A stretch of 63,343 bases of DNA from Acidobacteriota bacterium (GTDB lineage Bacteria > Acidobacteriota > Vicinamibacteria > Vicinamibacterales > 2-12-FULL-66-21), in NCBI GenBank assembly GCA_003222675.1, contig QHWT01000086.1, forward strand, positions 1 through 63,343, written 5' to 3'. The notes under the pieces were generated by a model that was not told the origin of the DNA, ran no database searches, and saw only the letters and a program-made list of their open reading frames with translations. Both the position numbers and the translations under genes were made by a program. Shown piece by piece: positions 1 through 63,343 of this stretch. Numbering within the stretch: the first letter of the stretch is position 1; each line of letters opens with the position of its first letter.

Positions 1-473
1 GACACGTCGTCAACGAGCCCGACAAAATCACGGCGAAACTCGCGCCTCTGCAGTTCTATCAGCTGGCGCTTGCCGCGCCGAAACCCCCGGCCGGCAGCTT
101 CGATCGCGCCGCCGCCGCACGGGGCGACGAGCTCTTCAGCGGCAAGGCCAAATGCAACGTGTGCCATGTCGAACCGATCTTCACCGAGCCGGGATGGAAC
201 CTGCACACGCCAGAGCAAATCGGCCTCGATTCGTTCCAAGCCGATCGCGCGCCCGACCACGGCTACCGCACGTCGCCGCTGGCCGGCATCTGGACGCACG
301 TGAACGAGTCACGTAAGGCCGCCGGCCTGGAGCCGGTGAGGCAGGGCGGGTTCTTCCACGACGGCCGGTTCCCCACGCTCATGGACGTGATGAATCACTA
401 CGACAGGCTGTTCCACCTCGGACTAACGGATCAGGAGAAGCGGGATCTGATCGAATACGTGAAGTCGCTCTGA
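1..473 (+). CDS. C-terminal part of a di-haem cytochrome c peroxidase-like protein (partial)
   Basis: The gene enters from outside the window; the reading frame starts at base 3 and is open to a TGA at 471-473. The visible part carries a CNVCH haem c attachment motif (Cys-Xaa-Xaa-Cys-His, about residues 51-55 of the visible protein) followed by the typical end of bacterial cytochrome c peroxidase/MauG-type proteins, with an FHDGRF motif and a closing helix ending in EYVKSL. Such proteins are periplasmic and pass electrons through covalently bound haem. The N-terminus, including any first haem site, is not visible, so peroxidase activity cannot be judged. A strong hairpin follows 20 bases after the stop. 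Confidence 0.8.
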   Translation, partial: HVVNEPDKITAKLAPLQFYQLALAAPKPPAGSFDRAAAARGDELFSGKAKCNVCHVEPIFTEPGWNLHTPEQIGLDSFQADRAPDHGYRTSPLAGIWTHVNESRKAAGLEPVRQGGFFHDGRFPTLMDVMNHYDRLFHLGLTDQEKRDLIEYVKSL

Positions 474-492
474 TTGAACAGCCCGGCTGTGG

Positions 493-523
493 CCCGCCTT
501 CGCCGCTTTACGGCGACGGCGGG
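493..523. terminator. Stem-loop between cytochrome gene and tRNA-Ser, possible bidirectional terminator
   Basis: Two 13-base arms (493-505 and 511-523) are complementary except for one mismatch and enclose the loop CTTTA. The hairpin lies between convergent genes, 20 bases after the cytochrome stop and 30 bases beyond the 3' end of the tRNA. No U-run follows on either side, so a classical intrinsic terminator is not proven. Its core resembles the hairpin at 15631-15663, so it may be a copy of a dispersed palindromic repeat. Confidence 0.5.
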
Positions 524-553
524 ACAGCCTTGCGCGCGATGATGAGGGAAGGC

Positions 554-643
554 TGGCGGAGAGAGAGGGATTCGAACCCCCGGTACCCTTCCGGGTACAG
601 TGGTTTTCAAGACCACCGCCATCGACCACTCGGCCATCTCTCC
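554..643 (-). tRNA. tRNA-Ser (anticodon UGA), with encoded CCA
   Basis: The minus strand folds as a complete class II tRNA: acceptor GGAGAGA pairs with TCTCTCC, discriminator G is followed by an encoded CCA (554-556), the anticodon loop reads CTTGAAA (anticodon TGA), a long variable arm built on GTACCC/GGGTAC is present, and the T-loop reads GTTCGAATC. The long variable arm and anticodon identify it as serine tRNA decoding UCA. Its first 28 bases recur, with one mismatch, at 61208-61235. Confidence 0.97.
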
Positions 644-705
644 GTCTGCTCATTCTATCCGGTGCGGCATGGCACTGAGCCATTCCTTCGCGAGCCGGAA
701 CTGCG

Positions 706-1452
706 ATGTCTGACGTCGAGTCCTGGCTCGCCGCGCTCGAAGAGCGTCATCTCGCCAATCTCACCAGGTCTGAGCTGACGCGCGCGCTGCGCGCGCTGTC
801 ATCCTGCTACGTCGAGCGCCGCGACCGTCTCGCGCAGGGCGCCGCACTCGAAGGCGCGGGCAAACGCGCCGCGTTCGCGCTGTTCTACGGTCCTCTTCAC
901 TTTCTGACCGTCTCACACGTCGTGCGCGCGCTCGGTGCGCAGGAGAGGACGCTGCGGGAGATCGTGGATCTGGGGTGTGGCACGGGGGCCGCGGGCGCCG
1001 CGTGGTCGCTGGCGTGCAACCGTCCGCCCTCGATCGCGGCAATCGATCGCAGCGCCTGGGCGGTGCAGGAGGCGAACTGGACCTATCGCCATTTCGCATT
1101 ACGGGGACGAGCGGCGACCGGCGATATCACGCGCATGCCGTTGCGCGTGGATCAGCGCTCCGGAATCCTGCTCGCTTACGCCGTCAACGAACTGTCGCGA
1201 GAAGGACGCGCCGTCCTGCTCGAGCAAATCATCGACCGCGCGCGCGCCGGCGCCGCCGTGCTGATTGTCGAGCCGATCGCACGACGCGGCGTGGATTGGT
1301 GGGACGAGTGGCGCAGCGGGTTGATCTCTGAAGGCGCCCGGACGGACGAATGGCGCTTTTCCACACCGGTGCCGCCGCTCCTGCGCAGCATCGCGAAGGG
1401 GGCGGGGCTCGATCCGCGCGAGCTGACGGCTCGAACTATCTCGAAGATCTGA
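706..1452 (+). CDS. Class I SAM-dependent methyltransferase
   Basis: A 248-residue protein with the SAM-binding glycine motif DLGCGTG at about residues 88-94, an acidic motif II (AAIDRS, about 109-114) and an LLAYAVNEL segment in the motif IV position, a pattern typical of Rossmann-fold methyltransferases. The N-terminal third is helical and has no recognised substrate domain. The spacing and the AYAVNEL segment recall Rsm22-type enzymes, but the resemblance is weak and the substrate is unknown. The ATG at 706 is the first start in frame. The gene stands alone, divergent from the tRNA and convergent with the CLC gene. Confidence 0.75.
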   Translation: MSDVESWLAALEERHLANLTRSELTRALRALSSCYVERRDRLAQGAALEGAGKRAAFALFYGPLHFLTVSHVVRALGAQERTLREIVDLGCGTGAAGAAWSLACNRPPSIAAIDRSAWAVQEANWTYRHFALRGRAATGDITRMPLRVDQRSGILLAYAVNELSREGRAVLLEQIIDRARAGAAVLIVEPIARRGVDWWDEWRSGLISEGARTDEWRFSTPVPPLLRSIAKGAGLDPRELTARTISKI

Positions 1453-1477
1453 GGACGGTCTACCCGAGCCCGGCGCG

Positions 1478-1618
1478 CTATACGCTGAGAATCTCGTCGA
1501 GTCCGATCACGACCGGCAGATAGGTATAGTTGCCAATCGATCGCAGCGCCACATCGAGACTTTGATCTGGATAGAGCGTCGGCATGGGCGTCGCGAGCTG
1601 GGGCCAACCTCCGGAATG
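1478..1618 (-). pseudogene. Partial CBS domain remnant, in frame behind the CLC stop codon
   Basis: Past the TGA that ends the CLC gene, the same frame stays open for 46 codons to a TAG at 1478-1480. The translation contains PMPTLYPDQSLDVALRSI followed by YLPVV and IGLDEIL, the same order of motifs as the second CBS domain of the CLC protein (YPDEPLRLIVHRM, FPVV, IALDDLL). It therefore looks like a shortened third CBS unit, separated from the channel gene by a stop codon. It could be the eroded end of a tandem duplicate or a readthrough extension. Confidence 0.5.
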
Positions 1619-3475
1619 TCACTGGCTTGGCGGATCCTCCGGCTCTATCGGCCCGCCTGCCGTGCCGGCGGCGGTCTCTCTGAAGGCAAACGGAAACGCA
1701 AAGCGCACGCTGAGCACGCGCTCGCGCCGGCGCTCCGCTTCGAGGTTGAGCGCGCGCGCCTTCAACAGGTCGTCCAGCGCGATCATGCCGATCACCGTCG
1801 GCACCCGTCCACGCTCGACGACGGGGAAGCGCGTCAAGCCGGTCTCGGCCATACGATGCACGATGAGGCGAAGCGGCTCGTCCGGATACGCCACCGTCGG
1901 CGTGACGCGCACGATAGCCGTAATCTGTGCCGTCGCGTCTCCAGGCGCGCCGTCGACCAACCGCTGAAGATCCACACGCGTGACCACGCCCATCAGCTGC
2001 TGGTTCTCGTCGACGATCGGATACAAGCGCTGCGGACCCTTCGCGGGATCGATATGCAGCGATTTCACCAGCGTATCAAACGGCGCACCCGCGGGAAGCG
2101 CCACGATGTTCGATCGCATGACTTCACGTGCGAACAGGATCTCGAGGGGATCGACCGCGTACTCGCGGCTCAGATGAAATCCGCGTCGCGCCACCTTCTC
2201 AGTGAGGATCGATCGCCGCAAGAGCAGCACCGTGCAGGCGTGTGCGATCGTGACGGCGACCAGCAGCGGCAGGAGCATGTTGACGTCATGCGTGAGCTCG
2301 AGCGCGAAGATGATGCCGGTGAACGGCGACCGCATCGTCCCGCCGAGAATCGCGCCCATGCTGACCAGCGGCCAGAAACCGGCGCCTTCGTACGGCAGCA
2401 CCGTCGCCTCGATGCCGCCCAGCGCGCCCCCCATCATGAGGAGCGGCGCCAGCACGCCGCCCGACGTGCCGGATCCAAGCGACACGGACCAGATGATGGA
2501 CTTCACGATCAGGATCCCGACGATCACGTGTCCAGTAACGTCCCCCTGAACGAGCGCGCCGATGGTGTCGTAGCCGACGCCGAGCGCCTGCGGAAAGACG
2601 TACCCACCCAGACCGATGACCAGGCCACCGATCGCGGGCCACCACATCCAGTGAATCGGTAAGCGCTGGAACGAGTCCTCCGCCGCATAGACGGCAAGCG
2701 TCAGAAGCGCTGACAGTCCGCCGGCGAGGAGTCCTGCGATGAGGCACCCGGCCAGCCCCTGCGGGCCGATGAACACCGGATGCGGCGTCACGGGAAAGAG
2801 CGGCCCGAGTCCGATGATGTAGCGTCGCGCCGCGGCGGCCGTGGCGCTCGCGAGTGCCACGGGGATCATGCTTCGCGGCTTCCACTCGAAAAGCAGCAGT
2901 TCAACCGCGAGCAGCACGGCAGCGACCGGCGATGCAAACGTCGCTGACATGCCCGCCGCGGCGCCAGCCACGAGCAGCGTTTTGCGCTCGGCGCTGGTCA
3001 AATGGAAGAACTGCGCGATGAGCGATCCGACGGCGCCGCCGGTCATGATGATGGGGCCTTCGGCGCCGAACGGACCACCAGAGCCGATCGAGATCGCCGC
3101 CGACAGCGGCTTGAGGACGGCGACCTTGGGTTCGACGCGGCTGCCGTTGATCAGGATCGCTTCGATCGCTTCGGGGATGCCGTGCCCGCGAATGCGCTCG
3201 GAGCCGTAGCGCGCCATGAACCCGATCATCAGGGCGCCCGCGACCGGCACGAGGATGACGAATGGACCCAGCGTGTGATCGGCGGGCGACGCAAATGCGG
3301 TGCTCCAGCGCTGGAAGAAGAAGAGATTCGTGAACAGACCGATGAGTTTCAGCAGCGCCAGCGCGACATATGCGCTCACGATTCCGATGCCGACCGCGAT
3401 CACGCCAATCGTGATGACGCGGGTGCCCGTTGTGAAATCGCCGAGTCCCGACAGATCGTTCTCCCGATTATCCAT
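1619..3475 (-). CDS. CLC-family chloride channel/antiporter with C-terminal CBS pair
   Basis: A 618-residue membrane protein. The CLC signature is clear: GSGGPFGAEGPI contains the gating glutamate of the G(K/R)EGP motif with Ala in place of Arg/Lys, and GSGTSGGVLAPLLMMG is the second ion-filter loop. About ten hydrophobic helices precede a cytoplasmic pair of CBS domains (about residues 450-600), which bind adenine nucleotides in relatives and tune transport. The gene overlaps the 3' end of the MarR-type gene by 8 bases, so the two are probably co-transcribed, with MarR first. Whether it acts as a channel or a proton-coupled exchanger cannot be told. Confidence 0.93.
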   Translation of the reverse strand: MDNRENDLSGLGDFTTGTRVITIGVIAVGIGIVSAYVALALLKLIGLFTNLFFFQRWSTAFASPADHTLGPFVILVPVAGALMIGFMARYGSERIRGHGIPEAIEAILINGSRVEPKVAVLKPLSAAISIGSGGPFGAEGPIIMTGGAVGSLIAQFFHLTSAERKTLLVAGAAAGMSATFASPVAAVLLAVELLLFEWKPRSMIPVALASATAAAARRYIIGLGPLFPVTPHPVFIGPQGLAGCLIAGLLAGGLSALLTLAVYAAEDSFQRLPIHWMWWPAIGGLVIGLGGYVFPQALGVGYDTIGALVQGDVTGHVIVGILIVKSIIWSVSLGSGTSGGVLAPLLMMGGALGGIEATVLPYEGAGFWPLVSMGAILGGTMRSPFTGIIFALELTHDVNMLLPLLVAVTIAHACTVLLLRRSILTEKVARRGFHLSREYAVDPLEILFAREVMRSNIVALPAGAPFDTLVKSLHIDPAKGPQRLYPIVDENQQLMGVVTRVDLQRLVDGAPGDATAQITAIVRVTPTVAYPDEPLRLIVHRMAETGLTRFPVVERGRVPTVIGMIALDDLLKARALNLEAERRRERVLSVRFAFPFAFRETAAGTAGGPIEPEDPPSQ

Positions 3476-3983
3476 TTCGTGGCGTCCTCCGCCCTCGCCG
3501 CCTGGCTTCGTCGAAAAACATCACCGCGTCGTGATCGTTGACAGCCATCGCGCTCGTGAGCGCGTCGAGCGACGCGGCGAGCGCCCGGCGGCCTGACGCG
3601 GGCAGCCGCTCGATCCCGTGAATCAGCCGCTGCTGCGGGAGATTCGGCGCCCTCCGAATCAGCTTGCGACCGTGAGGAGACAGCCGGAGTTCGACGCGGC
3701 GCGCATCGGTCTCGTCCGACCCTCGGATCACGAGCCCGCGTTCCACCAGGCGGGCCACGACGGCCGAAACCGAGCTCTGGTGCGTATGCGTGCGCGCGGC
3801 CAGCTCGTTGACCGACCAGCATGGTGACTCCGCCAGCTTCTGAAGGACGAACAGCTGTGCGCCCGTCAGGCCGAGGTGCTTCTCCGCCCAGCGCGAGGAT
3901 TCGTGCAGCGCCTGGACGATGCGGCGCACCGCGTCGAGCACGACGCGCGTGTCGGGCGATCCGGTAGATGTATGGGAGCCCAT
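3468..3983 (-). CDS. MarR-family transcriptional regulator
   Basis: About 171 residues with a MarR winged helix: LTGAQLFVLQKLAE, then a helix-turn-helix with SVNELAARTHTHQSSVSAVV and a wing RGSDETDARRVELRLSPHG. The DxRR motif in the wing is the family signature. The frame is open to 4115, but the ATG at 3983 is preferred because homology starts soon after it. The gene overlaps the CLC start, suggesting an operon, and lies divergent from the DctA-like transporter. A perfect inverted repeat covers the start codon, which suggests autoregulation. The ligand is unknown. Confidence 0.88.
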   Translation of the reverse strand: MGSHTSTGSPDTRVVLDAVRRIVQALHESSRWAEKHLGLTGAQLFVLQKLAESPCWSVNELAARTHTHQSSVSAVVARLVERGLVIRGSDETDARRVELRLSPHGRKLIRRAPNLPQQRLIHGIERLPASGRRALAASLDALTSAMAVNDHDAVMFFDEARRRGRRTPRNG

Positions 3984-4017
3984 ACATAAGTTTATCGGCC
4001 GCGCGTATCTCATACAA
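3969..4017 (-). promoter_or_regulatory. Promoter and palindromic operator of the marR-clc operon
   Basis: Minus strand: -35 TTGTAT (4012-4017), 17-base spacer, -10 TAAACT (3989-3994), then a perfect inverted repeat TGTATGGG-AG-CCCATACA on the plus strand (3969-3986) covering the expected transcription start and the ATG at 3983. An 8-bp dyad at this place fits self-repression by the MarR dimer. The -10 box lies only 5 bases before the ATG, so the mRNA would be leaderless or nearly so, unless translation starts further in. Site prediction is by eye. Confidence 0.55.
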
Positions 4018-4065
4018 GTGGCACGCGCGGCTGTCCTCCCGCGGGTTTCGAGTAGAATCGCCCGG

Positions 4066-5340
4066 ATGGCCGAGACCACCTCAGCGGTCCCGACGCGATC
4101 CGCGCTCACCCTCACTCAGCAGATTTTCCTCGGTCTTGCAGTCGGAATCATCGTCGGCTGGTTCGTGAGCGAGTACCACCCGACCTGGGCGCCGTACTTC
4201 CGGCCATTCAGCCAGCTATTCCTGCGGTTGATCAAAATGATCATCGCGCCGCTGATCTTTGCGACGCTGGTGACCGGGATTGCGGGTGCGGGACACGTCA
4301 AAGTCGTGGGTCGCATGGGACTCCGCGCACTGATCTACTTCGAGGTGATCACGACACTAGCGCTGGTCATCGGCCTTCTGGCGGTCAACGTGATGAGACC
4401 AGGAGTCGGGGTGAGCCTCCCGCAGGTTCGGTCCGATATCGTCGCCGCGCCGCAGACGTGGGATCAGATTCTGCTGCACGTCGTGCCCGAATCCGTCATC
4501 GACGCGATGGCGAAGGGGGACGTGCTGCAGATTGTGGTGTTCAGCATTCTCTTCGCGATTGCGCTCGGGATGATCGGTGAGCGAGGGCGTTCCGTAGTCG
4601 CATGGTGCGAGGCGGTTGCGGAGACGATGTTCAAGTTCACGAACATCGTGATGCACTACGCGCCGATCGGCGTCGGCGCGGCAATCGCATATACGGTGGG
4701 CCACGCCGGCCTGGGTGTGCTCTGGAATCTCGCCTGGCTGATCGCGACTCTCTACGTCGCGCTGACCGTCTTTGCGCTCGGCGTCCTCGTCCCCGTCGCG
4801 TTGATGTTCGGTGTTCCGATTCGCAAGTTCGTGCAGGCGGTGAAGGAACCGGCAGTCATCGCGTTCTCGACGACTTCGAGCGAGGCGGCATTGCCGCGCG
4901 CCATGGAGGTGATCGAGCGGCTCGGCGTTCCGAGACGAATCGTCGCATTCGTGCTGCCGCTCGGGTATAGCTTCAACCTGGATGGCACGACGCTGTATCT
5001 TTCGCTGGCGTCGATCTTCGTCGCGCAAGCGGCGGGTATCCACCTCTCGGTCGGGCAGCAGATCACCATGCTGCTCACCCTGATGCTGACGAGCAAAGGC
5101 GTCGCTGGCGTTCCGCGTGCATCGCTGGTCATTCTGGCAGGCACGCTCGCGACTTACGGCCTGCCACTCGAAGGCGTGACGCTGATTCTCGGCGTGGACG
5201 AGCTCATGGATATGGCGCGCACAATGGTCAACGTGATCGGCAACTGTCTCGCGACGGTCGTTGTTGCGAAATGGGAAGGGGAATTCGTCGAAGCTTCGGA
5301 TCGCGAACTGCAGCTCGCGTCGGCGCGCGGCGAAATCTGA
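4066..5340 (+). CDS. Dicarboxylate/amino acid:cation symporter (DAACS, DctA/GltP type)
   Basis: A 424-residue inner-membrane carrier. Family marks include the serine-rich re-entrant loop [20 protein letters not shown], the transmembrane motif [15 protein letters not shown] and, near the end, VVAKWEGE. The NLDGT motif and the serine loop form the substrate and cation site in GltPh/DctA relatives, so it should take up acidic amino acids or C4-dicarboxylates with H+ or Na+. The ATG at 4066 is chosen because upstream codons belong to the divergent regulatory region. The next transporter gene starts 4 bases after its stop, so the two are one operon. Confidence 0.93.
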
Positions 5341-5344
5341 TCGT

Positions 5345-7264
5345 ATGCACTACGGTATGACGGATCGGCAGCGACGCCGATTCAAAGTCTGGTTTTTCGA
5401 GGGTCTTCGCGAGGCCGCGCCTGGGGCCGCCGCAGGGTATCACCGGGCGCAGTGGTGGCAGGTCATGTGCCTGACGGGCGTCGATTATTTCTCGACGCTC
5501 GGTTATCAGCCCGGCATCGCATTCCTCGCGGCCGGTTTTCTCTCACCGGTTGCGACGTTCGTCCTCGTCCTGCTCACGTTGTTCGGCGCGCTGCCAATCT
5601 ACAGCCGCGTGGCCGAAGCGAGTCCCCATGGGCAAGGCAGCATTTCAATGCTCGAGGAACACCTTCCGCGCTGGAAGGGCAAGGCGTTTGTGCTGTGCCT
5701 CCTGGGCTTCGCTGCGACTGATTTCGTCATCACCATTACGCTGTCGGCCGCAGACGCGACTGCGCACATCGTAGGAAACCCGTTCTTCCCGCAGTCGCTC
5801 AACCACCCAGTGGTACTGACGCTGCTGCTGCTGGCAGGTCTCTGCGCGATCTTTCTGAAAGGTTTTGGCGAAGCAATCGGCCTGGCGGTAATCCTCGTCA
5901 TCATTTACCTCGCCTTGAACGTGGTTGTCATCGGCTACGCCTTGCTGCGCCTGCTGGACCATCCGGAGGCGTTTCCCGCGTGGCGCTCGACGCTCTACAC
6001 GCAGCACGGCAGCCCGATCATGATGATCGCGGTCGCGCTCCTGCTGTTCCCGAAGCTGGCGCTCGGCCTGTCAGGGTTCGAGACGGGCGTGGCAGTCATG
6101 CCGCTCGTTGAGGGAGATCCGAACGACGATCCTGCGCGCCCAGAGGGTCGCATCCGAAACACCAAGAAGTTACTCCGGACCGCCGCACTCATCATGAGCG
6201 TTCTCCTCATCGGGAGCGCGATCGCGACGACGCTGCTGATTCCGCCCGCCGAATTCAAGGACGGCGGTCAGGCCTCGGGGCGTGCCCTGGCGTTTCTCGC
6301 GCACAGCTACCTCGGAGAAGTGTTCGGCACCATCTACGACATCAGCACCATATCGATCCTCTGGTTTGCCGGCGCCTCGGCGATGGCGGGATTGTTGAAT
6401 CTCGTCCCCAGATACCTTCCGCGTTACGGCATGGCGCCGGAGTGGGCGAAGGCCACGCGGCCGCTCGTCCTGTTATTTGCCGGCATTACCTTCCTGATCA
6501 CCATATTGTTCGACGCGGACGTCGACGCGCAGGGAGGTGCCTACGCAACTGGCGTACTTGTCCTGATGACATCCGCCGCTGTCGCCGTCACGCTGCACGC
6601 GCGTCATCGTCGCGGCCACCAGGCCGCATACGGCTTCATCACACTCGTATTCATCTATACGACCATCCTGAACATTTTCGAGCGGCCGGAAGGTATCAAG
6701 ATCGCTTCGTGGTTCATCGCGACGATTATCTTCACGTCGCTGATTTCGCGCGTGCTGCGCTCGACGGAGCTGCGCATACATGGCGTGCAGCCCGATGCGG
6801 CTGCGTTACGATTCATTCGCGAAGCTGGCATCGCGCCGGTGCGCATCCTCGCGAACCGGCCGGACACGGGAGCGAAGGAAGAGTACGAGCACAAGCTTCG
6901 CGAGGCCATGGAATCACATCACCTGCCGCCGGAAGAGCCCATCCTGTTCCTGGAGGTTCGTCCTGGTGACGTGTCGGATTTCCGGGGAACGCTGCAGGTG
7001 ACGGGAGCAGACGTCGCGGGTCATCATGTGCTGCGCTGCACGAGCCCGGCGATTCCGAATGCAATCGCCGCGCTGCTGCTTTACATCCGGGATCAGACGG
7101 GCAAGATTCCACACGCCTATTTCGGTTGGACGGAGGGCAATCCGCTCGCATATCTGCTGAAGTTCTTGGCATTCGGCGAGGGGGACACCGCGCCCGTCAC
7201 GCGTGAAGTGCTGCGGCAGACGGAACCGAACCCGATGCGGCGGCCGCGCATACATGTCGGCTGA
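5345..7264 (+). CDS. APC-superfamily amino acid permease-like protein with soluble C-terminal domain
   Basis: About 640 residues: a cytoplasmic N-terminus, roughly 12 hydrophobic segments from [24 protein letters not shown] to about residue 470, then a hydrophilic tail of about 165 residues beginning near [13 protein letters not shown]. The membrane part resembles APC-type amino acid transporters. The tail has alternating strands and helices like a small regulatory domain, but I do not recognise it. The start at 5345, 4 bases after the symporter stop, indicates translational coupling; an alternative ATG is at 5357. The substrate is unknown. Confidence 0.8.
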
Positions 7265-7339
7265 CGGCTGGCGGTTATCGCTTGACGGTCTTGTCAGTGG
7301 CATCCACTCGGACACAATCGGCCTCCGGCCTTCGTGATT

Positions 7340-8671
7340 TCACGCCGGTCGATCCTGCGGCCGATCGCTGGTTGCGGGCAGGAGGCTGACCGCCGCCTGC
7401 TCCACGCCGTGGCCCTTCACCGCCGTCACTTCGAGCTGCAGGCGCTCGTAGCGCACGTTGTCGCCGACGCGCGGCGGCCTGCCGAGGAGCGTCAGGATCA
7501 AACCGCTGACGCTGTCGACGTCCTCATGCGCGAGCTCGAGATCGAACATTTGACCGAGCTCGTCGAGGCGCAGCGTGCCCCTGACCCGCAACCGGCCCAG
7601 CGCGTCGCGACGTGGTTGGGACGGGCCGCCGGGACCTTCCTCGATCTCTCCGACGACCTCTTCGAACACGTCTTCGAGCGTGACGACGCCGGCAGTGCCG
7701 CCATGCTCGTCGATGACCACCGCGAGTTGGGCGCGCTCTTTCCGCATGGTCGAGAGGACCGCATCGAGCCGAGCCGTCTCCGGGACTACTGGTGAATGAC
7801 GGGCGCCCGCCGCTGAGACGCTCTGGTTGTTCAGCAGCAGCCGCAGCAAGTCCTTGATGTGGTACGTGCCGACGATGTGATCGAGATCTCCTTCGTAGAT
7901 GGGATATCGCGTATGCGGCGTTCGCCCGAGAATGCCGCGCAGCTCCTCGGGGCCGGCGCCGACGGGAATGCCGGAGATGCGGACGCGCGGCACCATGACC
8001 TCTCCCGCCGTCAGATCGCCAAACTCGAAGAGCTCCTGCAGCATTTGGCCCGCTTCGGCGCGCAGCGCGCCCTGTTCTTCCGACTCCTGCACGATCAGCT
8101 GCAGCTCCTCGGACGTGTAGTACTGGTCCGCATTCTGTGCCTGGCGATTCACGCCGAGCACTCTCAGCGTCGAGGTGCCCAAGGCGTTCAACGTGACGAC
8201 GAAGGGGTAGAGCAACGTTTCGATCCACAGCATCGGCGGTGTGATCCACAGGGACATGCGCTCGGCGGACTGCAATGCGACCGACTTTGGCACCATCTCG
8301 CCAACAACGATGTGGAAGTAGGTGAGGATCGCGACAGCGGCAATGCTCGCGAAGCCGTGCGCCGCGAGCCACTGCGCCCATGTCGTCTGGCCGATCGCGC
8401 CGAGGATCCAGCCCGCGAGCACGTGCTCGCCGTACATGCCGAGTCCCAGGCTCGCGACGGTGATGCCAATCTGCGCCGTCGCAATATAGCGATCCTGCTT
8501 CTGCGGATGGCGCAACACCGCCTGGACCATGCGCGCCATTCGATCGCCTTGTGCGGCGCGCGCATCGATGGCGGCGCGCGGCGCCCCGACGATCGCAAAC
8601 TCCGCCGCGACGAACAACGCGTTCGCCAGTATCAGAACGGTGATGATGACGATCGCGGTCAGCATACTCAT
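7340..8671 (-). CDS. CNNM/HlyC-CorC family protein (DUF21, CBS pair, CorC_HlyC)
   Basis: About 443 residues. Order of parts: an N-terminal DUF21 membrane domain with 3-4 helices (from LTAIVIITVLILANALFVAAEFA, including GEMVPKS), a CBS pair (GEVMVPRVRISGIP through VVTLEDVFEEVVGEI), and a C-terminal CorC/HlyC transporter-associated domain ending in LEVTAVKGHGVEQA. Related CorB/CorC/CNNM proteins take part in Mg2+ or other divalent cation efflux. The ATG at 8671 overlaps the TGA of the upstream gene in an ATGA, so it is translationally coupled to that paralogue. The older label hemolysin is probably misleading. Confidence 0.9.
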   Translation of the reverse strand: MSMLTAIVIITVLILANALFVAAEFAIVGAPRAAIDARAAQGDRMARMVQAVLRHPQKQDRYIATAQIGITVASLGLGMYGEHVLAGWILGAIGQTTWAQWLAAHGFASIAAVAILTYFHIVVGEMVPKSVALQSAERMSLWITPPMLWIETLLYPFVVTLNALGTSTLRVLGVNRQAQNADQYYTSEELQLIVQESEEQGALRAEAGQMLQELFEFGDLTAGEVMVPRVRISGIPVGAGPEELRGILGRTPHTRYPIYEGDLDHIVGTYHIKDLLRLLLNNQSVSAAGARHSPVVPETARLDAVLSTMRKERAQLAVVIDEHGGTAGVVTLEDVFEEVVGEIEEGPGGPSQPRRDALGRLRVRGTLRLDELGQMFDLELAHEDVDSVSGLILTLLGRPPRVGDNVRYERLQLEVTAVKGHGVEQAAVSLLPATSDRPQDRPA

Positions 8672-9972
8672 TCGTCGTCGGCGGCCGGAGGCGTGACGAT
8701 CGCGAATGTTACCTGCGCGTTCTCGACGCTTTCGACCTCGACATCGAGACCGCTCACTTCGAGGTGCTCCCCCGGCTCTGGTACGCGCCCCGTGCGCCGC
8801 AGAATGAACTCGGCGACGGTCATGTCTTCGACGGGCCACGCGCCTTCGAGCCAGACACGCGCCCGTTCGAGCGGCAGCGCACCGGGCAGGCGGACGCGTC
8901 CGTCTGACAATCGAAGCGCCAGAAGCCGCGGCGCCTTGAATTCGTCAGCAACGGTGCCGAGCAATTCTCCCAGCACATCCTCGAGAGTGATCAATCCCGC
9001 AACCGTCCCGGACGGGTTGACGACGATGGCCTGGTGACTGCGGCGCTCACGCAGGAACGCAAGAAGGCGATCTGCAGGCATGATGTCGTTGACGCGGACG
9101 ATCGGGCGTACGAGCGCTGCGAGCGATCCCGTTCTGCCCCGATCGAGAAAGTGCGTGACGGCATCCTTCGTGTGCAGGATGCCGATGATGTCGTCGAGCG
9201 TCTTGCGATAGACCGGCAGGCGGCTGTAAGGGCTCGACGCGGCGACCCGGAGCACATCCTGAATGGGCGTCGTCACCTCGAGCGCGACGAGGCGCGAACG
9301 CGGCACCATTAACTGTCGCGCGACGCGCAGCCCGAGACGCAGCGCGCGATGAAGACGGACCTGTTCCTGCGGCTCGAGGAGTCCGCCGTCACGGCTCTCG
9401 GCGATCAGCAGCTCGATTTCTTCGGGTGAATGCACGTGACGATGGCCGGTGTTCGGCACTCGCAACATTCGCAACACCAGAAGGCCGCTGCCGTTCAGGA
9501 GAGCGATGAGCCATGCATACAGCCGCAGCGACCACTGCATGGGGAGCACCGTGAACAGAGCCGTCTGCGTCGGGAACTGCAGCGCGAAGGCTTTTGGCAC
9601 GAGCTCGCCGAAGATGACGGAAAGGATGGTCAAGGCGATCAGAACCGCGATCGCCGCAGCGCGCTCCGCCGTGTCTACGTCAATGCTGCCCCACGTGACC
9701 AGGAGCGGCGCGGTGCGCGGCGCGATGATGGCCTGAGCATACGCGCCGAGGATCAGGCTCGACAACGTGATGCCGACCTGCGAGGCTGCGATGTACCGGT
9801 CCAGCTCGCGGGGATTTTCGAGCACCGGCAGAATGCGCGCCGCGAGCGCATGGCCGTCTTCCGCCATGCGCCGAAGCCTGCTGCGGCGAGCGCCCACGGC
9901 AGCGAACTCCGCCGCCACGTACAAGCCCGTCAGGAGGATCAGCAGCAGGATGACCGCTGCGGCCAGGAGCAC
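8668..9972 (-). CDS. CNNM/HlyC-CorC family protein, paralogue and operon partner
   Basis: A 434-residue paralogue of the following gene with the same layout: DUF21 membrane domain (LYVAAEFAAVGARRSRL, then GELVPKAFALQ), CBS pair (RQLMVPRSRLVALEV to GLITLEDVLGELLG), and CorC_HlyC domain ending in VTFAIVTPPAADDE. The start codon is a GTG at 9970-9972. Tandem paired copies are common for this family, and the two may form a heterodimeric cation transporter; this pairing is inference. The membrane glutamate and proline motif GE(L/M)VPK is kept in both. Confidence 0.9.
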   Translation of the reverse strand: MLLAAAVILLLILLTGLYVAAEFAAVGARRSRLRRMAEDGHALAARILPVLENPRELDRYIAASQVGITLSSLILGAYAQAIIAPRTAPLLVTWGSIDVDTAERAAAIAVLIALTILSVIFGELVPKAFALQFPTQTALFTVLPMQWSLRLYAWLIALLNGSGLLVLRMLRVPNTGHRHVHSPEEIELLIAESRDGGLLEPQEQVRLHRALRLGLRVARQLMVPRSRLVALEVTTPIQDVLRVAASSPYSRLPVYRKTLDDIIGILHTKDAVTHFLDRGRTGSLAALVRPIVRVNDIMPADRLLAFLRERRSHQAIVVNPSGTVAGLITLEDVLGELLGTVADEFKAPRLLALRLSDGRVRLPGALPLERARVWLEGAWPVEDMTVAEFILRRTGRVPEPGEHLEVSGLDVEVESVENAQVTFAIVTPPAADDE

Positions 9973-10080
9973 GTTTCTGATCGTAATGGATCGGGCTCCG
10001 TTCAGCTTGACCGCCCGATGGCCGGCAACCAGACTTGATCGGCAATCTGGTGCGAGTTCAACGGATTACTACCAAATTTC

Positions 10081-10707
10081 GATTCTTGCCCTGCTGATGC
10101 TGCCGTCGCGCCAGGCCTTCGCCCAGGCGAGCGGCGCGACCGAAATCGTGCTGCGTGCAGCCAGACGCAACGATCATTGGCGGCGGATGGGGGGTCGCGA
10201 CCGATGCGGCTGCGTCGCGGGGCGGCCCTGTGGCTGCCAGATGCAGGCGCGGCGAAGCTCACCATGGCCGGCGCTAACCCGCACGGTTCGTTCGACCTCT
10301 CGTTCACGGCGAAATCGAAGACGCCTTACCGCCTCTGGATCCGCGGTCGCGCGCAGTGCGAGTACTGGGGCAACGATTCCGTGTTCGTGCAGTTCTCAGG
10401 TTCAGTGACCTCGACGGGGGCACCCATCTACCGCGTCGGCACGACAGACGCAACAGTCGTCAATCTTGACGACTGCAGCGGCTGTGGCATCTCGGGCTGG
10501 GGCTGGCAGGACAACGGCTGGAGAGTGGGCGTGCTCGGGCCGCTCGTCTAATTCGCGACGACGGGTCCGCAGCGGCTTCGTATCCAGACGCGCGAGGACG
10601 GCCTCTCGATCGATCAGATCGTACTGTCCCCGTCGCGCTACTTTTCTTCATCGCCGGGAAAGGTGAAGAACGACACGACGATCCTTACTCAGCCCTCAGG
10701 GCAATGA
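10081..10707 (+). pseudogene. Broken secreted protein with a carbohydrate-binding-like C-terminal domain
   Basis: The frame first reads a signal peptide (LALLMLPSRQAFAQASG), then shifts at least twice before the main body at 10177-10551 (LWLPDAGAAKL, RLWIRGRAQCEYWGNDSVFV, CSGCGISGWGWQDNGW). That body stops at TAA 10549-10551, but the same frame continues with LRIQTREDGLSIDQIVLSPS and ends at 10705-10707. The continuation completes a domain of the kind found at the C-terminus of secreted acidobacterial proteins, with RIQTREDG..IDQIVLSP as its signature. The TAA replaces one residue. It overlaps the convergent ADOP gene's stop. Function is unknown; carbohydrate binding is a guess from fold-like features. 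Confidence 0.65.
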
Positions 10708-13117
10708 CCGGATCGACACGCGTCGCGCGGACGCCCGGGACCGATGCGGCCGTGGCCGCTACGAAGCCGAGTACGGCGGCGACGGCGGCGAAGGTGACGG
10801 GGTCGGATGGCCGGATGCCGAAGAGCAGGTTGCGCATCAGGCCCGTCAACAGCATCGCGCCCGCGCCGCCGATCACGATGCCGGCGGCCGCGAGGACGAG
10901 CGCCTGGCCGACAACCATCGACAACACGTGAGTCCGCTGCGCGCCGAGGGCCATGCGGATGCCGATCTCCTGGGTGCGCTGCGTGACGGTGTAGCTGATC
11001 ACGCCGTAGATGCCTACCGCCGCGAGCAGCAGCGCCATGCCCGCGAAGACGGCGAGCAGCAGCATGGTGAGCCGGCGTTGCGCGACGGACACGTCGACGA
11101 CCTCGTTCATCGTGCGGACGTCAGCCGCCGCAACGTCGCTGTCGATCTGGTGCAACGCAGCTGCGGCAGCCGGCACGATCGCCTTCGCGTCCCCGGCGGT
11201 CCGGATTGCCACCGTCATGAACGGATATGCGAACCGTGCGGGCGGCCAATACGTCATTGCGCGAGGTTCGGTCTCGAGAGTCGAGTCGCGCACGTCACCC
11301 ACGACGCCGACGATCTCGTCCTCGGCCTTGTCGTTCCACCACAGGATGACTCGCTTGCCGATCGGATCTTCATTGGGGAAATGCTTGCGTGCGAGCGCCT
11401 CGCTGATGATCACGCGACGTCGGTTTGCGCCCGTATCGCGCGCGTCGAACATGCGGCCGCGAAGAAGCGGAATTCGCATGGCCTTGAAGTAGTCGTGCGT
11501 GACGACACGCACGTCAGCGACGTTTTCCTGTCCGGCGGGAGGCTTCGGTTGTCCAACGATCTCCAATGCCGTCGCAGCCCCCATGCCGTTGAGCGGAAGG
11601 AAGCTGGTGCCGCCCGTCGCCTGGACGCCGGGTAACGCGTCGAGGCGCTGAAACAGCTCATCGAAGAATGCCCGCTGCCGATCGGCCGTCTCGTATTTCG
11701 CGGTCGGAATCGTAACCTTCATCGTCACCGTGTGTGACGTGTCGAAGCCCGGATTCACGTCGAGCAGCGTCATGAAACTGCGGATCAAGAGTCCGGCGCC
11801 GACGAGCAGCACGAGTGCCAGAGCCGTCTCGACGATCACGAAGATGTTTCTCGTACGCGCGCCCCGCGCGCCAGTCCCGCTGCGTCCGCCTTCCTTGAGC
11901 GCCGCCGTCAGGCTGCCACTCGCCGACGACAAGGCCGGCACCAGGCCGAATGCGACCGCGCTCAGCATCGCGATCGCGAGCGTGAAGAACAGGACCCGCC
12001 CATCGATCGCCACCGCGTCGAGCCGCGCGATGTGCAGGCGTTCGGCAACGGCCGATCGGAGTACGGCGAGCGTCCACCACCCGAGCACGAGTCCCGCGAC
12101 GCCTCCCAGCGTGGAGAGCAGCATGCTCTCCGCGAGCAGTTGACGAACCAGCCGCCCCCGACCGGCGCCGAGCGCGGCGCGGACCGCAAGCTCTCGCTGC
12201 CGCGACGAGGCGCGGGCCAGTAGCAGGTTCGCGACGTTTGCGCACGCAATCAGGAGCACGAGCGCCACCGCGCCGAGCAGCACGAACAGCGCGGGCTTGA
12301 TATCGCCAGTGAGCTGCGTCTGGAGCGGCACGACGCGCGCCGTCCACCCGGTGTTGAAGTCCGGGAACATGCGGGTCAGTTCGGCGTGCACACGCGTCAT
12401 GTCGTCCTGCGCCTGCTGCAGCGAGACGTCGTGCTTCATCCGCGCTATCACCGTCATCCATCGGCCGCGCGGCGTGTGCGACGCCGCGTTGAATCCAATC
12501 GGCACCCAGAGATCGATGCGCGTATCGCTGCTCGTCTGGCCCGACGCGAAGATTGAAAATCCAGGCGGCATGATGCCGACAACCGTATGCGCGACGCCGC
12601 CCAGCGTGATGGTCCTGCCCAGCAGGCCAGGATCACCGCCAAACCGCTCCCGCCAGAGACGGTCGCTGATGATCGCCACGTCGACGTTCGGAGCTTCATC
12701 CTCGGTGGTGAACAAGCGTCCCCGCTCCGGTCGCACGCCGACCACCGTCAGCAGACCGCCGTTGACGTATTGCACGGGGAGCTCTTCCGGATTGCCTTGG
12801 CCGGTCAGCGTTGTCCGGAATGTCGAGATACCCGCCATCTGCTCGAAGACGCGATTCATTTCGCGCCAGTGCAGGTAATTACCTGGCGAGACGACGTTGT
12901 CTCTCTTGTCGCGCGCGATGTTAAGTTCCCAGACCACGACGAGCTTCTGGGGATCGGGATAGGGGAGCTGACGCAGCAGCAGCGTGTTGACGACGCTGAA
13001 GATCGCTGTGTTCGCGCCGATGCCGAGCGCCAGCGCGATCACTGCGACGATGGTGAAGCCCGGCGTGCGAAGCAGCAGACGGCCCGCGTAGCGCACGTCC
13101 TGCAGAAGTGAGGTCAT
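10685..13117 (-). CDS. ADOP-type ABC permease (MacB/FtsX-like)
   Basis: About 810 residues without the ADOP prefix domain. It opens with [20 protein letters not shown] and [24 protein letters not shown], followed by a large periplasmic MacB_PCD domain, a first FtsX domain ([22 protein letters not shown]), a second periplasmic domain, and a second FtsX domain ([22 protein letters not shown]) ending in [12 protein letters not shown]. These duplicated MacB-like permeases usually lack a dedicated ATPase; their substrates are unknown. The ATG at 13117 follows the previous ADOP stop by one base, so the two genes form a tight pair and may assemble together. Confidence 0.93.
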
Positions 13118-13118
13118 A

Positions 13119-15488
13119 TCATTCGCTCCGGAGGACGACGAGAGGATCGACGCGCGCGGCGCGGCGCGCCGGTCCATAACACGCCAGCAGCGTCATGACG
13201 AGCAGCGTGGCGGTGGCGCCGATGAGCGCTGCCGGATCCGCGGCGGTCACGCCGAACAGCATTCCCTGAAGGACACGCGCGACGCCCCACCAGGCGACGA
13301 GGCCAATCGCGGCGCCCGCAGTACCGAGAGCGAGCGCATGGCCCACGACGAGCTGCATGATGTCGCCAGGCCCCGCTCCTATGGCGGCGCGGATGCCGAG
13401 CTCGTGATAACGCTGCGTGACGAGGTAGGCCATGACGCCATACGTGCCTGCCGCAGCGAGCAGGATGGCGAGCAGTGCGAACGCGCCGATGAGAAACAGG
13501 TTGAAGCGACGGTCCGCCATGGACGTGGCCACGACGGTACTCATCGGCCTCACATGCGCGATAGGAATGGTGCGATCCACGCGCGCCGGCGCGGATCGTA
13601 GTTCCGCAGTAAAGGCGGCGGGCTCTCCGCTGGTGCGGACGACCACGTCCATCCACATGCGCCACCAGTTGCGCTCCTGTGCGTACGGGATGTAGAGCGC
13701 GGGCACTTCACCGGTGTCGAGCGACACGCCGCGAACGTCGGGGACCAGGCCGACAATTGTGATCCAGTCCCGGCTGCCGCTCACCCAGCGCACGCGCTGA
13801 CCGATCACGTCTGCGCCCGTGTAGTACTCGCGTGCGAATGCCTCGTTTGCGATCGCGACCGGGGTTGACGTCGCGGTGTCGGACGCGGCAAACGTGCGGC
13901 CGCGTAGCAGCGGAAGGCCAAGCGCCTTGAAGTATCCGGCGCTGATGCCGCGATAGAACACTTCAGGCTCCGTGCCCTGCGCCATGGCGCGCCCCTCGAA
14001 CGCAAGGTTGTGCATCAACGGATCGCTGCCGATCGGCATTTCCGTCACGAGGCCCACGGCGCTGACGCCGGGCGTCGATTCGAGCACGCGCTGGAGCTCG
14101 TCGAAAAAGCGGGTGCGAGCGCCGATGTCACGGTACCTGGCAGCGCTGAACTTGATGTTGCCCGTCAGCAAGTGGTCCGCCTCGAAACCGAGTGGCTGCG
14201 CGAGCAGCACCGAGAAGCTGCGGAGCAGGAGGCCACTGCCGGAGACGAGCACGAGCGCGAGGGCGATCTCGGCGATCATCAACATGGAGCGGACACGCTG
14301 GCGCGGGCTGACGCGCGCACCGCCGCGCGTGGCATCCGCGAGCGCGCCGCGGCTCGCAATGAAGGAAGGCACAACGCCAAACAGCAGACCCGTGACGATC
14401 GATGCCGCGAGCGTGAACAGCAGGACCTTGCCGTCGAGCGCTACGCGATCGACGCGCGGCAACGAGTCTGGCGCGAGGCTCGCGATCGCGCGCGTCAGCG
14501 AGTAGGCGACGGCGAGACCGAGCACACCACCCGCGCCGGCGAGGAGGAGGCTTTCACTCACCAGCTGGCGCCCAAGCCGCGCCGGACTCGCGCCGAGCGC
14601 GATACGCACCGCCATTTCCGTTCGCCGCGCCGCCGCCCGCGCGATGAGCAGGTTGGCGACGTTGGCGCAGGCGATCAGCAGCACGAATCCGACGGTCCCC
14701 AGCAGGATCCACAGCGCCGTCTGCATTGTGCCAACGAGGCTGTCATTGAGCGGCTGCAGGACGAACCGCACCTGTCGATTGGTTGCCGGATAGGCTTGTT
14801 CGAGGCGGCCCGCTAACGCGTCCATTTCTGACTGCGCCGCTGGCAACGTGAGACCTGGTTTCAAACGCAGCAGCCCGCGCAAAGTGTGCGCGCCACGCGC
14901 CTCCGCTTCCTGCGGGTTTTCCGCATAGAACGGGGCGAAGACGTCGGCCTTGTCGCCGGGAAGCTCGAATCCGCTCGCGACGATGCCGAGAAGCTGGTAG
15001 GTCGTGCCGTTGAAGGACACCGAGCGTCCGACGGCGTCTGGGCTTCCGCCGAGACGTGTGCGCCAGAAGCGCTCGCTGACGACAACGACATGTGGCGATC
15101 CGGCGGCCTGATCGCGCTCGTCGATCAAGCGGCCGAGCCGTGGGCGGGCGCCGAGTTGTTGAAACAGCCCGCCGGTGATGAACGCGCCGTCAGTCCGCTC
15201 GGGGACGTCGCCTGTGTCGAAGTCGAAGAGTTGCGGCCGATAGCCCGCCACGCTGCTGAAGCTGCGCGCCTGTGCTGCCCAATCCCGCATATCGGGAAAC
15301 GAGCTGCCGCGGCGCACGCGCACCAGTTCCTCCGCGCGCGGGTATGGCAAAGGCTCGAGGAGAACGGCATTCACGACGCTGAACATGGCCGTGTTCGCGC
15401 CTATGCCCAGCGCCAGGGTCAGAAGAACGACCGCCGTGAGCGCAGGCGTTTTGACAAACGCCCGGAGCGCATAGCGCAGATCGGACAT
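13119..15488 (-). CDS. ADOP-type ABC permease (MacB/FtsX-like), first of a pair
   Basis: About 789 residues starting [20 protein letters not shown] with [24 protein letters not shown], then MacB_PCD, FtsX ([22 protein letters not shown]), second PCD and FtsX ([22 protein letters not shown]), ending [10 protein letters not shown]. The ATG at 15488 is chosen because a GAGGA ribosome binding site lies 6 bases upstream; the longer open frame to 15704 covers a repeat-like intergenic stretch. The stop precedes the next ADOP start by one base. It follows the HEAT/M56 cluster in the same direction, but about 230 bases of repeat DNA separate them. Confidence 0.93.
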
Positions 15489-15710
15489 GACGTCCTCTTT
15501 TCTCGCGTCCCTCGGTGGGGCCCCTCTGGATTCCCCACCTCGCTGCGCGCTCGCGGTCGCCTTCGGCGACTTCCCTCCGGCGCTCGCTTGCGGCCTCCGG
15601 CGTCCCGCGCTGTCAAACTCCAGCCGAAGGCTGTCTCGCCGAAGCGCTTTGCGCGAAGGCGGACGTCGGCTCGCGCCGGCCGCAGGCGCTTCAGCATTGA
15701 GCATTCAACA
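15489..15710 (-). repeat. Intergenic repeat-like element with hairpin and short tandem motif
   Basis: The stretch between the HEAT gene and the ADOP gene has no recognisable protein though it is open in one frame. It holds a hairpin (15631-15663, arms CTGTCTCGCCGAAGCGC / GCGCGAAGGCGG, imperfect) and a short tandem motif GCATTGAGCATTCAACATTGA (15691-15713). The hairpin resembles the one at 493-523, in the opposite orientation. I read it as a dispersed palindromic repeat; its family is not identified. Confidence 0.45.
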
Positions 15711-15717
15711 TTGACCA

Positions 15718-16473
15718 CTATCCTCCGATAGCGCCCAACGCCCACGCTGCCTGCCGCCGCACGCGCGCCTCGGTGTCCTTGAGCGCCTTTGCGAGCGCCG
15801 GTGCTGCACGGCGGTCGCCCAGCGCACCGAGCGCCCACGCCGCCTGCTCGCGCACCTGCGCCGCTTGATCGGTGAGCGTGTTCATCAGTGGTTCGACGGC
15901 GCGCCGATCGCCGATGGCGCCAAGCGCCCACGCGACCTGCTCGCGCACGCCGGCGTCGGTATCTTTCAGCGCCTCGATCAGTGCAGGAACCGACTCGGAT
16001 GCGTCGAGCGCGCCGAGCGCCCATGCGCCCCGGCGCCTGACATTGGCTTCCGTGTCGCGCAGCGTCGCCGCGAGCAGCGGCGCCGCGTTGTGATTTCCGA
16101 GCGCGCCGAGTGCCCACGCCGCGTTACCGCGCGCGACCCAGACGGGGCCTTTGAGCGCCCGCGTCAACGGCTCGTACGCGGCCGAGCCGATCGCCACGAG
16201 TGCGGAGGCCGCCTGTTCGCCCGGGGTGGTCGTGTCCTGCTGGTGACCCCACCGCCAGGTTCGTTCGCTGCAGATCGCCGGATCGACGGGAGAGGCGTCG
16301 CCCAGGAGAACCACGAGCTGCGGGATCACGTCGTGCGCGTGATCACCGAGTTCCCGGAGATCGCACGCGGCGCGCGTCCGCGCGGCAGGATCGGAGGATT
16401 TCAATGCCGCAGTCGCCGCGCTGAGATCGACCTGGACGATCGACAGCAGCGCGATTAAGACGAGCGCGAACAT
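15718..16473 (-). CDS. Secreted HEAT-repeat protein
   Basis: 251 residues: a signal peptide (MFALVLIALLSIVQVDLSA), a variable N-terminal part with two cysteines (about residues 38 and 73), then five to six HEAT repeats of 31 residues built on WALGALGDRRAAPALAKALKDTEARVRRQAA. HEAT arrays form curved solenoids that bind other proteins. Each repeat carries WALGA at the same place, so the array is very regular and recently amplified. Its start overlaps the stop of the preceding HEAT gene by one base (TGATG), so the two are translationally coupled within the BlaI/M56 cluster. Confidence 0.85.
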   Translation of the reverse strand: MFALVLIALLSIVQVDLSAATAALKSSDPAARTRAACDLRELGDHAHDVIPQLVVLLGDASPVDPAICSERTWRWGHQQDTTTPGEQAASALVAIGSAAYEPLTRALKGPVWVARGNAAWALGALGNHNAAPLLAATLRDTEANVRRRGAWALGALDASESVPALIEALKDTDAGVREQVAWALGAIGDRRAVEPLMNTLTDQAAQVREQAAWALGALGDRRAAPALAKALKDTEARVRRQAAWALGAIGG

Positions 16474-17090
16474 CAGCGGAACCTCATGGGTCGCGGATTG
16501 GGCCGCGGATTGGGATGTGGATGCGGGTGCGGATGTGGGTTGGGATGGGGCAACGCATGAGCATCGCCGCCGCCGTCGATCTCTGCGATGGCCGCCGCGG
16601 CCGCACGGCGAATCGACGGCTCCGAATCTTTCAGCGCGGCCACCAGCGCATCGAGTGCGCGGCTGTCACCGATCTCCCCAAGCGCTTCGACGACGTGCTT
16701 CCGGACCGTCGCATTCGTGTCCGTCGCCGCCGCAATCAGCGCGTCGACCGCACCTTTGTCGCCGATCTCGCCAAGAGCGGAGGCGACCCGCGCGCGAACA
16801 TCGGCATCCGCGTCCTTCAAGGCGGCGGCGAGGGCAGGCACCGCGCGCGCGTTGCCGATTTCAGCGAGCGCGGCCGCGACCTGACGCCGGACGCCGGCGT
16901 CCGTATCCTTCAGCGCGCCGATTAAGGCGTCGATGCGGGCCTCGCTGCCGCTCTGTTGCGCGACCACGCCGCCGTGCCACGCGGACGACCATTCGAGCGG
17001 CGGGTGCAGGAAGATCGCGGCCGTGCCCAGGAAGATCGCACTCGACCGCAGCAGCGTGCGAAAGAACACATGGAGGGGACTCATGCTCAT
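16473..17090 (-). CDS. Secreted HEAT-repeat protein with His/Pro-rich tail
   Basis: 205 residues: signal or membrane segment (FFRTLLRSSAIFLGTAAIFL), four HEAT repeats (ALAEIGNARAVPALAAALKDAD and variants) and a C-terminal tail of about 30 residues made of alternating Pro with His, Asn or Arg. The His/Pro tail could bind divalent metal or act as a rigid spacer. Start options are the ATG at 17090 and a second at 17084. The stop overlaps the next HEAT gene by one base. A perfect stem-loop lies between this gene and the upstream M56-HEAT gene. Confidence 0.82.
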   Translation of the reverse strand: MSMSPLHVFFRTLLRSSAIFLGTAAIFLHPPLEWSSAWHGGVVAQQSGSEARIDALIGALKDTDAGVRRQVAAALAEIGNARAVPALAAALKDADADVRARVASALGEIGDKGAVDALIAAATDTNATVRKHVVEALGEIGDSRALDALVAALKDSEPSIRRAAAAAIAEIDGGGDAHALPHPNPHPHPHPHPNPRPNPRPMRFR

Positions 17091-17134
17091 CTCTCCTGCT
17101 AAGAAAACAGCATCGCCAGGAACACCACCGGCCG

Positions 17135-17157
17135 GGCGATCGCACGATGCGATCGCC
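17135..17157. promoter_or_regulatory. Perfect 10-bp stem-loop between M56-HEAT and HEAT genes
   Basis: Arms GGCGATCGCA (17135-17144) and TGCGATCGCC (17148-17157) flank the 3-base loop CGA. Each arm contains the octamer GCGATCGC. It lies in the 84-base gap inside an otherwise tightly packed cluster. Without a U-run it is not a standard terminator. It could protect or process the mRNA so that the HEAT genes are expressed at a different level from the protease gene. Confidence 0.5.
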
Positions 17158-17174
17158 AGGTGCGGGTGTGGGCT

Positions 17175-19313
17175 TTATCGGATTTGTCCGAGCGCGAACG
17201 CGGCCTGCTGGCGAACCGACGCGTTCGTATCCTTCAATGCGGTGGTCAGACCGTCGATCGCGCGCGGATCACGGATCTGGCCGAGCGCGAACACCGCCTG
17301 TTCGCGCACGTCGGCGTTCGCATCCTTCAGCGCGATGACGAGCGCTTCGACGGCCTTCGCGTCACGAAGTTGTCCAAGCGCGAACGCGGCCTGCTCGCGC
17401 ACGTCAGCCTTTTCATCCTTCAGGGCCGAGATGAGAGGCTCGACGGAGCGCCGATCGCGAATCTGTCCAAGCGCGAATGCCGCCTGCTCGCGCACATCCG
17501 CGTTCGTATCGTGGAGCGCCGAGGTGAGCGCGTCTATCCCGGCAGGGTCGCGCAGCTGACCGAGCGCAAACACCGCCTGCTCGCGGACGTCGGCGTCTGT
17601 ATCTTTCACCGCGCCGATCAGCGGCTCGACGGCGCGCCGATCGCGCATCTGGCCGAGACCGAACGCCGCCTGCTCGCGCACGTCTGCGCTGGCATCCTTC
17701 AGTGCCGTCATCAGCGGCTCGAAGATGCTCGGATCCCGCAATTGCACCAGCGCGTGCAGCGCGGTCTCGCGTACCTCTTTATCGGTGTCCTTGAGCGCTG
17801 CCGTCAACGCCGCAACCGTCCGCGGGTCGGCGATCGATTTCGGCTCCTTGGCATCCTGCGCTGATCCGCGTGCGTACGGCACCGCGTGCTCAACGATCGA
17901 CCCGACCATTCCTTGCAGCGCGCCCTGCGTGATGCCCTGCGCAACGCTCTGGGTCACGCCTTGCGTAACGCTCCGGGTAACACCTTGCGTGACGCCTTGG
18001 CTGACTCCCTGCGTGGCCGACTGCACGAGTCCCTGCACGGCCGCATTCACCGCTTCGTCTGCGGCTGCCTGCCTGGGGTACTGCTCGACAGGCCGCTCCG
18101 GCCGTGCCTGTGCCGGCGGCTGCCGCGGTGACGGCGCCGGGGCAGAAGCGGGAGACGGGATCGCCATCGCGACGGCAGGCGCGATGTTCGTCCGCGCCGC
18201 ATCGATTCGCGTGACGGCCTCCTTCGCCCACGGCTGAACGGACGCGACGGGAACGAGCATCAAGGCAAAGACGCTCGTCGTGAGTGCCGCGCGCATTCGC
18301 GTCAACCCGCCTCGGGGCACGCTCGGATCGAGGATCGCCATCAGGCGTCCTTCGAGCTGCGATCGGTGCGCCATGGCCAACGTCGCGCCGGCGAGCACCA
18401 CGGGGAAACGGCCCGCGCGCATGACGCGCGCAATCTCGAGCAGCTGGTCCGCGTAATCGGGGCCGCGGGTTCCGGAGACGAGGACGAGATCGTCGCAGGC
18501 GCGCTCGCGCTCCGTGCGGAGGCGCTTGACTGCAATCCACGCAAGCGGATTGAACCAGTAGGCCGCGCACGCGATCTGCGCGACGAGATGCGTGAGGCAA
18601 TCACGCCGCTTTACGTGCGCGAGCTCGTGCAGGACGACGATGCGAAGGCGGTCGGCTGGCCAGCCGTCCGCATCCACCGGTATGAGCACGGACGGACGGA
18701 AGACTCCCCACGCCATCGGCATGGATCCGATGCGCGTTCTGACGAATCGCACCTGCGGAATACCGAGGCCGCGCGCGAGCGACTGGGCCTCGGCCAGCCA
18801 CGGCGCATCGGTGATGACCGGCGTCTGCCGCGACATCCATTGCACGGCCGCGAGACCGAGCAACATGCGGAAGAGAATCGCGAATGCGCCGCACGCCCAG
18901 ATCGTCAGCAGGATCGTGGTCCAGGACAGCGTGCGGAGACTTTCGCCCCATGCCGGAAGCCACGAGATTTGTGGCGAAGAGGATCCGCGTGGCGACGACC
19001 CGGTCGATGCTGTTGACCGAGAGACCGAGCTGCGCGGCGTTCTAACCATGTCGCTGCCTTGAGGCGGAACGACACCATCGGCAGTGGAAACCACTGCGGA
19101 ATCCTGAATGCGAACGAGCGGCACTTCCCATCGTGGCAGCGCAAGCGCAAGTGCGGGCGCGGCCAGCGCGCCGACAAGACCCAGCGTCCAGACAAGGTGA
19201 CGCGCGGACGCGGACGCGCGCCGCAGCGCCGCCGCGATGAGCGCTGTCGCTCCCAGTACGATTGACGCCTTGACGAGCGCGTCGACAACGATCGGCGTTT
19301 CCATGAGGCCCAT
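17175..19313 (-). CDS. BlaR1/MecR1-type M56 metallopeptidase fused to seven HEAT repeats
   Basis: 712 residues. The N-terminal 360 residues form an integral membrane M56 peptidase: RHLVWTLGL helix at about 39, zinc motif HELAH at 229-233 and the third-ligand region ERERACDD at about 268-275. A Pro/Ala-rich linker and a stretch with a Gln-Gly-(Val/Ile)-Thr four-residue rhythm (about 431-468) lead into seven near-identical 31-residue HEAT repeats (499-712). In BlaR1 the sensor is a penicillin-binding domain; here HEAT repeats take its place. The gene begins 3 bases after the BlaI stop, so the protease and the repressor form a pair. An alternative start is ATG 19304. Confidence 0.92.
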   Translation of the reverse strand: MGLMETPIVVDALVKASIVLGATALIAAALRRASASARHLVWTLGLVGALAAPALALALPRWEVPLVRIQDSAVVSTADGVVPPQGSDMVRTPRSSVSRSTASTGSSPRGSSSPQISWLPAWGESLRTLSWTTILLTIWACGAFAILFRMLLGLAAVQWMSRQTPVITDAPWLAEAQSLARGLGIPQVRFVRTRIGSMPMAWGVFRPSVLIPVDADGWPADRLRIVVLHELAHVKRRDCLTHLVAQIACAAYWFNPLAWIAVKRLRTERERACDDLVLVSGTRGPDYADQLLEIARVMRAGRFPVVLAGATLAMAHRSQLEGRLMAILDPSVPRGGLTRMRAALTTSVFALMLVPVASVQPWAKEAVTRIDAARTNIAPAVAMAIPSPASAPAPSPRQPPAQARPERPVEQYPRQAAADEAVNAAVQGLVQSATQGVSQGVTQGVTRSVTQGVTQSVAQGITQGALQGMVGSIVEHAVPYARGSAQDAKEPKSIADPRTVAALTAALKDTDKEVRETALHALVQLRDPSIFEPLMTALKDASADVREQAAFGLGQMRDRRAVEPLIGAVKDTDADVREQAVFALGQLRDPAGIDALTSALHDTNADVREQAAFALGQIRDRRSVEPLISALKDEKADVREQAAFALGQLRDAKAVEALVIALKDANADVREQAVFALGQIRDPRAIDGLTTALKDTNASVRQQAAFALGQIR

Positions 19314-19316
19314 CTC

Positions 19317-19703
19317 TTACGCTCCGCTCTTCCGCGCCCCGTCGATCAACCGGGCGAGCCGATCGAGCTCTGCGGACGAAAGCTTCGTCGATGACTCGTC
19401 GAGCAGCGCCGAGATCGCCTGTTCGGCTGAGCCGTCAAAAAATGTCTGGAGAATGTGCCGCAGGGCCGACCGCTTCGCATTGTCGCGCGCCAGTGTTGGC
19501 AGGTATACGTATCGCGGCCCGTCCTGTTCGTGCCGCACGTGCCCCTTCTCCTCGAGAATCCTGAGCAGCGCCCGGACGGCCGAATAGCTCGGCGGCTCAG
19601 GCAGCGCGGTCTGCACTTCGGCCGCGGTCGATCGGCCGTTCATATAAAGGATGTCGAGAATCTGCCGCTCGCGGCGGCTCAAATCACGATGAGCAATGGT
19701 CAT
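19317..19703 (-). CDS. BlaI/MecI-family transcriptional repressor
   Basis: About 128 residues from ATG 19703 (open frame extends to 19730). A winged helix with LSRRERQILDILYMNGRSTAAEVQ and PPSYSAVRALLRILEEKGHVRHE is typical of BlaI/MecI, followed by a dimerising tail with FFDGSAEQAISALLDESS. BlaI dimers repress their own operon until the M56 partner cleaves them. The M56-HEAT gene follows by 3 bases. A perfect inverted repeat overlapping the -10 box upstream is the likely operator. Confidence 0.93.
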   Translation of the reverse strand: MTIAHRDLSRRERQILDILYMNGRSTAAEVQTALPEPPSYSAVRALLRILEEKGHVRHEQDGPRYVYLPTLARDNAKRSALRHILQTFFDGSAEQAISALLDESSTKLSSAELDRLARLIDGARKSGA

Positions 19704-19756
19704 TGGCGTCCCCGGTCCCGGTTCACACAAGGCTTAGACGGCAGCGGGGCCCAAAA

Positions 19757-19794
19757 GGTGCTACGAAAATAGCACCAGGGGAAAAAATTAGCAA
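19757..19794 (-). promoter_or_regulatory. Promoter with BlaI-type operator for the BlaI/M56-HEAT operon
   Basis: Minus strand: -35 TTGCTA (19789-19794), 17-base spacer, -10 TATTTT (19766-19771). A perfect inverted repeat GGTGCTA-CGAAAA-TAGCACC (19757-19776) covers the -10 element, so a bound dimer would block polymerase. The site differs from the TACA/TGTA dyad of staphylococcal BlaI but has similar overall geometry. The leader to ATG 19703 is about 60 bases. Confidence 0.6.
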
Positions 19795-19845
19795 ATACCC
19801 CCGATTGGACCGTTCCGACATCTGACATAAGATGGCGCGCTGTGC

Positions 19846-20071
19846 GTGTTGCGGTGGAACCGCAGCACCTTGATCGGCTCCCGCATCTGGCTCGTGAAGC
19901 TCGGCGTGAATGGCCCGCCCGTCAGCCATAGGCCCTTCATCGAAGGATGGCTGCGCGGCGATGCCGCGCGGACGGCCGGCGGACGTGCTCGTGATGTCCG
20001 ACGGCACGTTGCTGGTATCAGACGACACGGCAAATGTCATTGACCGCGTCTCGTACGCGGGAGGCAGGTAA
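19846..20071 (+). pseudogene. 3' remnant of a PQQ-dependent sugar dehydrogenase (YliI/GDH-like)
   Basis: Two frames together give the end of a PQQ sugar dehydrogenase propeller: WNRSTLIGSRIWLVKL, PFIEGWLRGDAARTA in one frame (19846-20043), then after a one-base shift PADVLVMSDGTLLVSDDTAN and VSYAGGR, ending at TAA 20069-20071. The HGSWNR/VLVxxDGxLLVSDD signature is typical for this family. No upstream part of the gene is present, so this is a fragment left by deletion. MscL starts five bases after it. Confidence 0.7.
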
Positions 20072-20076
20072 CGCGC

Positions 20077-20517
20077 ATGTGGAAGGAATTTCGGGAATTC
20101 GCCGCGCGCGGGAACGTGATCGACCTCGCCGTCGCCGTCGTCATCGGCGCCGCGTTCGGAAAGATCATCACGTCGCTCGTCAACGACATCGTCATGCCTC
20201 CGATTGGCATGGCGCTCGGGCGTGTTGACTTCAAGAACCTGTTCGTCACGCTCACCGGCCAGCAGTTCGCCTCGCTGGCCGACGCGCAGAAAGCGGGGGC
20301 GCCGACCATAAATTACGGCATCTTCCTGAACACGATTCTCGAATTCCTGATCGTGGCGTTCGTAGTCTTTCTGCTCGTGCGTCAGATCAACCGCATGAAG
20401 CAGCCCGTGCCGGCGGCGCCTGAAAAGCCGGTCCGCGACTGCCCGTTCTGCGCCACTCGCATTCCCGCGGCAGCGACGCGGTGCCCGGCGTGCACGTCGG
20501 AACTCGCGACACGATAG
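20077..20517 (+). CDS. mscL: Large-conductance mechanosensitive channel MscL with C-terminal zinc ribbon
   Basis: 146 residues. The N-terminal helix [21 protein letters not shown] with [22 protein letters not shown] is the MscL pore helix; a periplasmic loop and the second helix ([24 protein letters not shown]) follow. MscL opens under membrane tension and releases osmolytes during osmotic down-shock. In place of the usual short C-terminal bundle there is a zinc ribbon, Cys 122, 125, 136 and 139 (CPFC...CPAC), seen in some MscL proteins and perhaps a redox- or zinc-dependent lid. It is a single gene downstream of a pseudogene. Confidence 0.95.
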
Positions 20518-20649
20518 CGCGAACACCGTCCATGCCAGATTAGAGCCGCGAGGGGATACAGCGAAACCACCGTCGTCAATGACGATTCTTTTATCGGGTC
20601 CATCGCGCCGTGGCGACGTCTGGCATATTGCGCGCGCCTCGGGGAATCG

Positions 20650-22497
20650 TCATAGACCGAAGCAGAGGATGTTCGGTCCGGCGGCGACGGCGACGTACTG
20701 CTTGCCGGCCACGGCGAACGTCATTGGCGAGGCTTTCATGCGCACGTTCGTCGGGAAGTGCCAAAGCGCTTTGCCGTTGCCCTGATCGACTGCCGCGAAG
20801 CCGCCGTTGGGCTGACCGTAGAAAATCAGGCCGCCGGCCGTGGCCAGCACGCCGCTCCATGTCTTCGCGCGCGCCGCGCCCGGTTGCGGCACCTCCCACG
20901 CGATGTCGCCGGTCTCGATGTTCACCGCGCGCAGAAAGCGCTGGCCGGTCTGATCGGGGTAGCCGCCGGGCTTGTTGCCGACGCACTCTTCCAACGCGAG
21001 GAAGTAGTAGAGCCGTGTCTGCGGTGAGTACGCTGTCGAGGACCAGTTGGCGGCATCGCTTGGGCAGCCGCGTGGATCTTTCACTACCGGCCGCCCGTCG
21101 AGTCCTATGCGCGACGCCCAGTCCACACGGCGGAGAAACGGCTTCGCCAGAAGCACTTTCCCGTTCGTCCGATCCAGCACGTAGAAGAAGCCGTTGCGAT
21201 CGGCGTGAAGCAGGAGTGCAGAAGGCTTGCCTTGGTAGACCGTGTCGACCAGCACGTTCGGCTCGGTTGCATCGCGGTCGTTCAGATCGTGAGGCGTGAA
21301 CTGGTAATGCCACTTCAATTCGCCGGTCCTGGCATTCAGAGCGAGCACGCAGTTGGTGTAGAGATTGTCGCCGGGGCGATCGACGTCGTTGGAATCCGGC
21401 CATGGGTTGCCGGTGGCCCAATAGAGAGTGTCCGACGCTGCGTCGTACGAGCCGGTGAGCCACGTGGACCCGCCGCCCGTGACAGGCTCCGTGCCTTGCC
21501 ACGTTTCGCTGCCGGGCTCGCCGCGACGCGGCACCGTCCAGGTCCGCCATACCACCGCGCCGGTCTCAACTGCGAACGCCGCGACGAACCCGCGAATCCC
21601 GTGGTCCGCGCCGGCGACGCCGGCGACAACAGTGTCGTGAACGATGAGCGGCGCGATGGTGCCGCCGAAGTGCTGCCCGGTTGTGTCCGGCGCCATCTGC
21701 ATTTCCCAAAACAGCTTGCCACTGGCGCGATCCAGCGCGAGCAAGTGTGCGTTGTCCGTGACGAAATAGATCTTGTCGCGAAGCAGCGCGACGCCGCGGT
21801 TGGTGCCCAGCCGGGCGTCGCCGACCATACCGGCGCTGGGCGGGCGCGAGTACTGCCAGAGCTGGCCGCCCGTCTGGGCGTCGATGGCGATCACTTGGTT
21901 GGGTGCTGTGACATACAGCACACCGTCCGCCGCCAGCGGCGTTGTCTCGAGCCCGAAATACTGAATAGGGAACACCCACTTCAGCTTGAGCGTGGCCACA
22001 TTGGCCGTCGTGATCTGCTCGAGCGGGCTGTACCGATTGCCAGAATCCGAGCCGTTGTAGGTGCGCCAGTCTCCCGGTTGTGGCGCGCCCCACGTGATCG
22101 GAGTCGTTGGGGCGATTGGGGCCGGCTTCGTGATGGTGTCAACGTTGAGACGCAGCAGGTAGCGGACGAGCACCGCGCGATCGCTCACGGACAGGTCGGC
22201 GAAGGACGGCATGCCCGCGGCCACGTTGCCGCGCTGCAGGTATGCCGTCAGCTGGTCGGGCGACTGTTCCGCCACCCGCTGATTCATCGCGAGCGCCGGT
22301 CCTTTCGCGGTGCCAAGGCCTTCTTCCCCATGGCAGCCCGCACACTGCACGGCGAACAAGGGCGGAGCCTGCACTTGTGGTGATGGAGTGGCGCGCACCG
22401 CTGCGACCGTCCCATCCGTCCAAATAGGGAACGTCAAGGCCGCGCCGACGATTAGCGCCAACATCGGGAAGGACAGACGAAGGATTCGCTCCAGCAT
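20650..22497 (-). CDS. PQQ-dependent dehydrogenase (quinoprotein) with N-terminal cytochrome c domain
   Basis: 615 residues: signal/anchor helix (LRLSFPMLALIVGAALTF), a cytochrome c domain with CAGCH haem motif (Cys52, Cys55, His56) and a later Met ligand in AAGMPSF, then an eight-bladed PQQ propeller (WRTYNGSDSGNRYSPLEQI, WATGNPWPDSND, HYQFTPHDLNDRD). Such periplasmic enzymes oxidise alcohols or sugars and pass electrons to a cytochrome. Usually the haem domain is C-terminal in alcohol dehydrogenases; here it is N-terminal. I do not see the adjacent-cysteine disulfide typical of methanol dehydrogenases. A GGAGG site precedes the ATG at 22497. Confidence 0.88.
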   Translation of the reverse strand: MLERILRLSFPMLALIVGAALTFPIWTDGTVAAVRATPSPQVQAPPLFAVQCAGCHGEEGLGTAKGPALAMNQRVAEQSPDQLTAYLQRGNVAAGMPSFADLSVSDRAVLVRYLLRLNVDTITKPAPIAPTTPITWGAPQPGDWRTYNGSDSGNRYSPLEQITTANVATLKLKWVFPIQYFGLETTPLAADGVLYVTAPNQVIAIDAQTGGQLWQYSRPPSAGMVGDARLGTNRGVALLRDKIYFVTDNAHLLALDRASGKLFWEMQMAPDTTGQHFGGTIAPLIVHDTVVAGVAGADHGIRGFVAAFAVETGAVVWRTWTVPRRGEPGSETWQGTEPVTGGGSTWLTGSYDAASDTLYWATGNPWPDSNDVDRPGDNLYTNCVLALNARTGELKWHYQFTPHDLNDRDATEPNVLVDTVYQGKPSALLLHADRNGFFYVLDRTNGKVLLAKPFLRRVDWASRIGLDGRPVVKDPRGCPSDAANWSSTAYSPQTRLYYFLALEECVGNKPGGYPDQTGQRFLRAVNIETGDIAWEVPQPGAARAKTWSGVLATAGGLIFYGQPNGGFAAVDQGNGKALWHFPTNVRMKASPMTFAVAGKQYVAVAAGPNILCFGL

Positions 22498-22632
22498 GGG
22501 GAGTCCTCCAAGCAGTCTGTTTCCTGGACTGCTGTGGCGTTCTCGCGATTCTACGCTGGCAGAGACCGTGACGAGAGATCGGGATCGACACGATCGGGCG
22601 GCGCGAATGTCCTCGGTTATCGAACTTTCACG

Positions 22633-22728
22633 GTGAGACTGCTGCTTGCGGTTGCCGTTACGGCGTGTCTTGCTTCGGGCGCGCGCCGCGCGGCGTCGAT
22701 CGATCCGATGGATGCCGTGCGAACGAGT
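22633..22728 (+). pseudogene. C-terminal tail remnant of an ADOP permease
   Basis: The plus strand between two minus-strand genes reads VRLLLAVAVTACLASG then ARRAASIDPMDAVRTS. This matches the end of ADOP proteins in the window (last helix, then [17 protein letters not shown]-like). Nothing else of the gene is visible upstream, where the PQQ dehydrogenase start lies. It is a short orphan fragment marking a past deletion or insertion. Confidence 0.55.
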
Positions 22729-22745
22729 GACGGTGGCGCACACAC

Positions 22746-23924
22746 TCACGACCTGCGTCGAAACAGAAAAATCCCCCCCGCGACGCCGAGTCCGATCGCG
22801 AACGCGGCCCATTCAGCGAGCGTGACGCTCGTCAGCATCCAGCCGATCACGACAAACGCCAGCACGATCACCAATGTGGGCGCCGGGACTCTGAAGGGGG
22901 TGCCGCCGGCCTGCACATCGCGGCGGCGGAGCTGCCACGTCGCGAGGCAGCACGCCCCGTACAGCACGAGCGTGGAGAGGTTGGCCAGAATCGCGAGCCG
23001 CTCGAATGTGCTGGTGATCGCGAGCACGAGCACGATCGCGCACTGTAAGAGGATCGCAGCGACCGGCGATCGACGCACTGGATGGAGGCGCGCGAGCGCC
23101 GACGGCAGGAATCCGTCGCGCGCGAACGCGAACAGGGCGCGCGGCGTGGCCAGGATCATCGCGCCGGCGTGGCCGAGCATGGATATCACGGCGCCGATGA
23201 GGAGCAGATTTCTCGCCCATCCGCCAAGCGCCACGCCTGCGGCCTCCGCCAGCGGCGCGGCCTTCGAGGTCGCGAGCGCCGGCCCCAGCACGCCCTGGGC
23301 CACGAACTGCAAGGAGGCGTACAGCACAGTGATGGCTGCCATCGCGATGAAGATCGCACGCGGCACCGTGCGCGCCGGCTCCCTCACTTCGCCGCCCGGC
23401 ACGAGCGCCCCTTCGATCCCCGCAAACGCGAAGATCAGCAGGATGCTGCTCCGCGCCAGCGTCGGCATATCCGGCGGATTGGCGATCGCGAGGTTGTCCG
23501 GGTCGATCGCGAATATGCCGCCGGCGATGAGAAGCAGCAGCGGCAGGATCTTCGCGACGGTCAGCGCGCTGTTCACGCGCGCGCCGCGCTCGACGCCCAG
23601 GATGTTGATGGTCGCGAACACAGCGTAGATCGCGACGAGCACGGCCGCCGACGACCCGCGCGACGCGAGCGCCGGTACGAGCGCGCCGAGACTCGCGACG
23701 AGCACGGTCGCCACCGCCGCCATCGCGAACGTCAGCAGCATCCACAGCAGGAATCCCGCAAGGAATCCCACGAACGGTCCGAACGCGACCTCGACATAGG
23801 CATATGGCCCGCCCGTCATCGACACGCGGCTGCCGGCCTCCGCCAGGCATAAGACGATGAGGCCCATCGCGATGGCGCAAAGCACGTACGCGATGGGCGC
23901 GGTCGCGCCGAGCGTGGCCGCCAT
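22746..23924 (-). CDS. APC-family amino acid permease, start region abnormal
   Basis: 392 residues from ATG 23924 with about 11 hydrophobic segments, ending LGVAGGIFLFRRRS. Conserved APC motifs include MTGGPYAYVEVAFGPFVGFLAG and FAFAGIEGALVPGGEV. The first helix of the family, RSIGTFALAASIVNLTIGAG plus IFRLPAD, is encoded in the same frame upstream (open to 24062) but no ATG, GTG or TTG exists there; only CTG, ATC or ATT could start it, while a GTG one frame away overlaps the in-frame TAG at 24063-24065. Starting at 23924 would remove the substrate-binding GAG motif. Either a rare start codon is used or a frameshift has damaged the gene. Confidence 0.8.
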   Translation of the reverse strand: MAATLGATAPIAYVLCAIAMGLIVLCLAEAGSRVSMTGGPYAYVEVAFGPFVGFLAGFLLWMLLTFAMAAVATVLVASLGALVPALASRGSSAAVLVAIYAVFATINILGVERGARVNSALTVAKILPLLLLIAGGIFAIDPDNLAIANPPDMPTLARSSILLIFAFAGIEGALVPGGEVREPARTVPRAIFIAMAAITVLYASLQFVAQGVLGPALATSKAAPLAEAAGVALGGWARNLLLIGAVISMLGHAGAMILATPRALFAFARDGFLPSALARLHPVRRSPVAAILLQCAIVLVLAITSTFERLAILANLSTLVLYGACCLATWQLRRRDVQAGGTPFRVPAPTLVIVLAFVVIGWMLTSVTLAEWAAFAIGLGVAGGIFLFRRRS

Positions 23925-24351
23925 GTCCGCCGGCAGCCGGAAGATGCCGGCGCCAATCGTGAGGTTGACGATGCTCGCGGCCAGGGCGAAGGTGCCGATG
24001 GAACGAAGAAGGGACGATTCGGACGACGAGGCGCGCGGCTGGTCGGTCAGAGTGATGGGACACTAACACGGGCGTGTCCAGCCGTTGCCGCGACGCCGGA
24101 GGCCGCGTTCTCGACCCGACGCTCAAGCCGGTGGAAACCGGGAAGGCGCCCGGCAAGAACAAGTAGGGGCGACACAGTGGCCCCTCCCGATCGTTGACAA
24201 GGACGGAGCCGAGAAGTGGCTGGTAGGGCAGGCACCGCCGCTTTGACCGGCGCTGCTGGCGCTCGACACCGCGTCCATCGAGACGGCGCGACCATCGACC
24301 GGCCGCCCGGACATCATGACGATTGGCGCCTGAGTCGCATCGCCATCCGAG
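23925..24351. other. Gap between APC permease and beta-propeller gene
   Basis: Bases 23925-24062 hold the in-frame first helix of the APC permease. The remaining 290 bases are open in several frames but show no recognisable protein, RNA or repeat. Confidence 0.4.
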
Positions 24352-25371
24352 TCAGCGTCCAGTCGCGTCGTTTTCGATCACCATCAACGTGAACGATCCA
24401 GGCAGCACCGGTCCGCGCCCGCGTCCACTCGCCGGAGCGGGGCCAAACTTTGCGGAGACCAGAAACAGCCGGTGATTGGTGGGATCGAGTCCCATGTTCC
24501 GCGCCGCCGGTGCGGTTTGGACCGTCTGCGCGACATGATACTGGTCGGGCGCATCCTGATGCACGACGGTGAGGGTGCCGTCGGCGTTCGAGGCGAACAC
24601 ATCCCCGGACGCTGCGTCGAACGCGGTGCCATCGACACCCGCCCCAATCGGTACCGTGGCGACCACCTTCCCGGCTTGATAATCCGACACGGCCATCACG
24701 CTGCTGCGGCACCCGCTGAACAAGCGATGGTGCGCGGTGTCAATGGCCATCGCGACCGGCTGCTTGCACGGGGCGGTCGACCACCGGCGCGCGACGGTCG
24801 CGAACTTCGCGTCGATCTCGACGACCTCGCTAGTGTCGGTGAGATTCGCGTACACCTTGCCATCGCCGGCCGACGCGCCGTACTCGGGTTTGCCGCCGAG
24901 CGGAATGTTCGTAACCAGCGTGCCCGGCTGCGGATCGATCACGGTCGACGAGTGCGCGTCGCCATTGAACGTAAAGACGCGATTCGAAGCGCTGTCGTAG
25001 ATGATCGCATCGGCGTCCTCGGCCGCCGGAATCCGGCTCAGGACCTTGAACGTCTTCAGATCGAACATCACGACCGACCGATCGTTGCCGGACGTCGCGA
25101 ATCCGTGGCTCGCCGCAGGCACAACGGCGGTCCCGTGCGCGCCCTGGATCCCGGTGACTTCGCCGAGCAGAGTCCCGGTGTCCTCGTCGACCACCATCAC
25201 GCGATTCTGTCGACCGATGAACAGCCGGTGGTTCGGCGGATCCGGGACGATGTAGTCCCAGTTGCCGTCGCCGCCGAGCGTATACGTGTGCGTGATGCGG
25301 TACGCCGCCGATGACTGCGCGAGGAGCGGCGCCGCGGCGGCCAGCCCGACGACGAGCGCGATCTGTCGCAT
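24352..25371 (-). CDS. Secreted YncE-type beta-propeller protein
   Basis: About 339 residues with signal peptide MRQIALVVGLAAAAPLLAQ and a seven-bladed YVTN/YncE-like propeller: repeated NHRLFIGRQNRVMVVDEDTG, SNRVFTFNGDAHSSTVIDPQ and HHRLFSGCRSSVMAV units. Members of this group are periplasmic or extracellular and often bind ligands or partners; the exact role is unknown. An AGGAGG ribosome binding site sits 5 bases before the ATG at 25371, which settles the start although the frame is open to 25551. The gene stands alone on the minus strand. Confidence 0.85.
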   Translation of the reverse strand: MRQIALVVGLAAAAPLLAQSSAAYRITHTYTLGGDGNWDYIVPDPPNHRLFIGRQNRVMVVDEDTGTLLGEVTGIQGAHGTAVVPAASHGFATSGNDRSVVMFDLKTFKVLSRIPAAEDADAIIYDSASNRVFTFNGDAHSSTVIDPQPGTLVTNIPLGGKPEYGASAGDGKVYANLTDTSEVVEIDAKFATVARRWSTAPCKQPVAMAIDTAHHRLFSGCRSSVMAVSDYQAGKVVATVPIGAGVDGTAFDAASGDVFASNADGTLTVVHQDAPDQYHVAQTVQTAPAARNMGLDPTNHRLFLVSAKFGPAPASGRGRGPVLPGSFTLMVIENDATGR

Positions 25372-25396
25372 GGATCCTCCTTTTCTTCGGAGCAGT

Positions 25397-25700
25397 CTAG
25401 CCGACTGCGTGTCCCGGCGCGCTTTGCTCCGCCGGCGACCAGATGAATATGAACAGCAGATGACGACCGATTGGTTCGGTACAGACTCGATCGCAGATCG
25501 AGCAGACCGATTGACCCGGCAGCCTGCGCTCGGCCGGAACGTTTCGTCCACCGAGAACTGTGAGAGGGATGTGGAACATGATTCGTGGTGCAGTGTTCAA
25601 CAGATTGAACACCTCCACGATACCGCCCACCTGTGCTCGACCGACCTGAAGGTGTTTCTCGAGATGCGCGTCCAGCGTCGCTGCCCACGAGGGATCCGAA
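25397..25700 (-). pseudogene. C-terminal remnant of a TonB-dependent outer membrane receptor
   Basis: One frame reads LDAHLEKHLQVGRAQVGGIV and EVFNLLNT (25586-25675), the conserved pattern near the end of large TonB-dependent (Oar-like) receptors, where two barrel strands are joined by a turn ending in FNLLNT. The expected last strands after it are scrambled and no barrel can be read upstream. I take it as a decayed 3' fragment. Confidence 0.45.
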
Positions 25701-25814
25701 TCGGACGCACGAATGTGGTTCAACAGTTTTTCGCCGATCAGATCTCCGGGCGCCTTACCCGGTTCCGGTCCTCCGCAAATCAGCTCGACGCCATTGTCGT
25801 CCCGGCGGCTGACG

Positions 25815-26069
25815 TCATTCCAAGTCTGGCAATTGAGCTCGCGTGAGACGGAGCCTGATTGAGCGCGCCTTGCCAGGTTCACGTTCGATGAATCCGTGGG
25901 TGTGGAGCGCCTTGATCATCTCGTGTACTACAGGCGGCGTCACGCGAAAAAACCGCCGGAAATCTGCTTCCGCCGGTGGCATGCCATGAATCTTCGTGTA
26001 GTAATAGATGAACGCGAGATATTGCCCCTGCTTGGGTGTGAACAGCCTCCCGTCTTCGATTGCACGCAT
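25815..26069 (-). CDS. Small winged-helix protein resembling the LexA DNA-binding domain
   Basis: 84 residues: LFTPKQGQYLAFIYYYTKIH, then a helix-turn-helix (PPAEADFRRFFRVTPPVVHEMI) and a wing GFIEREPGKARSIRL. The order and spacing match the N-terminal DNA-binding domain of LexA (xxTxxQxxxLxFI, PPSxxEI, GKPRAI), but no LexA peptidase domain follows. It could be a stand-alone repressor or competitor. The ATG at 26069 is the only start that keeps the first helix. Confidence 0.75.
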   Translation of the reverse strand: MRAIEDGRLFTPKQGQYLAFIYYYTKIHGMPPAEADFRRFFRVTPPVVHEMIKALHTHGFIEREPGKARSIRLRLTRAQLPDLE

Positions 26070-26458
26070 GACGTAACCTCACCATCGTGCGCGCCGCCCT
26101 CGGTCGGCTTTGGCGGCACCGCGATGACGCCTTCCTGTTACCCTGAATGGATCGCGCTTCTGCCCGGCCTGTTCGCGCAGGCAGAGAAGGATCAACCGGT
26201 ATCGTGCACCGGAATTCGGACTTGACAGGTCGGATTTCGGATCGATAGGATTTCCGGCGAGTTCTTTCGATCCATCGGCGTAAATACAAATGCCCGCCAC
26301 GTGTTGACGGCACATGGCGGGCGTGAACGCCGCCTTGGAAACGGTTGGCCCGAGCCCGACGCGACGTTCTGCCGCAGTCTAGACGACGGACACCTCCCGC
26401 CGCAAACTGACGCGCGTTCGGTCTCCTTTTCGGGGTTGAGTCCCTGCAACGGAGTCGC
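26070..26458. other. Gap between LexA-like gene and beta-barrel gene
   Basis: About 390 bases between divergent genes. It must hold both promoters, but I see no clear -35/-10 pair and no protein. A GGAG site lies just before ATG 26459. Confidence 0.35.
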
Positions 26459-27307
26459 ATGTTCGTTCGCTGGTGCGTAGGTCTCGCTTTGCTTCTCGTG
26501 ATCTGCTTCATCTCCCCCACATCCGCTCAAGACCGGGCGTACTTTGTTACGTACGATCATTATCTCGAAGAGCCTGGCAACTTGGAGATCGCGGTCGCGA
26601 CGACCACGGGCATGCCGAAGCGGGATCAGCCGGCCTACACGGCGCCCTGGCTGGAACTCGAGTACGGGTTAACCGGTTGGTGGACCGGCGAGTTGTACCT
26701 CGAGGGCGTGACGACGCGCGGCAATGGCGACGCGTTTACTGGCTGGCGTTTCGAGAACCGCTTTCGACCGCTGAAGAGCGAGCACCGGATCAATCCCGTC
26801 ATCTACGTCGAGTACGAGAACATCAATGAGGCGAGCCGCATCCAAAAGGAAATCGTCGGCGCAGGAGGTCTCGAGTTCGATCCGATTGCTGAATTGAAGG
26901 ACGAGCATGCGCATGAACTGGAGGTCAAGCTGATTCTGTCGAGCGCCGTCGGCGACTGGAACGTGGCGGAGAACCTCATCGTCGAGAGGAACCTGTCCAA
27001 AAGCGAGGGCTTCGAGTTCGGATATGCACTTGGCGTGTCGCGTCCGCTCGGGACAATCGCTAGCGGCACATCCTGCCGGTTCTGCCGGGAGAACGTCAGA
27101 CTCGGTGCGGAACTATACGGCGGCCTCGGTTCGAGCGTGGAGTTTGCACGATCGGAGCAACGCCACTTTCTGGCTCCCGTCGTGAACTGGAATCTTGGTA
27201 ACCGTATTTCCGTCAAAGCGTCGGTTGGGTTCGGCCTAACAGACACCACTGATCGTTATCTGCTCCGCTTCGGGCTGGCTTATGAGTTTCCTGTGAGGAG
27301 CCGGTAA
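26459..27307 (+). CDS. Putative outer-membrane beta-barrel protein
   Basis: 282 residues with a clear signal peptide (LALLLVICFISPTSAQ) and then alternating strands rich in aromatic residues (LELEYGLTGWWTGELYLEG, NPVIYVEYENIN) ending with phenylalanine (RFGLAYEFPV), as in outer-membrane barrels. A CRFC pair occurs in the middle. I do not recognise the family; its order is similar to transporter-like barrels of the phenol-degradation MetA type. The GGAG site 4 bases before the ATG supports the start. The cytochrome c gene starts directly after its stop, so the two form an operon. Confidence 0.75.
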   Translation: MFVRWCVGLALLLVICFISPTSAQDRAYFVTYDHYLEEPGNLEIAVATTTGMPKRDQPAYTAPWLELEYGLTGWWTGELYLEGVTTRGNGDAFTGWRFENRFRPLKSEHRINPVIYVEYENINEASRIQKEIVGAGGLEFDPIAELKDEHAHELEVKLILSSAVGDWNVAENLIVERNLSKSEGFEFGYALGVSRPLGTIASGTSCRFCRENVRLGAELYGGLGSSVEFARSEQRHFLAPVVNWNLGNRISVKASVGFGLTDTTDRYLLRFGLAYEFPVRSR

Positions 27308-27736
27308 ATGAGAACCATGGCGATCGTCGCGTTTGCCTGTGTCGTGACCGCAATCGGGGCCCTCGCGAATGAATCACACACCCATCGTGAGCGCACGTGG
27401 GTTGCTCCGGCTGCGGTGGACTCCATGCAGAACCCCTTGAAGAACCGGCCGGAGACGGGGGCGGGAGGCCAGAAGCTTTTTCGGCAGCGGTGCAGTATCT
27501 GCCACGCCGACGATGGAACCGGCGCGAAACCCGGCCCAAACCTGATGTTGCGACGAGTCCAACAGCAGAGCGACGGGGCATTCTTCTGGAAAATTTCCAG
27601 CGGGAACACGCGGACGGGAATGCCAGGCTTCAGTTTCCTGCCGCGTCTGCAACGCTGGCAGTTGGTGAAGCACCTGCGCTCCCTCGCCGAACCAACGCAA
27701 CCGCGGATGCTGTCGCCGGCGAAGACAAAGCGCTGA
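27308..27736 (+). CDS. Small periplasmic c-type cytochrome
   Basis: 142 residues: signal peptide (MAIVAFACVVTAIGALA), one class I cytochrome c domain with CSICH haem motif (Cys62, Cys65, His66), and GMPGF carrying the axial Met. The ATG immediately follows the TAA of the barrel protein (TAAATG), showing translational coupling. An electron-transfer protein coupled to an outer-membrane barrel suggests redox exchange at or across the outer membrane, but no multihaem partner is present. Confidence 0.87.
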   Translation: MRTMAIVAFACVVTAIGALANESHTHRERTWVAPAAVDSMQNPLKNRPETGAGGQKLFRQRCSICHADDGTGAKPGPNLMLRRVQQQSDGAFFWKISSGNTRTGMPGFSFLPRLQRWQLVKHLRSLAEPTQPRMLSPAKTKR

Positions 27737-27821
27737 ACGTAGTTCGGCATCTGCAAATCGTCCCTTGCGAGCAGTATTCGGCCAAGCCGCCATCTGAGGT
27801 ACGAAGAGCGACCGCATACCT

Positions 27822-28009
27822 CTAACTGAAAGTGCGGACTGTTATAGGCCTGTGATACGTGCCCCCTTTGGCATCGATGAACACCGAGGTTTACCGACGC
27901 ACACCGAGGGATCGGCTTGGCAGCTAAGTCGCTGAAGGACTGCGCGATAAGCTAGCTCGGAGTGGCTTGGCGTCGCTCGCCCAGTTTGCTTTCCCGGCGT
28001 GCGCCATCA
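27822..28009 (+). repeat. Dispersed repeat, copy A
   Basis: This 188-base stretch aligns along its length with 61026-61233 in the same orientation. Shared blocks include ATAGG(C/A)CTGTGA, TCGATGAACA..GAGGTTTAC, GACGCACAC and GGCTTGG(C/T)GTCGC followed by TTTC and GTGCGCCATC. No protein was recognised in it, so it is a non-coding dispersed element. It lies in the gap between the cytochrome gene and the CDF gene. Confidence 0.6.
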
Positions 28010-28164
28010 TTTCTGAATTGTGGTACGCGTAACGTTCTGCCATCACTTAGAGCCACATGAGGGCGATGAAGGCGTGCCTCGTTTCCACGACACCGACGGC
28101 GGACCGAGAAGGCCGCACGCAGGTGGATGACGGCCGGCAGAGCACAGGAACAGCTCGTCGACTG

Positions 28165-29154
28165 TCACATGGGGGCGCTGGCATCGCGCACGCGACGGCT
28201 GATGCAGTACAAGTCGTTCGGCTCGCACCCCTCGACTTCGACCTGGACTGTCGTGTGGCTGATTCTGAATCGTCGCTCGATGTCATTCACCACGGCGCGC
28301 AGCACCTGTTGGCCTTCCCGGATGCTTTGTTCTGCCACGACGATGTGACAGCTGCACGCGACTACGCCGGGCCCTACCGTCCAGACGTGCAAATCGTGCA
28401 CGTCCAACACACCGCCGACCTGTCTAATGGTGTCGATTACCGCAGGCATATCGGTGCCTGTGGGCGTTCCTTCGAGAAGTACGGTGACGCACTCGCGGAG
28501 AACGCCCCAACTGGTCCACACAATCAATCCCGCGATCAGAAGCGAGATGACCGGATCCACAACAGAGGCGTGCGTGGCAAGGACGATAGCACCGGCGGCG
28601 ATCACTCCGAACGCGGACACGGCGTCGCCGACCATATGCAGGTAGGCGCTTCGCACATTCACGTCGTCCTTCGCACCCTGGAAGAGCCACAGGCTGATCA
28701 CCGCGTTCAATACCACCGCGACGGCAGCCACCGCGATCATGAGACCGCCACTTGGCAGTTCCGGATGGCGAATGCGGCTGAGTGCCTCCCAGATGATCAC
28801 GCCGGCGACCACGACGAGGGACACGGCATTAACCAGGGCGGCGAGGATACCGACACGGTGGTAGCCGTACGTCATCCCATGATGCGGCGCCCTGTCTGCT
28901 GTCGAGAGCGCGTACCAACTGAACGCGAGAGCAGCGGCGTCCGCGAAGTTGTGGCCAGCATCTGCGAGCAAAGCCAGGCTGTGACCCCACCAGCCGTACA
29001 CTGTTTCGACAAGCACGAAGGCCACAGTCAGAGTGACCGCGGCGGCCATCGTGCGACCCGACACCGTAACTGGCATGTGCGTGTGAGTGTGCGAGTGCCG
29101 GTGCGATTGTTTGTGGAGACCGGCGTCAGCGTGATGGTCAACGTTTGGAGTCAT
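28165..29154 (-). CDS. Cation diffusion facilitator (CDF) metal exporter
   Basis: 329 residues. The His-rich N-terminus (HADAGLHKQSHRHSHTHTHM) is a metal-binding tail typical of Zn exporters. Six hydrophobic helices follow; HSLALLADAGHNFADAAALA (TM2) and LHMVGDAVSAFGVIAAG (TM5) hold the His/Asp metal sites of the ZnT/CzcD group. The cytoplasmic ferredoxin-like domain contains VHDLHVWTVGPG. It should export Zn2+ or similar ions in exchange for protons. The ABC transporter genes lie upstream in the same direction about 20 bases away, so they may be one operon. Confidence 0.93.
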   Translation of the reverse strand: MTPNVDHHADAGLHKQSHRHSHTHTHMPVTVSGRTMAAAVTLTVAFVLVETVYGWWGHSLALLADAGHNFADAAALAFSWYALSTADRAPHHGMTYGYHRVGILAALVNAVSLVVVAGVIIWEALSRIRHPELPSGGLMIAVAAVAVVLNAVISLWLFQGAKDDVNVRSAYLHMVGDAVSAFGVIAAGAIVLATHASVVDPVISLLIAGLIVWTSWGVLRECVTVLLEGTPTGTDMPAVIDTIRQVGGVLDVHDLHVWTVGPGVVACSCHIVVAEQSIREGQQVLRAVVNDIERRFRISHTTVQVEVEGCEPNDLYCISRRVRDASAPM

Positions 29155-29174
29155 GCGGCTTTATGAATCCGACT

Positions 29175-30515
29175 TCAGGCGTTCTGTTGACGCGTCATCG
29201 TGCCACCGCCACTCGCCATACCGGCCGCCTCGAGATAAATGACGCCGCGCGCGTGATCGTACGCAATAACCTCGGCGTAGCGGCCCCAATCGATCGCGAT
29301 AGCGAGTTGCTTCTCTGCCTCCTCGGGCGGGAACTCCAATCCGAGCGCTGATTGCACGACGTCGGCCTCGAGCTCATGGCGATCGGCCGACTTGAGCATC
29401 GTCAGCAGCCAGTTGACGATCGGGACGCGGCGGACCCGCGCGGCAAAGATCTCCTTGCGCGCCTGAATACTCGCCTCGGCAAAGGTTTCGCCGAGCGGCG
29501 TGTGAGAGATGTCCCCGTGTGCCACGATGACGAACCCAAGCCGTTCGGCCGCTTCGGCGAGTCGCAGGACGCGGTCCGAGTCCGTGTGAAGTTCATCGGC
29601 CAATCGGAAAATGTCGGTCCGTTGCGTGTGGAGACTCGCGAGGTGCTCGACAAAGCCGGCGAGCTCGTTCACGGTCACGTTCGGCAGTTCTCGCGTGCGG
29701 CCAGGTTCTCCGGGCGCCGTACCGAGTTCCTCTGGTTCCGTTTTCGTCTGCCCGGCGAGCAGCGCATACACCTGATCGACGACGGCCTGGAATTCGGCAG
29801 CCTTTCGACGCCTCGGATGTGCAAGCGGCACGGGGACTTCGGTGATCACGCGACCGGGGTCCTTTTCCATGACGACAATGCGGTCACCCATCAGAACGGC
29901 CTCTTCGATGTTATGGGTGACCATCAGAATGGCCTTCGTGGGGATCTGGCCGGACGTCCAGAGCTCGAGCAGCTCACCACGCAACGTCTCGGCACTCAAC
30001 ACGTCGAGCGCCGAAAAGGGTTCGTCCATGCAGAGAAGCTCCGGCTCGACGGCCATGGCGCGGGCGAAACCCACTTTCTGCCGCATGCCCCCCGAGAGTT
30101 CGCGCGGATACGCGTTCTCGAATCCATCAAGGCCAACACGATCGAGAAAGTCAAGCGCGCGCGCCGCACGCAGTCGGGGCGACATGCCACGCGCCTTCAA
30201 TGCGACCTCCACGTTCTCTTGAACGGTGAGCCATGGAAAGAGCGCGAAGCTCTGAAACACGATGGTGGCGCGAGGATTCACGCCCGTGAGCGCACGGCCG
30301 CGGTACAACACGCATCCCTGTGTCGGCTGTTGCAGGCCCGTGATCATTCGCAAGAGCGTGCTCTTGCCGCAGCCCGATGGTCCGAGAAGCGAGACGAATT
30401 CGCCGGCGGCCAGTGTCAGGCTCACATCCTGAATTGCCGTGAACTGACGCGCGCCGCTGCTGTACGTCTGACTGACATGATCTACCTGTACGAGGTCCGT
30501 CCGATCGCGCATCAT
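29175..30515 (-). CDS. ABC transporter ATP-binding protein with AAA-associated C-terminal domain
   Basis: 446 residues. The first 265 are an ABC ATPase of the nitrate/sulfonate/bicarbonate group: Walker A GPSGCGKST, Q-loop FQSFALFPW, signature LSGGM, Walker B LLCMDEPFSALD and switch His in VTHN. The rest (about 285-446) is the AAA-associated C-terminal domain found beside duplicated-permease anion transporters, thought to sense substrate or control activity. Its ATG overlaps the TAA of the permease gene by one base. No substrate-binding protein gene is nearby. Confidence 0.93.
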   Translation of the reverse strand: MMRDRTDLVQVDHVSQTYSSGARQFTAIQDVSLTLAAGEFVSLLGPSGCGKSTLLRMITGLQQPTQGCVLYRGRALTGVNPRATIVFQSFALFPWLTVQENVEVALKARGMSPRLRAARALDFLDRVGLDGFENAYPRELSGGMRQKVGFARAMAVEPELLCMDEPFSALDVLSAETLRGELLELWTSGQIPTKAILMVTHNIEEAVLMGDRIVVMEKDPGRVITEVPVPLAHPRRRKAAEFQAVVDQVYALLAGQTKTEPEELGTAPGEPGRTRELPNVTVNELAGFVEHLASLHTQRTDIFRLADELHTDSDRVLRLAEAAERLGFVIVAHGDISHTPLGETFAEASIQARKEIFAARVRRVPIVNWLLTMLKSADRHELEADVVQSALGLEFPPEEAEKQLAIAIDWGRYAEVIAYDHARGVIYLEAAGMASGGGTMTRQQNA

Positions 30516-31717
30516 TACTCCATGCGAAATCGTTCTTCCGCGAGTCGGTAGAGCGGCCGCCAGACGAGCCCGTTGACGAGCGTGACGATGAGAATCATCG
30601 TCAACGTCGAGGCGAGCAACAGCGGATAGGCGCCTTCAGCCGTGGCGTGCGAAATCAGCGCGCCAAGTCCCATCGTCTGTACGGTCCGACCGGCAAACGT
30701 GCTGTATTCCGCGACGATGCTCGCATTCCAGGCGCCGCCCGTGGACGTGATCGCACCGGTCACGAGATAGGGAAACAGCGCCGGCAGAATCAAGGTGCGC
30801 CATCGCTCAAATCGCCCCATGTCCAGGAGAGCCGTCGTGTACTTCAAATCCTGCGGAATGGCGGACGCACCTGCGAGGACGTTGAACAACAGATACCACT
30901 GCGTCCCCATCAGCATGAGGAGAATCGCGGCGACGTTCATCCCATGTGCGAATCTGAGGATGGCAAGCAGAAAGACGGGGAACAGTGCGGTTGCGGGAAT
31001 GGACGCGGCTATCTGTACCAGCGGCTGACACCATCGCGCCAGGCGCTGGTTGAATCCGATCGCAACGCCGAGAGGCACCGTCCAAGCCAGTGCGAGCACG
31101 AGCGACGCCATGACCCGCAACAACGTCGCGCCGCTGGCCAGGGCGATGTGGCCCCATACTGCCGCGGGCACCCCCGCGAGCATGATCGCCGCCCGGACGG
31201 TTCCGTAGATCAAGCCGCCACTCAGACCGACGCGCAGCATCCAGGCTGACACTCCGGGAGCGGCGGAGACTGTCTTCGTTTCATTCGCCACGCGGCCGTA
31301 ATTCTGCGTGCGGACTTCGATAGATTCGAGGCAGCCATGGACATGCGCTCGCACCCATGCGAACACTCGCGACGCCATCAACGCGTCATAAAACCATGAC
31401 CGCTGCGGCTCCGCGCTCTCGACGAATTCGACCTTGAATCGGTCGGCCCACGACAGGAGAGGGCGCCAGACCAGTTGATCCAGGATGACGACAAGCAAGA
31501 CGAGACTTGTGACACCATATCCGATGGCGCGGAGATCACCGGCACTCGCGGCTTCGCTGAGATACGCCCCCAGTCCCGGCAGTCTGAAGTCTCGCTGGCC
31601 TACGGTAAAGATTTCGGCGGCCATCAAGAAGAACCAACCGCCTGCCCAACTCATCATGCTGTTCCAAATCAGCCCGATCGCTGCGAACGGCAACTCGATC
31701 GTCGTGAGCCGCAGCAC
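30515..31717 (-). pseudogene. C-terminal part of a duplicated ABC permease (COG4986 type), split by a stop
   Basis: 400 residues in frame with the gene at 31724-32269, from which it is separated only by the TGA at 31724-31726 and two codons. It contains the end of the first binding-protein-dependent permease domain (ELPFAAIGLIWNSMMSWAGG) and the entire second one (IPATALFPVFLLAILRFAHG, WNASIVAEYS), so together they make a normal 580-residue duplicated permease. A GTG at 31715-31717 could restart translation, but the first domain would then lack its main membrane part. The ATPase gene follows with one base overlap, so the unit was once a complete transporter. Confidence 0.75.
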
Positions 31718-31723
31718 CCCGCG

Positions 31724-32269
31724 TCACTGAAACGCTCGGCCGGCTTCGCGGAGCTCGTGGGGCACTGTGCGTAGAGCCTGATACCACGCGAAGGTGAGAT
31801 TCCAAACCTGACTCGTAAAGATCAGAACGATGGCAGCGAGTTCCGCCGCGAGCGCTTGGGGCAGGATGGCTGTGAGGCTAAGCAGGACGACGGGCAGGAA
31901 GGAGAGAATCGGTACGCTTTGGAGGACGTCGAGCAGCGGCAGGAGGACGCGCTGTGCGCGCCGGTCGAACGCCGCCTGATGCCCGTAAATGAGCGTGAAT
32001 GCGAGCGACAGCGCATACGCTGCGGTCATTCTTGCCAATGACAGCGCCGCGTAATAGGGCAGAACGGCGGGCGCCAGTGAGACGGCTCGACCTGCGATGA
32101 CGGCTGGTGCACCGACGGCCAGCCGTACGCCGATGTACAGCACAACGACCACACCACCGAGCACGATCGCGTCGCCCCACCAAGTCGGCCGCTCTGTGGG
32201 CCACCAATGGCCGAACCGGAGCAGCGTCGACGCCAAACGGCGGCGGTCATCTCGTGGGTCGGTTCGCAT
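31724..32269 (-). pseudogene. N-terminal part of a duplicated ABC permease (COG4986 type), split by a stop
   Basis: 181 residues: three to four membrane helices with the first EAA-like region cut off right after LRTVPHELREAGRAFQ. The TGA at 31724-31726 replaces a single residue between this and the ELPFA motif of the next part, since the usual distance from AF to E(L/V)PFA is kept (11 codons). A simple nonsense change, readthrough or a base-calling error could each explain it. The ATG at 32269 is the first start in frame. Confidence 0.75.
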
Positions 32270-32337
32270 GGACTCGCAAGCCTGAGTCGTTCAGCGGATC
32301 AGAAGCCGAGCGAATCGCAACCATTGCGTTCCATGAC

Positions 32338-33447
32338 TCACGAGGCCACGTACCCACGACGTGCGCGGATGCGGTAATGGCCGTCGCGGACTTCCACCCG
32401 AATGGCGTGCCACCGGCCGTCCTTTTTTCTGGCGGAGAGATAACCGAGGTAGTACTGCTTGCTCAATTCATCGGCGATTCCCGCGGTCGCCTTGTCCAGG
32501 TCCCGAGGATCGGTGACGATTTCGGTACGTCCGCCGCTGTCGTCCGTGAGATCGCGCAGCGCTCCACGGTCGACGGGTTCACTGCAGGCTTGCATCCACG
32601 TGCGGCTTTGTGGTGGCGTCGGCTGACGCGGAATCGGCCAGCCGCGACGCCCGCCAGGCGGGAAGGGGATCGGGAACGGCATTGGGCCGCGCCGCTGCAA
32701 ATGCGGACGCCGCGACGATCCAACCGGGTCCACGTTGCACTCGATGCCGATTGCATAGACGAGCGCTTCACTTTCCCGAATGCGCTCCTGTACCTCGCGC
32801 AGACTTGTTCTGCTGGTCGTGTCGTTGCCGTCCGAGAGGAGGACCAGCGCCTTTTTCTGGCGTTGTCCGGTGGCGGCCAGGCGGACAGCTTCTGCCACGG
32901 CGTCGTACATCGCCGTGGCGCCGCTGGCGACCATTCGGCCAAGTCGGCGGCTCAGCAGTTCGCGATCGGTCGTCCAGCCCTCCACGAGCACCGGGCGGTC
33001 ACTAAACCGATAGAGAAAGATTTCGTCGTCCGGCCCGAGCAAATCGTACAGAAAGCGCCCGAGGGCGGTTTGCGCCTCCCGGATTCGTTCACCGGCCATG
33101 CTACCGCTCGTGTCGAGGGCGATACCAAGACTCACCGGTACGCGCTCAGCGCTGAAGTGCGTCACGGTTTGGGGCTGATCATCTTCGTACACGACGAAGT
33201 CGTCTTTGCTCAAGCCGGGGACGAACCGTCCGGACTCATCGAAGACACTCGCGGCAATGTTGATCAGTTCCACGCCGCTCTTGAATCGAAATCCGGCGTC
33301 CGGATCCTGAGGGATCGGTTGTTGTTGCGCCGGCACGTGCACAACAAGCAGGCCGATTGCCAGGACGGTCGCGGCATACGGCGCGATTCCGGCTGAACCC
33401 ACTGTGCCGGTCTCGGACCTGCGACACAAGCGAGGCAGCATCATCAC
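32338..33447 (-). CDS. Secreted VWA-domain protein (VWFA-related acidobacterial type)
   Basis: 369 residues with signal anchor (ATVLAIGLLVVHVPAQQQ), a short beta-rich head (VELINIAASVFDESG, GLSKDDFVVYEDDQPQTV) and a von Willebrand A domain with MIDAS motif DTSGSM, the Thr of ATAMYDAV and Asp of LSDGNDTTS. A proline-rich insert (FPIPFPPGGRRG) interrupts the domain. The closing segment YYLGYLSAR and the final RARRGYVAS match the family's C-terminal pattern. It probably binds metal-dependent protein partners outside the inner membrane. The gene faces the two-component regulator. Confidence 0.9.
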   Translation of the reverse strand: MMMLPRLCRRSETGTVGSAGIAPYAATVLAIGLLVVHVPAQQQPIPQDPDAGFRFKSGVELINIAASVFDESGRFVPGLSKDDFVVYEDDQPQTVTHFSAERVPVSLGIALDTSGSMAGERIREAQTALGRFLYDLLGPDDEIFLYRFSDRPVLVEGWTTDRELLSRRLGRMVASGATAMYDAVAEAVRLAATGQRQKKALVLLSDGNDTTSRTSLREVQERIRESEALVYAIGIECNVDPVGSSRRPHLQRRGPMPFPIPFPPGGRRGWPIPRQPTPPQSRTWMQACSEPVDRGALRDLTDDSGGRTEIVTDPRDLDKATAGIADELSKQYYLGYLSARKKDGRWHAIRVEVRDGHYRIRARRGYVAS

Positions 33448-33728
33448 CTCAATGTGACGGTCATGCAGAGTTCACTCCGGAAGCGCTGGGCAGACCGGAG
33501 CTTCATTCTCGATTACGATGGTTACGCGAGTGCCTCTTGCAGTCAGGGTCTCCATTTGTGTCGACATCGACCGTCATGGTTCGGAGCGGCTGGGCGACGA
33601 CACAAGCGAAACGCAAACTAGTGTCACCTCCGCGCGTGCACCGGCCATGCCGTTCACATGTGGCCAAAATGCGGCAACGGCGCTGAGTGCGAGCCGATAT
33701 CCGGGTATTCTGCAGGGCGGGCCGTGGC
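33448..33728. other. Gap upstream of the VWA gene
   Basis: About 280 bases with no recognised gene, RNA or repeat; it should contain the VWA gene's promoter, which I cannot pinpoint. Confidence 0.3.
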
Positions 33729-33953
33729 TCATCCTGCACATTGCATGGACACCTTGATGGCTGTCACCGAGGTGGACGTCGAACGTCGCTTCAGGAGGAC
33801 GATCAGGTGTGCTTCGCTGGTGGACGTGAGACCAACGGCTTCCCAACGCTCGAGAGCGGCGATTGCGAGGCGATCTTGTAAGGCGCGAGGATTGGGCTCG
33901 TCGACGACGGAGTATTCCCATACTGGCTCCACGTATGGCCGCTCTGTGTCCAT
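33729..33953 (-). CDS. Small DUF4177-like protein
   Basis: 74 residues. VEPVWEYSVVDEPNPRALQD, then LERWEAVGLTSTSEAHLIVL and LKRR follow the DUF4177 pattern (WEYKVV...L..LGAEGWELVGVT......LILKRP). These tiny proteins have no known function. The last 17 residues are not conserved, so the true end of homology is at about 33780. The gene lies between divergently transcribed VWA and response-regulator genes. Confidence 0.5.
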   Translation of the reverse strand: MDTERPYVEPVWEYSVVDEPNPRALQDRLAIAALERWEAVGLTSTSEAHLIVLLKRRSTSTSVTAIKVSMQCAG

Positions 33954-34061
33954 CTGAGAGTCGGTTGTCCAAGAACCGCGCCGAGTGGGATTCTTTCGAG
34001 GGCGTCAAGAATCATCGTTGTTCGGTGCCTCTGTCATCGCGCTTGCAGAAGGACACGCTCG

Positions 34062-35447
34062 ATGAGTGGACATCCAGCCGCATGTCAAGCTCCATGGGCG
34101 GCGCTTGTCGTCGATGATGACGCGGGTGTCCGCCAGTCGCTGCGACTATGTCTGGAAGCGGCAGGGGCTCGCGTGCTTGGCGTTGCCTCGGGCCGTGCCG
34201 CATTGGAGGCTCTCGATCGCGGACACTTTGATGTCGTGTTTCTCGACCTCTGGCTCGGTCCGGAAGCGGGAATGGATCTGCTTCCAGAGATGCTCCAGCG
34301 CCAAACCGACCTCGGCGTCATTGTCGTCACAGCCTTTGCGTCGATCGAGAGTGCCGTTGACGCGATCAAACGCGGTGCGGTCGACTACATTCCGAAACCC
34401 TTTACGCCCGATCAGATTCGATTGACCGCAAATCGCGTCCTGGAAGGGCAACGTCTCAGACGCCGTCTGGCCGAACTCGAGGAAGCACTCGACGAGACCG
34501 GCGAAGCATCCGTCTTCGAGTCGCACAACCAGAGCTTTCGTCAATTTCTTTCGGTGGCGGCGCGAGCGGCGGCGTCGGAGGCCGTGATTTTGCTTCGCGG
34601 GGAGAGCGGCACCGGCAAGAACGTACTGGCGCGTTGGCTGCGTGCCAACAGTCTGCGAGCCGAAGCGCCGTTTGCCGCGGTCAATTGCCCAGCCTTGTCC
34701 GGCGACCTGATGACCAGCGCGCTCTTCGGGCATCGGAAGGGAGCATTTACCGGCGCCATCTCCGATGTTGCGGGGAAGGTTCAAGAGGCGGAGGGCGGCA
34801 CGCTGTTCCTCGATGAAGTCGGCGAGCTGACGGCGGACGCCCAGGCGCGCTTGTTGCGATTTCTCAACGACCGCACCTACGAGCGACTCGGCGAAGCGCG
34901 AGAACGACGCGCGGACGTGCGTCTCATCGCCGCAACAAATCGCATCCTTGAGAATGAGGTCAAGGCAGGGCGCTTTCGCGAAGACCTCTTCTACCGGATC
35001 AACGTCATTACGCTGACTCTGCCGGCCCTTCGCGATCGTGTCGAAGACATTCCGTCGCTCGCGCAGCACTATCTGGCGATGTTCAGTCGCAAACAAGGCC
35101 GGCTCTCGTTAGCGTTTTCGCCTGAGGCCGAACAGGCCATGTTGTCGCACGCATGGCGCGGCAATCTTCGCGAGCTGCGCAACGGGGTCGAGCGTGCGGT
35201 GATTCTCGCGCCTGGACCGGTCCTGACGCCGCTCGATCTTGGCCTGCATCTACGTGCATCCTGCGATCAAGACGGACAAGCCGACCACAGGGCGCGCGTC
35301 GGTGCCGCGATCTCGTTGGCCGCCTTGGAGCGCGAACACATCGCGCGGATTGTCGCGCAATCGTCGTCGTTGGAGGCCGCAGCCCGCACCCTGGATATCG
35401 ATGCAACGACGCTCCAGCGAAAGCGGAAGCGATTCGGCTTGGCATAA
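34062..35447 (+). CDS. Sigma-54-dependent response regulator (NtrC/AlgB type)
   Basis: 461 residues: receiver domain (VVDDD 16-20, phospho-acceptor Asp62 in FLDLWLG, Lys112 in YIPKPF), AAA+ domain (Walker A GESGTGKN 180-187, sigma-54 contact loop GAFTGA 227-232, Walker B TLFLDEVGEL) and a Fis-type helix-turn-helix at the end (LEAAARTLDIDATTLQRKRK). The last residue of Walker A is Asn, as in AlgB. It should activate sigma-54 promoters after phosphorylation. The partner kinase starts 8 bases downstream. Confidence 0.95.
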   Translation: MSGHPAACQAPWAALVVDDDAGVRQSLRLCLEAAGARVLGVASGRAALEALDRGHFDVVFLDLWLGPEAGMDLLPEMLQRQTDLGVIVVTAFASIESAVDAIKRGAVDYIPKPFTPDQIRLTANRVLEGQRLRRRLAELEEALDETGEASVFESHNQSFRQFLSVAARAAASEAVILLRGESGTGKNVLARWLRANSLRAEAPFAAVNCPALSGDLMTSALFGHRKGAFTGAISDVAGKVQEAEGGTLFLDEVGELTADAQARLLRFLNDRTYERLGEARERRADVRLIAATNRILENEVKAGRFREDLFYRINVITLTLPALRDRVEDIPSLAQHYLAMFSRKQGRLSLAFSPEAEQAMLSHAWRGNLRELRNGVERAVILAPGPVLTPLDLGLHLRASCDQDGQADHRARVGAAISLAALEREHIARIVAQSSSLEAAARTLDIDATTLQRKRKRFGLA

Positions 35448-35455
35448 ACGCCACT

Positions 35456-37369
35456 ATGCGTGTAGGTCTCCGTGTTCGATTTGGCGTGGCCGCCGTCCTG
35501 ATGGTCTGCACGACCGTGATCGCCAGTATGTGGACGCTCGCGGCGCTGTCGCGCCTCAGTAACGTCGCCACGGATACGGTGCGAGAGAGTGAGGCCGTGA
35601 CGGCCGTGACGTCGAAGCTCTCAGGGGCCCTCGAGCGTGAAGACGACGCCGTTCTGCTCGTGCTCGCTGGTGACAGACGTGGTGCCACGGTCTTGTCGCG
35701 CGAACGACGCATCGTCGATGGGGCGGTCTCGGAGCTGTTCGACGTGCTCGGACCGGCCGACGAACGGGACCTTGCCCGGCCGCTCCTGTCGGCCCTCCAG
35801 GCCTATCGCCGGGCGGCGGACGGCGTTGCGGCGATGGCTTCCGAGCGAGAAGCGCTCGTGCAGTATCATCGACAGGCGAATCCGCTTCTCCGGCGCGCCG
35901 TTACGCTCACGACGACGACCCGCGACCGACACTTCGAACTGGCCCGACAAGCGGTCACACGAGCGCGTGACCAGGCGGGCGCCTCGCGTCGCGCGGTCCT
36001 GCTCATTACGATGGCTGCGCTGGCCTTCGCGCTCTTGTTGGCGTGGCATCTCTCCCGCACCGTGGTCGGTCCGCTCCGACGGCTCACCCGTGGCGCCAAT
36101 GCGATCCGTGAAGGACGGTTTGACGACCGGATCGAGGTCACGTCGCACGATGAACTCGGTGAGCTGTCATCAGCGTTCAATCAGATGGCACTCGATCTCG
36201 CTGAGTTCCGCCGCACGAACATCGGCGAAGTCATGCGCGCAAAGAACACGCTCGAAGCGACGATGGAGGCGTTGCCGGATGCCGTCGTCCTGCTCGACGC
36301 CGACTGCCGGATTCTCACGATGAACCACGCGGCGCTCACGGTGTTCGAGGCCGCTGGCATCCCCGCGCCCGTCACGTTGGATGATTTAGACATTGCCGGG
36401 CTCGACCACAACGCGATTGCCACGGCTGTCAGAGCCGGCATCAATGCCCCCCGGCTGACCGATTTGACCGCGACGATTCCGGTCGATCATGACGGAACCC
36501 TGCAGCGGCTGCTCCCGTGCGTCGTGCCAGTGCCGGGGCTGGATCGACAGCAGAGTGGCGCGATTCTCGTCCTCTACGACGTCACGGATCTGGCGCGGCT
36601 CGATGAAATGCGATCAGAGCTGGTGGCGGTGGCCTCACACGAGCTGCAGACACCGCTGACGACACTCCGGATGACGCTGCTGATGTTGCAGGAGTCGTCG
36701 GATGTACTCCCTCCGCGTCAGCGGGAACTGCTCGCGACATCGCTCATTGGTGTGGAGCAGCTGACGGAAACCGTCCACGAGTTCCTGGACCTGACGCGAA
36801 TCGAAGCTGGGGAGCTCCGGCTCAATCTGGATCCGGTGCATGTACCGCGGCTGCTGGCTGACGTTGTGCGAAACGCAGAACCCCAGGCCGCTGCCCAGGA
36901 TATTCGCGTGCGATTGACCGCGGAATCCGCTCTCCCGAACATCATTGCCGACCAGCGGCGACTTCGGATCGTCTTCGATAACATCGTGTCGAACGCCCTC
37001 AAATACACGCCGTGTGGCGGGGAAATTACGGTCAGCAGTCGAGTGTCAACCTCGAATGACGACCGCCGGGAGCCTGTGGTTGCCGTCAGTGTTACGGATA
37101 CCGGCCCGGGTGTTCCCGCTGGCTTCCGTGCCCGAATCTTCGACAAGTTCTTCCGCCTCGAACAGCAGCAAGCCGAAAACCGGCCGCATCCCCGCGGAGC
37201 CGGCATTGGCCTCTACATGTGCCGGCAAATCGTCGATCTGCATGGCGGCTACATCGAGTGCACCACCGGAGGGGATGGGAAGGGCGCTCGGATTACGGTG
37301 GAGTTACCGCTCGACGGCTCCACCAGGTCGCTGCTGACAGGGTCGACGGTGCAGACCGAGTTGCAATAG
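35456..37369 (+). CDS. Sensor histidine kinase (KinB/NtrB-like) with HAMP and PAS domains
   Basis: 637 residues: first membrane helix (VAAVLMVCTTVIASMWTL), an all-helical periplasmic sensor of about 140 residues, second helix (VLLITMAALAFALLLAW), HAMP (RLTRGANAIREGRFDDRIEV), a PAS domain around 265-380 (MEALPDAVVLLDADCRILTM), HisKA with His395 in SHELQTPL, and HATPase_c (N box DNIVSNALKYTP, G1 DTGPGVP, G2 GAGIGLYM). The architecture and order match the KinB partner of AlgB. The ATG at 35456 lies 8 bases after the regulator's stop. The signal is unknown. Confidence 0.94.
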   Translation: MRVGLRVRFGVAAVLMVCTTVIASMWTLAALSRLSNVATDTVRESEAVTAVTSKLSGALEREDDAVLLVLAGDRRGATVLSRERRIVDGAVSELFDVLGPADERDLARPLLSALQAYRRAADGVAAMASEREALVQYHRQANPLLRRAVTLTTTTRDRHFELARQAVTRARDQAGASRRAVLLITMAALAFALLLAWHLSRTVVGPLRRLTRGANAIREGRFDDRIEVTSHDELGELSSAFNQMALDLAEFRRTNIGEVMRAKNTLEATMEALPDAVVLLDADCRILTMNHAALTVFEAAGIPAPVTLDDLDIAGLDHNAIATAVRAGINAPRLTDLTATIPVDHDGTLQRLLPCVVPVPGLDRQQSGAILVLYDVTDLARLDEMRSELVAVASHELQTPLTTLRMTLLMLQESSDVLPPRQRELLATSLIGVEQLTETVHEFLDLTRIEAGELRLNLDPVHVPRLLADVVRNAEPQAAAQDIRVRLTAESALPNIIADQRRLRIVFDNIVSNALKYTPCGGEITVSSRVSTSNDDRREPVVAVSVTDTGPGVPAGFRARIFDKFFRLEQQQAENRPHPRGAGIGLYMCRQIVDLHGGYIECTTGGDGKGARITVELPLDGSTRSLLTGSTVQTELQ

Positions 37370-37399
37370 GGCGTGCGAACCATGACGTCGCATGCTCGT

Positions 37400-37702
37400 T
37401 TATCCGGTCCAGATCATCCAGTCACCGCACGATTCGAGCGTGCACATGTGATCGAAAGTGCTGCGCAGGTACGCGTCGGCCGCGGCCTTGGCTGATTGCA
37501 GCCGTTGAAACACGGTCGGCAACTGGTGGACCGCACCAGTCGATTCATTCCAGACGGCGATGGTATGGGCTGTTGGTTGTCTGACGACGACCGTGGCGAC
37601 CAGGTCGTGCCCGTGGTGACGCCGCCAGGTGACCATTCCCATGTGAAATGCGCATCCCGTCCCGCGACCAGGAGAGGGCAGAGACCGGGAATGGAGCTTC
37701 AT
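37400..37702 (-). CDS. Small hypothetical protein with paired cysteines
   Basis: About 100 residues from ATG 37702 (alternatively ATG 37642). The core HHGHDLVATVVVRQPTAHTI and AVWNESTGAVHQLP, closing with CTLESCGDW, reads like an ordered protein: strands, a helix (RLQSAKAAADAYLR) and two Cys near the end. I do not recognise the family. It lies convergent to the kinase gene and antisense to a stretch that has no good plus-strand protein. Confidence 0.45.
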   Translation of the reverse strand: MKLHSRSLPSPGRGTGCAFHMGMVTWRRHHGHDLVATVVVRQPTAHTIAVWNESTGAVHQLPTVFQRLQSAKAAADAYLRSTFDHMCTLESCGDWMIWTG

Positions 37703-37940
37703 GAACGTGCGGCGAGCTGGCGATGCAGGCGGTATGCCGTCGGAGGAATATTCCGATGGTCGGCTCGGAGTGCGGCAGAGGTTCTCTTGTGTGCCGGCGT
37801 TCTGCCGCGACGGAGGCGATTGACACCGGCATTTTGCATGGACGACAGCCACGTCCACCCCACGGGACTCCGCACGCTCGCGCCTGTAACGCAAAGGAAC
37901 GTGTCAGGGGTTTTGCAGGACCCACCGAGAGAATAGCCTC

Positions 37941-38885
37941 GTGTTGCGCGTCACCCGGCGGGCCACGGAACTGATCGCGATTCTGCTCTGCAGCATGATC
38001 GTCGAGGCCGGCCGGAGTGCCGCAATCACTGCGCAGTTTCCGTCATTCCGTAGTGGCGTCGATGTCGTGGCAGTGAGCGTCACGGTAACGGACGTCGCGG
38101 GCCGATACATCGGCGATCTCGGGCGGGAACACTTCCAGATCTTCGAGGACGGACGCCCGCAGCACGTGACATTCTTTCAGCCGCGCCAGCTGCCGCTCGC
38201 CTTGGCCCTGCTGATCGACACGAGCGCGAGCATGGAGCCTCACCTCCGTGTCGCGCAGGACGCGGCTGCAGGATTTGTTCGTGCCCTCGGTCCTGCGGAC
38301 CTGGCGGCAGTCGTCGACTTTGATACAGGCGTTCGGGTTGGACAAGAGTTTACGACGGACCGCGGCGCGCTCGAGCGCGCGATCCGCAGTACGACCGCGC
38401 TTGGAGCGACGGCGCTCTACAACGCGGTCTATATCGCCTTGAAGGAGTTGAACAAGACCGTGCGCGGCGAGATCGCTACCGAGCCGCGTCGTCGTGCGAT
38501 GGTGATTCTGTCTGATGGCGAAGACAATTCAAGCCTGATGACCTTCGATGAAGTACTCGACGCGGCCACTCGTTCCGACACCGCCATTTACGCCATCGGT
38601 CTGTTTGGACCGCAGACAACGGTCACGCTGAAATCCGGAGAGCCCCAGTACGTTCTGCGGAGACTCGCCGAGCAAACCGGAGGGCGGGCATTCTTTATTG
38701 CTGATGCGAAGGAACTGCATGGCGTCTACGAAGCGATTCGGGCGGAACTGTCGAATCAGTACGTTCTCGCATACGAATCGAGCAACACGCGACGAGACGG
38801 TCAATTCCGACGCGTGACCGTGCGCGTCGATTGCCCGAATACTGTTACGCGTGCGCGGCCGGGATATTTCGCCGGAAGCAGATAG
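37941..38885 (+). CDS. Secreted VWA-domain protein (VWFA-related acidobacterial type)
   Basis: 314 residues from GTG 37941. Signal peptide (LIAILLCSMIVEAGRSAAIT), head domain (FRSGVDVVAVSVTVTDVAG, LGREHFQIFEDGRPQHVTFF), then the VWA domain with MIDAS DTSASM, TALGATALYNAV and LSDGEDNSS. It ends in NQYVLAYESSNT and RARPGYFAG, the family's tail. It is compact, without the proline insert of the 32338 paralogue. It runs convergent with the next VWA gene, 16 bases apart. Confidence 0.9.
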   Translation: MLRVTRRATELIAILLCSMIVEAGRSAAITAQFPSFRSGVDVVAVSVTVTDVAGRYIGDLGREHFQIFEDGRPQHVTFFQPRQLPLALALLIDTSASMEPHLRVAQDAAAGFVRALGPADLAAVVDFDTGVRVGQEFTTDRGALERAIRSTTALGATALYNAVYIALKELNKTVRGEIATEPRRRAMVILSDGEDNSSLMTFDEVLDAATRSDTAIYAIGLFGPQTTVTLKSGEPQYVLRRLAEQTGGRAFFIADAKELHGVYEAIRAELSNQYVLAYESSNTRRDGQFRRVTVRVDCPNTVTRARPGYFAGSR

Positions 38886-38901
38886 TACGCGCGTTGCCGC
38901 C

Positions 38902-39828
38902 TCAGCCGCCGAAGTATCCCGAGCGCGCCTTCACAACCGTCGATGGACGGCGGACACGCACATCGAGCCGACGCCATTCGCGTTCGTTCGCGGCGGCGAT
39001 GGCGACCACGTACTGCTGGCGCAGATCGCCAATCAGCGTCGAAGCCGTCACCACGGTCTCGCCAAAGGTGCTCGCGAACACAAATTGGCCCCCCGTCCAT
39101 TCCGCGAGATCGCGCAGGTCCGCCGCGTCGGAACCCGCCGGTCCGGAAGCTTCCCTCATTCGACGCTCATCCACGGACGGCACGGTCGCGACGACATAAA
39201 CCGGCACGTCAATCGAACTGGCCAGGCCCGACACCTCGCGGGCAGTCATCGTGCTGCTCGTGTCAGTGCCGTCTGTGAGCACGATAATCGCCTTGTTCGT
39301 TGCCGAGCGGTCGGCGAGTTGCCGCGCTGCCGTCGCCGTTGCGTCGAAGAGCGAGGTCGAGCCGTATGGCTCGAAGTCCGACAATGCGCCTTTCAGGATC
39401 GCGAGATCTCGCGTGAAAGGCTGACGTTCGTGGAGCATGTCATCGAACGTGAAGAGCGCGACTTCGTCCTGGTCCTCGTGCAGTTGCGACAGGAGCGAGC
39501 CGTACGCCTGGCGCACCATCGACATTTTGCCGCCAATCTGCATGCTCCCGCTCATGTCGACCAGGATGGCGAGACTGAGCGGAGATTGACGATCGGATCG
39601 CAGCGAGAGAATCGGTCTCAGCTGCCCGTTGTCGCGAATCTCGAAATCAGCAGACGTGAGCCCGCTGATGAGGCGTCCGCGCCCATCCCGCACTGACGCA
39701 TGGATGGTCACGACGTCTACGGCACTGCGAAATGTCTGCTGGGGCCGTTCTCCGTGCTCCTGCGCCTTCGGAGACACGGCGCCGAGGCCGACAGCGAGCG
39801 CAATCGTGATGGCCAGTCGAATAGGCAT
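38902..39828 (-). CDS. Secreted VWA-domain protein (VWFA-related acidobacterial type)
   Basis: 308 residues: signal peptide (LAITIALAVGLGAVSPKAQ), head (FRSAVDVVTIHASVRDGRG, GLTSADFEIRDNGQLRPI), VWA with MIDAS DMSGSM, GSTSLFDA and LTDGTDTSS, and tail QQYVVAIAAAN ... VVKARSGYFGG. The DMSGSM form keeps the three metal-binding side chains (Asp, Ser, Ser). It is the third member in 7.5 kb, each about equally diverged, so they are old paralogues rather than a fresh duplication. Confidence 0.9.
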   Translation of the reverse strand: MPIRLAITIALAVGLGAVSPKAQEHGERPQQTFRSAVDVVTIHASVRDGRGRLISGLTSADFEIRDNGQLRPILSLRSDRQSPLSLAILVDMSGSMQIGGKMSMVRQAYGSLLSQLHEDQDEVALFTFDDMLHERQPFTRDLAILKGALSDFEPYGSTSLFDATATAARQLADRSATNKAIIVLTDGTDTSSTMTAREVSGLASSIDVPVYVVATVPSVDERRMREASGPAGSDAADLRDLAEWTGGQFVFASTFGETVVTASTLIGDLRQQYVVAIAAANEREWRRLDVRVRRPSTVVKARSGYFGG

Positions 39829-40425
39829 TGGGATCCGTCCGTTCGGTACTCGGGCTATCGAACGTCAGGGCGCAGAGTTGTCGGGGACCACTGATTGTAG
39901 CACGTTGTGGCCGCCTGTCGATCCGCGCAGCGTGCCGCGCCTGAAGGACTTATGGCCCAGACAACCCTCGATCTCGTGTCGATTATTCGGAGCAGTGACT
40001 TTGCCAAACTCCGCGACGAGCTCGTGCGATGGCGTCCGCAGAGCTGGCCGGAGCTTTTTGCGATTTGAGTGCCGAGGACCAGGTGCTCGCGTTGTTCGTG
40101 CCGCTGATTATCTCGGTTTGGTGATTTATTTTACGGTCGGCGTCGTGGTGCTCCGTGGGACCCTGTTATGAGATCGGTCTCGGAACTTCGTGCCCAGTCT
40201 TGATGCAGACGGACCGGGTAACTGCATTGCGAACGCGAGACAGGGCACTGAAAACTACCGCCGGTCAGCGGAGATTGAAGCTCAGTTCAATCGTGACGAG
40301 GAGCGCAACTCGGAGTCCATTCCGCCGATTCTTCGCCAGTCTGGTGGCCGACGACAGGCCGCCGTAGCACCTCCACTGGCTTCGCGCTTAGTTTCAATCT
40401 GACCGTGATCATCGATGTTTCCCTT
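39829..40425. other. Gap holding the MgtE fragment
   Basis: Apart from the MgtE-like fragment at 39952-40122, these 600 bases hold no recognised gene, RNA or repeat. Confidence 0.35.
39952..40122 (+). pseudogene. N-terminal remnant of an MgtE-type magnesium transporter
   Basis: From ATG 39952 the frame reads TTLDLVSIIRSSDFAKLRDE and LVRWRPQSWPELFA; after a one-base shift it continues LSAEDQVLALFVPL. This is the start of the MgtE N domain (DLAELLRSGDFAALRDAL, PADLAELLADL, DAEDRVVLFRLLP). The rest of MgtE (CBS pair, membrane domain) is absent. The fragment is therefore a dead gene start. Confidence 0.5.
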
Positions 40426-41703
40426 CTACGCGGGTCTCTTGAGCACGACGATCCGGTTAGTATTTGTGCCCTTGCTGTTGTTCCTGACTCCCCAGCAGTT
40501 CGCAGTTTTTGTGAAGTGTTGAGAGTTGATCATCACGAGGACGGGCTCAAAACCAGCCGCAGCCGCCTGCGGCAGCACGGCTTCTTCAAGGCGTAGCTGC
40601 CCGTTTCTGATTTCACCGACCTCAAAGGCGACGTGTCCCCCCGATCGAACGACTCGAAAGAGTTCTCGAAAGACTTCCCCCATGATGGTGGACCACTCGT
40701 CCAAGCGCTTGACAACTGTAATCCCGAGTTGAGTTGCGTCGATGTCACAAAACCAACACCTAAGCCAATTGTCGGCGGCGTAATCTACCGTGTTGAGGAA
40801 AGGCGGCGAGGTTACCACGAGCGCCACCGAACCGGATGGGATCTCCGGTGTGGATTTTGAGGAGCTAGTCATCAGCTTCGCGGCACCCACCGCACTTCCG
40901 AGCGCCTGCCTGACTGAAACGTCGCAGTCACGAAGAAGAGATTCGCTCTTCGCGAGAATAAGAGTGGGCACGCCCCGTCGCGGTGGCACCTGTCGCCGCT
41001 TTTCGTTGATGCGCCCTTGAGCTTCCGGCGAAACCGCCTGATTGGGCGGCAGCGTGTACACCGAGAAGAATCCCTGGGAATGCCCCGTCAGCCGGTTCAG
41101 CGCGACCATTCGAACCCAGTTGTCGACAGGATCAAACGTTTGAGTTTCAGCCCGCTGCTTTAGATACGATTTAAGGGCGCAGATCTCGCGCAACGTCTCG
41201 GGATGATAGAAAACCAGGAGATGTTCGGGCAGAGCATCAGCACTCGAAAAGTCAATGGCCGCCAGACGCTCGCGGACCTGCAGCAGCGTTGGGGGACTGA
41301 GACGAGGTGCCGTCAGGGCAATGCTGAGGGGATTCACATCGCATCCGAACGGGACACGCTGCATGATCGCCGCTTCGATCGGCGTGGTGCCTCGACCCAT
41401 GAAGGGGTCATACACGAACTCACCTGGATGCGTGAGCAGCTCAATAAAGAACCTTGGGAGCTGCGGCTTGAAGCATGCTCGATACGACACCTGGTGAAGT
41501 GAGTTCGCCGCTCGGTGACGCCTCGTCCAGAACTCGTTTGTATAAACGTTTACTTCTGTCGCTCGTCGCTCGTCGATTGAAATCCTGCAAACGTCACGAT
41601 GTGTCGGACGCCCCTTCCAGCGATGCGTCTCGATCGTACGCTGCAACGCTGGGAAGCCAGGGTCGATTGAGCTGAAGGGCAAAGTAAACGACGACGAGAT
41701 CAT
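40426..41703 (-). CDS. DNA methyltransferase (N4-cytosine/N6-adenine type), orphan
   Basis: 425 residues. SAM motif I FVYDPFMGRGTTPIEAA (about 97-112) comes first and catalytic motif IV TSPPF (298-302) second, with about 190 residues between that may hold the target recognition domain; this is an alpha-like order. SPP in motif IV favours amino-methylation, with TSPPF common in N4-cytosine enzymes. The C-terminal part (GGHVAFEVGEIRNG, TNRIVVLKRP) fits motifs V-VIII. No restriction endonuclease gene lies beside it, so it is a solitary methyltransferase or what is left of a restriction system. The ATG at 41703 is used. Confidence 0.85.
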   Translation of the reverse strand: MISSSFTLPFSSIDPGFPALQRTIETHRWKGRPTHRDVCRISIDERRATEVNVYTNEFWTRRHRAANSLHQVSYRACFKPQLPRFFIELLTHPGEFVYDPFMGRGTTPIEAAIMQRVPFGCDVNPLSIALTAPRLSPPTLLQVRERLAAIDFSSADALPEHLLVFYHPETLREICALKSYLKQRAETQTFDPVDNWVRMVALNRLTGHSQGFFSVYTLPPNQAVSPEAQGRINEKRRQVPPRRGVPTLILAKSESLLRDCDVSVRQALGSAVGAAKLMTSSSKSTPEIPSGSVALVVTSPPFLNTVDYAADNWLRCWFCDIDATQLGITVVKRLDEWSTIMGEVFRELFRVVRSGGHVAFEVGEIRNGQLRLEEAVLPQAAAAGFEPVLVMINSQHFTKTANCWGVRNNSKGTNTNRIVVLKRPA

Positions 41704-42036
41704 GCTCTGTCCTGATTACAGTTGGAAGGTCTGCCGAATTATACCCTGGGCCGATCCGTTGAGAACAGGGCCTTGATGATGCGCGTGCGGATGACGGGCC
41801 TGAATGGCTTGTCAGTGAGGGTAACGCCCGCATTTAGAATTGCGGGTCCGACTCGTGAATGATGCAGGTGCTTCTCCTGGTGCAGATAACGCAGAAAGAC
41901 TCGCAACACCCGCAGCGTTCCCGAATGCTCGTCTCGCTCATGCCCGGGCTCGCGTCGGTGTGACGAACCCGCTCAGCACGACTGACAGCGCGGACGGCTG
42001 AACAGGATCGATCCGTGTGAGATACGAGCGAAACGT
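41704..42036. other. Gap between methyltransferase and ADOP tail remnant
   Basis: About 330 bases. It should carry the promoter of the methyltransferase gene. I see no protein or RNA here. Confidence 0.3.
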
Positions 42037-42280
42037 CTACTCGGCACGAAGAACGTCTATCGGGTTCACCGACGCGCCACAGCGAGCGGGAATGTAGCTG
42101 GCGAGCAGCGCGGAGAATATATGAGGAGGACCGCGGCGGCCCCAAGTGTCGGCGGGTCCCACGACCGAACGTCGAAGAGCAGCTGCCGCATCAGTCGTCG
42201 CGCTGTGGCGTGCGCTAGGCATCGAGCCGCACGGTTTGATGCGGTAGCCGCTGGACGCCAGCGATGAGTTCAACCGTGGC
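42037..42280 (-). pseudogene. C-terminal piece of an ADOP permease, probably of the gene at 43774-46227
   Basis: One frame gives LMRQLLFDVRSWDPPTLGAA then AVLLI; after a one-base shift IFSALLASYIPARCGASVNP and IDVLRAE, ending at TAG 42037-42039. This is the last helix and tail of an ADOP protein (usual form [17 protein letters not shown]). It has the same strand as the ADOP gene at 43726-46227, which lacks exactly this part. The two pieces flank the gene at 42287-43642. Confidence 0.6.
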
Positions 42281-42286
42281 TTGCGA

Positions 42287-43642
42287 ATGAATGCCGTTTC
42301 AGAGTTTATCGTTGCGCTCGCTGTCGCGGCGACGGCCTGCATCGGAGCAACTCACAGTGTGTCCGACGCTGACGTGCGGCCGCAAGACGCGATCGATCTG
42401 ATTCTGACCGCCTTTCAAAACTACCCTCTGGTGGCTCTCAGCGACGGTGCCGGACACGGCCAATTGGAGACCCGAGACTTCTTCATCGGACTGATTCGGG
42501 ACAGACGTTTTCCGCAAACAGTCCGCAACATCGTGATCGAGTTCGGAAATGCTCGATACCAATCCGTGATGGATCGATACGTCTCAGGAGAGGCGGTCAC
42601 TCGGGAGGAACTGCGTCACGCCTGGGAGGACACCACGCAGGTCACAGGTGTCTGGTCCCTTCCGATGTATGAGCACATGCTCGCTGAAGTGCGGGCTGTG
42701 AACCGACCACTGCCACCAGCCCTCCGCATTCGGGTCCTCCTCGGCGATCCTCCGATTGATTGGAGCACCGTTACCAGCCCTGCGGACGAGGACATGAACG
42801 ACTGGCGCGATGCCCACTTCGCGCATGTCATCGAACGTGAGATCATGAATCGGACGGCAAATGCGTTGCTCTTCTTCGGTGGGGCGCATCTTGGTCGTAA
42901 GGTCATTTTTCCGAACAGCCTCATTCACCTGCTCGATGCGCGCTTTCCTGGTCGGACCTTCGTCCTTGCGGCGCTCGACGCTGGACGGACAGATTCTCGT
43001 ATCACCAAGCGCCTGCAAGGATGGACCGTTCCGGCGGGCGTATCGGTGCGAGGCACGTGGCTCGGGAAAATGGACGTTCAGGACATAGGGTTCGGGTTCT
43101 CGCGTGGCGTCGTCGAGGATGACGTTGATGTCGTCCTGCTATTGAGTTCAGCGCCTCCTCGACAGGACGAGCCCCCAGCGCTGACCTCGAGCTACGGGCG
43201 TGAACTCGCGCGAAGGCGCGCTCTTCATCAAGCGACTTTACCGTTTCGCGGAGCGAAGATTCGGTTCGAAGAGAGTCGCGCCGCCTTCGCCACCGATGCG
43301 GACGAACCCCTGCAGGCCGTCGTGAGCGAACTATTTCGCGATCGCGGAGTAAGACTGTTGGTGAAAGCGTTTGCCGATCCGACCGAATCCAATGCGGTCG
43401 CCCTCTCGACACTCCGTGCCGAGCTGCTGGTGGACTGGCTCGCGGCACGCGGTGTCGAACGGCATCGCCTCGTCCCCAAAGGGTGTGGTGCGCTACGGCC
43501 GCTCACCTTCGGGAAGACCGCCGCCGATCGTGCAATGAATCGCCGCGCCGAACTGGTTCGACTCACGCCCACAGCGGGCTGTGAACCGACCACTGCCACC
43601 AGCCCTCCGCATTCGGGTCCTCCTCGGCGATCCTCCGATTGA
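42287..43642 (+). CDS. ChaN/EreA-like (Tiki-superfamily-like) domain fused to an OmpA-like domain
   Basis: 451 residues from ATG 42287 (a TTG at 42281 is also in frame). After a signal peptide (FIVALAVAATACIGA) comes a domain of about 270 residues with ALSDGAGHGQLETRDFF, IVIEFGNARYQSVMDRY, RIRVLLGDPPIDWSTV and ALLFFGGAHLGRK, features reminiscent of ChaN/erythromycin-esterase-like folds with catalytic or metal-binding His and Glu; assignment is tentative. The last 110 residues are OmpA-like (RAELLVDWLAARGVERHRLV, NRRAELVR), which bind peptidoglycan. The last 19 residues come from the second copy of a 200-bp repeat, so the natural end is lost. Confidence 0.7.
   Translation: MNAVSEFIVALAVAATACIGATHSVSDADVRPQDAIDLILTAFQNYPLVALSDGAGHGQLETRDFFIGLIRDRRFPQTVRNIVIEFGNARYQSVMDRYVSGEAVTREELRHAWEDTTQVTGVWSLPMYEHMLAEVRAVNRPLPPALRIRVLLGDPPIDWSTVTSPADEDMNDWRDAHFAHVIEREIMNRTANALLFFGGAHLGRKVIFPNSLIHLLDARFPGRTFVLAALDAGRTDSRITKRLQGWTVPAGVSVRGTWLGKMDVQDIGFGFSRGVVEDDVDVVLLLSSAPPRQDEPPALTSSYGRELARRRALHQATLPFRGAKIRFEESRAAFATDADEPLQAVVSELFRDRGVRLLVKAFADPTESNAVALSTLRAELLVDWLAARGVERHRLVPKGCGALRPLTFGKTAADRAMNRRAELVRLTPTAGCEPTTATSPPHSGPPRRSSD
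42691..42890 (+). repeat. 200-bp perfect direct repeat, copy 1
   Basis: Bases 42691-42890 recur without a mismatch at 43574-43773. Copy 1 lies inside the ChaN/EreA-like domain and encodes VNRPLPPALRIRVLLGDPPI and what follows to FFGGAH, so it is the original copy in its natural protein context. Confidence 0.97.
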
Positions 43643-43773
43643 TTGGAGCACCGTTACCAGCCCTGCGGACGAGGACATGAACGACTGGCGCGATGCCCAC
43701 TTCGCGCATGTCATCGAACGTGAGATCATGAATCGGACGGCAAATGCGTTGCTCTTCTTCGGTGGGGCGCATC
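43574..43773 (+). repeat. 200-bp perfect direct repeat, copy 2
   Basis: Identical to 42691-42890. Copy 2 is out of frame with its source protein: it supplies a false end (TAG-less tail PTTATSPPHSG..., TGA 43640-43642) to the OmpA fusion and, on the other strand, a false end to the ADOP gene (stop at 43726). It therefore sits exactly at the junction between two truncated genes. Confidence 0.97.
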
Positions 43774-46227
43774 GAGCGCCTGCTTCACGATCAGCGTCAC
43801 GATGTCTGCGCGCTGGGCTCCAATCGCTATCCGCAGACCGATCTCTTGCGTGCGGCGCGCGACGAAGAACCCCAGCACGCCGAGCATGCCGACGGCGATC
43901 AACACGACGGCGGACGCACCGAACGCTCCAAGAAGAACGGCTCGGAACCGAGGCTCCGCGACAGAATCCGAGAGCAGTTGCGTCATCGTGGCGACACGGT
44001 CTATCGGGAGCAGTGGATCTACGCGGTGAATGTCTTCCCGAACCAGCGATGCGACGCTCCGGGGATCGACGGCAGTCCGTGCCACGAACGTGAGATTCCG
44101 CAGCAGGAACGGCTGGGGCGCCTGCATGAGCGAGACGTAGATGGCCGGTCTGGTTTCGTCCGCCAGCGTGCTCTGCTTCACGTCTCCAACCACGCCGACG
44201 ACGGTCAGCCAGGGCTGGTCTTCGGGACGACCAAAGCCAAGCTTCAGGCGTTTGCCGATTGCGTCCTGCCCGAGCCAGGCGCGTCGCGCGAACCGCTCCG
44301 TCACGACGGCAACACCGGGCGCGTTCTCGGTGTCTCGCTCGTTGAAATCGCGGCCGCGCAGCATCGGGATACCCAGAGCCCTAAAGTATCCAGGGCTCAC
44401 GGCGGGCTTCACGGCGGTGAAGCCGCGCGGCCGAGGCACACCTTCCAATGTGAAGTCGCCGGAGAGCAATGGACCGCCGATCGGCAGCAGGTTCACCGCT
44501 CCCGACTCCACCATCGCCGGCGTGTGCCGCATTCCTTCGAGCACCGCAGACGAAAATGCCCGCATCTCCGTTAGTGTCGGATAGCTGCCTTCCGGGAGAG
44601 TGACGTCGAGGGTCAGTATGCTCTCTGGCCGGAAGCCGGGATTGACACTCGTCAACCGCGCGAAGCTTTTGAACAGCAGGCCGGCACCCACGAGAAGGAC
44701 GAACGCAAGCGCGACTTCGGCGGCAACGAGGACTCGAAGATATCTCGATCGCATGGTGTGCGTCGCGCCGGTGCCCCTGAACGTCGTGGTCAGGTCGGTA
44801 TTGCCCGCTTGCATCGCCGGCAACAGACCAAACATCAGACCCGTGATGACCGAGACGGCCGTACTGAAGATCAGCACGTGAGAATCGATACGGACTTCCC
44901 TGACGCGGGGCAGCGTGCCTGGCGGTATCAGCGCGCTAATGAGATCGATGCCGACATTCGTCACAAGCAGGCCGAGCGCGCCCCCAAGTGCGCCGAGCAG
45001 CACGCTTTCGATCAAGTACTGCTGGATCAAGCGGCGTCTCCCTGATCCCAGTGCACTGCGGATGGCGACTTCTCGCTCGCGCGTCGCGGCACGCCCGAGC
45101 AGAAGGTTCGCCACGTTCGCGCACGCGACTACCAACAAGAGGGTCACCGCACGGAAGAGCGTCAGGAGGAGCGGGCGCACGGCGCGGACGATCTGTTCCT
45201 GCATCTGAACGACGCGCAGTCCGACGTTGAGGTCGCGTAGCTCGCGTGGCATGAACCGGTCTGCGAGCGCACGCTGGATGGTTGCCATCTCGATTTGCGC
45301 CTGCGCACACGAGACGTCCGACTTGAGTCGCGCGACCACCTCCAGGAATCCATTCGCCCGGTCGTTCGGGCGAAGTGTGAGTGGCACCCACGAATCGACA
45401 TCGGGCAGCGTGCGTGCGCCGTCCGAGGTCATGAGCTCACGAGGAAACGACACGCCTGCCGGCATCACGCCCACGACCGTGTACGGCGCGCCCTCGAGCG
45501 TGATCGAGCTACCAATGATCGCCGGGTCTGCATTGAAGCGGTGACGCCACAGATGATCGCTGATGATGACGGAGTGACTCCGGTCCGCGTCAGCCTCTGC
45601 GGCAAACGAATGGCCCAGTTGCGGCGCGACGCGCAGAGTTTCCGCGAACCGGTCGCTCACGAGCCCGGTCAGCACGCCTATGGGCTCGCCGCGGCCGGTG
45701 AGGTTGTAGGGAGTCACCGTACCGGCCGCCATTGCCTCGAACGAATGATTCTGGGCCTGCCACTCGAGAAAGTCTCCTGGCGTGACGGAAATGGGAGTGC
45801 CGTTCATCGTCAGCGCCACCACGACCAGGCGATCGCTGGCCGGATACGCGAGCGGATTCAGCAGGACAGCGTTGACGAAGCTGAAAATGGTCGTCGTCGA
45901 ACCGATGCCCAGGGCGAGCGTGAGGACCGCGACGGCGCTGAATCCCGGACTCCGGCGGAATGTCCGCACGGCATAGTGGAGATCGCGGCGGACCTCGTCG
46001 AACCAGACGAATGACCGCGCGTCGCGGGCCAACTCCTTCGTCTGCTCGATGCCGCCGAACGCACGCTTCGCGGCGAGCCCAGCTTGCTCTTCCGACATGC
46101 CGCGTCGCCGGAACTCGTCTTCGAGCAGCCTCAGGTGTGACGATACCTCACGCGCGAGGTCCGGTTCTGCCCTTCCAGGGCGAAGCGCATTGCCCAGCCT
46201 GAGGAAAAACCGTCTGACATGTCCCAT
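43726..46227 (-). pseudogene. ADOP permease truncated at its 3' end
   Basis: 833 residues. It has the ADOP prefix domain (RFFLRLGNALRPGRAEPDLA, MSEEQAGLAAKRAFGGIEQT), then VRRDLHYAVRTFRRSPGFSAV, LGIGSTTTIFSFVNAVLLNP, MacB_PCD and FtsX units. Homology ends at VTLIVKQAL (43774), in the second FtsX domain; the last 16 residues DAPHRRRATHLPSDS come from the repeat. About 70 residues of membrane part are missing; they appear to lie at 42037-42280. A PadR gene is one base upstream, the usual ADOP neighbour. It probably yields no functional permease. Confidence 0.85.
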
Positions 46228-46228
46228 G

Positions 46229-46576
46229 TCAGCCCTCGTTCAACAGGAGCTTGTCCACGAGACCGGCAAGCCGGCGCCAGCGCTCGCTCTGTTTCTGCAG
46301 GCCGCGCACGCCGGCTCGGGTGATGCTGTAGTACTTCGCCTCGCGGTTCTTCTCGGTCCGCCGCCACGTCCCTTTGATCCAGCCCTTCTGCTCCAGGCGG
46401 ACCAGCGCGGGATACAAGGTTCCCTGATTGAGCGTGAGCGACGGTTGCGCGACCTGCTCCAGACGCGAGGCGAGGCCGTAGGCGTGCTGTGGCCCCATCG
46501 TGTCCAGGGCCCGCAGCACGATCAGGTCGAGGGTGCCCTGCAGCAGCTCCACGCGGCAGTTCGGTTCACTTGGCAT
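46229..46576 (-). CDS. PadR-family transcriptional regulator
   Basis: 115 residues with the PadR winged helix: LLQGTLDLIVLRALDTMGPQ, HAYGLASRLEQ, TLNQGTLYPALVRLEQKGWI and the wing REAKYYSITRAG. The GTLYPAL motif is the family's recognition helix. Stop and the ADOP start are one base apart, so it co-transcribes with and presumably controls the ADOP gene. The intergenic stretch to the divergent ADOP gene (46577-46830) would hold both promoters; I see no clear boxes there. Confidence 0.95.
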   Translation of the reverse strand: MPSEPNCRVELLQGTLDLIVLRALDTMGPQHAYGLASRLEQVAQPSLTLNQGTLYPALVRLEQKGWIKGTWRRTEKNREAKYYSITRAGVRGLQKQSERWRRLAGLVDKLLLNEG

Positions 46577-46830
46577 TCAAGTGGTCTCCGGTCGCGAAGC
46601 TTCGCTCGATTCCACTGGCTTGTCAAGTGCACCATTGACGGAGATCCGAAGCGCGACGTGGGTCGTCCCCTCTCCCGTCGACGAACTCACCGCTCGCGCT
46701 CGCGGCTGGGCTTGCACGTCCACCCGCCGCTGAGCACCAGACAGGCTCAGCCTGCGCATCTCCGGACCGCGAAGCTCAGACGCGCCGTGCCGCCGCATTA
46801 AGACCGTGCGCCAAGGCGTATAGTCTCGCC

Positions 46831-49290
46831 ATGCGCGATGATCTGAAAGCGGCCTTTCGTTCGCTCCGCTCCTCGAAGAGCTTCAGCTTCGCCGCCCTGA
46901 TCGTCCTCACCCTCGCGATCGGCGCGAGCACCGCGTTGTTCTCCGTCGTCGATGCCGTGGTGCTCCGCGGGCTGCCGTTCGATGAACACGATCGGCTCGT
47001 GGCCGTGGGCGAGCGGCAGCCACAGACGCGTCGTCTGCCGGGCGATACACGCGATCCGGACGCTCTTTCGGCCGTGGCACCGCAGAACTACATGGACTGG
47101 ACGGCCGAGCAGGGCGTGTTCGAGTCGATGTCGGCGATCGCCAGCGGCTGGCTCACGCTCCATCAGCCCGGTGCCGAACCCGAATCGCTCGTGCCGGAGT
47201 ACGTCACGGCGGAATTCTTCGACGTCCTGCGTGTGCGGCCAGCGATCGGCCGCGCATTCACGAAGCAGAATGAGATCCCGGGGCGCGATCGTGTGGTGGT
47301 CCTGAATGACGCGTTGTGGCGGCGCGGCTTCGGATCGGATCCGCAGGTCGTCGGCCGGACGATTACGCTCGACGACGTTGAGGGCGCGCAGGGTGCGTAC
47401 GAGGTGCTCGGCGTGATGCCGCCCGGGTTTGCGTATCCCGTGGGCTCCGCGCGCACGACGGAGGTCTGGCTTCCCTACGTTGTGCCTCCCCACCAGCGGC
47501 TTCGCAGCGAGGGCTCCCGATACAACTACCTGCAGGTGATCGCGCGGCTGAAGGACGATGCCTCGCTGGAGCAGGCGCAAGCCCAGATGGACCAGATTGC
47601 CGCAGCGCTCGAGAAGGCGCACCCGCAGTGGAACAAGGACAACCTGATTGGCGTGCGGCCGCTCGTCGACCATATCGTCGGCGCCCGGACGAAGTCCTGG
47701 ATGTTGATGCTGCTGGGGGCGGTCGGGATCGTCCTGCTGATCGCGTGCGCCAACGTCGCGAACCTGCTGCTCGCGCGCGCGACGTCGCGGGAACGGGAGA
47801 TTGGCATTCGCGCAGCGCTCGGCGCGAGCCGCCTGCGTCTCGTGCGACAGATGCTGATTGAGAGTCTCGTGCTATCTGCGGTAGGTACGTTGTGTGCCGT
47901 CATAGTCGCGCGGTGGGGAGTTGGAATCCTGAAAGCCTCGATGCCTGATTCCGTGCCACGCGTCACGACGATCGCGCTCGACCTGCGTGTCCTGGCCGCA
48001 ACCGCAGGCCTGTCACTCGTCACAGGCATCCTGTTCGGACTCGTACCGGCCGTCCAGGCCTCGAAGCCCGACGTCTCCGACGCGCTCAAGGCCGGCGGGC
48101 GGGCGAGCGCGGGCACCGGCCAGCGACGGCTTCGCAACGGACTGGTCATCGCCGAACTCGCGCTGGCCGTTGTCTTGCTCGTGGGCGCCGCACTCTTCAT
48201 CGGCAGCTTTGTCGCGCTGATGCGGATCGATCCGGGGTTCGGTCCAGAACGCGTACTGACCGCACAAGTATCGCCGCGCATCGAATCGCGTATGCAGCCG
48301 CGCGATTACTTGGCGCCGCTCGCCGAGCTCGTGGAGCGCATTAGTCACATTCCCGGCGTGCTCCATGCGTCCCTGATTGGCGGAATGGTCCCGCTCCAGG
48401 GCGGCTACAGCGCCACCTCGCTGACGATTCCGGCAAAGAACATCGATCTCACAGCCGGGGAGATGATCGTCACCAGCGCAGTGACACCCGACTATCATCA
48501 GGCGCTCAGGATTCCGCTTCGACGCGGACGGTTGTTCGCTCGGACCGATCGCCGGAATGCAGCTCCGGTCGTCATCATCAGCGAATCCGCCGCGCGCAAG
48601 TACTTCTCGGGAGAGGACCCAATCGGGCGCGCAGTCGGCGTCGAAGGCACTCGCACGATCGTCGGCGTCGTCGGCGACGTCCGCCAGACGAGTCTCGAAT
48701 TGGACCCGAAGCCGCAGGCGTACATCCCGATAGCCCAGGCGACGCGCGTGTCGGGTGGCGAACTGGTGATCCGGACCAGCGGAGATCCGTACGGTGTGCT
48801 GCCAGCCGTGAAATCCGCCGTATTCGCCGTACTGCCCGACGTGCCGCTTCGCAACGTGATGACGATGGAGGAGTTGGTCGGGAGGCGAGTGGCCCAGCGA
48901 AGACTAAACATGCTGCTGCTGGGACTTTTCGGCGTGCTTGGGCTCGTTATTTCGGCGGTCGGGATCTACGGCCTGATGGCCTGGGCGGTCTCGCAGCGAA
49001 CCCGCGAGATCGGGGTCAGGATGGCGCTTGGCGCGACGCGCTCGAACATGATCGCAATGGTCCTGCTTAATGCGGGCGCTCTCGTGGCGTCAGGCCTGAT
49101 CGCCGGCGGCATCGGCGCGTGGTACCTGAGCGCGGCGGCGAAGGCGTTTCTGTTCAAGGTAGAAGCCACCGATTCGCGCGCGTTCGCGGCCGCAGTGCTG
49201 CTGCTCGCCGGAGCGGCGCTCGTCGCGAGCGTGGTGCCCGCGCGCCGCGCCGCGAGCGTCGATCCGATCGTTGCACTCCGCGCCGAATAG
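46831..49290 (+). CDS. ADOP-type ABC permease (MacB/FtsX-like)
   Basis: 819 residues, no prefix domain: [40 protein letters not shown], MacB_PCD, FtsX ([20 protein letters not shown]), second PCD (VDPxG region from [16 protein letters not shown]), FtsX ([20 protein letters not shown]) and tail [17 protein letters not shown]. All parts are intact. It is divergent from the PadR/ADOP pair, and PadR may control both. No ATPase gene is adjacent. Confidence 0.94.
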
Positions 49291-49455
49291 CGTCAGTTCG
49301 CGAATGAACCTGTGCTGGCGTGACTTACCGACTAGCGCGGTCCGTCAGCAGTTTCAAGACATGCTTGGGCCGTCGGAATCATTCGCTCGCCAGCTGCGCA
49401 CCGGAGGCGAGAGCTGCGACGCCGTGCCAATCGGGGAGGGACATGGAGGATCGTC

Positions 49456-50993
49456 ATGAACCTCGCACATAGCTCGGTGTTTCTGCTTATTCTGCTTGCC
49501 ACGGATCATGCCATGGCGTCGCCGCAAACGTGCGAGAGCCTCACCCGGACAACATTTGCCGGGACCACAATCACCCTCGCCCAGCCGTCGGCGGCGGCGA
49601 GTTCTCCCCAGCGAGCGGAGCGAATGTCGGCGGGCCGCCTTCCAGCGTTGCCATCCGGAATTTGCCGCCATTCTGCCGTGTGGCTGCCACGCTGACGCCG
49701 TCCAAAGACTCGGATATCCACATTGAGCTGTGGATGCCGATCTCAGGATGGAACGGCAAATTCATGGGCGTTGGCAATGGCGGGTGGGCCGGCTCCATCT
49801 CGTACGGGCAGATGAGCGATCCGTTACGGCGCGGTTATGCGGTTGCGTCCACCGACACCGGCCATTCAGGAGGTGGACTCGACGGCCGGTTCGCGCTCGG
49901 ACACCCCGAGAAGCTGGTCGACTTCGGCTACCGTGCGATTCACGAGATGACGACGACGGCAAAAGCGCTCGTGACCAGGTTCTACGGCGCCAAGCCACGA
50001 TTGTCGTACTGGGTGGGCGGTTCCACCGGGGGAAAGCAGGGCCTGACCGAAGCGCAACGTTATCCGAACGACTACGACGGCATCGTCGCAGGCGCACCGG
50101 TGAATTATTGGTCGCGAGTGATGCCGCACCTGATCTGGCTCGCGCGCGCGACCCTCGACGACGCAGCCGGATTCATGCCTCCGAAGGACTATCCCATCGT
50201 CCATCGGGCCGTGCTCAACGCGTGCGATGCGCGCGACGGGCTGCGGGACGACCTGCTCTCCGATCCAGCTCACTGCAATTTCAATCCAACCGTCTTGTTG
50301 TGCAGCGCTGGGCATGATGCGGACTGTTTGACCGCGCCCCAGGTCGAGGGGGTGAAGAAGATTTATGGTCCCGTAATCAATTCGCTGACGCGAACGGTGA
50401 TCTCTCCGGGACTGCTGCCAGGGATCGAGCTCGGGTGGGCACCTGCTGCGGGCGGACAGAAGCCTTTCCAGATTCCGGACGATTACTTCAAGTACGTGGT
50501 TTTCAAGAACCCCGCGTGGGACTTCCACACGATGGATTTCGACCGGGACGTCAGCATGTCAGACGGGATCGCCCGGCCCGTGCTGGATGGGACGGATCCC
50601 GATTTGCGGAGGTTTGCAGGGCACCACGGCAAGCTGCTCGTCTACCACGGCTTGAGCGATCCGCTCATCACGCCTCTCAACACCATTGACTACTACGAGA
50701 GCGTCCTCAAGAGAATAGGCGCCGGCAAGACGCAGGGCTTCATGCGAGTGTTCATGGTGCCTGGCATGGGCCACATGGCGCCGTCAACGGCGGGTCCTGT
50801 CGGCTTCGATATGCTCGCCGCGTTGGAGCAGTGGGTCGAGCGAGGCGAAGCGCCCGATCATGTCGTAGTGTCCTACATGCACGATGGAAAGGTGGAGCGA
50901 ACTCGCCCGGTGTGTCCACATCCGCAGATCGCGGTCTATACCGGAACAGGAAGTCTCGACACGGCGGGCAACTTCACCTGCAAGGCTCCGTAA
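49456..50993 (+). pseudogene. Tannase/feruloyl esterase-family protein, frameshifted near the N-terminus
   Basis: The first part (from ATG 49456) gives a signal peptide and start SSVFLLILLATDHAMASPQT, CESLTRTTFAGTTITLAQP. The rest is in another frame (from about 49590): LPPFCRVAATLTPSKDSDIH, ELWMPISGWNGKFMGVGNGG, catalytic serine in GGSTGGKQG, Cys pairs (CDARDGL, CNFNP) and GMGHM with the catalytic His. The join lies near GTCGGCGGCGGCG at 49588-49600, a simple run where an indel is easy. With one base corrected it is a normal 510-residue secreted esterase of plant polyphenol or ester cleavage. It may be a sequencing error or a recent pseudogene. Confidence 0.82.
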
Positions 50994-51712
50994 CGCGATA
51001 GCGTGATCACGCGCAGGGCCCCGCAGATGATCGCTACTGACCCAAGCTCCTCACTCCGCTTAGCAACGCATCCGGTGCCTCGCGCGCCTGCGCACTCGGT
51101 CACAGCGCCAACAGGTCGGCCCGCTCGCAATGCGCCGAAATCAAAACCTTAAGAATTAAAGAAGCGGCGCTGCGCCCTGCCAACATCGCGAACATGGCGC
51201 ATAGCTGCACCAGCGAGCTGTCGCACGCGCTTGCGGCACACGCCGTACTCTCGTGTCGTGCGAGTGGAGCTCTCGGTCGCTGCGAACGTGTCCCCCCGTT
51301 TAGGAACCCGCCCAGATTGAGAACCCGCGTCGGAGAACCCGTATTGGTCGCAGGTTCAAATCGTGGGCTTACAACCCACTGAATTCGGAGTTCTCCTGGA
51401 CAGCGGCGTGAGCGCTCTGGGTGGATCGGTCGCGACAACGAAGCCCCATGTCCAAGAACCTCGGGTATGCGCTGACGCCTCTCGTACAACAATGTCCACA
51501 CTCGCGAGGCCTCTCCTAACCGGACGTCCGTCTGGCGAGGGCAGCAATCCCACTTATCGAGGCAGCAGCTTCCCGTGGTGCTATGGTATGCACTTCGCTG
51601 AAGTCACAATCCAAATCATGAATTCCGGTGTCCAAACTTGCGAAACACCCATCGCAGGCGCCAGACCACTTTAGCGGCTGAACGCTCGAATCAGACGACT
51701 ACGGAGGCGGCT
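50994..51712. other. Gap with no recognised gene
   Basis: About 720 bases. It contains a partial triplicate of GAACCCG (51306-51341) and a hairpin GTGGG-CTTACAA-CCCAC (51363-51379) beside a T-loop-like GGTTCAAATC, but no complete tRNA can be folded. No protein was recognised. Confidence 0.4.
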
Positions 51713-52246
51713 GTGTGTTGCAGGAATAGGCTTAAGCGAACGTTGTCGGTCGCCCTGATTATGCTCGCTACGGTCACGTTCGCTGCTCAAGGCAAACCGG
51801 ACTTCTCAGGGCGCTGGATTCTCGCCACCCCTTGGCCATCGGACCCGGATATTCCGTCGGCACTCTCGGTGCGCCAGACGCTCGTGCGAACAACGATTCA
51901 CGGCGACCCGATAGAACCGTTCTTCAGAGACATCGCGGTTGATCGGCAGTTCGAGAGCCGCACGCGATCGGAGACTGACCTGATCGGAGTGCTGGGCGGC
52001 GTCGTGCCCGGCATCCGCGCTGACGGCAGGCCGAACGGTCCCACTGCCCATCGCGCTGTCAAATGGGAGGGAAACTCGCTGGTGTTTGAGACCGGCAGCT
52101 ACACTGGGCAGCGTCCCGAAACCGGCGTATGGGCTGAACGCCGTGAAGTCTGGTCGCTCGATCCCGACGGCCGCCTTCGCGTGGTAATCACCAGCCGCAG
52201 CTCAAGTGATCCAAGGGAAATCACCCTAGTGTATCGGCGACCGTGA
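51713..52246 (+). CDS. Small secreted protein with N-terminal PDFSGRW motif
   Basis: 177 residues from GTG 51713, which has a GGAGG site 6 bases upstream. The signal peptide (LKRTLSVALIMLATVTFAAQ) is followed by GKPDFSGRWILATPWPSD; (K)PDFSG.W is a start common to a group of small acidobacterial secreted proteins of unknown function. The second half has alternating strands (VKWEGNSLVFETGSYTG, REVWSLDPDGRLRVVITSR) like a lipocalin-type barrel. No neighbour explains its job. Confidence 0.75.
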   Translation: MCCRNRLKRTLSVALIMLATVTFAAQGKPDFSGRWILATPWPSDPDIPSALSVRQTLVRTTIHGDPIEPFFRDIAVDRQFESRTRSETDLIGVLGGVVPGIRADGRPNGPTAHRAVKWEGNSLVFETGSYTGQRPETGVWAERREVWSLDPDGRLRVVITSRSSSDPREITLVYRRP

Positions 52247-52597
52247 GGCATTGCAGCCGCGTCCTCCAGATCCCCAGCCGCGACTTACCGGGGACTCAGG
52301 CCGAAGCCGTTCGCGACGCCAACCTCTTCAGCGTGTCGGGGTATTTCCGCATCAGCCAGATCAAGCGGCCTGCTCGTTCGGCTTGCTTCTACCTTTTCCC
52401 ATTGTCCGGAAGCGCGCTGCTTCGTCCGTGTCACCGCCACTAAGACGTTATAACGAGTCAGTCGCTCGAACTTTTCCCGCGTCACATTTATGATCGACGG
52501 CGCGTTGCGGCCGCGGCCAACCGTCGACCGCGCGATACCTGCTCGAGTGTCGGCCGGAAGAGAAGTAACCGCGGCCGTGCTAAAGCAATTTCCATGC
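52247..52597. other. Gap upstream of the tRNA-Ser fragment
   Basis: About 350 bases. One minus-strand frame ends in LIWLMRKYPDTLKRLASRTA, which reads like the end of a protein, but nothing upstream of it can be recognised. Otherwise nothing is seen. Confidence 0.3.
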
Positions 52598-52643
52598 GGT
52601 GAGGTGGCCGAGAGGCTGAAGGCGGCGGTTGGCTAAACGGAAA
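52598..52643 (+). pseudogene. 5' half of a tRNA-Ser (GCU-type) gene, truncated
   Basis: The first 27 bases (52598-52624) are GGTGAGGTGGCCGAGAGGCT plus GAAGGCG, the acceptor strand and D-arm typical of tRNA-Ser(GCU). A loop with GCT follows (GGTTGGCTAAACGG). After it no variable arm, T-loop or 3' acceptor strand can be found. The fragment's D-arm strand CCGAGAGGC also pairs with GCCTCTCGG at 52647-52655. It cannot make a tRNA. Confidence 0.6.
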
Positions 52644-52750
52644 TCCGCCTCTCGGACATCTTCGATTCTCCTCCTGAACTCTTCACTCTTTTCCATTTCG
52701 GAGACCGAACGAGCTGGCGCGCGTTGGCTCTGGACGCGCTGTTTTGGCGC

Positions 52751-52775
52751 GTCGCAGGGACAATCCTAAGGACAG
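52751..52775 (+). repeat. Short GGGACA-type repeat left of ADOP gene
   Basis: GTCGCAGGGACAATCCTAAG and GACAG match 55672-55696 at 20 of 25 positions, in direct orientation. The two copies flank the ADOP gene 52830-55295. Confidence 0.4.
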
Positions 52776-52829
52776 GTCCACGGTACGATGAATGTCCGAT
52801 CGTAGCGTCTGACCATGTTGCTGGAAGCT

Positions 52830-55295
52830 CTACTCGTAACGCAGAGCCACCATCGGATCGACCCTTGCGGCCCGCCAGGCAGGGATTGCGCACGCCACGA
52901 GAGCGACTCCTCCCACCACCACGATTGCCACACCGTACGTGACAGGATCGTTTGGTGTAATCCCGTAGAGAAAGCGCGTCAGCAAACGGCTCAAAACAAT
53001 TGCCGATGCCAGACCAAGAGCGACGCCGGCCAGAGCGAGCGCTATCCCTTCGCGCAAGATGAGACTGAGAATCGACGGCACACGAGCACCGAGCGCCATT
53101 CTGATTCCGATCTCGCGCGTTCGGTGCCCGACTGCCAACGCGAGCACTGCGTAAAGCCCAATCGCGGTCAGCAGCAGACCCAGACCGCCGGCGTACCCGA
53201 CGACACGCATGGCCAGCGGCACCTCTGCGTACATGTTCTCCATGAGTCCGGACAGCGGCAGCGCCTCACTGATGGCGACGTTGGGATCGACAGCGACAAT
53301 CTCCTGTCTCAACAACGGTAGCATCGTGCGTGCATCGCCTTTCACACGCACCAGCATGCGTCCTGATCCGGCGGCGGACGCCCAATCGGCGCGGAAAAGA
53401 GACGCGCCAGGTGCTGCGCCGCCGGGGCGAACGCCCTTGTACTGCGCCACTCCAATGACTTCGTAGGGCTTCGCATCAGCGCCCCCGAGTTCGCGTGCTT
53501 GGACGAACAAAGTCTGACCGATGGGATCTGTATCAGGCCACAGCCGCGCAGCCAGGACCTGATCGACGACAACAGATTGCCGGCTCGATGGGGAATCGCG
53601 GGCATCGAAAGCCCGGCCCCTGACGATCGGTATGGTCAGCGTCTCGAAAAATCCAGGCGTGACAAGATGCTGCGGGACACGGATCGCTTCGTCTTGCGCT
53701 GATGGTGCATGGCCTGGTAGAAAAACCGGCACGACCGGCACGGCGCCAGGCGGAAGCGTCGGTGGGAACCGGACGAATGCGACGGATTCCACCTCGCCAA
53801 GCGATTCGAGGTGGCGCTGCAGATTGCGGAAATAGCTTGAAGCTTTCTCTTGATCGTAGCCGCTCAGGCGTGGCTTCATTCGAAAGTACGCAACGTGCTC
53901 GACATCGAAACCGGGATCCGAACGGAGCGTTCGAACGCTGTGAATCAAGAGAGCGGCGCCGATGACCAGCACGACCGAGATTGAGACTTGCGCGACAAGA
54001 AACGCGGCCCCAAAGCGTGAACGGCGGAAGCCTTGCGAGGCGGCGTCCTTCTTGAGCGCTGGAATCAGCGCCGTGCGCGACGCGAGTACAGCCGGCAGCA
54101 AGCCGAATGCAGTGCCGGTTGCAGTGGCCACCGCCATCGTCAAGAGGAGCGCGGTCCGATCGATGGCGAGTGCGTACGCGTGCCGAACACCATCGATTTC
54201 AGTGCCGTAATAGCTGGCCAGGAGCCCGTTGCCCCAGGACGCGAACAGCAGCCCGACGACGCCCCCACAGGCGGAGATCAACACGCTTTCGAACAGGAGT
54301 TGTCGGACGATGCGGCCCCGACCCGCGCCCAATGCCAGGCGCATCGCGATCTCGTTGTGCCGGGTCGTATTGCGTGCCAGCAGCAGACCCGCCAGATTGG
54401 CACAAGCGATCACGAGCAGGCAGGTCACGGTTGCGGCGAGCAACTGGGCAAACCGCGCGGCACCTGGCCGAGCCTCCGGATGAATGCCCTTCAACGACGA
54501 CAAAGAGAGTCCCGCACTGTCGCGGTTCTCCGCGTGGGCCGCTTCCAGTTGACTCGCCAGGCCGCGCATCTCGGCACGAGCCTCTTCGAGCGTCCGGCCC
54601 GGTTTCAGCCGTCCGATCAGATCCAGGCGCGCGCTGTTGCGGCTCAACATGTCGAGGTCGGGAGCAGCGATCTGGGCCATCATGTTCGGCACGAAGACAT
54701 CGACCGGCCAGCCGGCCTTCGCACCCTCGAAACCTGCTGGGCCGACACCGATGATCGTGAACGGAGACCCATTCAGTTTGAGGACGGTACCAACACACCT
54801 GGGATCCGCGCCAAATCGCCTTTGCCAAAACGAATGGCTCAGGACGACGACCGGGTTTCTTCCGGGCACGACATCCTCATCAGGGAGAAAGAAACGGCCC
54901 ACATGAGGGCTGACACCGAGGGCGGAGAAATAGTTCGCTGAGACAACGTGCGCATGCAGTTCCTCAGCCCGCTCCGTATCCGCGAGTGCGACTCCTGAAT
55001 TGAAGTGGCTGGCCAGTTCGGTGAACGTCGTATTGTGGTCGCGGTAATAGAGATAGTCGGGATAACGAATCGCGTCTTCGTCGGGGACGCCGCGGTTGAG
55101 TGCGCTGATCGAGACAAGGCGTTGCGCCTCTGTCACTCCGACGGGAGGACGCAAGAACAGCGCATCAATCAGGCAGTAGACAGACGTCTGAGCGCCAATC
55201 GCCAGACCTAAGGACAGCGCAGTAGCCATTGTCAAGCCAGGATGGCTGGCCAACGCCCGCAGACCGTGGTGGAGATCTTGGAACACGCTTGGCAT
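52830..55295 (-). CDS. ADOP-type ABC permease (MacB/FtsX-like)
   Basis: 821 residues from ATG 55295: FQDLHHGLRALASHPGLTMA, LGLAIGAQTSVYCLIDALFL, MacB_PCD, FtsX (VIACANLAGLLLARNTTRHN), second PCD, FtsX (YAVLALAVGHRTREIGIRMA) and tail PAWRAARVDPMVALRYE. The open frame reaches 55397 but homology begins after 55295. It is an intact member but the most diverged of the set (LAGLLLARN instead of VANLLLARA). Short direct repeats lie on both sides. Confidence 0.93.
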   Translation of the reverse strand: MPSVFQDLHHGLRALASHPGLTMATALSLGLAIGAQTSVYCLIDALFLRPPVGVTEAQRLVSISALNRGVPDEDAIRYPDYLYYRDHNTTFTELASHFNSGVALADTERAEELHAHVVSANYFSALGVSPHVGRFFLPDEDVVPGRNPVVVLSHSFWQRRFGADPRCVGTVLKLNGSPFTIIGVGPAGFEGAKAGWPVDVFVPNMMAQIAAPDLDMLSRNSARLDLIGRLKPGRTLEEARAEMRGLASQLEAAHAENRDSAGLSLSSLKGIHPEARPGAARFAQLLAATVTCLLVIACANLAGLLLARNTTRHNEIAMRLALGAGRGRIVRQLLFESVLISACGGVVGLLFASWGNGLLASYYGTEIDGVRHAYALAIDRTALLLTMAVATATGTAFGLLPAVLASRTALIPALKKDAASQGFRRSRFGAAFLVAQVSISVVLVIGAALLIHSVRTLRSDPGFDVEHVAYFRMKPRLSGYDQEKASSYFRNLQRHLESLGEVESVAFVRFPPTLPPGAVPVVPVFLPGHAPSAQDEAIRVPQHLVTPGFFETLTIPIVRGRAFDARDSPSSRQSVVVDQVLAARLWPDTDPIGQTLFVQARELGGADAKPYEVIGVAQYKGVRPGGAAPGASLFRADWASAAGSGRMLVRVKGDARTMLPLLRQEIVAVDPNVAISEALPLSGLMENMYAEVPLAMRVVGYAGGLGLLLTAIGLYAVLALAVGHRTREIGIRMALGARVPSILSLILREGIALALAGVALGLASAIVLSRLLTRFLYGITPNDPVTYGVAIVVVGGVALVACAIPAWRAARVDPMVALRYE

Positions 55296-55827
55296 GACGC
55301 TTCTCCCTGACTTTGGGTTCAGTTTACGCAGCGTGCCTGTGAGGCCGCGCACCTCGTCGCAGACATGAGTGCGCATACCAAACCTGACGTCACTCAATGC
55401 TGCGGCGTTTGCGCTACCGATGGCTGCCGCGATATCTGCGTCTAGTCAGCGGTTTTTCAGGCCGCCCGTCACGGCGCGCGTCCGCAGTGCTCTTGCCCGT
55501 TGGTGCCGATAGAGCACCGGCCCCTCGGTCACGAAAGTGGCGAGCAGCTCATGACTGGAAGTCAGTCTTCATCATGACGTTGCGGAGATGTTCACGGTTG
55601 GAAAAACCGCTGCATTCTGGCGGTGGAGTCAGTGATCTCATCGCGAGATCTTTCGAGCTCGGATGAAGAGCGTGGCAGGGACAGTCTCAGGGACAATCAT
55701 GGGGACAATCTTCGTGATCGCGATCCGACGTTCCGGCGCGTCGATTACGCCACGAGTCGAGTGCCTGGGCCAAACGACGTGCGAGGGGCAACCGAGGTCC
55801 TTCAGCGATCTCCGTGGGTGAAGGGAC
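55296..55827. other. Gap between ADOP and carbonic anhydrase genes
   Basis: About 530 bases with no recognised gene. It contains the repeat 55672-55696, where GGGACA occurs three times (GGGACAGTC, GGGACAATC, GGGACAATC). Confidence 0.4.
55672..55696 (+). repeat. Short GGGACA-type repeat right of ADOP gene
   Basis: GTGGCAGGGACAGTCTCAGG and GACAA; a third GGGACAATC follows at 55702-55710. Partner of 52751-52775. Confidence 0.4.
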
Positions 55828-56517
55828 TTACCCGGCCTCCGGCACACCGTCGAAGAAATCAACGCACCCAGTTTCCAGAGAATATTCGGCGCCCACGACC
55901 AGAACCCGCCCTTTTTGAATCAGTTCCTCGAGAACTTCGGAGCCGTGTCGCACTTGATTTGCAGAGGCGCGAATGTTCGCGCGAACGGCGTGCCGCACAA
56001 GGGCCTCCGAATCGTTCCTCAGCTCCGTCGCGAGCAACCCTTCGACCGATGGGCGAATGCGGTCCACGATCGATCGAAGATTCCGCGACTGCTTCTCCCT
56101 TGGCCTCATGAGTTCTTCCAACGTGGCAAGAACAGCTCCGCATCGCGAGTGACCCAACACCACAACGAGCGGTGTGCCGAACCGTTCTGCGGCAAATTCC
56201 ACGCTGCCGATTTGAGAGGACGCGACGATGTTTCCGGCGACGCGGATGACGAAGAGATCGCCCAAGCCTTGGTCGAAAACGATCTCTGCTGGTACGCGCG
56301 AGTCGGAGCATCCGAGAATGATGGCGAACGGTTCCTGGCCTTCTGCGAGCTCACTCCGCCGCGTCTGAGTGACGAGTGCCGCACGGCCACGAACATCAGA
56401 CACGAATCGGCGGTTTCCTTCGCGCAAGCGTTCGAGCGCCTGTGAAGCTGGAATCATTGCTGCTGTAACACGAACGGGATCCGTGGGATGTGCGTGGCGG
56501 CGTGCGGGACGGCTCAT
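55828..56517 (-). CDS. Beta-class carbonic anhydrase
   Basis: About 229 residues. Zinc ligands are visible: Cys and Asp/Arg dyad in CSDSR (Cys76, Asp78, Arg80 in the longest frame) and HSRCG (His129, Cys132); VIRVAGNIV and GSVEFAAE are family marks. The enzyme interconverts CO2 and bicarbonate in the cytoplasm. Start options are GTG 56535, ATG 56517 and ATG 56457; homology begins near SQALERLREGNRRF, just after the last one. It stands alone; the anion-type ABC transporter at 29-32 kb is too far away to form an operon. Confidence 0.93.
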   Translation of the reverse strand: MSRPARRHAHPTDPVRVTAAMIPASQALERLREGNRRFVSDVRGRAALVTQTRRSELAEGQEPFAIILGCSDSRVPAEIVFDQGLGDLFVIRVAGNIVASSQIGSVEFAAERFGTPLVVVLGHSRCGAVLATLEELMRPREKQSRNLRSIVDRIRPSVEGLLATELRNDSEALVRHAVRANIRASANQVRHGSEVLEELIQKGRVLVVGAEYSLETGCVDFFDGVPEAG

Positions 56518-56690
56518 GTCTTGGCCTGCCCGCACCCCGGAATGTAATCAATTCTGACTCCATCCTTCAGGACCTCGGCGCCAATGACGGCCTCAGATCG
56601 CAATGTCAGAACGGTCTCTGTACGGTTGAGGTCGGGCTACCGTCGTCTGACTAAAAAGAAAGGTCCATCCAAACGCGCCGAATCGGCGGC

Positions 56691-56707
56691 GTCAACGGTC
56701 CGTTGAC
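56691..56707. promoter_or_regulatory. Inverted repeat GTCAACG-GTC-CGTTGAC
   Basis: A perfect 7-bp dyad with a 3-base centre in the gap between VapC and carbonic anhydrase. It may be an operator or a short hairpin after vapC; no gene boundary tells which. Confidence 0.35.
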
Positions 56708-56782
56708 CCCCAGAGGACAGAAAGAGTCTTACAGCCATCCTCATCTCGTACTCACCCATGCGAACGCTCGGCCGCCAGCGGA

Positions 56783-57154
56783 TCAGTCGTATCCGATTCC
56801 GAGCTCTGTGGCCAACGTCGCCAATCGCGGGTCCGTCGTCCAGAGCTTGAGGCGTCCAACAAGAGCGGAGGCGAGGAGGTGCACATCGATCCAGCCAACA
56901 CCGCGCCCGTGCAGCCGCCGATCACGCACGAACTCTACGACATCGGCGTGAGGCACGACGGGTGACTGGTGCATTCGCTCATAGTCGGCCAGCAGCTGTT
57001 TGCGACCGCCCTTGTCGCCGATAAGGAGCTCGCCGAAGACGAAGTCGTGGCCGCTCACTTCGTCACGACTCAAGAGTCCGTCCAGTTCACCGGCGTATGG
57101 CGCTCGATTGGACAGGAACCGAATCCAGACAGACGTGTCAACCAAGACGATCAT
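56783..57154 (-). CDS. vapC: VapC-type PIN-domain toxin
   Basis: 123 residues. PIN nuclease acidic residues are all visible: Asp6 in VLVDTSVWI, Glu in FVFGELLIG, Asp in GWIDVHLLASA and Asp in LWTTDPRL. It should cleave RNA in the absence of the antitoxin. Its ATG overlaps the stop of the upstream antitoxin gene by 4 bases, the usual layout of type II systems. Confidence 0.93.
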   Translation of the reverse strand: MIVLVDTSVWIRFLSNRAPYAGELDGLLSRDEVSGHDFVFGELLIGDKGGRKQLLADYERMHQSPVVPHADVVEFVRDRRLHGRGVGWIDVHLLASALVGRLKLWTTDPRLATLATELGIGYD

Positions 57155-57369
57155 GCAGTCGCGTGATCGAGTGCTGAAGCCCGCTCACGTCGCCGGCGAG
57201 TCTCGCGTGCGCGTGGCTCGGATCCGCGGAGCGCCCGCAAGCGCTCGTACGCGCCGTGGCGAACTAGCGCCTCGAGACCAAGACGAACCGTTTCAGTATC
57301 TGTCTTCGCACCGCAGGCTGACTTGGCGTGTCGCAACAGCCGCTCGTCGATATGAAGAGTCTTCTTCAT
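57151..57369 (-). CDS. vapB: VapB-type antitoxin
   Basis: 72 residues: MKKTLHIDERLLRHAKSACG with TDTETVRLGLEALVRHG is a ribbon-helix-helix DNA-binding domain of the kind paired with PIN toxins, followed by an Arg-rich tail that would wrap the toxin. The promoter dyad just upstream is the likely binding site for the VapBC complex. Confidence 0.92.
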   Translation of the reverse strand: MKKTLHIDERLLRHAKSACGAKTDTETVRLGLEALVRHGAYERLRALRGSEPRARETRRRRERASALDHATA

Positions 57370-57395
57370 ACATACGATTATGCCATAGATGTATG
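57370..57395 (-). promoter_or_regulatory. vapBC promoter with operator dyad
   Basis: The minus strand has -10 CATAAT (57377-57382) only 7 bases before the ATG at 57369, so the vapB mRNA would start at or next to the start codon. Arms CATAC (57371-57375) and GTATG (57391-57395) form an interrupted dyad around it, fitting autorepression by the antitoxin. No good -35 box was found. Confidence 0.45.
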
Positions 57396-57960
57396 GCTAT
57401 TGTGGCCGTCCCATGCGTCGCGCCGGACATCCCGCGGCGACTTGTCGTCGCGGCCCAAACGCAGCCGTTCAGAGACCCGGCGCCTGGACAATTCCGCACT
57501 CCCGCAGATTCAGCTTATCGCCACGGTTACGATTTGCCCCGGCGCCGATCGATCGCAACTTCCGCAAACTGTCCCAGTCCCCCATGACTTCCGTCCTGGC
57601 GTCTGAATGTCACCAGCCACACTGGACGATGGTGCCGGCTGTGATCGCCGGTGATGTTGGAGGCGCCGCTCGGAAAGTAGGCCAGTACGCCGCTCGGAAA
57701 GTGATCCACTCTGAGGGCGACCGCGGTCGCAATCTCGATGTGTCGTAGAGTTGGCCGCCTCAGTCAAACAGTGCGACGAAATATAAGCCAGCAATCGTGA
57801 CTGCGTCGATGGTGCAAAGCGAACGCGAACGCGCGGAAGCGGCTGGCTGCGATGCGTTTTGGGCGAAGCCTTGCGTACCGCGGACCTTGGTAGCTGAGAT
57901 TTATCGCGTACTCGCGCGACGTGGTCTCCGGGGTCCGCCCCGCCGAAAACCGGCATGAAC
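57396..57960. other. Gap upstream of vapBC
   Basis: About 565 bases with no gene. It contains a 15-base direct repeat CGCCGCTCGGAAAGT at 57664-57678 and 57688-57702 (period 24). Confidence 0.4.
57664..57702 (+). repeat. 15-bp direct repeat, two copies
   Basis: CGCCGCTCGGAAAGT occurs twice with a 9-base spacer and is followed by GATCCACT. Such multiple short repeats resemble the ends of IS21-type elements, but no transposase gene is near. Confidence 0.5.
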
Positions 57961-60810
57961 TCAGACGTCGGTCTGAATCAGCTCCCGCACTTTGATCAAG
58001 AGATCGCCGGGAAGGAATGGCTTGGCGAGCAGAGTAAGGCCATGGCCCATGCCCGCGCGCATGATCACATTTTCAGCGTAGCCGCTCGTGTAAAGGACGC
58101 GCAGGTCCGGACGCTCCATCGAGAGGCGAGTGGCCAGATCCGGGCCGCTCAGACCGGGCATGACCACGTCGGTGATCAGCAACTCAATTGCGCCTGAATA
58201 CTGCCGCGCGATCGCCAGCGCCTCATCCCCGTCGGACGCATCAAGCACGGTGTAGCCCTTGCTCGTCAGGACATCTCGCGCCAAGCGACGAACCGCGTCA
58301 TCGTCTTCTGCGAGGAGGATCGTCTGCGAGCCGCCGGCAGCGTCAGCAACGGTTGGAACCGGAGCCGCAGGCGTCAACGGTTCGTGGACCATCGGCAAAT
58401 AGACTTCGAACGTCGTTCCGCGGCCGACCTCACTATCAACCCAGATGAATCCTCCGCTCTGCTTCACGATGCCGTACACCGTCGCCAACCCGAGACCCGT
58501 ACCCTGACTACGCGCCTTCGTGGTAAAGAATGGCTCGAAGATGCGAGCCTTCGTCTCTGGTGGCATTCCCACGCCGGTGTCGCTCACGGCGAGGCGAATG
58601 TACGGTCCTGCCGGCATCGGCGCATGACGATGGGCAAATGCGTCATCGAAGTTGACGTTCTCCGTTACGATGCGCAGTTGACCGCCCTGCGCCATCGCAT
58701 CGCCCGCATTGATAGCGAGGTTGAGGATCACTTGTTCCAATTGACCTCCGTCTCCGCGCACTGGATTCAACGCGGGGTTCAATTCAAGCCGAAGGTCAAT
58801 ATTCTCGGGAATCGTTCGGCGAAGGAGTTTCTGTATGTCGGCGATCAACTGGTTTAAGTCGATCACCGTTGACTGCAAGATCTGGCGGCGACTGAAAGCC
58901 AGGAGCTGGCGCGTCATCGCGCCGGCGTGCCGCGCTGCTTTCGCGACTTCCTGAAGGTCCTCTCGCCGCGGATCCTGCTCGTCGAGCGCTTGGATTACGA
59001 GTTCCGTGTATCCACCGATGGCGGTGAGTAGATTGTTAAAGTCGTGCGCGATGCCGCCGGCCAAGAGGCCAATCGCCTCCATTTTCTGAGCTTGGCGCAG
59101 CTGGTCTTCAAGTCGCTTTCGCTCGGTCACATCGCTGCTGACACTCAGGACCGCCGATTGAGAGTCCCGATCGTCGGGAGAAGCGTCGAACGGTGCCAAG
59201 TGAGACTCGACCCAAAGTTCCTCGCCCGTGAGCCCGATGATCCTAAACTCTCCTGTCGTTGGCGACCCGGCACACGCCTGCCGATGCATCTGAAGAAACC
59301 TGCCCCGGTCGTTCGGATGGACGAGGTCAATGGCGGGGCGGCCGGCAATCTCGGCAACATTCGTCGCACCGATCATTGCGAGACCGGCTCGGTTCATCTC
59401 CAGCAGGAAGCCGTCGTGGGACACCAGTTTCACGCACGCGGGCTCCGCATCGATGATGGTCTGCAGTCGACGTTCGCTGCGCTGGACGACGCCTTCGGCC
59501 AGTTTGCGTTGCGTAATGTCCTGAGCCGTTCCCACCATCCGGGTAACCTTCCCGTTATCGCCAAGGACAACGCGGCCCCGGGCATTCAGCGTACGCACCT
59601 CGCCATCCGGACGGATGATCCGATATTCGAATTCAAATGGCTGGTGATCTTCAGATGCTCGCTTAACAAAGCCCGACACGATATCGACGTCGTCGGGGTG
59701 CAGCAATTGGAGAAATGACTCGAATGTCGGCCTGAACGAGTTCGGTTCGAACCCGCAGATGCGATAGAGCTCATCGGACCACCATTCGGAGTTATCCGCG
59801 AGCATCCATTCCCAGCTACCGACGTTCGCGACGCGTTGGGCTTCAGTGAAGCGAGCATCGCTGACGCGAAGCTGATCGAGAGCGGTCGTGAGCCCGCGGG
59901 TTCGCTCGTCGACGCGAGACTCGAGCTCCGCGTTCGCTTGGCGCAGGTTGTGTTCTGCGAGCCGTTGTCCTGAGACGGCCGCTCCGGTGGTCAATCCGAC
60001 GATACTCGTCACAGCCATGAACGATTGCAAAAGGAGGAGCACGTCGTTCATGGAGCGGTCGCCGAACGTGCCGGCTCCGTGCATGCTTCCCCAAATGGCG
60101 ATCAAGGACAGCAAGCAGGTCGCCGTGGCAGCCTCGCGTTGACCGAAGCGGCAAGCAGCCCAAATACACAGCGGGATGGCAAGGAATCCCAGCGGATACT
60201 CGGAGACTCCGAAAACGATCCAGCCGACGACGACGATTGCGATGACCAGCGACGACAGTTCGAGCCATGCCCGGCGAGACCACGGAAGGCGCGGCGCGCC
60301 GTGCCACAGGAGGAGCACAGGCGCGAACACGATCGCGCCAGAAGCATCGCCCAACCACCACGTCAACCAGGTTCGCCAATACGCCGCCCAATCCTCGACG
60401 CCGAAAATCGAAAGCGCCGTCACGCCGGTCGTGGCGCTCACCGCTGTGCTCACGAGTCCACCGAACAGAACGAAAGCGAAGATGTTCCGCGATTCGTGAA
60501 ACGCGGAGCGCCCGCCCGCAAACCGTTGGACCAGATAGCCGCCAACGAGGGCTTCGAGCGTGTTACCGGCGGCGATCAGTAGAGAAGTCACCGGCGTTCC
60601 GGCCGTAATCTCGTTCGTGAGGAAAGCACCGAGGAAGATCCCAGGCCAGACACGCGGTCCAAAGACCAGTACGGCCGCCAGGGCAATGCCTGTCGGTGGC
60701 CAGACGGCCGTGGCACTTGGGCTGACGAACGCGAGCGCCAGCCCGAACTTGCCGGCCAGCGTGTATATGGCTGCTAGAAGAATGCAGGTAAGTGGCAATC
60801 GTCCGAGCAT
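57961..60810 (-). CDS. MASE1 hybrid sensor histidine kinase with PAS domains and C-terminal receiver
   Basis: 949 residues. Order: MASE1 membrane domain with about 8 helices (LGRLPLTCILLAAIYTLAGK, FVSPSATAVWPPTGIALA), a coiled-coil stretch, two PAS/PAC domains (about 320-570), HisKA with His589 in GIAHDFNNLL, HATPase_c (NLAINAGDAM, DTGVGMP, GTGLGLATVYGI) and a receiver with Asp881 in LLITDVVMPG and Lys in LLAKPFLPG. The HDFNNL box is that of NtrB-like kinases with a receiver in cis. No response regulator gene is adjacent. The stop lies after ELIQTDV. Confidence 0.93.
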   Translation of the reverse strand: MLGRLPLTCILLAAIYTLAGKFGLALAFVSPSATAVWPPTGIALAAVLVFGPRVWPGIFLGAFLTNEITAGTPVTSLLIAAGNTLEALVGGYLVQRFAGGRSAFHESRNIFAFVLFGGLVSTAVSATTGVTALSIFGVEDWAAYWRTWLTWWLGDASGAIVFAPVLLLWHGAPRLPWSRRAWLELSSLVIAIVVVGWIVFGVSEYPLGFLAIPLCIWAACRFGQREAATATCLLSLIAIWGSMHGAGTFGDRSMNDVLLLLQSFMAVTSIVGLTTGAAVSGQRLAEHNLRQANAELESRVDERTRGLTTALDQLRVSDARFTEAQRVANVGSWEWMLADNSEWWSDELYRICGFEPNSFRPTFESFLQLLHPDDVDIVSGFVKRASEDHQPFEFEYRIIRPDGEVRTLNARGRVVLGDNGKVTRMVGTAQDITQRKLAEGVVQRSERRLQTIIDAEPACVKLVSHDGFLLEMNRAGLAMIGATNVAEIAGRPAIDLVHPNDRGRFLQMHRQACAGSPTTGEFRIIGLTGEELWVESHLAPFDASPDDRDSQSAVLSVSSDVTERKRLEDQLRQAQKMEAIGLLAGGIAHDFNNLLTAIGGYTELVIQALDEQDPRREDLQEVAKAARHAGAMTRQLLAFSRRQILQSTVIDLNQLIADIQKLLRRTIPENIDLRLELNPALNPVRGDGGQLEQVILNLAINAGDAMAQGGQLRIVTENVNFDDAFAHRHAPMPAGPYIRLAVSDTGVGMPPETKARIFEPFFTTKARSQGTGLGLATVYGIVKQSGGFIWVDSEVGRGTTFEVYLPMVHEPLTPAAPVPTVADAAGGSQTILLAEDDDAVRRLARDVLTSKGYTVLDASDGDEALAIARQYSGAIELLITDVVMPGLSGPDLATRLSMERPDLRVLYTSGYAENVIMRAGMGHGLTLLAKPFLPGDLLIKVRELIQTDV

Positions 60811-61025
60811 TGTGACCGGCGTCTTTCAGAGTTGGCGTTGGCCGACCGTTCCGCGTGACACGTGGCGACCGCAAGAGCAACGCACCGAGGCGATCTTGCG
60901 CCAATACATGCCACGAGTGTATCGGCTCGGAATACTCCGTTCATATACCTGATTTCGTTGAGGTGTTCCTGCATCGCGGGGCGCCTTAGCTTAGAGAAAT
61001 AGCGGGGTAGACGACAGGCGCGCCG
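60811..61025. other. Gap upstream of the MASE1 kinase gene
   Basis: About 215 bases with no recognised gene; it must contain the kinase promoter. Confidence 0.3.
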
Positions 61026-61233
61026 CTAAGTGAGAGCGCCCATTGTGATAGGACTGTGAGGCGTCGCCCTCAAAACCTCGATGAACATGGAGGTTTACGG
61101 ACGCACACGGAATGATGAAGTTGAAAGCCAAGTCGCTCAAAGCGTACGCGATGACGCGCTTCGGAACGGCTTGGTGTCGCCGCCCGTTTCGCTTTCCAAG
61201 CGTGTGCGCCATCGACCAGTCGGCCATCTCTCC
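61026..61233 (+). repeat. Dispersed repeat, copy B, fused to a tRNA-Ser 5' fragment
   Basis: It aligns with 27822-28009 from CTAA(G/C)TGA to GTGCGCCATC. At its right end, 61208-61235 matches the first 28 bases of tRNA-Ser(UGA) (618-645 on the same strand of the window) with one mismatch. The repeat and the tRNA fragment share GCCATC at the join, so the fusion may have formed by recombination at that short match. Confidence 0.65.
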
Positions 61234-61455
61234 GTTTAGAATCGACAATTTTCAGCGGCTTGAAATCAGGACTCAGCGAATTGTGTCAAACCTCCTAACC
61301 TTAGGTGAGATCCAGGGGCGTCTCGGATTCGGGAATCCCTGTTTCGGAAACGGACGTTTGCCTCCTCTTGAATTCAGTCGGTCCATCCCAATCCATTCGG
61401 CGTCTGCCGGTTATGTCGCTCACCCCGTTGGCACATGACCTGCTGATCAGCCCCC
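61234..61455. other. Gap upstream of the deleted ADOP gene
   Basis: About 220 bases with no recognised gene or clear promoter. Confidence 0.3.
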
Positions 61456-62501
61456 ATGCCCGATCTGAGATACGCGGCGCGCTCGTTGCTCAAGTCACCC
61501 GGTTTTACGCTCGTCGCCGTTCTGACGATCGCCGTCGGCATCGGCGCGAACACGGCCCTCTTCAGCACCTTCAACACGCTCGTCCTGCACCCGCAGTCGT
61601 TCCCGCAGCCGGATCAACTCGTCCGCTTGTGGGCGGGCAATGCCGGCGTCGGCTTGAATGGCCCCGCGATGTCCTGGCCTCGCTGAGCGACCACTATTTC
61701 GAAACCATGCGGATTCCCTTGCGGCAGGGCCGCAACTTTGAAGCGCGCGATACAGAAAAATCCCCGCTGATCTGCCTCGTCAACGAGTCCTTCGCCAGGC
61801 GTCTCTTTCCCGGCGAATCCGCCCTCGGAAAGGTGCTGCTCAGGGGTCCCAACGCCGACATCAAGTTCGAGATTGTGGGGATTGTCGGCGACGTGAAGAG
61901 CACAGGCCTCACCGCACCGCCCCCCGACGAAATTTATTTCCGCATTCGGCAGTTCGCGCGGAACCTGACCTTTATCGTCGTCCGCACCGACGGGGATCCC
62001 GCCGCGCTGCGCCCGCTCGTCCACTCGACGGTGATCGATCTCGACCGCAGCCAGCCGATCGCGCTCTTTCAGACACTCGAGACGTCGCTCGCCCAGGCGC
62101 TTGGCGCCCAGCGCGTCGCCGCCTGGCTCACGGTCGTTTTCGCGGCGGTCGCGCTCCTGCTCTCGGCCGTTGGGCTGTATTCCGTCCTCGCGCATGCGGT
62201 GACTCAGCGGACGAGCGAGATCGGCATAAGAACGGCGCTCGGCGCCAAACGGCAGCAAGTGGTCGCGCTCGTGCTGCGGAGCGGCCTGAAGCTTGTGGCG
62301 GTCGGTCTGGTGCTGGGTCTCGCCGCCGCGGCCGGCGCCGCGCGGCTGATCCAGACGCTGCTTTACTACGTGCAGCCACTCGATCCGCTGATTTACTCGG
62401 CGGTCACCGTCCTCTTCACCTTGATTGCGATCGTCGCGTGCCTGCTGCCGTCGCTGCGCGCCTCACGCATCGATCCGATCATCGCGTTGCGGGCGGAGTG
62501 A
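61456..62501 (+). pseudogene. ADOP permease with internal deletion
   Basis: The first 76 codons give a normal ADOP start (MPDLRYAARSLLKSPGFTLV, VGIGANTALFSTFNTLVLHP). At about 61675 the frame breaks (PAMSWPR, then TGA), and another frame resumes in the second half of the protein with SDHYFETMRIPLRQGRNFEA, through FtsX (YSVLAHAVTQRTSEIGIRTA) to SLRASRIDPIIALRAE. About 400-480 codons, covering the first MacB_PCD and first FtsX domain, are missing. Confidence 0.88.
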
Positions 62502-62833
62502 TCGTCGTCGGGCCGTTCGCCGAAGGGCAGCAGATCGAGATTCAGTCGTTGAGGACGACCGGGTTCATGTCGCGGCAGCCGTACGCGTACCACACCGTGG
62601 CGGGTCGGCATGTCGCAACCGTCGGTCGCCGTCATCCGCGAGCAGCTCCGCACGATCGCGCCGCTCACAACCGCGGACCCGCGGGCAACGCGCGAAGTGC
62701 ACCTCGGCGGCTGGCCGCGCCTGCTGGCTACCCGGATGATAGTTGTCGAACCCCGTTTGGGCACACTGCTGGGCACACTGCGGCTGACGCCAATGTGTGC
62801 CTTCTGGGCACACGTCGTGATGTTCTGTAGCCG
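62502..62833. other. Gap with short GGGCACACTG repeats
   Basis: About 330 bases. GGGCACACTG occurs at 62759-62768 and 62773-62782, with a related GGGCACACG at 62807-62815. One frame reads IVVGPFAEGQQIEIQSLRTT, which may be part of a dead gene I cannot name. Confidence 0.35.
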
Positions 62834-62989
62834 GTGAAGTACTTCGCCTGGGACGACGCGAAGAACCCGAAGCTCAGGAAAGAACGCGGCATCGGGTTCG
62901 AGGACGTCGTGTTCCACATCGGACGTCGATCGGCCGGACCCGCCGTGGCGATCGCGGTTGCGATCGGGCAATTCCCTCAGCGGATTTAA
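62834..62989 (+). pseudogene. BrnT-like/DUF4258-type toxin fragment
   Basis: 51 codons from GTG 62834: KYFAWDDAKNPKLRKERGIG, FEDVVFHIGRR, then an abrupt unrelated end and TAA. The start agrees with BrnT-like toxins (KYFxWDxxKNxxLKxERGISFEDVVFHI), whose normal length is about 85-95 residues. The second half with catalytic residues is missing and no antitoxin gene follows. Confidence 0.55.
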
Positions 62990-63113
62990 AGGACCTACCT
63001 GATTACCTCGCGCCGTCTGGAGTAGCTAAACTGACAATGAGGTGAGGTCGCCCAGGAGGTTAAGACTCGCCAGGAAGGATGGCTAGTTTGAGCGCCTATC
63101 GCAACAGTCGTCG

Positions 63114-63343
63114 ATGGCGGAGATAGTTCCCTTCTGCATCACCGTGCGAACCGTGACAACATCCGCCGTTGAATCGTCGACTCCGGGCAGTTCTTCTGTC
63201 TTTACGGAGCTGATCAGGCACCTGCGGCGCAGTCGCGCCCGCCTGCGGGAGCTGTGGCTTCACCGCATTCTCGACGGTCAATACCTCACGGCGATGACCG
63301 CAGAGGAAATTTGTGCCGAAACCACCTCCCTGTATGACAGCTA
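63114..63343 (+). CDS. N-terminus of an RsbR-like STAS regulator (partial)
   Basis: The frame from ATG 63114 runs off the window. FTELIRHLRRSRARLRELWL, then HRILDGQYLTAMTAEEICAE and TTSLYDS resemble the segment before the STAS domain in RsbR/anti-sigma-factor antagonist proteins (RARLREEWLRRI, LTAMTxEEIxxEATSxYDNYV). Such proteins belong to stressosome-like signalling. The STAS domain itself lies outside the window. No strong ribosome binding site is visible, so the exact start is open. Confidence 0.6.
   Translation, partial: MAEIVPFCITVRTVTTSAVESSTPGSSSVFTELIRHLRRSRARLRELWLHRILDGQYLTAMTAEEICAETTSLYDS

Follow-up and report, generated by a model that had tools for sequence, protein, structure and literature searches.

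A predicted BlaI/M56 protease locus with HEAT repeats on the protease and in neighbouring genes of an Acidobacteriota bacterium

The window analysed here is a stretch of 63,343 nucleotides (contig QHWT01000086.1) from the 7.16 Mb genome of an Acidobacteriota bacterium, and it carries a compact cluster of four genes on the minus strand. The cluster begins with a BlaI-type winged-helix repressor (19317..19703, 128 aa; PF03965, E-value 8e-28), followed by an M56 metalloprotease with a C-terminal HEAT solenoid, here M56-HEAT (17175..19313, 712 aa; PF05569, 1.2e-27; HEAT_2, 5.3e-45), and by two separate HEAT-repeat genes, HEAT1 (16473..17090, 205 aa, four repeats; HEAT_2, 5.6e-29) and HEAT2 (15718..16473, 251 aa, six repeats; HEAT_2, 8.7e-35). 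The gene assignments and the successive gaps of 3, 84 and -1 bases agree exactly with an earlier sequence-only reading of this DNA. Since the whole genome yields only 50 HEAT_2 matches, many of them sharing reading frames, three HEAT genes in a row are unlikely to have come together by chance. The next gene after HEAT2 encodes an ADOP (MacB-like) permease (13119..15488, minus strand, 789 aa with the start taken at 15488; TIGR03434, 7.4e-261), and a second ADOP permease gene follows (10685..13117, minus strand, start taken at 13117; TIGR03434, 4.6e-295, with MacB_PCD and FtsX); the two score 867.7 and 980.9 bits against a TIGR03434 cut-off of 622.3. Divergent from BlaI lies mscL (20077..20517, plus strand; PF01741, 1.6e-42). 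The two permease genes, together with the second operator copy described below, were absent from the earlier reading. No Rfam match was obtained at gathering scores, sigma-70-like promoter sites were looked for and none turned up (chance expectation 0.6), and the three terminator-like sites compare with 3.6 expected by chance.

A predicted BlaI operator, the perfect inverted repeat GGTGCTA-TTTTCG-TAGCACC, is located 53 bases upstream of the BlaI start (19757..19776, minus strand), and a half-kept second copy, TGCTAATTTTTTCCCC, lies 19 bp upstream of the first (19778..19793, minus strand), matching 9 or more of the 12 core positions at -90 relative to the start of BlaI. Of GGTGCTA-N6-TAGCACC, proposed earlier as a lead to other genes, the genome contains a single exact copy, the one described here. 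No 14-base operator with one mismatch was found in the genome, allowing up to three mismatches gave 128 sites against 931 for the reversed control, the core TGCTA-N6-TAGCA occurs once against 27 times for its control, and a stricter AT-rich form has no copy; hence no second operator target was found in the genome at exact or core strictness. In relatives, we scored a generalised site, TGCTAA-N4-TTAGCA, whose consensus was derived from the same loci that were then scored, and accepted at least 9 of 12 matches within 150 bases upstream of BlaI. All 23 HEAT-type loci (a set that includes L082 and excludes L108) carry such a site ahead of their BlaI gene, as the sequence-only reading had anticipated for orthologous BlaI genes; in each of these loci no more than 3.5% of 200 single-base shuffles score as well, and 16 of the 23 have at least two sites. 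An inverted repeat thus stands beside a BlaI/MecI-type repressor gene throughout this set. The same site is also found upstream of many BlaI genes without HEAT neighbours, and the window's own paralogues (L039-L046) score 6-9 of 12; for this reason it supports control by BlaI and not the HEAT idea, and by sequence the predicted site is a mark of a BlaI lineage and of putative autoregulation, not of the HEAT feature.

The protease combines two recognizable parts. PF05569 spans residues 10-327 and includes the zinc-protease motif HELAH at 229-233, whose HExxH pattern is invariant in seven of seven aligned proteins. The structure model places membrane helices at about 5-29, 35-58, 131-163 and 339-358, in agreement with the four membrane segments predicted from hydropathy. 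A linker modelled with low confidence (359-495) leads to seven 31-residue HEAT repeats (496-712; pLDDT mostly 94-98), as previously described, but their pairwise identity of 45-81%, with a mean of 62%, makes the earlier term near-identical too strong. When the protein was modelled, as the earlier reading had advised, residues 5-321 aligned with Staphylococcus aureus BlaR1 (8ext_A; Z 18.9, rmsd 3.4 over 242 residues covering TM1-3 and the protease), which was also matched by sequence profile (4.6e-10), and residues 499-712 aligned with the alphaRep binder 4xl5 (Z 29.8, 52% identity over 214 residues). The Foldseek matches listed were all to the HEAT part, and those of VIA-align mostly so. Matches to HEAT_2 and HEAT_PBS and the two-helix solenoid of the model assign the repeats to the alphaRep/PBS-lyase type. 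A phmmer search with BlaI alone found no solved structure for the repressor. By analogy with the BlaR1 topology set out in part of a review (PMC7593790), and from fold and hydropathy, we place the protease side probably in the cytoplasm and the HEAT part probably outside it. Domains, fold and relatives together support the earlier proposal of a BlaR1/BlaI-type unit with a HEAT solenoid as its C-terminal, probably extracytoplasmic, part.

The absence of a penicillin-binding domain from M56-HEAT, noted in the earlier reading, was borne out: the Pfam matches listed up to an E-value of 0.01 include no penicillin-binding or transpeptidase domain, and NCBIfam blaR1_generic covers only residues 131-328, at 86 bits against a cut-off of 400. 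On these grounds a beta-lactam role was set aside; judged by its anatomy the locus works like BlaR1-BlaI, and judged by its domains it is no sensor of beta-lactams. However, the absence is not special to this locus, as had been implied. The genome encodes ten other M56 proteins, and none of the eight that were scanned has a penicillin-binding domain, so that loss of this sensor is ordinary here. Their C-terminal parts are diverse: DUF3738 in L039, CarboxypepD_reg and TonB_C in L040, and TonB_C in L044, while L041, L042, L043, L045 and L046 have no further named domain above cut-off except a weak M48 overlap, some of them with repeats.

The two separate HEAT proteins have features of their own. 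HEAT1, which has counterparts in loci L079, L080 and L081, shows a conserved N-terminus (MSPLxVFxRTLLxSSA) and a tail of His-, Asn- or Arg-Pro dipeptides. HEAT2 (model pLDDT 92) has a hydrophobic N-terminus and an N-terminal non-repeat module with two cysteines, C37 and C68, that are invariant in five of five aligned rows. Both had been called secreted. This agrees well with HEAT2, as the N-terminal hydrophobic stretch of HEAT2 or its counterpart is above threshold in 9 of 13 loci (for L079 and L215 with a start downstream of that of the longest frame), but less well with HEAT1, for which two relatives pass (2/4) and the window's own protein falls below threshold. From hydropathy, both proteins are probably exported.

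Whether HEAT genes are kept beside the protease in relatives had been set beforehand as a test that could overturn the proposal. The neighbourhood search shows that in many relatives they are, and HEAT neighbours were seen only beside HEAT-fused proteases. In a search that used just the M56 domain as query, 80 named loci were taken of 216 matches; BlaI is present at 76 of them and the M56 protein is HEAT-fused in 8. A separate HEAT gene lies within 3 kb at 4 of these 8 fused loci and at none of the 72 non-fused loci (Fisher 4.4e-5), although the loci are related, so that the counts are not independent. A tree sample of 63 scored rows, whose firm branches provide three independent pairs, too few for a test, gave 15 of 23 fused against 0 of 40 non-fused; it mixes loci fetched by M56 and by HEAT2, a bias towards loci with partners, and the non-fused rows in it were hand-picked (25 of the 72 named loci plus 15 from the loci of the same genome and of relatives), so that the M56-fetched set gives the fairer count. 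This sample holds 24 HEAT-type rows, with L138 and L176 omitted as likely copies of L085 and L213, and L082, whose end is cut off, unscored. BlaI is directly upstream in 22 of the 23 fused loci, and the remaining one (L108) is cut by a contig end. The HEAT partner is not obligatory, since 8 of the 23 fused genes, two of them near contig ends (L108 and L220), lack such a neighbour within 3 kb. A profile of the HEAT2 N-terminus, searched in 193 genomes of the window's class, matched 192, mostly through plain HEAT repeats, and the N-terminal module exceeded 110 bits in 15 genomes, with G069 and G076 among the weaker matches listed at about 50 bits. The module stands beside BlaI-M56-HEAT in all five profile rows and in six of the ten others (G176, G175, G010, G006, G180 and G148); G001 is truncated at a contig end, and in G090, G046 and G089 the gene lies away from any M56, as it does in the weaker match G069 (L223). 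In G020, HEAT2 is upstream of BlaI instead. The arrangement is shared by named loci of Acidobacteriota (L099 and L101) and by a Gemmatimonadetes MAG (L128), in which the HEAT2 module did not pick up the HEAT partner, and the association recurs in several families.

A single origin of the HEAT-fused M56 proteins was rejected: forcing the 23 into one clade cost 236 log units (AU p 5e-88), a value from a quick tree in which 24 of 61 inner branches are open and which calls for caution. Nine changes of HEAT fusion are needed on this tree, of which three are forced by firm branches. By these sequence comparisons, HEAT fusion has been gained or lost several times, and the C-terminal module of M56 proteins seems to have been exchanged often.

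The likeness to alphaReps allows the candidate binding face of the solenoids to be considered residue by residue. In the part of the alphaRep study drawn on here (PMC3754942), positions 18, 19, 22, 23, 26 and 30, variable by design, are found on the concave side, which is also the side by which two alphaReps bind each other; in our register the six positions are 17, 18, 21, 22, 25 and 29, and the split into exposed and core positions was taken from the consensus, not from coordinates. Because the fold is shared with these protein binders, HEAT/HEAT or HEAT/protein binding is plausible by analogy. Likeness between repeats is on average greater at the binding face than at other exposed positions, in M56 proteins (0.41 vs 0.275; Wilcoxon 1.5e-4, 23 related proteins) as well as in HEAT2 (0.36 vs 0.25; Wilcoxon 0.0056, 17 related proteins), and in the window's protease the six positions agree in 72% of repeat pairs. 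No uniform binding face was found in HEAT1 or in the M56 proteins L080, L108, L128, L215, L217 and L218. As similar binding-face residues recur in most repeats, a periodic ligand (a polymer, an extended peptide or a further HEAT solenoid) is more likely than one globular epitope, and solenoid-solenoid stacking would fit as well. Aromatic residues occupy position 25 in 96 of 173 M56 repeats and in 102 of 136 HEAT2 repeats, and do so in half or more of the repeats of 15 among the 23 M56 and 15 among the 17 HEAT2 proteins; in the window's HEAT2 five of six repeats have Trp there; the same-genome control is small (2 of 11 repeats, 3 passing proteins of 18 stretches), and the repeats of the window had served to train the repeat model. 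Many loci with this aromatic ladder also have long X-Pro rods ((NP)n, (HP)n or (TP)n) on the protease, HEAT1 or HEAT2. Proline-dipeptide rods of at least eight residues occur in 14 of 23 HEAT-fused M56 proteins (copy L176 excluded) against 7 of 72 non-fused named proteins and 23 of 404 called genes, but the two M56 sets differ in lineage and within the named set alone the figures are 2 of 8 against 7 of 72. The ladder occurs without rods in L099, L101 and L213, and rods without the ladder in L218 and L221, and the enrichment in rods is treated as no more than a lead. We mention as a long shot a periplasmic solenoid-on-solenoid switch that would read a repeating polymer or a proline-rich rod: a rod of one protein would lie on the aromatic ladder of another, and its displacement by envelope strain or a competing polymer would lead to BlaI cleavage. 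A role of this kind in envelope stress would be consistent with the divergent mscL and the ADOP permeases. The mscL gene is divergent from BlaI in four of five same-family loci with upstream sequence (the window, L079, L080 and L081), the divergent gene of L082 having no mscL match. Its start is 300 bases from the operator in the window; in L079 and L080 the BlaI-mscL space is short, and shared control of mscL and the BlaI operon is therefore possible there.

Our data lead us to lean towards a repressor/membrane-protease unit like BlaR1-BlaI, in which a HEAT solenoid would replace the penicillin-binding sensor and the HEAT partner or partners would dock on it or share its ligand. BlaI would bind one or two TGCTAA-N4-TTAGCA sites, as their conservation suggests, and repress its own operon. 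The M56 protein would hold its zinc-protease domain in the cytoplasm on four membrane helices and expose its seven HEAT repeats outside, where HEAT2 (plus HEAT1 in the window's family), probably exported, may dock on this solenoid or share its ligand. The state of the protease would change when ligand binds or the partner is lost, BlaI would then be cut, and the HEAT proteins, perhaps with the downstream ADOP permeases, would be made. The signal is probably something other than an antibiotic, since the outside part is a repeat protein, the HEAT partners match it, and the set is kept together in many relatives.

The permeases downstream invite another explanation, in which HEAT scaffolds tie the protease to ADOP/MacB-like transporters and the protease reads the state of a transporter, not a free ligand, as BceS reads the state of the BceAB transporter. 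Solenoids of this fold are known protein-binding scaffolds, and ADOP adjoins the HEAT genes in six of six same-family loci with downstream sequence (the window, L079, L080, L081, L209 and L222; the contigs of L209 and L222 end before the M56 gene), at a distance of 19 bases in L079 and L081; ADOP also follows in other lineages (L215 and L178). The window's own permease, however, lies 229 bases away, L080 has broken ADOP frames, none of ten other HEAT-type loci with room (L084, L099, L101, L128, L150, L210, L211, L213, L218 and L221) has ADOP directly downstream, and genes of this type are very common in the genome, with at least 150 MacB_PCD matches (150 of 150 candidates scored, of 301). We regard such transporter-coupled sensing as unlikely.

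Nor do we give much credence to the view that the HEAT proteins are the output, forming part of the envelope's structure and controlled by BlaI, and that the HEAT tail of M56 merely positions the protease. The HEAT2 genes away from M56 in 3 of 15 genomes are in its favour and the proline-dipeptide rods would suit periplasmic reach, yet in the loci fetched by M56 HEAT neighbours were seen only where the protease itself is HEAT-fused, and the uniform binding face of many M56-HEAT and HEAT2 proteins also speaks against it. Spread of HEAT arrays by recombination into adjacent genes, with no joint function, appears very improbable. Protease and HEAT2 repeats of the same locus are indeed slightly more alike than those of different loci (0.377 vs 0.355; permutation p 1e-4, 13 loci), a small difference, and HEAT fusion has changed at least three times on firm branches; against this, the window's genes keep distinct repeat signatures (AFALGQ in M56, AWALGA in HEAT2 and ALGEIG in HEAT1), HEAT2 has its own N-terminal module with invariant cysteines, and the association recurs across families.

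M56/BlaI pairs are widespread, and to our knowledge their signals beyond beta-lactams are an open question. A search of open PubMed Central text, with subscription papers outside its scope, found no paper on HEAT repeats with M56, BlaR1 or BlaI; judged by sequence, a HEAT sensor accompanied by a HEAT partner gene constitutes a conserved variant of the BlaR1/BlaI kind. The binding face of the sensor fold is understood at residue level from alphaReps, a likely partner is encoded next door and the predicted operator is defined, so that signal, partner binding and repressor cleavage are open to stepwise study. More generally, our analysis suggests that the sensor part of BlaR1-like proteases has been exchanged repeatedly in evolution, as in two-component kinases.

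Three known groups place the locus. The other M56 proteins of this genome and its relatives (with DUF3738/TIGR03435, TonB_C, CarboxypepD_reg or RDHGV-type repeats) share with it an adjacent BlaI as a rule, the lack of a penicillin-binding domain in those scanned, and an exchangeable C-terminus, but have neither HEAT repeats nor a HEAT gene within 3 kb. The alphaReps, artificial binders made from thermostable HEAT-like repeats, share its 31-residue repeats and its fold; they vary at the six binding positions, according to the passages used (PMC3754942), whereas the window's protease is largely uniform there. With BlaR1-BlaI and MecR1-MecI of Staphylococcus, the locus shares a BlaI-type repressor, an adjacent M56 protease, an inverted repeat upstream and the BlaR1 fold of TM1-3 and protease, and it differs in having a HEAT solenoid instead of a class-D-beta-lactamase-like sensor, as well as HEAT partner genes and downstream ADOP permeases.

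In five loci of this genome or its relatives (L042, an M56 paralogue locus of the same genome, and L086, L088, L089 and L090), the M56 protein carries at its C-terminus a run of ~29-residue repeats of the form RDHGVTPEYVREMxxLGY, to which Pfam gave no name in the two proteins scanned (L042 and L086). These five proteins cluster together in the tree (support 80), and a palindrome of CGCGAATA type lies upstream of BlaI in L042, L088, L089 and L090. Another paralogue locus of the same genome, L041, encodes an M56 protein (4351-7305) that ends in an array of SSDYELAxLLxxI repeats, also without a Pfam match.

In the M56 protein of the window, the linker between the last membrane helix and the HEAT repeats shows a four-residue period at residues 420-470, as do the linkers of the same-family relatives L079 and L080; GVTQGVTQ and GGVSGGIAGGV are examples from these three proteins. 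Long tails of X-Pro dipeptides, of the types (NP)n, (HP)n and (WP)n, were observed in the HEAT-type loci L083, L128, L210, L211, L215, L217 and L220 and in the separate HEAT1 protein of the window; within one locus, the tail is carried by the protease, by its own HEAT partner or by both.

The neighbouring genes were also recorded. In the window, mscL (20077-20517) is divergent from BlaI, and this divergent pair is common to L079, L080 and L081; in L079 and L080, the operators sit within the short mscL-BlaI intergenic space. At L226, a gene (6995-7780) whose match to EfeU/Ftr1 iron permeases falls below the family cut-offs is divergent from BlaI-M56-HEAT, and the upstream sequence of the HEAT-type locus L178 resembles that of L226. 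Finally, the set of ADOP-type, MacB-like permeases in the genome is very large: all 150 scored candidates, out of 301, matched MacB_PCD.
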